33,447 nt of DNA, from NCBI GenBank assembly GCA_019058425.1, contig JAHPYZ010000027.1, positions 1-33,447 of the forward strand. The letters run 5' to 3'. Origin of the DNA: Promethearchaeota archaeon. Lineage in GTDB: Archaea > Asgardarchaeota > Lokiarchaeia > Sigyniarchaeales > SOKP01. A program made the position numbers and the translations under genes. Shown piece by piece: positions 1 to 33,447 of this stretch (position 1 is the stretch's first letter; each line of letters opens with the position of its first letter). The notes beneath the pieces were generated by a model, which worked only from the letters and a program-made list of their open reading frames with translations, was not told the origin of the DNA and did not search any database.

Positions 1-431
1 GTGTAAAATGCATAGGAAATCCCGCACTTGTTCAAACACATAAAGTAAATACCCTAGTTTTTCATGGAGATAGTTTACTTGATCTAAATATGTTGATACC
101 TGGCTTAGATAACAACAAACCAGTAGATAGCATGATTGAATTATTAAAATGTAGGCATTTAGCTCCTTTATATGGAAAAAAAACTCAGATTGCACCCACA
201 AATAAAGACTGGCTTGTGATAGATAAAATCCCAGACATTTTCCATACAGGTCACATTCATATTAATGGAATGGATTACTATAATAATATAGCTCTTGTCA
301 ATTCAGGATGCTTTCAATCTCAAACAGATTTTATGAATTCATTAGGAATACACCCCACACCAGGTATTTTATCTATTATTAATTTGGATACTTTAAAGGG
401 GACAAAGTTAGATTTAAAAAATAGTGTTTAA
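1..431 (+). CDS. polB: DNA polymerase II (PolD) small subunit DP1, C-terminal part
   Basis: Reading frame open from the window start (codons from position 3) to TAA at 429-431, so only about the last 142 residues are present. The calcineurin-like phosphoesterase core of DP1 is recognisable: an HGDSLLDL segment, a PGLDNNKPVDSMIELLKCRHLAP stretch that closely follows the DP1 family pattern, PDIFHTGHIH with the metal-binding GHIH motif, then VNSGCFQSQTDF and the PTPG near-C-terminal motif. DP1 supplies the 3'-5' proofreading exonuclease of the archaeal replicative polymerase PolD together with DP2. The family is normally 450-650 residues, so the N-terminal OB part lies outside the window. Its position beside Orc1/Cdc6 is typical of archaeal replication clusters. 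Confidence is high for identity; completeness cannot be judged. Confidence 0.93.
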   Translation, partial: VKCIGNPALVQTHKVNTLVFHGDSLLDLNMLIPGLDNNKPVDSMIELLKCRHLAPLYGKKTQIAPTNKDWLVIDKIPDIFHTGHIHINGMDYYNNIALVNSGCFQSQTDFMNSLGIHPTPGILSIINLDTLKGTKLDLKNSV

Positions 432-468
432 TATTTCTACATAAAGAATTAATAACAGATTACTCAGA

Positions 469-1152
469 ATGAGCTTCTCAATTCCTCGTAATAATATTAA
501 TGAAATGGTATTATACATATGGAAAATTATTGATCTACCCTATATATCGCAAGATGACTTAATTTTTAAAATATCATTCGAATTATTTATTCTTGCTCCA
601 GATAAAGCTAAAAATTTTATTAATAATTGTATTAAGGATAACCTTATTATTAAAGATGAGAAACATAATCTTAAGCTATCAAAAGTCCTTAGTGATAAAT
701 TAATAAATTGGCAAAATGAACGAAAAAAAATAATTTTAGAAAAAATCAACTCCCGATTAAAAATTTCTAAGATAGAAGATGAGCCTAGCAAAAACGGATT
801 ATCAAATTTTAATGTTTTATTAAAAGCTTTCACAGATAAAGGGACCCTAAATAGGTCTGTATCAATTTCGAATGCTGCTTTTGATGTATTAAAGTTTGAC
901 GCTGAAAGAGGAATTATAAAAGCAACAGTTACAGGCTCTAAGGAAGAATCTTATATAATAGAAATTAATATTAATGAGAAAGTAATACGTCACAATTGTC
1001 ATGACTTTGAAACTCGAAGAGCTAATAATAAAAAGTTTTGCAAACATTTGACAAAATTGTTTTTATTACTAAAGGAGAAAAATGATAGCTCCACCGAGTT
1101 TATACTAAATGAAATAGCTGTAGATATTGATAAATGGGAGTTTTTATCCTAA
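469..1152 (+). CDS. DUF2240-like protein with SWIM-like zinc motif
   Basis: A 227-residue protein starting at ATG 37 bp after DP1, probably cotranscribed with it. Residues 1-115 are helical and resemble the archaeal DUF2240 family, which is often encoded next to DP1 (family knowledge; similarity judged by eye). Residues 130-205 form a beta-rich stretch followed by a C-x-H ... C-x-H arrangement (NCHDF, then KKFCKHL), the spacing expected of a SWIM-type zinc-binding element. This suggests a nucleic-acid or replisome accessory role, but no activity is established. The stop codon overlaps the convergent orc1/cdc6 stop by 4 bp. Alternative: an unrelated SWIM-finger protein that merely sits here. 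Confidence 0.7.
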   Translation: MSFSIPRNNINEMVLYIWKIIDLPYISQDDLIFKISFELFILAPDKAKNFINNCIKDNLIIKDEKHNLKLSKVLSDKLINWQNERKKIILEKINSRLKISKIEDEPSKNGLSNFNVLLKAFTDKGTLNRSVSISNAAFDVLKFDAERGIIKATVTGSKEESYIIEININEKVIRHNCHDFETRRANNKKFCKHLTKLFLLLKEKNDSSTEFILNEIAVDIDKWEFLS

Positions 1153-2456
1153 ATTAATTTTTTAAATATATTATTTTTTAATTTGACTTTGTCCTTTTGG
1201 AGAAAAACAGGTTTGTTATTCAATATACTTTGAATTTTATCAATACCACTTAGAACTTTTTCGATAAGCTCAATTCCTATATCAAATTTTATTATTTTCG
1301 TTCGTCCATAATGCCCCATAGATTTAACTTCAGCAGAGATAATTCCCGCTAGAGATAATTCATTTATATAATCACTGATTCTTCTTTTAGTCAATTGTCT
1401 GACGCCTGGAATTAAAACTCTGATTTCTGAATGTACATCATAAATATCACCAGAGATAATAACATGGTCAGGACTAAATTTTGAAATTAAATAAATTGAT
1501 GCTAAAATCAATTTTGCTTGAAGTGGTATACCCTTTATATATTCTATTATGTGATCGTTTTCTAAATCTTCTTGGGCTTTTTTTACATGCTTAGCTGTAA
1601 CTATTCTATTTTGATCTCTTTCCGCTAATTCACCTGCTTTCCTAAATAATTGTAAAGCTTTTCGAGCATCACCATGTTCTTTTGCAGCAAGAGCAGCACA
1701 TAAAGGAATAACCTCTTCTTTTAAAACACCCTCTTGAAAAGCAACTTTAACTCTATCGTTTAGAATATCTCTTAATTCACTAGCGTCATAAGAAGGAAAA
1801 ACAATGTGTTCTTCGCCTAAACTCGATAAAATTCTGGGATCTAAATTCTCTCTAAATTTCAATTTATTCGAAATACCTATTATACTTGTTTTACTTTTAT
1901 CTAAATTTTCATTTAATCTTGTTAAATCATATAGAATCTCATTTCCGCCTTTTTTATCAACTAAAATGTCTATCTCATCTAAAACTAAAAAGCAAATTGA
2001 ATTTTCAACCCTTGAATCTAATAAACCGAGTAATTTTTTGAAAATTATATCTTTAGGGAGTCCTGTAGGTGGAATTTTCTCCTTTCTCGAAATTGTATTG
2101 TAAATATGCGCTAAAATCCGATATGGTGTTGATACAATATTACAATTAATATAGATCCACCACGGCTTAATCTCAGAGTTCTGTTGAGCTAACTTTTGAC
2201 TTACATATCTAATAGTTGCTGTTTTCCCCGTACCAGTCATACCATAACACAAGAAACTTGGAGGTGTATCACCCAATAGAGCACAAGCAGTTTTTTCAGC
2301 AATTTTTTTTATCTGGGGATCCCGATGAGGTAATTCTTCAGGTATATAGGATGAGTCTAGAGCATCTCGATTTTTAAAAATTCTAGGACCATTCAGATAG
2401 TTTTTGTAAAACTTATCAATATTGAATTGATGATTATTATTCTGATTTTTCAACAA
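1149..2456 (-). CDS. cdc6: Orc1/Cdc6 replication initiator
   Basis: A 435-residue AAA+ origin-binding protein. The N-terminal motif IFKNRDALDSSYIPEELPHR is the conserved Orc1/Cdc6 lead-in. Walker A is GMTGTGKT (72-79), Walker B LVLDEID (157-163), sensor 1 Asn near 197 (GISNKL), an arginine finger candidate in LDPRI (206-210), and sensor 2 in HGDARKAL (261-268). The C-terminal winged helix (about 310-410) should bind origin DNA. The start must be TTG: an in-frame TAG lies directly upstream and there is no ATG before the conserved N-terminus; the first two codons are both TTG. It is divergent from carS across a 329-bp spacer with a TATA-like element near 2536-2544 on its own strand. Initiators commonly bind origins next to their own gene. 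Confidence 0.96.
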   Translation of the reverse strand: MLKNQNNNHQFNIDKFYKNYLNGPRIFKNRDALDSSYIPEELPHRDPQIKKIAEKTACALLGDTPPSFLCYGMTGTGKTATIRYVSQKLAQQNSEIKPWWIYINCNIVSTPYRILAHIYNTISRKEKIPPTGLPKDIIFKKLLGLLDSRVENSICFLVLDEIDILVDKKGGNEILYDLTRLNENLDKSKTSIIGISNKLKFRENLDPRILSSLGEEHIVFPSYDASELRDILNDRVKVAFQEGVLKEEVIPLCAALAAKEHGDARKALQLFRKAGELAERDQNRIVTAKHVKKAQEDLENDHIIEYIKGIPLQAKLILASIYLISKFSPDHVIISGDIYDVHSEIRVLIPGVRQLTKRRISDYINELSLAGIISAEVKSMGHYGRTKIIKFDIGIELIEKVLSGIDKIQSILNNKPVFLQKDKVKLKNNIFKKLI

Positions 2457-2785
2457 CTATAACACCATTGCTACATCATTTTGAAAGAAATATTTGCACT
2501 CGAAATTTTAAGATATATACCATATTTCAACTGCATTTATAAAATTACTTATTAATCTTTAATTTGTTAGAAAAATGTTAAAGCTTTAATAGCTAATTTT
2601 GATGAACCTTTTCAATAAGTTTAATATTATTGTCGGTAATTTAAAAGAATGTTATTTATGAAGCAATATTTATTAAGTTCTTATTAAAAGATTTTTCAAT
2701 TAAAAAAAAATTTATTCAATTAAAGATTTGTTTAATTATTCATATTGTTTATAAGAAAATAGTTCTAATTAGGGAGAATAGAACA
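2457..2785. other. AT-rich divergent spacer next to orc1/cdc6, candidate replication origin
   Basis: No gene is visible in these 329 bp. The stretch is very AT-rich, with long A and T runs and a 10-bp direct repeat TTCAATTAAA at 2695-2704 and 2715-2724 (20 bp apart), in an A/T-only context that could act as an unwinding element. Archaeal origins are frequently adjacent to cdc6 genes, and DP1 is close by. I do not see a convincing copy of the classical ORB core, so the origin call rests on context. It must also hold two promoters: a TATA-like TTTATAAAAT near 2535-2544 for orc1/cdc6 and TTTATAAG near 2747-2754 for carS. Confidence 0.35.
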
Positions 2786-3547
2786 GTGTCAACTGAAACT
2801 GGCGTTGAAAAAAATCATAAAAAGATTGCTGTGATTTTAGCTATTGTTTTTGCCTGTTTAATTTTAGGAAATTTCCTAGTTATTGCTTATATATTTAATT
2901 GGGCAGATTGGATTGCTTTATTAATATTTAGCCTTCTATTCATTGTTCCTGCTTACATTTCAAATGCTTCAATGGTGATCACTGGTGGAGGTAAACCAAT
3001 TGATGGTGGAAGAACGTTTCGGGACGGTAGACGTATTTTAGGCGATCATAAAACTTGGAATGGATTAAAGGGACCATTATATATTGGAATACCAATTTCG
3101 TTTTTCATTTTTATTGTTTTTAATCTTTTATGGGGACCGATTAAGGATGTTATTCTTGATGCGAATACTCAAGGACTTTATGCCCTTTATAACAATATTA
3201 CTACTTTCCAATATTATTTTATAGGTGGAGAGTTCCCAGTCAATCTTCTCGTCTTAATTATAAGAATAGTATTAGCTTCTTATGGAGCAGTAATAGGGGA
3301 TTTATTTGGGTCTTTTTTAAAAAGAAGATTTGATATCAAAAGTGGAGCCCCTTTCTGGATTGTAGATCAATTGGATTTCGCATTTGTAGCTCTATTATTT
3401 GTTTCAATTCCTGGATTCATAGCGCCCTCAATCTTCTTACTTCCTGATATCTACATCATAATATTTCTCATTATACTAACTCCAGCAGTAAGTATAATCG
3501 CGAATACAGTAGCTTACGTTCTCGGTTTAAAAGATGTTCCATGGTAA
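2786..3547 (+). CDS. carS: CDP-archaeol synthase (CarS, DUF46)
   Basis: This membrane enzyme transfers CMP from CTP to 2,3-di-O-geranylgeranylglyceryl phosphate, making CDP-archaeol for ether phospholipid synthesis. The family signature is clear at residues 56-90: PAYISNAS, TGGGKPIDGGRTFRDGRRILGDHKTW, then a second conserved cytoplasmic stretch GDLFGSFLKRRFDIKSGAPFWIVDQLDF. At least five hydrophobic helices surround these. At 253 residues it is longer than the roughly 170-residue typical members, owing to an N-terminal extension with an extra helix and a long loop around 115-145. Start is GTG at 2786, chosen because AGGGAG lies 9 bp upstream. It is transcribed alone, divergent from orc1/cdc6. 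Confidence 0.93.
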   Translation: MSTETGVEKNHKKIAVILAIVFACLILGNFLVIAYIFNWADWIALLIFSLLFIVPAYISNASMVITGGGKPIDGGRTFRDGRRILGDHKTWNGLKGPLYIGIPISFFIFIVFNLLWGPIKDVILDANTQGLYALYNNITTFQYYFIGGEFPVNLLVLIIRIVLASYGAVIGDLFGSFLKRRFDIKSGAPFWIVDQLDFAFVALLFVSIPGFIAPSIFLLPDIYIIIFLIILTPAVSIIANTVAYVLGLKDVPW

Positions 3548-3564
3548 AATAACTTTCCACAAAT

Positions 3565-4065
3565 TTATTCTTTATATCTACATTTTACTTGTAATGGTGA
3601 ATTTCTATTTTCAAAAACCACATATTTTTTGAAAATTTCATTTACTGCCTTAATATAATCACCGTTCCGACCAATAGCTATCCCTCTTTCATTCCTGAAT
3701 AAAAAATATATAGATATCTCTCTTATTCCAGACTTGTTATTCGATTCTATTTTTATCGTATCAATATTTAAATCTGGGAAGAAACTGAACAATAAATTCA
3801 GTAGAATTCTTTCAACTCTTATGATTAAAATCTTTCTTTGGGTAATTTCCCTTCTCATAGCGTTTAGATGCATTTTAGAGTTAAAATAATTCTTCTTTTT
3901 AACAAAAAAGAAAATAAATTGGTTAATTACTACAATAAATTCTGGATATATACCATCTGTGCGAGAATAAAAATAATCTCGTAATTTAAGCTCAAAATTT
4001 TGATATTTCTTAACAAATGATAATATTTGATAAAATATCAAATCATCTGCAATCGTATAAAACAT
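3565..4065 (-). CDS. KH-domain-like RNA-binding protein
   Basis: A 166-residue protein with no family I can name. The C-terminal third carries a KH-like element: ERGIAIGRNGDYIKAVNEIF (about 126-145) contains the G-R-x-G-x-x-I loop of type II/NusA-like KH domains, preceded by strands of the form IDTIKIESNN and REISIYFLF. The N-terminal 100 residues are helical and aromatic-rich, with a basic patch MRREITQRKILIIRVER. RNA binding is inferred from the KH loop. It is convergent with carS (17 bp apart) and divergent from archease, so it may share a promoter region with an RNA-repair gene. Clean ATG start at 4065. Confidence 0.6.
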   Translation of the reverse strand: MFYTIADDLIFYQILSFVKKYQNFELKLRDYFYSRTDGIYPEFIVVINQFIFFFVKKKNYFNSKMHLNAMRREITQRKILIIRVERILLNLLFSFFPDLNIDTIKIESNNKSGIREISIYFLFRNERGIAIGRNGDYIKAVNEIFKKYVVFENRNSPLQVKCRYKE

Positions 4066-4125
4066 ATATTATTATTTTACGTTATCAATTTAAACATCTA
4101 AGAAAATTATATAATTACAAAAATG

Positions 4126-4135
4126 TTATATATAT
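4126..4135 (+). promoter_or_regulatory. TATA-box-like element upstream of archease
   Basis: TTATATATAT lies 38 bp before the archease ATG, where an archaeal TATA box would put transcription start about 13 nt before the codon, giving a near-leaderless mRNA. Assigned by position and composition only, in an AT-rich background where such matches are common. Confidence 0.4.
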
Positions 4136-4172
4136 CATACATTAGAATTCTACTTAAATCGAATCGTAAATT

Positions 4173-4610
4173 ATGAGGAATGCTGGTTATAGGTTTTTGG
4201 ATCATACTGCTGATGTTTCAGTTGAAGCTCAAGGGAAAACCTTAGAAGAAGCATTCGAACAAACAGCATATAGTCTAATGGAAACAATAACGCCTAGCTA
4301 TGTAAAAATATCATCTGAAATTCAAAAAACTGTTATAATCGAAGCAGAAGATCAAGAAGCATTATTATTTGATTTTTTAACTGAATTTCTTTATCTTTTT
4401 GATGTAGAAGAACTTATCTTTAACGAAATTAAGATTCATCCTATAAAACATGATCACACTAAATATCATTTAGAAGCAGATATTAAAGGAGATAAATTTA
4501 ACAAAAACAAACATGAAGCAGGCATTGAGGTTAAAGCAATAACTTATTCTTTTATGAAAATCGAAGAAAAAAAGAAAAGTGTTAAAATCAATATAGTTTT
4601 TGATATATAG
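4173..4610 (+). CDS. Archease, RtcB cofactor
   Basis: A 145-residue protein with the archease hallmark RFLDHTADVSVEAQGKTLEEAF at the N-terminus (Asp10, His11, Asp14) and the family C-terminal strand pattern VKAITYSFMKIEE and VFDI. Archease accelerates the guanylylation and multiple turnover of the RNA ligase RtcB. Length and architecture match the family. Here it faces RtcB convergently with only 30 bp between stops rather than sharing its operon, so coordinated expression would need separate promoters. Identity is secure. Confidence 0.95.
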   Translation: MRNAGYRFLDHTADVSVEAQGKTLEEAFEQTAYSLMETITPSYVKISSEIQKTVIIEAEDQEALLFDFLTEFLYLFDVEELIFNEIKIHPIKHDHTKYHLEADIKGDKFNKNKHEAGIEVKAITYSFMKIEEKKKSVKINIVFDI

Positions 4611-4640
4611 TGCAAAATACAGATTTATAAGTCATTATGT

Positions 4641-6113
4641 TTATCCCTTTACTACACCTATAGGAATTAATCTAACTACTTTTTCAACGATACCGAGATC
4701 ATGGCTAACTTGCACGACTTGATCTATATCTTTATACGCACCAGGAGCCTCTTCAGCTATAACCTTCATTGAGGCAGCTCTTACTAGAATTCCTTTTTTA
4801 CTTAAATTATCTTTGACTCGCTCTCCCCAATATTTCTTAGTGGCTTTTGATCTAGACATTACTCTCCCAGAACCATGAGCAGTAGACCCGAATGATAAAT
4901 CCATTGCTTTCTCTTTACCAACACAAAGATAAGAAGCAGAACCCATAGTTCCAGGAATTAAAGCAGGTTGTCCAATAGATTTATAATCAGAGGGGAGATC
5001 AGGGTGTTCTGGTGGAAAAGCTCTTGTAGCACCTTTCCTATGAACATTTAGTTTTATTTTTTTTCCATCAATGTCATGTTCTTCTATTTTTAAAATATTG
5101 TGACAGACACCATAGATTAAATGGAAATCTAATGCGTCAATATCCTTTTTAAAAGTATTTTGAAAGGACTCTCTTAACCAATGTGTAATCAATTGACGAT
5201 TAGTGAATCCAAAGTTTGCTGCACAAGCCATTTGCTTTAAATAATTTTGAGCTTCAGGTTTATCTGCCGGAACGCATGCCAGTTCTCTGTCAGGGACTTT
5301 AATATCATATTTTTTCATAGCTTGCTCGATATTTCGCAATGAATCTGTGCAAACCTGATGGCCTAGTGCTCTACTCCCTGTATGAACCATTACGGTTACT
5401 TGATTTTTTTCATGTATCCCCAAAATCTTCGCGATTGTTTTATTGTAAATCTCATCAACCTTTTGAATCTCAAGAAAATGATTTCCACTCCCTAAAGAAC
5501 CCAATTGTTTAATTGCACGTTGTTTTGCTCTTTGTGAAACTAAACTAGCATCAGCATCTTTTAAACATCCATTTTCTTCCAAATGCTTAAGATCTTCTTC
5601 ATTAGCATAATTTTTATCTAAAGCCCAATTCACACCGTAATTTAATACATTATCTAAATCTGAATAACTTATGTTTAGTTTACCTTTTGAGCCTAAACCG
5701 GAGGGAATATTATTAAAGATACTATTCAATAGATTTGGCAAAACACTCTTAATGTCTTTAAAAAATAGATTTGTTCTTAGTAATCTAACACCACAATTAA
5801 TATCATATCCAACACCACCAGGAGAAATCATTCCATTCTCTGCATCGGTTCCAGCAACACCCCCTATACAAAATCCATATCCCTGATGCGCGTCTGACAA
5901 AGCAATGGCATGTTTCTTAATACCAGGTAAGCATGCGACATTACAAATTTGATCTAATGTACGATCTAACCTTATTTTTTCTAAAATATACTCATTAGCG
6001 TATATCTTAACCGGAACCCTCATCTGAAATTTCTCAATGTTTCCTTTAATCCTGGTCATTAATGTTTTTGGAGGAATCTCGAAGATATTATCATCAATTT
6101 TATCAACATTCAT
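4641..6113 (-). CDS. rtcB: RNA-splicing ligase RtcB
   Basis: RtcB joins RNA 2',3'-cyclic phosphate (or 3'-phosphate) ends to 5'-OH ends using GTP and Mn2+; in archaea it ligates tRNA exons after splicing endonuclease cleavage. All family motifs are present over 490 residues: SDAHQGYG (73-80), GGVGYDINCGVR with metal ligands Asp104 and Cys107, GSGNHFLE (His212), HTGSRALGHQ (His244), YGVCHN (His338), NVHRKGATRAFPP, GTMGSASYLCVG, and AHGSGR with His413, the residue expected to become guanylylated. Lys489 near the C-terminus matches the usual GTP-site lysine. Full length with no insertions or intein. It starts at ATG 6113. Confidence 0.97.
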   Translation of the reverse strand: MNVDKIDDNIFEIPPKTLMTRIKGNIEKFQMRVPVKIYANEYILEKIRLDRTLDQICNVACLPGIKKHAIALSDAHQGYGFCIGGVAGTDAENGMISPGGVGYDINCGVRLLRTNLFFKDIKSVLPNLLNSIFNNIPSGLGSKGKLNISYSDLDNVLNYGVNWALDKNYANEEDLKHLEENGCLKDADASLVSQRAKQRAIKQLGSLGSGNHFLEIQKVDEIYNKTIAKILGIHEKNQVTVMVHTGSRALGHQVCTDSLRNIEQAMKKYDIKVPDRELACVPADKPEAQNYLKQMACAANFGFTNRQLITHWLRESFQNTFKKDIDALDFHLIYGVCHNILKIEEHDIDGKKIKLNVHRKGATRAFPPEHPDLPSDYKSIGQPALIPGTMGSASYLCVGKEKAMDLSFGSTAHGSGRVMSRSKATKKYWGERVKDNLSKKGILVRAASMKVIAEEAPGAYKDIDQVVQVSHDLGIVEKVVRLIPIGVVKG

Positions 6114-6237
6114 CTTATCTTATTTAATAAAACAATTTTCAAAAATATTTTCATTTAATAACATAAGATCTCAAGTTCTCAAGAAAATATATCTAAAATG
6201 TTTTAAACTGAATAGAAGTAAAAGATAGAATTAAGAT

Positions 6238-6963
6238 TTATTTTATTTCGATGAAAGAGAGTAACCCTAGATCATCTAAACTCCCAATAATACGTTGGAT
6301 CTCCGTCTCTGGCCTTCCACTTTCCTCAGCAATCTCAGATATTGTATGAAATCCATCTGCTAAATGGGCAATCTTAAATTCTTTCTCGTCTAAGAATCCT
6401 TGGTTAATTATTTGTTTGGGTAGTCTCTTAGAGGTCCATTCAGGCTTCACATCCTTAACCTCTCTTAAATCATCTTCTGTTAAAACTAATCCTTTCTTCG
6501 CAATATTTTTCTGTGATTTTTGAAAATCTTTCTTGAAAATCTTTAAAATAGGAAGTTTAAGCTCAATTTCTGCGAGTTTTCCACTTTTTAAAGTCTGATC
6601 AATAATTTGGTCAAAATCTCGAAAAATTCGGACATCTCCAGACCAACTCTCAAGCTGACTACCAAATTGTACAACAAACTTGTCAATAATATCAGTTAAC
6701 GCCTTATGTGTTATTTTGGCATCATCATTTTTATCAGCTGCAGCAGTTATTAATACTCCTTCTTTAAAAACTAATAAGAGATAAAAAACTTGCATATCAA
6801 TTACTTTAAGTTCTCCACTACCTTTAGAGAATTCAACAGAAAAATCTTTCAGAGCTGTTAAGAAACCTGATACTAAATCTTGGTTAAATTCTATACTCCC
6901 ATACTTCCTATGGATTAGACAAATACCGGTATGTTGGTGAATAAGATATACATTATGTAGCAA
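6238..6963 (-). CDS. Longin-like domain protein with C-terminal helix-turn-helix
   Basis: A 241-residue protein. Residues 1-125 alternate strands and helices in a longin/roadblock-type pattern: it begins VYLIHQHTGICLIHRKYG, then a long amphipathic helix, the strands VFYLLLVFKEGVLITAAADKN and a helix ending FRDFDQIIDQTL. Longin domains in eukaryotes sit in SNAREs, adaptins and GEF complexes and bind small GTPases; Asgard archaea are known to be rich in such proteins. Residues 180-241 look like a winged helix (FKIAHLADGFHTISEIAEESGRPETEIQRIIGSL). Start is TTG at 6963, supported by AGAGGT 7 bp upstream and by the longin strand beginning immediately. Partner and role are unknown. Confidence 0.65.
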   Translation of the reverse strand: MLHNVYLIHQHTGICLIHRKYGSIEFNQDLVSGFLTALKDFSVEFSKGSGELKVIDMQVFYLLLVFKEGVLITAAADKNDDAKITHKALTDIIDKFVVQFGSQLESWSGDVRIFRDFDQIIDQTLKSGKLAEIELKLPILKIFKKDFQKSQKNIAKKGLVLTEDDLREVKDVKPEWTSKRLPKQIINQGFLDEKEFKIAHLADGFHTISEIAEESGRPETEIQRIIGSLDDLGLLSFIEIK

Positions 6964-7198
6964 GGTTAAGACCTCTTTTTTTTATAATATTATGTTCTTT
7001 GTTGTATATTAAATAAATTATGAGAATTTAAATTTCTTCTTTATAGATGTAATTTTATGGTTGAATTTCAAAAAGTTTATCTTAAATTTAAAAGAGATTG
7101 GCATAATTTTGAAGTTTTTATATTGCTTAACTTTAAAGTAGATCAAAAAAGCTTAAAAAAGTTGATATTAAGTATTGAATTAATCAGAATTACAATTA

Positions 7199-7531
7199 TT
7201 GAAAAAAAGATCTATATTGAATTATTTAATTTTTATTGTAACAGTTCCAAATATTGAAGAAGGTAAAAAAATAGCAGAAATTTTGGTTAAAGATAAACTT
7301 GCTGCATGTGTGAATATTATTCAGAATGTCTTTTCTGTCTATAGGTGGAAAGGTAAGATTGAGGAAGACAATGAACACATTCTACTCATTAAAACAATAG
7401 AGCCTAAAGCAGATTTGTTAGTTCAGAAAATAGCTGATATTCATCCATATACTGAACCTGAATGCATTGGAATAAAAATTGAAAAAGGTTCCAAGACATA
7501 TCTAAATTGGATTTGGGAATCTGTCGAATAA
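7199..7531 (+). CDS. cutA: CutA1-like divalent-cation tolerance protein
   Basis: A 104-110 residue trimeric CutA1 family protein. The family pattern is clear: LIFIVTVPNIEEGKKIAEIL, LAACVNI (the conserved AACVN turn), SVYRWKGKIEEDNEH, LLIKT and HPYTEPECIGIKI. CutA is linked to copper or divalent metal tolerance but its molecular function is debated. The start is uncertain: TTG at 7199, or TTG at 7217 which would give a first strand right at the N-terminus as in most members; neither has a strong Shine-Dalgarno sequence. It is the first gene of a five-gene run to 10695. Confidence 0.9.
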   Translation: MKKRSILNYLIFIVTVPNIEEGKKIAEILVKDKLAACVNIIQNVFSVYRWKGKIEEDNEHILLIKTIEPKADLLVQKIADIHPYTEPECIGIKIEKGSKTYLNWIWESVE

Positions 7532-7554
7532 TTAAAAACCTTATACATTAACTT

Positions 7555-8391
7555 ATGATTTGCGATATTTATTATATTGATTGGATTTTTATCGATACTA
7601 TTATAATAGTCTTATTATTTCTTCTTTTGTTGGGCGTGAGAATATTTAAAATAACACATCGTTGGCGTTTTTCCTTTTCAAATCAAGCTTTGGAACATTT
7701 TGAATTTTCAAAAACTCAAGATGTCCTTAAAAATCCTCTAGTTTTTACAAAAAAATGGAGTCTCACGAGAAATTCCTCTTTAAAGGTAAATAATCATCCT
7801 CTTCTTCTGATAATTAGAACTAATCGTAAAAGAAAATTTGTAAGAATTTTAACCGAAGGTTTATGCAGTAATGGTTTTAAAGTTATTAATCTTAAAGTAC
7901 AAATCAAACGTAAATCACAAAAGGTAGAAACTGAAATAAACTTAATCAATGATATGAATTTGATAATTTCAACTGTGATAGATTTATGTAAAAAATCAAA
8001 TTTGCCCATTAACTCTAACTATATAGTACTTAATCATTCCAAATCATGTCTCTCCTTTAAACCTATTCTATCAGATAATACTAACAACGGAATAATACTA
8101 ATTAACCCAAAGATAAATAAACAAAACCTAAAGAATTATTTTGATATAATTGAAGAGTTATCATCCAATCCTCAAATATATTGTATTTTTAGTAGAAATT
8201 CTATCTTTTTGTTAAAAAATCATAATTTATTGAAATTTATAAAAAAATTTTACCCACAATACAGTAATATTTTAAAATTTTCAGCTATTAAAAAAGCCAA
8301 AAACTCTTTTAAAAATTATGAGACAATCGTTTTAGGCATATTAATAGATTTAATTGAAAATAAATTATTTAGTTCGAAAAATTACATATAA
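7555..8391 (+). CDS. Membrane-anchored protein of unknown function, possibly a degenerate alpha/beta hydrolase
   Basis: A 278-residue protein I do not recognise. One N-terminal transmembrane helix (about 9-28) is followed by a cytosolic or extracellular domain of about 240 residues. The domain has a hydrolase-like layout: strand LLLIIRT, helix VRILTEGLCSNGF, strand KVINLKVQIK, a later strand NYIVLNHSKSCLSF where a nucleophile elbow would fall, strand NNGIILINPK, and PQIYCIFSRNS. The canonical G-x-S-x-G is not present and no clear catalytic Asp/His can be assigned, so the fold is a guess. It sits 23 bp after cutA and 3 bp before the nucleotidyltransferase, implying cotranscription. Confidence 0.6.
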   Translation: MICDIYYIDWIFIDTIIIVLLFLLLLGVRIFKITHRWRFSFSNQALEHFEFSKTQDVLKNPLVFTKKWSLTRNSSLKVNNHPLLLIIRTNRKRKFVRILTEGLCSNGFKVINLKVQIKRKSQKVETEINLINDMNLIISTVIDLCKKSNLPINSNYIVLNHSKSCLSFKPILSDNTNNGIILINPKINKQNLKNYFDIIEELSSNPQIYCIFSRNSIFLLKNHNLLKFIKKFYPQYSNILKFSAIKKAKNSFKNYETIVLGILIDLIENKLFSSKNYI

Positions 8392-8394
8392 CTT

Positions 8395-9102
8395 ATGAAA
8401 AAAGTTCAAATATTAAGAAATCATAATGAATCAATTAATTATTCTAATGATGATTGGGCTCTCTTAAAAAACAAAAGAACATATGCACTTAGTCTATTAG
8501 AAATGTTCACTAAAGAAGGATTAATACCATTTATTCATGGAAGTATAGCTCGTGGAGATGTACATGAATCGAGCGATATTGATATAATATTTTTTCAACA
8601 AATCCCCTCATTTCAGGTTGAATTAATTTTAAACAAAAATGGGTTTGAAAACTATTTTAGAGAAATTATTATGGCAACACCGCATGATTCAATAAAACTT
8701 TATATCTATTTAAGTGAATTAGAAACAATAACTCTTCCATTATCAAAATTGGATAAAAAAATGATAGAATTCTATGATTTTGGCGGAAAAATTAACTATG
8801 ATCAATTGAAATCAGAATTAAGAGTCACTGGTATTGATAAGAGATTAGTATTAATCACGCCAAATCCTAAAGGACACGATGAAATATCTGTGATAGGAAA
8901 TGAATCTTATGTGGCCAAGGAAGTTGGAATAAGTATCGATACTATAAATGAGCGGAAGAAAGTGCTTTTAAGAAGAGAAAAATATGGAAGAACTGGAGTA
9001 TTTCTAAAAAGACCACTTCAAATTAATGAAACTATTGAAAAAGTTTTAAAACAACTAGCTGACAAGAAATCTATCATAAGAAAAAAATTAATCAAAAAAT
9101 GA
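8395..9102 (+). CDS. Predicted nucleotidyltransferase (Pol beta superfamily, COG2413-like)
   Basis: A 235-residue protein with the nucleotidyltransferase signature HGSIARGDVHESSDIDI: Gly49-Ser50 in the phosphate-binding turn and the metal-binding pair Asp61/Asp63. A third carboxylate is plausible near 90-105 (DSIKLYIYLSELE). The C-terminal half has the conserved stretch LLRREKYGRTGVFLKRPL, which I associate with the archaeal COG2413 group of predicted nucleotidyltransferases. Substrate is unknown. Its stop overlaps the next radical SAM gene by 4 bp (ATGA), a strong sign of translational coupling and possibly a shared pathway. Confidence 0.82.
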   Translation: MKKVQILRNHNESINYSNDDWALLKNKRTYALSLLEMFTKEGLIPFIHGSIARGDVHESSDIDIIFFQQIPSFQVELILNKNGFENYFREIIMATPHDSIKLYIYLSELETITLPLSKLDKKMIEFYDFGGKINYDQLKSELRVTGIDKRLVLITPNPKGHDEISVIGNESYVAKEVGISIDTINERKKVLLRREKYGRTGVFLKRPLQINETIEKVLKQLADKKSIIRKKLIKK

Positions 9103-10250
9103 AAAAAGTAAATATAGTAAAATCAAAAGGAGAAACTTATTATATAAAAGGAAGGAGCATTCCTAAAGGGTGTAAATATTGCCTTAAAGGCAGTAAAGTA
9201 GTATTATTTTTGAATGGTATCTGCCAAAAACCTTATCATTGTTCTTGGTATTGTCCAATTTCAGACGAAAGGAGAGGAAAAAACCTAACTTTTGCTGATG
9301 AAATAGAAATTAAAACTAAAGAAGAATTACTTCAAGAGATACATACGATTAATGCCCAAGGGATGAGTATTACAGGAGGAGAACCACTTTCAAAAGCAAA
9401 TTTTGAAAAAACTTTAGAATATATTAAATATGTTAAGGAAAAAAAAGGTCGAAAGTTCCACATTCATTTATATACAAATGGTATTGATTTTAATGAATCC
9501 AAAGCAGAAACCCTCTCTCTTGCGGGATTAGATGAAATCAGATTTCATCCAGCCAAAGAACATTGGTTTCATATTGAAAAAGCTCTAAATAAACAAATAT
9601 CAGTAGGTGCGGAAATACCCGTTGTCCCCAATAATAATAATGAAGAACAAATTGAAGAATTCATCCTATATTTGGATAATCTTGGCGCAGATTTCATCAA
9701 TTTAAATGAGTTTGAATATTGCTTTCCTAATAGTCAAGTATTAAAGGAACGTGGTTTCCAACTAAGAAAAGACTCCATAGCTTCTGTACTTAATAGTCGT
9801 GAAACGGCTCTCCGTCTAATTTATAAATTGTCCTCCCAAGTATCTATTAAAATGCACTTTTGTCCGACTAAATCTAAAGATTATTATCAATTAAAAAATA
9901 GATATTTGAGAAGAGCAAAAAATATTAGATTACCTTATGAAGTAATTACAGAAGAAGGACTTTTAGTTTTTGGGCAAGTAGAAGGAGAAAAAAATGAATT
10001 GGATCATTTTTATAAATTTTTAATATCTGATCTTAAAATACCTGATGACCTAATATCCTATGATCTTACAAATATTAAAATACCATTTGACATTTCACTT
10101 AGAGAACAAATAACTGATCTATCAGAGAAATATAAATTAGAAATGTTTATTGTCGAAATGACACCCTTTAGGAATTCAAAATACCAACAAATAACTGAAA
10201 AAACCCCAATTAAAGTTTTTAAAGAAGAATATGGTTTTGTTAAAAATTAG
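9099..10250 (+). CDS. Radical SAM protein, COG2108 type
   Basis: A 383-residue radical SAM enzyme related to pyruvate formate-lyase activating enzymes. Early cysteines GCKYCLKGSK (Cys25, Cys28) precede the cluster motif: Cys42, Cys48 and Cys52, in NGICQKPYHCSWYCPIS, an atypical C-x5-C-x3-C spacing compared with the canonical C-x3-C-x2-C. The SAM-binding TGGEPL follows at 92-97. The pattern KGCKYC...GSKVVLF...C...YCP...TGGEPL is what I know of COG2108. Reaction and substrate are unknown. Overlaps both neighbours (4 bp upstream, 20 bp downstream), so it is embedded in one operon. Confidence 0.87.
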   Translation: MKKVNIVKSKGETYYIKGRSIPKGCKYCLKGSKVVLFLNGICQKPYHCSWYCPISDERRGKNLTFADEIEIKTKEELLQEIHTINAQGMSITGGEPLSKANFEKTLEYIKYVKEKKGRKFHIHLYTNGIDFNESKAETLSLAGLDEIRFHPAKEHWFHIEKALNKQISVGAEIPVVPNNNNEEQIEEFILYLDNLGADFINLNEFEYCFPNSQVLKERGFQLRKDSIASVLNSRETALRLIYKLSSQVSIKMHFCPTKSKDYYQLKNRYLRRAKNIRLPYEVITEEGLLVFGQVEGEKNELDHFYKFLISDLKIPDDLISYDLTNIKIPFDISLREQITDLSEKYKLEMFIVEMTPFRNSKYQQITEKTPIKVFKEEYGFVKN

Positions 10251-10695
10251 TGAAGTGGAATCTAGAGATTTAGGAAAAATCGTTAATCTTGAACAAGCAG
10301 TATTTAAAGAGAATGCTTTTCCAAAAAAAATATTGAAAAAATTAATAGGTAAAAATACGTTCTTCTTAAAATTAGAAAAAGGGCAAATAAAAAGAGAATT
10401 GCTTGGTTTTATAATAGTCTTAAACGATGGAAAAGAAAATGTAAACATTGTTAATTTCCTAATTAAGCCTAAATATCAAAATAAAGGTTACGGTTCCTAT
10501 CTTCTACAACAAACAATCGAAGAAATAAAACGATTGAAATTTATCAACAAAATAGTATTAAACGTTCAGATAAGTAATAAAAAAGCTATTAAAATGTATG
10601 AAAAATTCAATTTTAAACGTAATCCAACAATTCTGGAAGATTACTACCATTCAGGAGAAGATGCTTATTTAATGGAATTAGATATTGAATCTTGA
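10231..10695 (+). CDS. GNAT-family N-acetyltransferase (RimI-like)
   Basis: A 154-residue GNAT protein. The acetyl-CoA pyrophosphate-binding motif QNKGYGSYLL (Q/R-x-x-G-x-G) is at about 83-92, preceded by strand VNIVNFLIKPKY and followed by the motif B strand KIVLNVQISNKKAIKMYEKFNFKR, the usual 'N..A..lYek.GF' pattern. This resembles RimI/ArdT-like Nalpha-acetyltransferases, which modify protein N-termini, although substrate cannot be set from sequence. The ATG overlaps the end of the radical SAM gene by 20 bp and it closes the 7199-10695 run. Confidence 0.88.
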   Translation: MVLLKISEVESRDLGKIVNLEQAVFKENAFPKKILKKLIGKNTFFLKLEKGQIKRELLGFIIVLNDGKENVNIVNFLIKPKYQNKGYGSYLLQQTIEEIKRLKFINKIVLNVQISNKKAIKMYEKFNFKRNPTILEDYYHSGEDAYLMELDIES

Positions 10696-10730
10696 TTAAT
10701 CAATTTTCTAAACTATTTGATTATAAAAAC

Positions 10731-10739
10731 TTATAAATA
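10731..10739 (+). promoter_or_regulatory. TATA-box-like element before the 10814 microprotein
   Basis: TTATAAATA lies 75 bp before the TTG of the small gene at 10814; transcription would start near 10760, giving a leader of about 50 nt containing the AAAGGTG ribosome-binding site. It separates the GNAT operon from what follows. Motif and distance are the only evidence. Confidence 0.4.
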
Positions 10740-10813
10740 AATTCTATTATAATTTGTGTAGATATTAATTTAATTAGTTTTAATAAATTTAAAACCAAAG
10801 GTGTTTATTAAAA

Positions 10814-10966
10814 TTGGCTCCAGTAGATAAAGAACTTCAAGAAGAAATTAAGAAAGGTGTTTCACTCCAAAAAGTTGACGAAGCAGAGATGAAAAAACGA
10901 GAGGAAGAGAAAAAGAAACGCATGGAAGAATTGGAGAAAGTCAAACAAGCATTAGGAGAAAAATAA
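10814..10966 (+). CDS. 50-residue charged helical microprotein with WH2-like motif
   Basis: A 50-residue open frame beginning at TTG, with AAAGGTG about 10 bp upstream, a TATA-like element at 10731 and a T-rich tract after the stop. Residues 6-21 read KELQEEIKKGVSLQKV: this fits the WH2/beta-thymosin actin-binding pattern L-x3-I-x2-G-x2-L-x-K-V (Leu8, Ile12, Gly15, Leu18, Lys20, Val21). The rest (22-50) is a Lys/Glu helix, KKREEEKKKRMEELEKVKQA. WH2 motifs bind monomeric actin; Asgard archaea encode actins. The match is short and the background composition is charged, so actin binding is a hypothesis. It could equally be an ordinary small helical protein. Confidence 0.65.
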   Translation: MAPVDKELQEEIKKGVSLQKVDEAEMKKREEEKKKRMEELEKVKQALGEK

Positions 10967-10967
10967 T

Positions 10968-11030
10968 CAACTTTTTATATTTATTAGAGTTTATTTTTAT
11001 TCTTTTTTATTTTATTTTTATTCAATCTTA
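10968..11030 (+). terminator. T-rich transcription terminator region
   Basis: After the microprotein stop there are several consecutive T runs, including CTTTTTATA, TTATTTTTATTC and TTTTTTATTTTATTTTTATTC. Archaeal RNA polymerase terminates at oligo-T stretches without needing a hairpin. No stem-loop is evident. Confidence 0.45.
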
Positions 11031-11095
11031 TATTCTTCCTAAATTGAATTAAGCTTTTCTGTAAGTTTGAATTAAATTAATATAAGAAAATTTGC

Positions 11096-12190
11096 TTGTG
11101 GAACCGGTTTAGAGAATTGAAAATTCTGGATATTAATCAAAAACATGGAGAGATTACTGTTAAAATTGACAATCTCTACGACTTATGGACTCTTTATAAC
11201 ATTATTAACAAAGATGATGAGGTAACCACTTTAACTCAGAGAAGAGTCGTTCTTAAAGAAGGAACTAAAGGTGAACGAAAGTCAATGAGATTAAAATTAA
11301 AAGTTGAAGATGTTTCTTTTCATGAATTTTCAAATCGGTTGAGAGTAAAAGGAAAAATATTAGAAGGTCCGGATGATTTTGTTAGTTTTGGAACTTATCA
11401 TACTTTTAATATAGAAGTCTCTCAGAAGTTAACAATAATCAAAGAGACTTGGCTAAAACATGAAATAAAGCGGTTGAAAGAAACCTCAAGATTTGAAAAT
11501 AATTTTATTATATTAATTATAGCAATTGAGACTGGCTTAGCAACTTTAGCTTTAATTACTAATTTTAGCTATAACAGAATTGCTACAATTAAAAAAAATA
11601 TCCCTGGCAAAAGATATCAACAAACTTATAGAAACAAGGCTTTAGAAGAATTTTTTAGTGATATAGCAAAAGTACTCATTGAAAATATTAAAACCACAAA
11701 TATAGACTTACTTATTTTTTGTGGTCCTGGTAATAGTAAAGAAATGCTTCTTAGGTTTCTTCAAAAAAATCCTAATTTTAACTTTAAGGGCAATATTGAA
11801 ATGCCTCATGCAAGTTCTGGAACTGAAAGTGCGATTAGGGAAACCTTGAAATCAAAAAAGTTATCAAAACTTAAAAACAAAATCAAAGTTCTTCAAGAAT
11901 CTGAAATAATTGAAGATATCATGACCCTATTTGCTAATGATGCCGATCTTATTGTTATTGGTCTCGATGAAGTTTCTGAAGCTTCTGAGAGAGGTGCGAT
12001 CAAACAGCTGTTAATAGCAGATCTTCTAATTAGAGGGGCTTCTAAAAAACAGAAGTTAAAGATAGAAGATATTATATCCAGTGTTGAGAATTCTGGAGGA
12101 ACAATACACATAATGAGTACAGATAATATTACCGGGGAACGGTTAGTAGATTTAGGTTCAATCATAGGAATTTTACGTTATAAACTTTAA
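11096..12190 (+). CDS. pelA: Pelota (aPelota/Dom34) ribosome rescue factor
   Basis: Pelota pairs with ABCE1 and an EF1A-type GTPase to split stalled ribosomes. The N-terminal domain has the family pattern ILDINQKHGEITVKIDNLYDLWTLYNII, then TQRRVVLKEGTKGERKSMRLKLKVE. The central domain has IAIETGLATLALITNF, and the C-terminal eRF1_3-type domain ends with TGERLVDLGSIIGILRY. There is no GGQ motif, as expected for Pelota rather than aRF1. Length 364 is normal. The start is TTG at 11096, or more likely TTG at 11117, which would give the usual MKIL-type N-terminus. It is followed 4 bp later by a radical SAM gene. Confidence 0.95.
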   Translation: MWNRFRELKILDINQKHGEITVKIDNLYDLWTLYNIINKDDEVTTLTQRRVVLKEGTKGERKSMRLKLKVEDVSFHEFSNRLRVKGKILEGPDDFVSFGTYHTFNIEVSQKLTIIKETWLKHEIKRLKETSRFENNFIILIIAIETGLATLALITNFSYNRIATIKKNIPGKRYQQTYRNKALEEFFSDIAKVLIENIKTTNIDLLIFCGPGNSKEMLLRFLQKNPNFNFKGNIEMPHASSGTESAIRETLKSKKLSKLKNKIKVLQESEIIEDIMTLFANDADLIVIGLDEVSEASERGAIKQLLIADLLIRGASKKQKLKIEDIISSVENSGGTIHIMSTDNITGERLVDLGSIIGILRYKL

Positions 12191-12194
12191 GAAT

Positions 12195-13229
12195 ATGTCA
12201 TCTGAAATTATTTATGTGGATCAAAAATCAGGAATTCCTTTATACGGTATTGATTTTTTAGGGATTATTGATAGAGGTACTAATGTTATTGAGGTAAAAC
12301 CTATAACTCTTTGTAACTTAAAATGTAAATATTGTTTTGTAAGTGCTGGAGATTATGATACTAATTTTATCGTCGATCCTAAATACCTACTTGAAAAAAT
12401 AGAAGAAGTAGTTAGTGCTAAAGGACGTTATAAGATTGAAATCCATTTTGCACCTTATGGAGAAATCTTACTTTATCCAAAATTCACATATTTAGTTAAG
12501 GAACTTTGGAAAATAAAAGGAATTGATACAATATCAATGCAGACAAATGGATTATTACTTAATAAAGAATTAATTAATCAATTAGAAGAAGTTGCAATAT
12601 CAAGAATAAATGTTAGTCTAAACACCTTAAACAGAGAAAAAGCTAATTTTTTTTGTAGTTGTGAGAATTATAATATTGATGATCTTACAAAAAACATTTT
12701 ATATCTATTAGATACAAAAATTAATATATTAATTGCCCCCGTTTGGTTTCCAGGAGAAAATGATGACGATATTGAAGATATCATAAAATATATTATAGAT
12801 TTAAGAAATTTGGGATATTCTAAAGGAAAAATTCAGATTGGTATACAAAAATATTTGATATATAAAACAGGAAGAAAATTAAAAAAAATCAGACCAAAAA
12901 GTTGGGATTATTTCTACAACCAACTATCAAAACTTGAGAAACAATATGATATTAAACTAAAATTGGGACCAAAAGATTTCGGAATTCACAAACGTAATAC
13001 TGTAGCATCCTTGAATGTAAAAAAAAATGATATTATAAGATTACAAATTATCTCTAAAGGACGTTGGAAAAAAGAATTTATTGGTAAATTTAATAATAAT
13101 TATGGTTTAAAGGTACTCTTAAATAGACCAATCATTCAAACTGAAAAATTTATTCAACGAGAGATAAATGCTAAAATTATAAAGGCAAATTATAGAGATA
13201 ATATTTTAACAGCATCCTTTTCAATATAA
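12195..13229 (+). CDS. Radical SAM protein with C-terminal TRAM-like domain (COG2100 type)
   Basis: A 344-residue radical SAM protein with canonical CNLKCKYC (Cys40, Cys44, Cys47). Downstream features include IHFAPYGEILLYPKF in place of the GGEP strand, SMQTNG, and RINVSLNTLN. Residues 275-344 (VKKNDIIRLQIISKGRWKKE through INAKIIKANYRDNILTASF) form a small beta-rich domain like TRAM/OB RNA-binding modules, the layout I associate with archaeal COG2100. An RNA-modifying role is plausible, since TRAM domains in MiaB/TYW-type enzymes bind RNA, and the gene directly follows pelota. The exact reaction is unknown. Confidence 0.82.
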   Translation: MSSEIIYVDQKSGIPLYGIDFLGIIDRGTNVIEVKPITLCNLKCKYCFVSAGDYDTNFIVDPKYLLEKIEEVVSAKGRYKIEIHFAPYGEILLYPKFTYLVKELWKIKGIDTISMQTNGLLLNKELINQLEEVAISRINVSLNTLNREKANFFCSCENYNIDDLTKNILYLLDTKINILIAPVWFPGENDDDIEDIIKYIIDLRNLGYSKGKIQIGIQKYLIYKTGRKLKKIRPKSWDYFYNQLSKLEKQYDIKLKLGPKDFGIHKRNTVASLNVKKNDIIRLQIISKGRWKKEFIGKFNNNYGLKVLLNRPIIQTEKFIQREINAKIIKANYRDNILTASFSI

Positions 13230-13323
13230 ACTTAAATATAAGAAAATTTATATTGATCAAAATAAGAAAATCATATAGAATATTTATCAAATACCTAAAA
13301 ATGTAAATAGAGATTGAATCAAA

Positions 13324-13947
13324 ATGAGTCCAATTATAACGCATGAAGATGAATTAATCTTAGCAAAGACTGAGAGGGAGCTCGTGTCTCAATTTAAGAA
13401 ACTGGCTAAAGCACAGAGTGCACTTATTGGTTCTCAAAAAAAATATGCAGAGAATTTAACTAGAACGAATAACGTTCGAGATATGTTAAACCGAACTTTC
13501 AGAGATGTGTTAAAACAAATGGAAACTCTTGTTAGAGAACGACGATCTAATATTAAAGATGAAGAAGTAAAATTATTTAAAGAAATTATTCAAAAAAATG
13601 ATGATTATATCAAAGCGAATAATACATATTTAAATGCGATTAAAGATCTTGCTGTTCAAAAAGAGTACTTAGTTCAGAAAAAGGAGGAATTTGTCGAAGC
13701 ATTAGCAGAAGTTGCTGATAGAAGATCAGGTGTGATAAAAAAAGCATTAGAAGTTGAAAAAGCGAAAAATAAACTAATTGATGGGGATAAATTAAACATA
13801 CTCGACCAACAATTGAATGACGTCCAAAGAGATTTTGATAGAGCTCGAGATATATTACTAAAGAAAATTCATCAATTTATTGAAGTAAGAAATGAAATTA
13901 ATAGTCTATGGATTAAATTAAAAGACACCATTGTTGAATTAAGCTAG
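13324..13947 (+). CDS. All-helical coiled-coil protein, possibly BAR-like
   Basis: A 207-residue protein with no recognised family. It is almost entirely helical: only one proline (residue 3) and few glycines. Breaks near residues 90-100, 135 and 152-156 would divide it into about three long charged amphipathic helices, for example RTNNVRDMLNRTFRDVLKQM and DVQRDFDRARDILLKKIHQF. Three long helices over about 200 residues is the size and layout of eukaryotic BAR-type membrane-curving domains, but I see no sequence match, so this is only a structural analogy. It is followed by a T-rich terminator, and then by the polyproline protein at 14077. No transmembrane segment. Confidence 0.7.
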   Translation: MSPIITHEDELILAKTERELVSQFKKLAKAQSALIGSQKKYAENLTRTNNVRDMLNRTFRDVLKQMETLVRERRSNIKDEEVKLFKEIIQKNDDYIKANNTYLNAIKDLAVQKEYLVQKKEEFVEALAEVADRRSGVIKKALEVEKAKNKLIDGDKLNILDQQLNDVQRDFDRARDILLKKIHQFIEVRNEINSLWIKLKDTIVELS

Positions 13948-13956
13948 ATTAACATA

Positions 13957-13981
13957 TTCTTTCCTTTTTTATTTTTTGTTT
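13957..13981 (+). terminator. T-rich terminator after the helical protein
   Basis: A run of T tracts (CTTTCC, then CTTTTTTATTTTTTGTTTAG) starts about 10 bp after the stop codon of the preceding gene, consistent with archaeal oligo-T termination. It suggests that the genes at 13324 and 14077 are separate transcription units. Confidence 0.45.
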
Positions 13982-14076
13982 AGAAAAAAACAAATACGCT
14001 TAAACTTAAATTTATTAAACAAAAATCTATTAAATTATTAGAAAAAATCAAAAATAATTAGACTTAAAGAGTAAAA

Positions 14077-14535
14077 ATGTGTGCTGAAGAATTTGCAAGC
14101 TTCTTAGATAGTACTCGAAAAGCGCCATTAGAAGAAAAGCTAAATGCCTTTGGAGATATTATTGAAAAAATTATGTCAATCGTTCTACGCATCCCAGATT
14201 TGGTTGATCAATCACTGGGCTCTGTTAATGATAAAGTATCAAATTTGCAAAACCAGATAAATTCTCTGAATGGTCAAATAACATCACTTCAATCGCGATC
14301 CGGAGTAACACCCGGAGCTGCTCCAGCCTCTGCTCCAGCCTCTGCTGCTGCAAGAGCACCTGGAGGCCCTCCTCCACCTCCACCAGGTGGTCCCCCGGGT
14401 GGTCCCCCAGGAGGACCAAGAGCGCCAGGTACTGCACCTGGACCAAGTCGTCCCGCAAGTCCAGTTTCGCTTAGGGGTGCCATCATGGGTGAGTTGAAAC
14501 AATTATTCGCCAAAAGAAAAGGTCAATCAGGTTAA
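14077..14535 (+). CDS. Polyproline protein with helical N-terminus and VASP/WH2-like actin-binding motif
   Basis: A 152-residue protein in three parts. Residues 1-75 are helical, with a coiled-coil-like segment LGSVNDKVSNLQNQINSLNG (47-66). Residues 78-129 are Pro/Gly/Ala-rich and include GGPPPPPPGGPPGGPPGGPR (96-115), the kind of tract that binds profilin and SH3/EVH1 domains. The last 20 residues, SLRGAIMGELKQLFAKRKG (131-149), resemble the G-actin-binding motif of Ena/VASP proteins, whose pattern is [G/A]-[L/I]-M-x-E-[M/L]-x-x-[M/L]-[L/F]-A-[R/K]-R-[R/K]. Polyproline followed by a WH2-type motif is the core layout of actin-nucleating and elongating proteins. Asgard profilins are reported to bind polyproline. 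The reading is inference; the N-terminal part also recalls WASH subunit CCDC53 in size. The proline stretch is strikingly GC-rich against the background. Confidence 0.75.
   Translation: MCAEEFASFLDSTRKAPLEEKLNAFGDIIEKIMSIVLRIPDLVDQSLGSVNDKVSNLQNQINSLNGQITSLQSRSGVTPGAAPASAPASAAARAPGGPPPPPPGGPPGGPPGGPRAPGTAPGPSRPASPVSLRGAIMGELKQLFAKRKGQSG
14320..14409 (+). repeat. Short tandem repeats encoding the Pro/Ala/Gly-rich linker
   Basis: Two perfect copies of the 12-mer GCTCCAGCCTCT (14320-14343) and two near-perfect copies of GGTGGTCCCCCG (14386-14409, last base G/A). They encode Ala-Pro-Ala-Ser and Gly-Gly-Pro-Pro units and suggest that the linker grows and shrinks by slippage. Confidence 0.8.
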
Positions 14536-14561
14536 CTTATTCTGCCAATCAGAAAAACCAA

Positions 14562-14582
14562 TCAATCTTTTTCAATCTTTTT
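14562..14582 (+). terminator. Tandem T-rich terminator-like element
   Basis: The 10-bp unit TCAATCTTTT is repeated directly in tandem, then followed by TTCC and more T-rich sequence, about 26 bp after the stop of the polyproline gene. Oligo-T repeats of this kind fit archaeal termination. Confidence 0.4.
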
Positions 14583-14756
14583 CCTTAATTATATGAAAAT
14601 TTTAATTAGAACTCTATTATATTGAAAAATAGTATTATTTTAAAAAATAACCAAATAACTAATTTTCTTTTAGTTAAAAAAAAATTCAATTAAAATTAAA
14701 AATTGTAAATACCTAACTTATTAAATACCAAGTCTAAATAATATTGGTTAAGCTAA

Positions 14757-16508
14757 GTGGATTCTTCAAAAGAAATATCCTCAACAGAAATAACGGTTAG
14801 GGTTGCTCATGATCTACAAAGACAAATACTTGAAATAACTTCATTATTAAGAGTCATAAATAATTATTATAAAAAGAAAAAAAATCTTCAAATTCAATTA
14901 AAGACATTAATCTTAGAGAAAATCGAAGATGAATTAAAATTACTCAATAATAAAGATCACCTAAAGACTCTTCCAACTATTTTAAACACCTTAGATAACA
15001 AAAATGTAAAAGAAGATAATTTAGTTAAGTTTCCCGGTAGCGTTTTGCTTTTTGAAGCATGGATGCATCTAGGAACTCATGCCCTCTATCCTCGCATTGC
15101 CCTTCATCTTCAGTTTCCTGGATTCGTTAAAGGTGAAAAGATCAGAAATATCTTTCAATTTATCTTCTCCACCTCACGAGGTTTTGGGTTTCCTATTAAC
15201 TTTGGTCCAGAATTTTATCACTACAGGTTTAAACTTGCTAAATATTTCGATCCATTATTAAAATGGGCATATACAGTATCACATAGAGCTAATCAAGCAA
15301 TTGTCCTTGGAAATAAAAGTTTAAAATCAAATAGGCACCATCCTGGAGAATTCGAATCTGTTATTATATCAGAACATAAAAATAATCTATATAAAGGAAT
15401 TGACACAATTTTACATGGTTACTTTAAAAGTGAGGCTAATTCTTTAGGCAATTTTTATACACTAGATGAAGTTCTACAAAATTCTACTTTTTACTATTCT
15501 ATTGGAGATCATGCCATGAGAATTGAGAATAAAAGTGAGACTATGATCTTGAATCTCCCATTAATAACCAATCAATGTATTATTAATAATTACTACGTTG
15601 ATTTCTATTCTTACGTTAAAGAATTGCTGAATGTGAATGATTTGATCATTCAAAAAATTAATTACTATAAAAACAAAAGAAATGAACTGATAAGTAATTT
15701 AAATAAGAAAAATAAATTAAAATTTAGATATGAAAGATCGAAGCATTCCGCGAAAAAGTTAGCAAGAATGTCTCAAAAACTTTCAAAGAAATATCCAATA
15801 ATAGATAAATATGATCATTATAAGACATTATTGGCAAAAATTAGAGATTTATTATTTACTACCCCTATTTATATGCACTCATTTATTAGTTCCAAGGAAA
15901 GTAAGAAATCTTTACAACTACTAAATATAGATTTAAAAATTTTCAATCAGAATTCACAAAAGTTAGTGAGTTCAGTATTATTATCATTTATTAATTATTA
16001 TGAAAAGAAGCATGAATTCAATTTTGATGAACAAGAAATCTTGTATAAATTAAAGGAATTACAAGATAAAATGACAAAAATGTGGTCATTATTTAAAGAA
16101 AGACATTACAAATTTGCGCTAGAAAGAATAAAAGAATTGGCATTTCTTTCCATTGATGAAACACATTTTAGAACAAAAATTAATGTTCTTTTAGATACAC
16201 TTCTTCCAATTATAGCAATATATGAATTTTTTAACAAACCATTATTCGAATCAGTTTATCCGGAGTCTGTGCCTCAAACTAAAAGACCTTGGGCCTACCT
16301 TGCTAGCTTTTTGGCTTCAAAATATAATCCCTTAGGTACAAAATTAATGAAATTATTTAACAGATTAGCATTTCAAAATTGGAGTTATCTAATATTAAAA
16401 AAAGGATTAAATCGTAAGGAACTATTTAATTATCTCTTAAGATTGCCAATATGGAAGCATATACCTAGAAATGTGAAACAAAAAATAATAATCAATAATA
16501 GTAAATAA
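14757..16508 (+). CDS. Large protein of unknown function
   Basis: A 583-residue protein starting at GTG 14757; I recognise no family. It is helix-rich with many aromatic residues. Residues 1-75 form a charged helix region (QRQILEITSLLRVINNYYKK). Residues 90-185 hold the most structured-looking stretch, with GTHALYPRIALHLQFPGFVK and SRGFGFPINFGPEFYHYRFK. A basic helical segment lies at about 315-340 (ERSKHSAKKLARMSQKLSKK). The C-terminal 120 residues include KRPWAYLASFLASKYNPLG and RKELFNYLLRLPIWKHIPRN. No signal peptide or convincing transmembrane helix. It stands alone, 13 bp convergent with the Elf1-like gene, and precedes the unknown eight-gene operon on the same strand. Confidence 0.75.
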   Translation: MDSSKEISSTEITVRVAHDLQRQILEITSLLRVINNYYKKKKNLQIQLKTLILEKIEDELKLLNNKDHLKTLPTILNTLDNKNVKEDNLVKFPGSVLLFEAWMHLGTHALYPRIALHLQFPGFVKGEKIRNIFQFIFSTSRGFGFPINFGPEFYHYRFKLAKYFDPLLKWAYTVSHRANQAIVLGNKSLKSNRHHPGEFESVIISEHKNNLYKGIDTILHGYFKSEANSLGNFYTLDEVLQNSTFYYSIGDHAMRIENKSETMILNLPLITNQCIINNYYVDFYSYVKELLNVNDLIIQKINYYKNKRNELISNLNKKNKLKFRYERSKHSAKKLARMSQKLSKKYPIIDKYDHYKTLLAKIRDLLFTTPIYMHSFISSKESKKSLQLLNIDLKIFNQNSQKLVSSVLLSFINYYEKKHEFNFDEQEILYKLKELQDKMTKMWSLFKERHYKFALERIKELAFLSIDETHFRTKINVLLDTLLPIIAIYEFFNKPLFESVYPESVPQTKRPWAYLASFLASKYNPLGTKLMKLFNRLAFQNWSYLILKKGLNRKELFNYLLRLPIWKHIPRNVKQKIIINNSK

Positions 16509-16521
16509 TACTACAAGATTT

Positions 16522-17131
16522 CTAAAACTCTAAAAAACCGGGATCATCAAAAATATCTTCTATTTTTCTTTCTTTCTTTATTTTAGTCTCACTTTCAGTA
16601 AATAAAGATTCTTCATCAGTTCGAACTCCTCGGTCTAATTCCTCAGTATCAAGTTTCAATAAAGCATCTTTTTCAAGTCGTTTAAATTCCTCTCCTTTTG
16701 TTTTCCAATCAGTAACTTCATCCAGATTAACATCTTCTTCCTCTAGTAATATTGCAGCTTTTGTTTTACAGAGATCTGATAAAATAGAGTAGGCTAATGC
16801 GAGTTCCCCCCATTCATGGTCTTCCTTTAATTTTTTTATTCTTCTTTCTAACCTTTGTAGTTCTTGATCGGCATAAAAGATATCAATAAAATCTCCAAAA
16901 GCATCAACAGGTTCTGAAATTGAATTTACTAATACTTCTTTTGTTAAATCACAATTTCCACATTTTACAGTGGCAAAAGCACCTTTCTTTTTTATATCTG
17001 TCACCTTAACACTTTTTTCACCACATTCGAGGAAAGATCGGAATCCGATCTACTCATTCTGGGCAGGTGAAAATTTTAGGTACTCTTTTAACCCTTTTTG
17101 GTGATACTTGCTTACGTTTTCTTCTTCCCAT
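16522..17131 (-). CDS. Elf1-type zinc-ribbon protein, reading frame interrupted by 31 bp
   Basis: From ATG 17131 the frame encodes MGRRKRK and a basic N-terminus through KIFTCPE, then hits TGA. The rest, from GKS-like sequence VKVTDIKKKGAFATVKCGNC onward, lies in another frame. Removing 31 bp between 17024 and 17059 restores one 192-residue frame with a perfect four-Cys ribbon: Cys23, Cys26, Cys47, Cys50. The basic MGRRKRK start and the ribbon followed by SISEPVDAFGDFIDIFY match Elf1, a chromatin-associated RNA polymerase elongation factor known in eukaryotes and some archaea. Residues beyond 80 are an acidic coiled-coil tail. If the 31 bp is real and not spliced, only a ribbon-less product from GTG 17004 could be made. 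Explanations are given in the findings. Confidence 0.75.
17015..17073 (-). other. 31-bp insertion with hairpin inside the Elf1-like gene
   Basis: The insertion is bounded by a 5-bp direct repeat CATTC (17024-17028 and 17055-17059, plus-strand reading), offset by exactly 31 bp. It contains a perfect 8-bp inverted repeat with one central base, AGATCGGAATCCGATCT (17035-17051). The flanking coding sequence also pairs: TTTTCACC (17015-17022) with GGTGAAAA (17066-17073), so the RNA can fold into an outer exon stem, an internal loop of 12 by 14 nt holding both repeats, and an inner hairpin. This could be a spliced mini-intron, a small insertion with target duplication, or an assembly artefact. Confidence 0.7.
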
Positions 17132-17254
17132 TAATATCACTACGCAAATATGCAATAAAACTCTTAATGATCATTTAGAATAAAGAAAAGGAAAACTAAA
17201 ATATTTTTGCTTTTATTTGAAAAATTTTAGAGATTTTAATAAAATTTTTTAGGA

Positions 17255-18430
17255 ATGATTAATTTATTTAATTACTCTTTTTCACTGAAATGTTATAGCA
17301 ATTTATATAATAGTGAGTGGATTTTAGGTATGGAACATAAAAATTTAACATTGGAAGATGATAAAAACCTCATTGATAACATTCTTAATAATGTTGACAT
17401 GAGATATATAGTTTTATTCCTCTATGTCATTAGAAATGATTTATTTAAAGATTTAAATGAGAATATCCTTATCGAATCCTTTGAAAGGGTATTGGTATTA
17501 GATGATATATATAAAAATAACATTGTAAATTTATGGGATGAGGAATTCATTGAAATATATATCGATTTAGGTTTGATGAAAAATATTCGAAGTTTGAGAG
17601 AATTCCAACAGAAGGATAATGATTTTATTATTAAATTGGGTGAGGAAACAATAACTATTGAAAACAATATCATATCTGTTCCGGATGATACACTTTTCTT
17701 AATTATAAATAAGAAATTTAAATCTTTATCTAGAAGGAATTTCAACTTAGCTCTTACAAGGTTAAAAGGTGTACGATGTGAGAAAAGTAGCGTAATCCAT
17801 TCATTAATCATTGGGATTGGCGAACATGATTACACAATACCAGATGATTTTTATTATATTTTAGATCAATATGGGAATATTTATCAAGCAATTAAAATTG
17901 AAATAACAATTGAAACTTTTTACCAAAGGTTTAATGAAATTAAAGATAAAATTAACAAATATATTAAGATTATTGAACCAGCACTAAACACGAAGTTAGT
18001 AATGAAAAAAATAAATAAAGCAATAGAAGAAAATAAAGAAATCATACAATACCTTAAAGATGAAAAAACAGAACTCTCAGAAAAGTTCAATTTCGAAAAA
18101 ATTGATAAAGATCATCACATTTTTAAACAATGGAATTCACAACTGATTTCGCTATTAAAAATCAGATATCAAATTGATCAAATAGATGACAAATTGATAG
18201 AATTAAAGAATTATTATTCTGGTAAAAACAAGAAATATAAGTATTTAGAGTTTATTGAAAAAGTATCTTTTAATGAAGATGGATTAGTTAATAATATTCA
18301 GAATTCATTGATTGAATTTCGTAAAAAGCTGGTAGAAATTAATGATCAAGTCGAAGAAACATCAGAGAAAGATCTAAAATTATTAAATTTAGATTTTGAA
18401 AGATTAGTAATAATGAGTAGTGATAATTAG
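17255..18430 (+). CDS. Unknown operon protein 1, C-terminal coiled coil
   Basis: A 391-residue protein with no recognised family; first gene of an eight-gene run. Residues 30-215 are mixed alpha/beta (ESFERVLVLDDIYKNNIVNL, IIKLGEETITIENNIISVPD, then a helical FNLALTRLKGVRCEKSS). Residues 217-385 are strongly predicted helical and charged, including IKDKINKYIKIIEPALN and QIDQIDDKLIELKNYY, consistent with coiled-coil arms and therefore with oligomerisation or binding of the other coiled-coil subunits. Two starts are possible: ATG 17255 (TTAGGA upstream) or ATG 17330, which would remove 25 residues. The next gene starts 3 bp after its stop. Confidence 0.75.
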   Translation: MINLFNYSFSLKCYSNLYNSEWILGMEHKNLTLEDDKNLIDNILNNVDMRYIVLFLYVIRNDLFKDLNENILIESFERVLVLDDIYKNNIVNLWDEEFIEIYIDLGLMKNIRSLREFQQKDNDFIIKLGEETITIENNIISVPDDTLFLIINKKFKSLSRRNFNLALTRLKGVRCEKSSVIHSLIIGIGEHDYTIPDDFYYILDQYGNIYQAIKIEITIETFYQRFNEIKDKINKYIKIIEPALNTKLVMKKINKAIEENKEIIQYLKDEKTELSEKFNFEKIDKDHHIFKQWNSQLISLLKIRYQIDQIDDKLIELKNYYSGKNKKYKYLEFIEKVSFNEDGLVNNIQNSLIEFRKKLVEINDQVEETSEKDLKLLNLDFERLVIMSSDN

Positions 18431-18432
18431 AA

Positions 18433-19398
18433 GTGAAATGTCCTGCGTGTAATATTGAAATGGAGTCCTTAGTAGAGGGAATTTTCCAATGTCCACAATG
18501 CAAAAAGATCGTCAAACAAAAAGAAAAAGAATCACTAGAAAAGGAAAAGGGAAAGATTGATGAGGGTGAGTTTCAAGAAGGTAATTATTTTCACAAAAAT
18601 GCGAGTCTGAATAAACAATATGAAATCTGTGAAAAAGGTATCACAATTCATAAAACTGAAAATCGGTTATTTGCAGCATTAATATGTCACAGTGCTTATC
18701 TAAAAGATGAAAAATATGTGAGATTATCTTGGTGGAAAAATTATCAACATGCAGGTATGTTCAAAATTTACGATAAACATGTTCTACATAATTCAATTAT
18801 TGCTTTGGAAAAAGTAGATTCATCTTTTGATGACATCTGGAATTGGAGTGGAAAATATGGTAAACAATCCTCCAAAACTAAAGAAGAATTAGAAAGAGAA
18901 AAGAATTTAGACATTATTAAATATAGGATTCTTGAAAATCGGACTTGTCCAAAATGTCAGAAAAAGATGGATAAAATGAAATCGCATTATGAATGTCAAC
19001 ACTGTGGAGAAATTGTTATACTAGAAGGGTATAACCAACCAATTTTTAACATTTCTCCCGAAGATCTCGATTTAAGGTTTCATGCCAATTTGCCAATAAA
19101 CTATTATTTACCTGTTAGCGGAATAACCGTTAAATGGTTGATGGGTGAGTGGAAAGCAGTAGCAGTCATATATGCTAAGGACAATCCTAATAAAAAATGG
19201 TTAAGATTCTATTGGTGGGTACGTGATTTGAGTAATATTTTAAAATATGGACAGAGGGAAATGGGAAATGGTACTCAAATGGGGTGGAAAGCTCAGAGAG
19301 GTTTATCATCACCAAATTTATATGATAAAAAGCAGGTTAAACCTCTAATAAGTGCCCTAAAAAGTATTTCTAATGAATTAAATTGGCATATAGATTAA
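18433..19398 (+). CDS. Unknown operon protein 2, duplicated zinc-ribbon module
   Basis: A 321-residue protein starting at GTG 18433. It appears internally duplicated. Module A has a zinc ribbon (Cys3, Cys6, Cys20, Cys23) and a small domain with YVRLSWWKNY...FKIYDKHVLHNSIIALEKV (about 65-128). Module B has a ribbon (Cys172, Cys175, Cys188, Cys191) and WLRFYWWVRDL...LYDKKQVKPLISALKSI (about 232-313). The strand pattern 'hhRhxWW ... hYD ... hI.AL' in both looks like a small beta-sheet plus helix, loosely reminiscent of PC4-type ssDNA-binding domains, which is speculation. A linker rich in Lys/Glu (24-45) follows the first ribbon. A nucleic-acid-binding role in the complex is plausible. Confidence 0.75.
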   Translation: MKCPACNIEMESLVEGIFQCPQCKKIVKQKEKESLEKEKGKIDEGEFQEGNYFHKNASLNKQYEICEKGITIHKTENRLFAALICHSAYLKDEKYVRLSWWKNYQHAGMFKIYDKHVLHNSIIALEKVDSSFDDIWNWSGKYGKQSSKTKEELEREKNLDIIKYRILENRTCPKCQKKMDKMKSHYECQHCGEIVILEGYNQPIFNISPEDLDLRFHANLPINYYLPVSGITVKWLMGEWKAVAVIYAKDNPNKKWLRFYWWVRDLSNILKYGQREMGNGTQMGWKAQRGLSSPNLYDKKQVKPLISALKSISNELNWHID

Positions 19399-19426
19399 TA
19401 GAGTTCATTTAAAATAGGAGAATAAT

Positions 19427-20566
19427 ATGACAGAAGCTCAAGATACAGTATGGAAAGGATTATTAAATGAGTTTCAAGATGGACTTGAAAAAGCACTAGA
19501 ACAATTACAAAAAAGAGATATTGAGAACATTCCAGGCGCTAAAGAAGCTTTAATTCAGAGAATAAATAATATGAAGTTGCATTTTCCTAAAAATAATGGG
19601 GATCTTTTTATAAAAGCTATAAATGACAAAATTCAAAACACTTTTTTTCCAAATACGAAAATTCTTTCTGAAGCCTTTGAAAAGATATTGAAATCAAGAA
19701 CTCATGAACAAGATTTTATAATTAATGAATTGTTAAACGGATTTGTAACATCTAAAGCAAAAGCTATAGCTTCTGGAACTCAAGGACCAATAATAGATAG
19801 AATGGTTGAGGCGTTTAGTAAGAGAAATGACTTTCACATTGTTGATCATCAGTTTTTTGCGATGTTTGGTGATCCAAACAAACCACGCCATTATGTGAAA
19901 AAACAACTAGAAGAACTGGTAAATATGTTTGGGCTTATATCCAAAGAATTATTTATTGAGAAGGATATAAGAAGAAGTGAAGAAAAAATCTATGTGTTTT
20001 ATACATTTCCAAGTGAAATTATAAAAATTCTTGAAGAAAAATATTTAATCATTGATGAAGAATTAGGAGTAGCTTATGTATCGAATAATTTTGATAGAAA
20101 TGTATTTATATGCATGTTTCTTGCTAACCTTGCGATTAACAGGGATGATATTGAAAAAATTGGAGGATCATATACAATTAATGGAATTTCAGCTATTTTT
20201 GCGCTTATTTTATTACTTAGTTTTATGCCTAAATTAAGTATTGATGAAACAAATCCAATATTAAACGACCCAAATTTTGACCAAAAGAATATGAGTGTTA
20301 TCCCAAAATCTTGGATGATGAAACAAGTTTTAGAACCTTTATTCGAACCTCTCATTAAAATCATAGCATATAGAATAGGAGGAGGATTATGGTTGTCTAA
20401 AATAATAAATTCAGAAATTAATAAAACGATTCATAATCAAATACGATTTCTAATTAAAGACGTTAATAAGTGGATTTTAGGAAATTTATGCCGAGTAGAA
20501 ATACCAATATTCATTGAAATCTCGAATATATTCACTGAAATCTTGGTGGGTTATAAAGAAGAATAA
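19427..20566 (+). CDS. Unknown operon protein 3
   Basis: A 379-residue protein I do not recognise. It starts at ATG 19427 with ATAGGAG 8 bp upstream. The N-terminal 100 residues are helical (WKGLLNEFQDGLEKALEQLQ). The middle (about 150-210) has a winged-helix-like pattern, HYVKKQLEELVNMFGLISKE followed by EEKIYVFYTFPSEIIKILEE. The C-terminal part (220-379) is hydrophobic and helical, including GISAIFALILLLSFMPK, which could be one membrane-associated or buried helix. By size and the winged-helix hint it is one of two candidates (with the 20593 product) for a kleisin-like bridging subunit, but I see no kleisin signature. Confidence 0.72.
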   Translation: MTEAQDTVWKGLLNEFQDGLEKALEQLQKRDIENIPGAKEALIQRINNMKLHFPKNNGDLFIKAINDKIQNTFFPNTKILSEAFEKILKSRTHEQDFIINELLNGFVTSKAKAIASGTQGPIIDRMVEAFSKRNDFHIVDHQFFAMFGDPNKPRHYVKKQLEELVNMFGLISKELFIEKDIRRSEEKIYVFYTFPSEIIKILEEKYLIIDEELGVAYVSNNFDRNVFICMFLANLAINRDDIEKIGGSYTINGISAIFALILLLSFMPKLSIDETNPILNDPNFDQKNMSVIPKSWMMKQVLEPLFEPLIKIIAYRIGGGLWLSKIINSEINKTIHNQIRFLIKDVNKWILGNLCRVEIPIFIEISNIFTEILVGYKEE

Positions 20567-20592
20567 TGTATGTATAAATTAGAGACATTATC

Positions 20593-21894
20593 ATGAGTTA
20601 TAAGAAAAAATCAACGAGAACTGTAAAATCAGGAAGAAAGAGAGAGAAATGGACAGACATTTTACCAAGATACTTAACATTTATCAGTCATATGCGCCCA
20701 ATTCTTAGAGAAACAAGAAGAATTATTATTGATTTGGATGCAGATTTATTAATAGACACAGAAATCTTGGATAAGATACGTCAAGAAGAAGAAAAGAGAA
20801 ATATTCGTAAAGTGAGAGCTTTATCAGAATTCTCAGCTATGTATCGATCAAATGTATATGATATTATTAAAGATTTCATTATCAAATATCGAGAAAAAAT
20901 TCCAATAATTGATATTAAGGATTATATTTTAGATTTTCTCCATGAATCTGTTGACGCTTTAAATGTATTACGTCATATTACAAATCCTGATGAATTAAAC
21001 TTAGAGAATACTTATTTGTATCAGTTAGTAAAATTTATTGAAAGAAAATTATTTCCAAGAGGAGCAAACCTCAAAATTATATATAACAAATTACTCAAGG
21101 AATCTGTAGAATTTTATGAGTGTCAACGTCATTTATTACAAACTCATACATATTATAGAGAAAAATTAGAGAGTTCAGAATATTTTGAAATTCCAGGTAT
21201 TTCTCCAAAAGTATATCAAATTATAAACAATATTACTTCACTTTATAACTTAGATCCCAATTTTGGAGAGTTCCCGGAGAAAGATAATCATGAAATTCCT
21301 ATGATTCTAAAAAATGATGTCTTTCTACCATATATTGATTCGATTGCGAATCCTGAAGAAGAAGCTATGGAAAAAATAGCAGAACGATTAGGATTACGCT
21401 TAATTGATGAAATATTTTTAGCACCACAAGAGGATTTTGTTGATTTATTGTTATATAATAACTTTTTACGAGAAAATAAACAAACAGATGGAACAATCAG
21501 GTATTATCCACAATTTAGTAATGAAACGCTAGTACTATATTATTTAGCTTTTGCTTCTCAAAGGAGGGGATTTTTATCTAAGGAATTAATCAATTGGATA
21601 TCTATGAATTTTTCTTTCTTGATATATATGGGTATCTTAAAATGGAAATTATCTGATGAAAATATATTTTATGCAATCTTTAAAGATTTACAAACAAATG
21701 AAAAAGTACTTCCATATTTGATGAAACTCATATGTTTTCCAAATTATGTAGGATTAGATAAGATGAAAATCAGAGATTCTGTTCAATATCGAAAGGAAAT
21801 TTTTAATTTCATTGGATCCCAGATTGATAATCTAAAAGATTTTATTAATGAAATTGCATTGTATTGTGAAAAATTTGAAAGTAAAATTAAGTAA
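20593..21894 (+). CDS. Unknown operon protein 4
   Basis: A 433-residue protein without recognised family. The N-terminus is very basic (SYKKKSTRTVKSGRKREKW), suggesting nucleic-acid contact or a disordered tail. The body is helical throughout, for example ETRRIIIDLDADLLIDTEIL, DIIKDFIIKYREKIPIIDI and a near-C-terminal FIGSQIDNLKDFINEIALY. No transmembrane segment, no cysteine knuckles, no nucleotide-binding motif. It lies 26 bp after the previous gene and 31 bp before the AAA+ ATPase, each with its own ATG, so it is almost certainly co-expressed with them. Confidence 0.72.
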   Translation: MSYKKKSTRTVKSGRKREKWTDILPRYLTFISHMRPILRETRRIIIDLDADLLIDTEILDKIRQEEEKRNIRKVRALSEFSAMYRSNVYDIIKDFIIKYREKIPIIDIKDYILDFLHESVDALNVLRHITNPDELNLENTYLYQLVKFIERKLFPRGANLKIIYNKLLKESVEFYECQRHLLQTHTYYREKLESSEYFEIPGISPKVYQIINNITSLYNLDPNFGEFPEKDNHEIPMILKNDVFLPYIDSIANPEEEAMEKIAERLGLRLIDEIFLAPQEDFVDLLLYNNFLRENKQTDGTIRYYPQFSNETLVLYYLAFASQRRGFLSKELINWISMNFSFLIYMGILKWKLSDENIFYAIFKDLQTNEKVLPYLMKLICFPNYVGLDKMKIRDSVQYRKEIFNFIGSQIDNLKDFINEIALYCEKFESKIK

Positions 21895-21925
21895 TAAAAA
21901 ACAAATTATGAAGAATTGAGTAATA

Positions 21926-23035
21926 ATGAGCAAACCAAATGCTAAAAATGAAGAAATTACTGTATTTCTAGATGATGTGATAAAAGAACGACTTGGAAAA
22001 TATGGAGCGGTCTATTTTCCCTCAGATATTAAAGAGTCTGTCGAAGATATTTTAGGGAATGAAACGAAAAAAGAAATTTTAAATGATTTTTTTAATGCAT
22101 TAAAAAAATATAACGAATTTACTGAGCATTTAAAAAATACTAAATTAAGCCCAAATTTGACAGTACTTTTATATGGACCTCCCGGTACGGGAAAAACTTC
22201 CTTAACAAGAGGTTTTGCAAAAAAACACAAAATCCCAATTTGTGTTGTTGAGTCTGATAGACTTGTTTCACCATTATTAGGGGATACAATTAAAAATATT
22301 CGAGGTGTGGTTGAACTAGCTGCAGAAATTGCGAAAGAAAGAGGGGCTTTTATATTATTTTTTGACGAGATTGATGCTATAGGATCTGAAAGATCTAACA
22401 TTCATGAAGTAGGAGAAATCAAACGAGCTGTTATTTCTTTCCTACAAGTAATTGATAGAGTAAATTATGAAGGAGTACCTTTAGCGATATTTGGGGCTAC
22501 AAATCATCAACATCAACTAGATTCGGCAATATGGCGCCGTTTCACGTTCCATTTTAAATTTAATTTTCCAGATTATCATCTAAGAAAAAAAATTATTGAA
22601 TCATTCATGGAAAAGTTAAAAAATGCTAAAATTGGAGTTGACGATGCGATTTTTTCGAACATAAATAATGAATATAAAGAAATCTTAGCAGTGTCAAAAG
22701 ATCTAGAAAAAAAATTGGGATACGTTATTTCTGAATTTGATAATAATATTTTTTGGGAAGAATTCTACAAAAGAAATAAATCAAAGGGGCTTCTAGGGTT
22801 AACAATTGGATATTCTGGTTCTGATATCGAAAGGGGTACAAGAGTTGCCTTATTGAAATCAATTAACACAGGAATTTTAACTTATGATATTTTCTATAAT
22901 TCTATAATGTTAGTCGGTGGTACAGCTATCCATGTTGAGAGACAAGACGTGTTAAGTGAATCGAGACAAACAAAAAAGTCTATAAGCAGAAATGGGGAAA
23001 ATAAAACAAAACTAACTGGTCCTCCAGAAATATAA
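21926..23035 (+). CDS. AAA+ ATPase (classic AAA type, single domain)
   Basis: A 369-residue ATPase. Walker A GPPGTGKT (84-91), Walker B LFFDEID (144-150), sensor 1 Asn193 (GATNH), second region of homology LDSAIWRRF with arginine fingers Arg204/Arg205, and a C-terminal small-domain helix YSGSDIERG (296-304) of the SGADI type. These put it in the classic AAA clade with spastin/p97/FtsH-like proteins. The pore-loop 1 position, normally aromatic-hydrophobic-Gly, reads PLLG (116-119), so the conserved aromatic is missing. There is no protease domain or MIT/N-domain; residues 1-70 are a short helical N-region and 320-369 a Ser/Lys-rich tail. It is the only intact ATPase in the operon, and probably its motor. 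Confidence 0.92.
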   Translation: MSKPNAKNEEITVFLDDVIKERLGKYGAVYFPSDIKESVEDILGNETKKEILNDFFNALKKYNEFTEHLKNTKLSPNLTVLLYGPPGTGKTSLTRGFAKKHKIPICVVESDRLVSPLLGDTIKNIRGVVELAAEIAKERGAFILFFDEIDAIGSERSNIHEVGEIKRAVISFLQVIDRVNYEGVPLAIFGATNHQHQLDSAIWRRFTFHFKFNFPDYHLRKKIIESFMEKLKNAKIGVDDAIFSNINNEYKEILAVSKDLEKKLGYVISEFDNNIFWEEFYKRNKSKGLLGLTIGYSGSDIERGTRVALLKSINTGILTYDIFYNSIMLVGGTAIHVERQDVLSESRQTKKSISRNGENKTKLTGPPEI

Positions 23036-23068
23036 TTAAATTTCTTAAGAATATTTGCATTTAAAATT

Positions 23069-24109
23069 ATGAGTAAAAACCAATTATTTGATCTCGAAAG
23101 AATAAAGATATTAACCGTTCCTATTGAAGACCTCCAGGTACAGTTGAATCAATTAACTGAGACCTCTAAAAATGCTACTGGAAGTATTAAAGTTATTGAA
23201 AGTGTATTTGAAGACAAACCTTTACATATTCAACTAAATTCTATCGAAGAACTACTAGAAAATATAACTAGTAAATTAAGTAAAATATCAAGACTTAATC
23301 TAAATAAATTCTTAGAACTGCAAGATCAATTAACAAAAAAATATAAAGAAGGTTTTAAAAATAAACTCAAAAAATTAAACCTGAATCAGGAGTTTACTAA
23401 ATCTATAGGACTTTTTTTAATTGAAGATAAAAAAATAAGTAAAATCATTGATTATGTCTCTTATATTCCTTCAATTGAAATTCCACAATGGTTAGATCTC
23501 TTAGATTCTTTAAAACATAATACACTTTTTCTAAAATCAGTAAAAAATATAAAAACTTATTATCAAGATCTACTAATAGCGAGATTAAACATAGAATTGA
23601 GCAGAATTCCTGATGGTACAGATCCAAAACTAGTAAAAGCTTATGAAGTTTTATTTAAAGAAGACCCTACTTTAACATTCAATAATTTTTTACAAAAAAT
23701 TGAAAGTCAATTAACTCAGCAAGAAATTATTGAAAAAGAGAGTCTTATAAAAGAAGTTAGAGAGAGAGAAGAATTTGAAAAACTAAAAAAGAAACAAGAA
23801 GAACAAAAAGAAACATATGAAGATTATCTGAAACTCTCTGATAGAGAATTTAAGAGAATGAGGCGTAAGAAGCGCAGAGAAAAACTAACTGATATCTCCC
23901 CAGAATCCCATGTTAAAAGGGATCTTGAAATAAGTGATGAGGTTTCTGAAAAAATTGAAAAATTTAAATCGCAACTCGAGAAAAGCTTCGATGAAAAATA
24001 TATGATTCAGAAGGATGAGGATAAAGATCCTCTTGATTTAATAAGACAGAGAAAGAAAAGAAAGGAGGAAGAGTATAAGGAATATAAAGACCACTTTGAA
24101 AATACATGA
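23069..24109 (+). CDS. Unknown operon protein 6, charged coiled coil
   Basis: A 346-residue helical protein, family not recognised. Residues 1-110 contain heptad-like helices (SIEELLENITSKLSKISRLN). A central region (120-215) is more globular. From about 218 to the end it is extremely charged: REEFEKLKKKQEEQKETYED, then FKRMRRKKRREKLTD and RQRKKRKEEEYKEYKDH, typical of a long single helix or disordered RNA/DNA-contacting tail. Its stop overlaps the start of the SMC-like gene by 4 bp (ATGA), so the two products are probably translated in a coupled fashion and may interact directly. Confidence 0.75.
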   Translation: MSKNQLFDLERIKILTVPIEDLQVQLNQLTETSKNATGSIKVIESVFEDKPLHIQLNSIEELLENITSKLSKISRLNLNKFLELQDQLTKKYKEGFKNKLKKLNLNQEFTKSIGLFLIEDKKISKIIDYVSYIPSIEIPQWLDLLDSLKHNTLFLKSVKNIKTYYQDLLIARLNIELSRIPDGTDPKLVKAYEVLFKEDPTLTFNNFLQKIESQLTQQEIIEKESLIKEVREREEFEKLKKKQEEQKETYEDYLKLSDREFKRMRRKKRREKLTDISPESHVKRDLEISDEVSEKIEKFKSQLEKSFDEKYMIQKDEDKDPLDLIRQRKKRKEEEYKEYKDHFENT

Positions 24110-25746
24110 CCAAAATAAAAAGGGTATATACTATTCAAAAGCATAATTATAAAATAGACATCGGTTCAACCGAAGTTCCAATAAGAGATAGGTTCACACT
24201 AATTAACGGAAAAATCAAAAAGACTCTGCTAAATGATTTTAAAAACAATTCATTTCTGGAAATTGCTGAAAATTTTAATATTATTTCTATTGAAAAATTT
24301 ATTGGAATTTTACAGGAAGAATCTCAAGGGTATCATGAACTTTTAAAATCTAAAATACTCCTAGATTTTATTCACGAATATCGCAAAATTATTTCTTCTA
24401 ATATAATGATCTCTTCAAATTATACTGAAATAATTAAAAACTTAATTTTTCTTATTAGATATAATATTCTTTTAAAAAACAGAGAATCATTATCAAAAGA
24501 ATTAGAAATAGCAGAACAACTTAGAAAATCAAGCGATGTTACCGCTAGTACAGATTTATTAAAAAAAATAAATGAATCACTAATCAATAATAAAAACAAA
24601 ATAAAGTTTTTAGAGGAGGATTATTTTCAACGAAAAAACCAAATTGATCAACTTAGAACAACGGTAGATGAAATTAATTTAAAAATTCAAGAATTGACTA
24701 AACAAAAAAAGCAGTGTTTTAGTCAAATCAATAGAATCACTCGAGAAATGTCTGGAAATACTCAAGAAACAAAAAAGGATTTGAATAATAATGTCGAAGA
24801 CGCTGGTGACAAATTAACAAATGCTGAAAAAATAAAAAAATTTCAAAAGAAAGCTAAAAAGATCCAAATCGAAATTAATAAAAGTAAATCAAAAATTAGC
24901 CAAACCCAATTAAAACTTGAAGAAAAGCTCCCCAATTTTGAAAGTTATGAAAAAGATTATCAAACTCTATTAGAGATGATTACCACTGAGGAAAAAAGAA
25001 TAAATGATCTTCAATCTAACCTTAAAAATCAAATAAGAGATGAAGAAAATAAAATCATTCAGGATATTGATTTAACCGATTTTAAAACAATTAGATCCTT
25101 ACAAAGTATTAAAGAAGATTTAGAAGAAGTAGAATCTGAAATGAGTAAGATATTAATTCCAAAAGAATATAGTGATCCCCAGAATCCAAGTGATTTTTCT
25201 TTATTTATTAAAAAACTAAGGGATTTAGATGAAAAGATAAAGACTCATGAATCTGAAATTTTAATTACTGTGAATGGAACAGAAATTCATGAATGTTTCG
25301 AGCAATTTAGAAAATTGGAGAATTCTATTGATGAGATCGAGACTATTGTAAACAAGTTTTTATCAGTAATTAACATTATGTCTCAACTTAAAATTATTGT
25401 TAATGATGACAATCAAAACTTCTTTATAGAAATAGAGTTCATTAGAAATGAGAAGGAAAAAGTCGATTTTGATGGATTAACAACTCCAGAAAAAATTTTT
25501 TTCATTATAGCTTTTTATCTCTCAATTGAAATTCACATCAAAAAAGTTAATATTATTTTCTCAAATGCATCTATTTTAAGTAAGTATAATAAAGCAGGGT
25601 CAATTTTTAGAACAATTAGAAAAATTTTACCAATATTTGAAATGGACGATACATTATTAAGATTTAATTTGGTTTTTATCATTTCAAATTTAGAATTAAA
25701 AAGAGAAATTAAAAATTTAAAAATTAATACAATACAAGAAAGCTGA
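24106..25746 (+). CDS. Short SMC/Rad50-like coiled-coil protein with degenerate ATPase heads
   Basis: A 546-residue protein laid out like a miniature SMC: an N-terminal globular part (1-115), an antiparallel-looking coiled coil (about 125-218 and 238-345) broken by a Gly/Asn-rich turn (MSGNTQETKKDLNNN, 215-229), and a C-terminal globular part (about 385-546). The C-terminal part reproduces the SMC order: signature-like LTTPEK (458-463) followed by a helix FFIIAFYLSIEI, Walker-B-like VNIIFSNAS (481-489), then FNLVFIISNLE (520-530) at the H-loop position. The N-terminal part has a Q-loop-like FIGILQEES (65-73) but no Walker A. The Walker B acids are replaced by Ser/Asn. If homologous, it is a pseudo-ATPase. 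Similarity is by eye and needs profile or structure support; a plain coiled-coil protein is the alternative. Confidence 0.65.
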   Translation: MTKIKRVYTIQKHNYKIDIGSTEVPIRDRFTLINGKIKKTLLNDFKNNSFLEIAENFNIISIEKFIGILQEESQGYHELLKSKILLDFIHEYRKIISSNIMISSNYTEIIKNLIFLIRYNILLKNRESLSKELEIAEQLRKSSDVTASTDLLKKINESLINNKNKIKFLEEDYFQRKNQIDQLRTTVDEINLKIQELTKQKKQCFSQINRITREMSGNTQETKKDLNNNVEDAGDKLTNAEKIKKFQKKAKKIQIEINKSKSKISQTQLKLEEKLPNFESYEKDYQTLLEMITTEEKRINDLQSNLKNQIRDEENKIIQDIDLTDFKTIRSLQSIKEDLEEVESEMSKILIPKEYSDPQNPSDFSLFIKKLRDLDEKIKTHESEILITVNGTEIHECFEQFRKLENSIDEIETIVNKFLSVINIMSQLKIIVNDDNQNFFIEIEFIRNEKEKVDFDGLTTPEKIFFIIAFYLSIEIHIKKVNIIFSNASILSKYNKAGSIFRTIRKILPIFEMDDTLLRFNLVFIISNLELKREIKNLKINTIQES

Positions 25747-25751
25747 TATTA

Positions 25752-26249
25752 ATGTCAATTGAATATAACAACGTAAAAGAAATTGTAAAAAATATTACAA
25801 AATTAATTTTAACAAATCCTCAAAAAATTATTAGGGAGGAAGATCTTAGAAATTTAAGCAAGGATTTTGATTTTGAGCAACTAATGAGTGAAGTATATCT
25901 GAATCTAAGAAATGTGGGTTTTGAGCTTATTAAAACTAAATTCATTGAACAGGAATTTTATATTTTAACATCTGACGGTAAAGATGATAATATAACGCCA
26001 TCACAATATGGAATTTTAGCCTTAATAATTGCTTTAGGTAAAGAAATCGATGAGTATATAAAAATAGATGATTTAAAAGAAATTTTTGCTGAACTATGGG
26101 ATACAGATGTTCAATTTCTTATTAATAATGATTATTTAAGAATGTTTGACGATTTAGGAGTAATTCAAGTTACACCATTAGGGAAGGCGACTATGAAAAA
26201 TATCATCAAGGACTTACAATTAAAAAACTTACTGAATGTATTTGAATAA
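25752..26249 (+). CDS. Tandem winged-helix protein, KITE (Nse3/MAGE-, MukE-, ScpB-) like
   Basis: A 165-residue protein made of two winged-helix-like units. Unit 1 (about 8-75): VKEIVKNITKLILTNPQKII, then REEDLRNL, a long helix, and strands GFELIKTKF / QEFYILTS. Unit 2 (about 83-150): SQYGILALIIALGKEIDEY, DDLKEIF, then FLINNDYLRMFDD and LGVIQVTPLGKATM. The order 'R-ED-L ... LR.vGfeLi ... YiLt ... gIL.liialG..I ... YL' recalls the MAGE homology domain of Nse3, a KITE protein that binds kleisins in Smc5/6; MukE and ScpB share this fold. It starts 5 bp after the SMC-like gene and ends the operon. The KITE reading is inference from layout plus context; a generic transcription regulator is the main alternative. 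Confidence 0.65.
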   Translation: MSIEYNNVKEIVKNITKLILTNPQKIIREEDLRNLSKDFDFEQLMSEVYLNLRNVGFELIKTKFIEQEFYILTSDGKDDNITPSQYGILALIIALGKEIDEYIKIDDLKEIFAELWDTDVQFLINNDYLRMFDDLGVIQVTPLGKATMKNIIKDLQLKNLLNVFE

Positions 26250-26280
26250 AATTTAAGTATTGTAAAAAATAAAAAAAAAG

Positions 26281-26709
26281 TTAATCTTCAGGTGGACTTT
26301 CTAAATCCATTTTAAATTGCTCAAAAATCTTTTTTACGCGTTCTGCTGAAGGACCTGTTCCCCTTACCTCATTTTCATCAACAATAATTTTACCGTTTAA
26401 TATAGAAATGATATTTTGATCTTCAATGTATTTAACGTGCCCTTTTGAAAATATAGTTGCGATCCGATCCGCAAGAGCGACCATCGGAAAAGGTTCTTCT
26501 TCTAAACTTACATAATTATAAAATGTACTTCTAATAAACAATTTAGGAAATGATTTATTTTTCTCATTTTTAGCATTTACAAGAATTAAGTTCGAATCTT
26601 CAGAAACTCCTTTTAATTGTCCAACAAAGAATTTATCTTTATCAAGATAAACTTTAACTATCTTATCAATTAATGTACCTAACTCTGTATTATATTGCCT
26701 TATTGACAT
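26281..26709 (-). CDS. Archaeal Sm-like protein with Lsm_C domain (SmAP3-like)
   Basis: A 142-residue RNA-binding protein. Residues 1-70 are an Lsm fold: a start helix IRQYNTELGTLIDKIVKVYL, Sm1 FVGQLKGVSEDSNLILVNA with the usual G-x-L-x-G-x-D-x-N-like signature, and Sm2 around FIRSTFYNYVSLEE. Residues 73-135 (PFPMVALADRIATIF, VKYIEDQNIISILNGKIIVD, NEVRGTGPSAERVKKIFEQF) match the archaeal Lsm_C extension seen in SmAP3-type proteins, which form ring assemblies. It is convergent with the eight-gene operon (31 bp between stops). ATG start at 26709. Confidence 0.9.
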   Translation of the reverse strand: MSIRQYNTELGTLIDKIVKVYLDKDKFFVGQLKGVSEDSNLILVNAKNEKNKSFPKLFIRSTFYNYVSLEEEPFPMVALADRIATIFSKGHVKYIEDQNIISILNGKIIVDENEVRGTGPSAERVKKIFEQFKMDLESPPED

Positions 26710-26773
26710 AATACATCAGAACTTCTATAGTTAATATTATAATTATCTTCTTTAGTTTTTATTCTTAATTTAA

Positions 26774-26975
26774 CTAATTTAAAATATAATTTATAAGTTT
26801 GGAGATATTCTCTCCAGTTGTCGCACTTGTAACGATAATTTTAAGATTTGGATTAATTTCCTTTGCATCCTTTATCATATCTTCAATATTTACATCCACA
26901 ACATCTTTTAAATCGATTTTATTTATTCCTTTCCGGTGTTAATCTGTATCTTTTGATTTGCTTTAAAAGTTATGA
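26774..26975 (-). pseudogene. Decayed hypB copy with internal deletion
   Basis: The minus strand encodes a HypB tail ending at TAG 26774-26776: INKIDLKDVVDVNIEDMI, KDAKEINPNLKIIVTSATTG, ENISKLIN, colinear with the C-terminus of the intact HypB at 28372 (INKLDLIDVMDVNLDKM...). Immediately upstream, KIQINTGKE matches residues 90-97 of the intact protein (TIQINTGRE), but it runs into a stop and is in another frame. About 70 codons between INTGRE and INKLD are deleted, and there is no Walker A half. The DNA similarity extends to about 26960. This is a remnant of a duplicated or paralogous hypB that lies 1.4 kb from the intact copy. Confidence 0.82.
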
Positions 26976-27161
26976 TATTAGGACTTGATCTTGGATTAGT
27001 ATATTTTATTGGTAATTTTTTTATTTAGAGTCTAATTATTTTATTATCCATATCTATTGATTCTAAACTAAAAATAATCTCTTCTGGAGAATTATAAATT
27101 TTTGGTCTTCCTTCTTTAGACAAGTTAACAAACTTGGATCATGCTTCAATAGATTCTTTTA
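26976..27161. other. Spacer with a possible decayed ORF
   Basis: Together with the hypB remnant this fills the 452 bp without an intact gene between 26710 and 27161. On the minus strand, 27025-27138 is open and reads SKFVNLSKEGRPKIYNSPEE and then IIFSLESIDMDNKIIRL before TAA; a TGA at 27139-27141 separates it from upstream in-frame sequence. The composition looks protein-like but I recognise no family, so it may be another fragment of decayed coding sequence. Confidence 0.3.
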
Positions 27162-28034
27162 CTATTTCCTTCTTTTTTTTATGATTACTACGATTATGAG
27201 TACACCTGTAATTGGAGGAAAGAGCACGATGGAAAATATTAAAATGTCTATTATATCTATATAAGGTGAAGCTTTTCCATAAAATCTAATCCCTATATCC
27301 ATCCAAGGTCTTTTGGTGTTATTCCATTCACAAATATAAGATCTTCCCCCATTTATATCAACAAGTTCGCAAGGAGCAAAACTAAAACCTCGCCTGCCAT
27401 AAACAGGTTGACTCCCATAGACTCTAAGCTCCACCTTTCCTGTTGAATTTCCAAGCCAATCTTGAGAAGTCCCTAAATGATGGACAATATAGAATAGATC
27501 ACTGGAATCTAAGGGATTATTTATTGATCCATTAAAATGATATCTTATGACTGATGTACTATTCTTAAGCAGTGTAAGATTATTTCTTATTAATATTATT
27601 GGATATTTTTCAACAAAAAATGCTAAATGGACATCAATTTCAGTAATATTTTCATTCCATGGGGTAATACTTAACAGATCAAAAGGGATTCGAGTATTAT
27701 TGACATATACTTTAAATATGAAATTACTAATGTTAGCTGCTAATGAGAGAGGTAGAATTAGTGGTATACTTATCGTGTTTTCAGGATTGAATAGCGAATA
27801 ATTTGCGTCGAAATCGATATCAATCTTATTAGATAAATCGGTTGCATTAAAACTTATAATGGTATTAGTATGAGAAAGCTGTAAAGGTAATGTACTATTT
27901 GGAAATATTTCAGCAATGAATTGGTCTGGTGCAGGAGCAGGAGGAGCAACTGTATTACTCGGAATTAATATGAAAAGATTTAGGAAGATAAAGAATGCAA
28001 TTGTAATTGAGGATACTTGTCTGTGTAACTTCAT
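27162..28034 (-). CDS. Secreted, membrane-anchored surface protein
   Basis: A 290-residue protein with an N-terminal signal peptide (basic MKLHR, hydrophobic core ITIAFFIFLNLFILI, about 1-30), an extracellular beta-rich domain (about 35-260) and a C-terminal transmembrane helix (about 263-285) followed by KKRRK, a stop-transfer tail. The ectodomain has many N-x-S/T sequons (for example NSTL, NATD, NNLT, NSTS, NGSI, NSTG, NNTK), so heavy N-glycosylation is likely, and two cysteines (in FAPCEL and YICEW) that could form a disulphide. Pro/Ala stretch APPAPAPD follows the signal. No family recognised; function probably cell-envelope. ATG start at 28034. Confidence 0.8.
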   Translation of the reverse strand: MKLHRQVSSITIAFFIFLNLFILIPSNTVAPPAPAPDQFIAEIFPNSTLPLQLSHTNTIISFNATDLSNKIDIDFDANYSLFNPENTISIPLILPLSLAANISNFIFKVYVNNTRIPFDLLSITPWNENITEIDVHLAFFVEKYPIILIRNNLTLLKNSTSVIRYHFNGSINNPLDSSDLFYIVHHLGTSQDWLGNSTGKVELRVYGSQPVYGRRGFSFAPCELVDINGGRSYICEWNNTKRPWMDIGIRFYGKASPYIDIIDILIFSIVLFPPITGVLIIVVIIKKRRK

Positions 28035-28115
28035 AGGTTCACCCTATTGGTCACATTATAGGATTTTTCATTTCTATTTAAATCTATCTGGTGATTGTAT
28101 AGAAATACAAAATAA

Positions 28116-28355
28116 CTTTTAACAGATGAAGATTTTATAGATACTTTATTGGATAGTAGACTTTATTGGATTTATGTTAATGAATTTGGATTTATGAGAT
28201 GGCAAGATTATGCTGTAGATAGACCTTCACAGGGTTTACGGAACTGCATAAATTTTTTTAATAATCTTTTCAAAGAAGAAGGATTATCTGCAAGTGATTT
28301 AGAAAATATAACGACTTTCAATTATTTACAAACCTTGAATGGCAATATATTGTGA
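28116..28355 (+). CDS. Possible short ORF or gene fragment
   Basis: The only protein-like stretch in the 337 bp between the surface protein and hypB. The frame is open from 28116 and reads DEDFIDTLLDSRLYWIYVNE, then FGFMRWQDYAVDRPSQGLRN and LFKEEGLSASDLENITTFNY before TGA at 28353-28355. The amino-acid mix (Trp, Arg, Gly, Pro) is unlike AT-rich noise, but there is no start better than TTG 28149 and no ribosome-binding site. It may be the end of a decayed gene in keeping with the hypB remnant nearby, or a small real gene. No family recognised. Confidence 0.3.
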   Translation, partial: LLTDEDFIDTLLDSRLYWIYVNEFGFMRWQDYAVDRPSQGLRNCINFFNNLFKEEGLSASDLENITTFNYLQTLNGNIL

Positions 28356-28371
28356 CACAAATATTAGAATC

Positions 28372-29028
28372 TTAAATTTCTAGAGTATCAATAAGATTTG
28401 GTATGCCATCTCCATTAAAAGCACTTGTTTTTATAATCTTAATGTTTGGATTTATTTTTTTTGCATCTTCAACCATTTTGTCAAGATTTACATCCATGAC
28501 ATCTATCAAATCGAGTTTATTTATTACAGCAATATCTGACATTTTAAAGAGCATGGGATGTTTTTGAATTACCCATTCACCTTCAGTAATCGATACGATT
28601 ACAATTCTTTTCTCAGTCCCTAAAATAAAATCAGAAGGACAAATCAAATTTCCAACATTTTCTATGAAAAGGATATCAACTTCATTTAAATCGTAGTTCT
28701 TTATAACCTGAGAGATATGATATGAATTAAGAGCGCATTCTCTTCCAGTGTTGATCTGTATCGTTTGTACTCCATGTTTTTCAATTCTATCTGCATCTAT
28801 TCTTGTAGCAACATCACCATTTATAACTAGGAGTTTGTGTTTTTGTGCGATTTTTTTTGTTATATTTTCAATAATCGCCGTTTTTCCCGCACCTATAGCT
28901 CCTACAAAATCGAAAGCTCTTATATTTTTCTTTTTCAGTACTTCCTTATTTTGTTCAGCTAATCTATCATTATTTTCAATTAAATCTTCATTTAATTCTA
29001 TTATTAATGAAGTTTTTTTCTCGGACAT
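28372..29028 (-). CDS. hypB: HypB, hydrogenase nickel incorporation GTPase
   Basis: HypB is a SIMIBI GTPase that, with HypA, delivers nickel to [NiFe]-hydrogenase. Walker A is GAIGAGKT (43-50), followed by the conserved NGDVATRIDADRIEKHG (70-86), INTGRECALNSYHI (92-104), the metal-site region ENVGNLICPSDF (123-134, Cys130), and the guanine-specificity motif NKLD (170-173). In the INTG motif the His that usually follows Cys98 is Ala. The N-terminal His-rich nickel-storage tail found in many bacteria is missing, as in most archaea. 218 residues is normal. No hydrogenase or hypA gene is seen nearby, but a decayed second copy lies at 26774. ATG at 29028. Confidence 0.95.
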   Translation of the reverse strand: MSEKKTSLIIELNEDLIENNDRLAEQNKEVLKKKNIRAFDFVGAIGAGKTAIIENITKKIAQKHKLLVINGDVATRIDADRIEKHGVQTIQINTGRECALNSYHISQVIKNYDLNEVDILFIENVGNLICPSDFILGTEKRIVIVSITEGEWVIQKHPMLFKMSDIAVINKLDLIDVMDVNLDKMVEDAKKINPNIKIIKTSAFNGDGIPNLIDTLEI

Positions 29029-29128
29029 CCTAAATCTTCAATTATTCTTTAAATCTGATAGAATATAAAAATAAAGACTTACTCCTTGATAATTTTTTTG
29101 AATTGGAATGAAATATTTGAGTCAGTTT

Positions 29129-30070
29129 TTATCTTGTTGGGAATTGAAACTTATAGATAATATATGCCCCCAGAATTCCTCCTAATTCAGGTAAGTAAAA
29201 TATAATATAAGCAGGTTCATACCAAGCGAATAACAAGACGGGAAATAACCTAAGTATTATTATAATCAACAAAAAAGATCTACCCTTCATTTTAACGGGA
29301 AGAAAATACATGAATGCTGTAATTTTTCTATTCATAATTGGAAAGAGAGAATATGATAATAAACCCAATATTCCCCCCCATGCTAATCCAGTATAAAAAT
29401 TATATGAATTTAATGGATATATTGATATTAAAGCAAACCTCAATAATATATAGAATAAAGCAGTAAATAAACAGCAAATTATATATAATTTTATTAGAAA
29501 TTTAATTCCAAGGCTGACTTCAATATTTCTTGCCATAAAATACAATATAAACAGTATAATAAATAAAAAGAATAAATTAATCACATCACCAGAACTAACA
29601 AAAAGACTAGTAAAAAAGGTGTGATATGTGAATTTATATATTAATCCCTGTAAACTTAAACTAAAATATTCTGGAATTTGATAAGACGCAAAAACTAAAG
29701 CTGTAATGGAAAATATTATAATCATAATAAATAAGGTTTTAGTGCCTTGATATGGAGAGCGCTTTTTATACGCTTTTTGATAGTCCCTTAAAGTCCTTTC
29801 TCTTTGCTTATCTTGTCTTTTCAAATATTTTTTTAAAGGTTTTGGTTCTTTATCTAAATAAACTCGAGATAATGGTTTTTTTAATTCAGTATCTCGGTAT
29901 TTTTTTGAAGGTTCTCTTTGAGTAGTAGGAATAACTGGTACATGTTTTAGCTCAAAAGTACACTCATGGTTTTCAGGTAAACGATGTTTCTTACAATAAG
30001 TTCCTCCACAATATTTACATGTAAATGGTAAATAACTAATTTGTTCACCACAAAATTCGCAATATGTCAG
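29129..30070 (-). CDS. AN1 zinc finger plus rhomboid-like pseudoprotease, probable CTG start
   Basis: The frame extends upstream of the TTG at 29824 to 30070, adding 82 residues. These begin [20 protein letters not shown] and contain a full AN1 finger: Cys4, Cys7, Cys18, Cys21, Cys26, His29, His35, Cys37. An in-frame TAG precedes codon 1, which is CTG, with GGTGA 6 bp upstream, so CTG is the likely start. After a charged linker (about 40-115) come about six membrane helices with rhomboid features: [18 protein letters not shown], then RNIEVSLG, then [13 protein letters not shown]. In active rhomboids the last is GxSG; here the Ser position appears to be Trp, implying a catalytically dead rhomboid like iRhom or Derlin. 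AN1-rhomboid fusions are known in archaea. Total 313 residues. Confidence 0.78.
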
Positions 30071-30261
30071 CTAAGCTCACCAAGAAAGCAGTATTTAATT
30101 CAAAACCTTCATTAAGGAATTAAAAAGTATAATAATTTAAAATTATCATCCTTCATAATTTTTACTTTTCAATATTTGCATTTATTTCATCAAATCATAA
30201 AAGATTTAAAATATTAAATATAAAATTTCTAATTGAAAATCCAGATTCTAAAACACATTTA

Positions 30262-31230
30262 TCATAAATATGGGCTAGTAGGAGAGTAGATAAACAGATA
30301 TGTTATTAGCAATAACACTAATAACGAGCCACATAGTGCTAAATACACTTTCTTATTCCATTTCCAAATATTTTGCCCGTCAAGGATGCCTATAGGTATC
30401 ATATTAAAGGTTCCTAGCATGTAATTTAAATTTGCAGCTAACCCAATTAGCATGTTGAGGGGATATGAGGGAATTACAAATGAGATAATGAAAAGAACGC
30501 TGCCATAAACAAGGTTAACAGTAGGTCCAGCTGCTTTACACAAACCTGTAGTCCTATCTATTTTACTCAATCCTAAAACAACAACAGCTCCCGGTAGAGC
30601 TAAAGAGGGGAAACTTACTCCTCCCGATATTAATGAATAAATATTAAAACCAACTCCCAAAACCGTTAACATCATTCCAAAAGTTAGTAATCTAAATTTT
30701 GTTTGTAGATCAAAATGAACTGCTACTTGTCTATGCCCTAATTCGTGGAAGAGAAATGCTGTCGCATAAAAACCTGCCAACATGAAAATCGCCCATTCAA
30801 ATCCAGAGTTCAATAAACTAGGGTAGAAGGTTAGAATACCAATAATATAAATCAGTGATACACCAACTATAAAATGAAATAATTCTGATTTATGAGGTAA
30901 TAAAATTCCTTTAAAATCGATGCCTGAATCAGGACTAAAAGCATCTACTGGTATTTGACTTTCTTGACGATACCAAGTATATGTTCCATCGGTAGTACCT
31001 CGTATTATTCCTGGAGTATCTGATTGTTGATACGATTGTTCATGAGATACTTGTATTACTTGAGGAGGTGGACTATAAATATCAGTTTGTGAAGTTGAAC
31101 TTTGGATTATTATATTACAATCATGATTTATAGGTTCTTTGTGTCTTGAACAATAATAATATCCACAATCATTACATTTAGTGGGATCTCCGAATATTTC
31201 TTCACCACAATGAGCACAATTTTTTGCCAT
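30262..31230 (-). CDS. AN1 zinc finger plus site-2 protease (M50) family membrane protein
   Basis: A 322-residue protein. Residues 1-38 are an AN1-type finger: Cys5, Cys8, Cys19, Cys22, Cys27, His30, His36, Cys38. A disordered Gln/Ser/Pro-rich linker (40-100) leads into a polytopic membrane domain with HELGH (162-166, zinc ligands His162/His166 and catalytic Glu163), the KAAGPTVNL motif (232-240), and FNMIPIGILDGQ with the third ligand Asp284. S2P enzymes cut transmembrane helices of regulators within the membrane. All catalytic residues are present. The AN1 module is shared with the pseudo-rhomboid encoded 191 bp downstream, suggesting both use the same adaptor interaction, possibly with ubiquitin-like proteins or ribosome/AAA partners. 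ATG at 31230. Confidence 0.9.
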   Translation of the reverse strand: MAKNCAHCGEEIFGDPTKCNDCGYYYCSRHKEPINHDCNIIIQSSTSQTDIYSPPPQVIQVSHEQSYQQSDTPGIIRGTTDGTYTWYRQESQIPVDAFSPDSGIDFKGILLPHKSELFHFIVGVSLIYIIGILTFYPSLLNSGFEWAIFMLAGFYATAFLFHELGHRQVAVHFDLQTKFRLLTFGMMLTVLGVGFNIYSLISGGVSFPSLALPGAVVVLGLSKIDRTTGLCKAAGPTVNLVYGSVLFIISFVIPSYPLNMLIGLAANLNYMLGTFNMIPIGILDGQNIWKWNKKVYLALCGSLLVLLLITYLFIYSPTSPYL

Positions 31231-31449
31231 AATTAATCCCTATAATGATTTATGATTTTTCAAAAAGAATTATATCTTATTTAATTATAAAATTAAAGAT
31301 TTAAAATTTTATTCAGAATAGTTAATCTTTATAATTTACCAAACTTCATAATTTTTCTCTTAACAGCTTTATTAATATTAAATTAAAAAAAATATATTAA
31401 GCTGAAGTATACTAGTTAATTAAAGTTAAAAATATCATAAGTGTATTCA

Positions 31450-31608
31450 ATGAGTGAAGAAGAAAATGAAAATAGGATGTCATTGGATGAAGAGCGTAAA
31501 AAATTAAAGGACTTAGGTGTCAATAGTACGTGGGATATTTTATCAACTGGTGAAAAGAAAAAGAAAAAACCCGAAGAAAAAGATAAGCCCGAGTTTAGAG
31601 GATTTTAA
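31450..31608 (+). CDS. 52-residue charged small protein
   Basis: ATG-initiated frame in the 596-bp stretch between the S2P gene and the 31827 gene, which otherwise shows nothing. It reads MSEEENENRMSLDEERKKL, then KDLGVNSTWDILSTGEKK, a KKKKPEEKDK linker and a C-terminal PEFRGF. An acidic helix, a short conserved-looking core (LGVNSTWDIL) and a basic tail are visible. TATA-like sequence is present upstream (AATATATTAAG near 31389). Composition and codon pattern look coding; no family recognised. Too short for confident prediction. Confidence 0.5.
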   Translation: MSEEENENRMSLDEERKKLKDLGVNSTWDILSTGEKKKKKPEEKDKPEFRGF

Positions 31609-31826
31609 TAAGAAATTTAAATATTCTATATTATCTCTGAATCAGAAAGCCATATTTTATTCATTCTAAGAAAATTAATCATTAAAAATTTATAATTCAA
31701 TTTGATGTTGTTTTTTTCTATAAAAAAATAGAAAAAAATTGAGGACAATTTTAAATTAATCAAAAAATAATTATAATTCAAAATATTAACTATAAGTATT
31801 CTAAAAAGAATAAGGGAAAACGAAAA

Positions 31827-32093
31827 ATGATTCATAAGGTTTATTGTCCTACATGTGAAAAAATCGTTACCCTACGAAGAAAGAATTTTGACCATGCTTA
31901 TCATGAAATTTTATGTTTCATGGTAATTTTGACTTTTGGTCTTGGATTCCTTATTTATTATATACTAAAATATTCAAAAAAGCCTAATACTTGCCCAAAT
32001 TGTGAATCTGAATTTGATTTAAATAATCTTTCAACGAATATTATGAATATTAACAAGCCTTTAGGTTCTAGAACTACATTTACACTTACTTAA
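31827..32093 (+). CDS. LITAF-like small zinc-ribbon membrane-associated protein
   Basis: An 88-residue protein with two CxxC knuckles, CPTC (Cys8, Cys11) and CPNC (Cys56, Cys59), separated by a hydrophobic segment LCFMVILTFGLGFLIYYILK (about 30-49). A split zinc ribbon whose halves flank a membrane-inserting hydrophobic stretch is the layout of eukaryotic LITAF/SIMPLE domains, which dock on endosomal membranes. No sequence signature beyond layout is seen, so the LITAF comparison is structural analogy. The start ATG at 31827 has AAGGGAAAA about 8 bp upstream. It is convergent with the next gene, overlapping by 8 bp at the ends. Confidence 0.7.
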   Translation: MIHKVYCPTCEKIVTLRRKNFDHAYHEILCFMVILTFGLGFLIYYILKYSKKPNTCPNCESEFDLNNLSTNIMNINKPLGSRTTFTLT

Positions 32094-32346
32094 TTTTCAT
32101 CATTTTATTACATCTAGGGCATATTTTATCCTCATCAGTGAGTTCTTTTTTCATAATTATTTTTTGATATTTACATTTTGCGTTTGGACACACAAGAGAA
32201 TGTTTTTTTAACTTGAACGTTTCTTTTTCATGATGTTTATCTTTTACACCTTTGATCTTATTCTTTGGTGTTTGTTCAGTTGTTTCTTTTTTACTCTTTG
32301 AATTTTTTTCGATATTATCTGATTTTATCCACTTATCTAGACCCAT
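32086..32346 (-). CDS. Small zinc-ribbon protein
   Basis: An 86-residue protein: N-terminal MGLDKWIKSDNIEK, a Lys/Glu/Ser-rich linker (15-45), and a C-terminal zinc ribbon with CPNAKC (C-x4-C, Cys53 and Cys58) and CPRC (Cys76, Cys79). The basic linker and ribbon suggest contact with RNA or the transcription or translation machinery, but no family is assigned. It overlaps the convergent 31827 gene by 8 bp. ATG at 32346; the 137-bp spacer to the methionine adenosyltransferase stop shows no other gene. Confidence 0.7.
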   Translation of the reverse strand: MGLDKWIKSDNIEKNSKSKKETTEQTPKNKIKGVKDKHHEKETFKLKKHSLVCPNAKCKYQKIIMKKELTDEDKICPRCNKMMKIK

Positions 32347-32483
32347 TCAATCTCACTTCAGAAAAATCTTGTTTTTTAATAAAAAAGACAATTCTAACGT
32401 AATGAAATAATTACTCCTTAAACTTAAAACCTAATAAATAAAAAAGAGAAAAAAATAAAAATTTGTTTATCTACAATGATTTG

Positions 32484-33447
32484 TTAAAAGACTTGAACCT
32501 TACCAGCAATCAGCCTCTTTCGTAAATCAATGAAATTCTCCTTATTCAGCTTTTCAGAAGATACTTCTTCTGCTATTTTTTTTACAGAATCAAAGTTTAC
32601 ATTTTCTGCTGGGATCAATTCGATTGAGTTGACCCAAGGATCTGTTATTGGGCGACCTATTTGAGATAATAGTCTAACATGTGCTTCTATGATATCACCT
32701 TGACCCCTTTTGATGATTTCTCTTGCCATCTCTGTACTTAATACATTATATAACTTTCCTACGTGGTTTATAGGATTCTTTCCACATACGGCTTCTAAAC
32801 TCATAGTCCTACAAGGAGTAATAAGTCCGTTTGATCTATTGCCCCGTCCAACTTCTCCGTCATCACCAGCTTCCGCAGATGTGCCAGTAATTGTCAAATA
32901 CATGATGCCTTTTTCAATATTATCTGCTACATTTACTTGACATGTTACGTCACGTTCTGGAATAACGTCTGAAGCTAAATCTAGAACCGCTTCTTTTATT
33001 TGATTGGTATAACTTACATATTCACTTGCATCATTGATATATTTACTTATCATTGCTGCCGCAACAGTTATTCCAACTTCATTGCCCATTCTTTCAACCA
33101 TTACCTTAATATCTTCTCCTGAAGCCTTACATTTATCTTTAAACTTATCCGAATTAATTAATCTTTCAGCCTCTAATGCTATTTTTTCAACATCCGAATA
33201 AGGGGCGTATCCCACTCCAAAACTAGTATCATTAGCAAGTGGTACTTCTTCAGTATGATGAGATTCATCAAAAACACCAGTTAAGTCTATTGATCCAGGT
33301 CTAACTGCGTAATCAAACTGTATATCTCTGTTTAAATCAAGATTTCTAAAAATACTGGAAAGTACTTTTCTCTGAGTTTCTATACATATAGTTGGGATAG
33401 GAACATATTCGAGTTTATTTGTACCGTCCCCACATTCTGTAAGAATC
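32484..33447 (-). CDS. mat: Archaeal S-adenosylmethionine synthetase (partial, N-terminus beyond window)
   Basis: The frame runs to the window end without a start, giving about 320 residues of the roughly 400-residue archaeal-type methionine adenosyltransferase, which makes S-adenosylmethionine from ATP and methionine. Family motifs visible: [20 protein letters not shown] near the start, [27 protein letters not shown], then [54 protein letters not shown] and [10 protein letters not shown]. An internal GTG at 33215 is not the true start because the conserved family sequence continues upstream of it. SAM from this enzyme would feed the two radical SAM proteins in the window, among many others. 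Confidence 0.95.

Follow-up and report, generated by a model that had tools for sequence, protein, structure and literature searches.

The window, 33,447 nucleotides of a contig from a Promethearchaeota archaeon, contains an operon of eight ORFs (gA to gH) at positions 17255-26249, all on the + strand. Two genes on the - strand enclose it and lie outside it: an Elf1-like zinc-ribbon protein on the left (16522..17004; Elf1 zinc ribbon, 3.3e-8) and an Sm/Lsm protein on the right (26281..26709; Lsm_C 9.7e-11, LSM 1e-5), the latter oriented tail to tail with gH. Both the co-directional arrangement and the flanks had been given in the initial annotation and are borne out by coordinates and profile matches. 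Its gaps of 28, 26, 31, 33, -4 and 5 bp are right as well; the first gap measures 2 bp, not 3. The remark that only the AAA+ ATPase has an obvious family is nearly accurate: gE matches the AAA profile at 1.9e-25, gB barely passes one Pfam cut-off (Zn_ribbon_6, 25.8 bits against 25), and the remaining six proteins, gA among them, match nothing above any Pfam cut-off. None of the eight matches a nuclease family above cut-off in the Pfam profiles, and therefore no restriction effector is known for the operon.

The first gene, gA (17255..18430, +), encodes 391 aa with a dN/dS of 0.109-0.133; a comparison with gC and gD as potential relatives was negative. gB (321 aa, 18433..19398, +) possesses two zinc ribbons, with a homologous domain after each. 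The internal duplication, suspected earlier, is confirmed: its N-terminal and C-terminal halves align at hhalign Prob 98.2 and E 5.5e-14, a result that none of 40 column shuffles attains. gC (379 aa, 19427..20566, +) and gD (433 aa, 20593..21894, +) are strongly conserved and, judged by profile comparison, are paralogues. The predicted structure of gC is mostly helical and finds no counterpart in PDB or BFVD at E <= 0.001, so that structure comparison yielded no assignment by fold. Among 30 pattern matches in viral contigs there is no gC relative.

gE (369 aa, 21926..23035, +) is a single-domain Cdc48/VCP-class AAA+ ATPase according to its profile match and motifs, closest to VCP/Cdc48-type proteins. 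Residues that we take to be Walker A, Walker B, sensor 1 and the Arg finger are invariant in all 13 aligned sequences; the operon has, as initially claimed, a separate AAA+ outside the SMC-like gene, and its motifs are intact. The C-terminal motif P-x-[ED]-I occurs in 7 of 8 window-type AAA proteins of A16 and in 0 of 5 that belong to intact-SMC or island-bearing loci, which suggests a partner-specific dock. gE also matches PADLOC IetA profiles (4.6e-57). This match is generic to Cdc48-like AAA proteins and was discarded as a functional clue, because the genome has four further AAA ORFs that match them at 6e-33 to 4e-82, one of them better than gE.

The seventh protein, gG (546 aa, 24106..25746, +), is a reduced member of the SMC superfamily. 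With hhalign it matches six intact SMC proteins (Prob 93.6 / 92.8, E 2e-7 / 4e-7), compared to Prob 3.6 against three Rad50-like proteins. A comparison of the joined heads, which excludes most of the coiled coil, scores 33.3 (Prob 32, E 5e-4), a value that none of 200 shuffles attains (highest 21.8); the N-terminal head half by itself is not significant in the shuffle test. The AF2 model (pLDDT 83.6, pTM 0.58) has head halves at each end and two long helices between them, joined by a low-confidence loop (217-235) without a folded hinge dimerisation domain. Foldseek finds 61 PDB matches to it at E <= 0.001, Rad50, Lamassu LmuACB, Smc5/6 and JetABC entries at the top, with low TM-scores of 0.13-0.23 by query length among the matches listed. 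A P-loop is absent from all 43 gG sequences and present in 6/6 intact SMC proteins. The aligned signature reads [LS][ST]TPEK or nearly so in 10 of the 11 rows listed and the Walker B lacks its acidic pair; loose patterns recover a signature anywhere in 4/43 sequences and a Walker B within the last 130 aa in 10/43. By profile comparison and model gG belongs to the SMC superfamily but lacks an ATP site, and the description as a mini-SMC with degenerate heads holds. With an HMM of the gG C-terminal head, two f21 SMC proteins score best (18 bits).

On either side of gG lie gF (346 aa, 23069..24109, +), a charged and fast-evolving protein, and gH (165 aa, 25752..26249, +). Profile comparison of gF with the kleisin-like A6 and A10 gave no match in support of a kleisin identity, and its assignment to the SMC-KITE module of the initial annotation finds no backing in likeness to these proteins. 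gH is probably a winged-helix protein. It matches the KITE-like profile A9 over 71-73 columns (hhalign Prob 32-43; score 31.7, where the best of 100 shuffles gives 19.1), a profile labelled KITE-like for its SMC operon and because one member weakly hits SMC_Nse1 (0.0022) and ScpB (0.054). The earlier KITE-like call is partly supported by this match over about 71 columns, and a tandem winged-helix fold would be putative. Against WH1, a winged-helix candidate of the intact-SMC relatives described below, gH is barely above shuffles (28.5 against a maximum of 27.0, over 30 columns), and against WH3 it is not significant (17 of 100 shuffles reach the score). PDB searches with the gH and A10 profiles returned nothing useful.

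In Lokiarchaea the gene order gA to gH is kept, and all eight genes are present in 37 of 51 loci. Neighbouring pairs are always co-directional with gaps of <=400 bp in the 41 to 50 loci that contain both genes of a pair, and gA adjoins gB in 47/51. These counts are given without L047, L085, L086 and L087 (intact-SMC version or fragments), and without L199 and L200, where an island parts gE from gF by ~8 and ~11 kb. The grouping of the eight genes exceeds chance, and gene order shows them to be a co-directional unit that is conserved and keeps its place in the genome. Conserved synteny, and an ABC-like head or winged helices, had been named as the points on which the SMC-KITE proposal depends; synteny is conserved across related genomes, the gG model has an ABC-type head, and on these points the proposal is not refuted.

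gC is found in 53 of 65 genomes of family f1 and in all eight of the sister family f2. The Sm flank is also missing in 6 of the 12 f1 genomes without a gC match. Of the other misses examined, G004 has a 100-N gap that adjoins Sm, G009 retains gG and gH followed by a 100-N gap, and G021 and G036 possess gD. The misses need not be true absences. Across five genome pairs dN/dS of all eight genes lies between 0.04 and 0.34, indicating purifying selection, with values rough in the most distant pair because dS there reaches 2.2. Selection is strong on gC and gD (near 0.05), and gF and gG evolve fast (0.20-0.34). Nearly fixed and with such low values for gC and gD, the operon resembles a housekeeping unit more than a patchy defence system.

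Two relatives, L047 and L085, carry an intact-SMC version of the operon with the order A-C-D-AAA-SMC-WH1-X2-WH3. An SMC ATPase of the Smc5/6 class is absent from the window's operon, where gG has no P-loop, and was found intact only in these two. The first PDB matches of their SMC proteins are Smc5 and Smc6; a six-member profile finds Smc6 first (1e-43), with archaeal Smc heads placed between Smc6 and Smc5. X2 is the best Nse4_C hit across 227 genomes with a score below the Pfam cut-off (22.9 against 26), and a Thermotoga control genome also gives a hit below the cut-off. WH3 against A9 and X2 against A10 are not significant, and WH1 against A9 reaches Prob 2.4. In G042 the intact-SMC cluster occupies the locus of the operon; the gB on one side of it is intact and the gH on the other is broken. 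The viral contigs contain no intact-SMC relative among 600 pattern matches. The gG C-terminal head HMM finds nothing significant in the SMC proteins of L047 and L085 and so lends no support to a descent of gG from this intact SMC.

A Rad50-like island follows the AAA+ gene in three genomes (G013, G160 and G005; 3/51 tabulated loci). In G160 and G005, whose islands were scanned, the gE-gF gap contains genes for DNA modification or of other defence types, namely TGT, DpdB, PAPS-reductase or C5-methylase genes. In these two the island does not replace gF-gG-gH, as these follow downstream of it. In G111, gC is preceded by E1-E2 and JAB genes. Between G013 and G160, of another genus, identity is 71% for gA, 77% for gC and 80% for the AAA protein (188-aa ORF only), compared to 47%, 69% and 73% between G013 and G000 of the same genus; gm1, Elf1 and Sm follow genus in this comparison. 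The cross-genus sharing is limited to G013-G160, does not extend to gB and gD, and G005 is close to neither genome.

We tentatively favour, with confidence just short of even, a reduced SMC-type complex with a separate Cdc48-class AAA+ remodeller, whose likeliest job would be the sensing and restriction of incoming DNA. Known SMC complexes use their own ABC ATPase. Here gF-gG-gH would form a DNA-bound scaffold with an Smc5/6-like complex as its origin, contacts to DNA may be made by gB and the winged helices, and the AAA+ ring, held by gA, gC and gD, would perform the ATP-driven step done elsewhere by SMC heads, possibly loading, unloading, or the unfolding of a subunit or target-bound protein. 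We infer that gE may power the SMC module. The target would be incoming plasmid or viral DNA, an immune role suggested by context, and some lineages appear to supplement the operon with DNA-modification genes between gE and gF. Of the roles initially proposed (DNA organisation, defence or division), context favours defence; division found no pointer in this analysis.

A doubtful but serious alternative is a lineage-specific Smc5/6-like machine of genome maintenance (repair, junction handling, loading), essential or near-essential, with the defence genes as passengers. The wide presence of gC in both families, the f1 misses that coincide with an absent Sm flank, 100-N gaps or retained gD, and the strong purifying selection that acts on gC and on gD are consistent with it, whereas the exchanged locus of G042, the cross-genus closeness of gA, gC and AAA in G013-G160, the fast evolution of gF and gG and the DNA-modification cargo in the gE-gF gap argue against it. 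It is improbable that gE is a disassembly factor only, stripping proteins off a static DNA- or membrane-bound gF-gG-gH scaffold devoid of loop-extruding or immune activity: its proximity to VCP/Cdc48-type proteins and the partition of the P-x-[ED]-I terminus would suit such a role, yet no substrate is known, and the conserved gA to gD proteins and the Smc5/6-like relatives are left without explanation. A reading in which coiled coils alone make gG look like an SMC protein, and the operon is unrelated to SMC complexes, is very hard to sustain, for although most of the 27 hits at E <= 1 in its profile search of PDB are coiled coils (best hit 0.004), the likeness persists in the joined-head comparison and in the matches of the model to SMC and Rad50 structures.

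A complex with an SMC fold, lacking the SMC ATPase and joined by an AAA+, would split the scaffold role from the motor role. Under a further-reaching and rather unlikely extension of the immune-complex reading, a Lokiarchaeal Smc5/6-like immune complex lost its SMC ATPase, came to be driven by a Cdc48-class AAA+, and its intact form can still swap into the locus; an archaeal anti-plasmid system could then be where the antiviral activity seen in eukaryotic Smc5/6 began. The Asgard intact-SMC relatives combine an Smc5/6-like SMC with Nse-like partners and are relevant to the origin of eukaryotic Smc5/6 and of its antiviral role.

Among known systems, IetAS shares the IetA match of gE, with the generic character noted above; its subtilase partner IetS has no hit among the eight proteins. 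Wadjet (JetABCD) combines an SMC with a KITE partner, for which gH is a candidate in the operon, and its JetABC entries are matched by the gG model, whereas in the operon the SMC head is dead, an AAA+ is added and the JetD nuclease has no hit among the eight proteins. Lamassu (LmuABC) has an SMC/Rad50-like core, and LmuACB entries are among the matches of the gG model; unlike Lamassu, the eight proteins include no LmuA- or LmuC-like hit, and gG matches LmuB weakly (0.0022). LmuB is described in one account as putatively defective in ATP hydrolysis (PMC10586767). Eukaryotic Smc5/6-Nse1-Nse3-Nse4 differs from the window's operon, in which gG lacks an ATP site and, in the model, a hinge, gF has no kleisin match, and a separate AAA+ and further proteins are added. 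An SMC5/6-related SMC of archaea has been described in at least one report (PMC9389158), and the intact-SMC relatives of the operon match Smc5/Smc6 first and carry a weakly Nse4_C-like subunit.

The eight ORFs that the initial annotation placed at 17255-26249 on the + strand are borne out by the ORF coordinates. These genes (gA to gH) are separated by gaps of 2, 28, 26, 31, 33, -4 and 5 bp and flanked by an Elf1-like gene on one side and an Sm gene on the other, both on the - strand; the assembly comprises 143 contigs. Left of the locus lies a 583-aa protein (14757-16508) conserved in several genomes. The operon is one conserved unit of a dead SMC protein (gG), a partly KITE-like partner (gH) and a live AAA+ ATPase (gE), with an alternative version carrying an intact SMC.

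Neighbouring genes are co-directional in every tabulated locus where both were found (n = 51, a table leaving out L047, L085, L086, L087, L199 and L200), and 37 of the 51 loci possess all eight. The 14 incomplete loci comprise three with an island, ten that, by their position, stop where the contig does, and L137 (genome G003), with an unrelated ORF in gA's expected place. Across the phylum (227 genomes), a profile scan detected gC in 62: 53/65 of the window's family f1, 8/8 of f2, a sister family, and one weak match in f19 (counted from the 227-genome list); gD is present in 39 of 58 relatives. Within a scan covering close relatives (56 loci), all gC relatives in named genomes belong to Candidatus Lokiarchaeota, Lokiarchaeia or Prometheoarchaeum. 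In six of the twelve f1 genomes without gC, Sm is missing too (threshold E <= 1e-15), which makes it probable that the gC-containing segment is unassembled there; one of them, G147, has a contig break inside the Elf1-like gene. A 100-N gap adjoins Sm in G004, and in G009 the genes G and H adjoin Sm, followed by a 100-N gap. Two f1 genomes without gC, G021 and G036, possess gD. No clean empty site was seen among ten of the twelve misses (all but G028 and G139).

By sequence profiles and predicted structure, gG is an SMC protein without an ATP site. In hhalign, a profile built from six intact SMCs of relatives matched it with Prob 93.6 (E 2e-7) and 92.8 (E 4e-7), against Prob 3.6 for three Rad50-like island proteins; with a larger gG set the alignment runs through the C-terminal head. 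After removal of most of the coiled coil the score was 33.3 (Prob 32, E 5e-4), whereas 200 column shuffles reached at most 21.8. Taken separately, the C half gave Prob 53, and the N half gave no significance, with an 8-column alignment located just before the P-loop. Among 14 SMC and Rad50-like sequences, a C-head HMM of gG matched best two f21 SMC proteins (18 bits, 1.5e-6), then those of L102 (f21) and L094 (f19), without significant scores for the intact SMCs of L047 and L085 and others; gG is thus nearest to this SMC group but not traced to the operon's own intact SMC. The AlphaFold2 model (pLDDT 83.6, pTM 0.58) has two long helices and strand-bearing ends, without a folded hinge. At E <= 0.001 Foldseek gave 61 matches in PDB; among the best 50, 49 are titled SMC, cohesin, condensin, Rad50, Jet, Muk or Lamassu and the other is a YYDD-YYDB model, with low TM-scores among the matches listed (0.13-0.23 by query length). 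The P-loop pattern is found in 0/43 gG sequences versus 6/6 intact SMC proteins. G000 has further candidates for the SMC superfamily on C60, C59 and C129, with lengths of 1162, 1498 and 708 aa (ORFs; E 1.8e-6, 4.8e-4 and 0.005).

Over five genome pairs, dN/dS is 0.040-0.063 for gC, 0.043-0.063 for gD, 0.059-0.104 for gB, 0.077-0.121 for gH, 0.098-0.119 for gE, 0.109-0.133 for gA, 0.200-0.261 for gF and 0.235-0.338 for gG, which is therefore under selection and no relic.

gH scored 31.7 against a four-sequence KITE-like profile (Prob 32, 71 columns; Prob 43 with a smaller set), a value reached by 0/100 shuffles (maximum 19.1); the profile is called KITE-like from its SMC-operon location and weak Pfam matches of one member (SMC_Nse1 0.0022, ScpB 0.054). 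gE is a single-domain AAA+ with key residues invariant in 13/13 sequences, and its closest solved relatives are VCP/Cdc48 proteins; an assignment as IetA was rejected, the PADLOC match being generic. Its C-terminus reads P-x-[ED]-I in 7/8 sequences of the window's type versus 0/5 intact-SMC or island-bearing ones (alignment A16). The zinc-ribbon protein gB is internally duplicated (E 5.5e-14). gC and gD are paralogues (0/40 shuffles reach the score), and the gD profile also matches gC in several genomes. The gC model (pLDDT 80.0, pTM 0.80) has no match in PDB and BFVD at E <= 0.001. In G013 and G160 the gC profile match is split by an insertion near residue 215 (L088:11564-12796, L089:7684-8967). 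The charged protein gF matched none of the kleisin-like sets tested.

In G042 (L047) and G050 (L085), homologues of gA, gC, gD and gE are followed by an SMC with P-loop (1057 or 1071 aa), an apparent winged-helix protein WH1 (~323 aa) and X2 (~322 aa, truncated in L085 where the contig stops); the L047 locus additionally encodes the 191-aa WH3. The intact SMC best matches Smc5 (5e-9) and Smc6 in PDB, and the six-member profile Smc6 (1e-43), archaeal Smc heads (2e-33) and Smc5 (3e-27). The best Pfam match of X2 is Nse4_C (0.0014), and across 227 genomes no protein matches Nse4_C better than the G042 X2 (3.3e-4), which at 22.9 bits stays below the cut-off of 26 bits, as does a match in 1/14 control genomes. 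The G042 cluster lies on the opposite strand. It is flanked on one side by an intact gB, with 71% identity to that of the sister genome, and on the other by a piece of a broken gH (tblastn 1.3e-11), beyond which come a putative galactokinase gene and Sm; the two operon versions thus appear exchanged at one locus. In the f19 genome G111, AAA and SMC share a contig with a gD-like gene, and a gC-like gene is found on a different contig; G110 (f19) has AAA and SMC. In four f19/f21 loci (L100:178-5430, L102:5920-10746, L103:8981-13807, L104:5537-10462), an Smc5/6-related SMC shares an operon with a KITE-like protein, a protein of ~300 aa and a small one whose RING or C1-type zinc matches are weak and below cut-off; the fetched stretches yielded no AAA homologue.

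Extra genes occur 3' of gE in G005, G013 and G160. At L199 and L200 the island lies between gE and gF, and in G005 and G160 F-G-H are located further downstream, adjoining Sm; the L199 island includes a second Elf1-like gene. All three islands encode a 656-672-aa protein read as Rad50-like and two small related proteins, accompanied in G160 by DUF5591, TGT-family, HerA-like (other strand), DpdB-like and PAPS-reductase genes, in G005 by PAPS-reductase, HhH-GPD/nicking-enzyme-like and C5-methylase genes, and in G013 by genes that resemble those for DUF5591 and TGT. The AAA frame of G013 is split over two ORFs. G013 shares 71% (gA), 77% (gC) and 80% (AAA, over a 188-aa ORF) identity with G160 of another genus, versus 47, 69 and 73% with G000, the window's genome, of its own genus. 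The order is reversed for gm1, Elf1 and Sm (50, 75 and 82% versus 65, 92 and 88%); gB and gD show no preference, and G005 is not close to G013 or to G160. In G111, an E1-E2 fusion and a JAB gene, kinds listed by PADLOC (E 5e-28 and 1e-23), lie ~570 bases upstream of the gC-like gene (L086:1025-5041).

F-G-H would form a DNA scaffold, with the ATP step perhaps supplied by the AAA+ together with A, C and D. Four features make immunity the tentatively preferred purpose: the exchange at the locus, the shared alleles, the rapid evolution of gF and gG, and neighbouring DNA-modification or ubiquitin-like-conjugation genes. The same features speak against a housekeeping role, a somewhat less probable reading that is favoured by the operon's near-fixation and the strong constraint on gC and gD. 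No publication on this operon was found in the literature searched, which covers few subscription journals and preprints, and the term AAA is absent from the available portion of a review (PMC10586767). The review treats immunity based on SMC proteins, including Wadjet, Lamassu and Smc5/6, and archaeal SMC of an SMC5/6-related kind is already known (PMC9389158).
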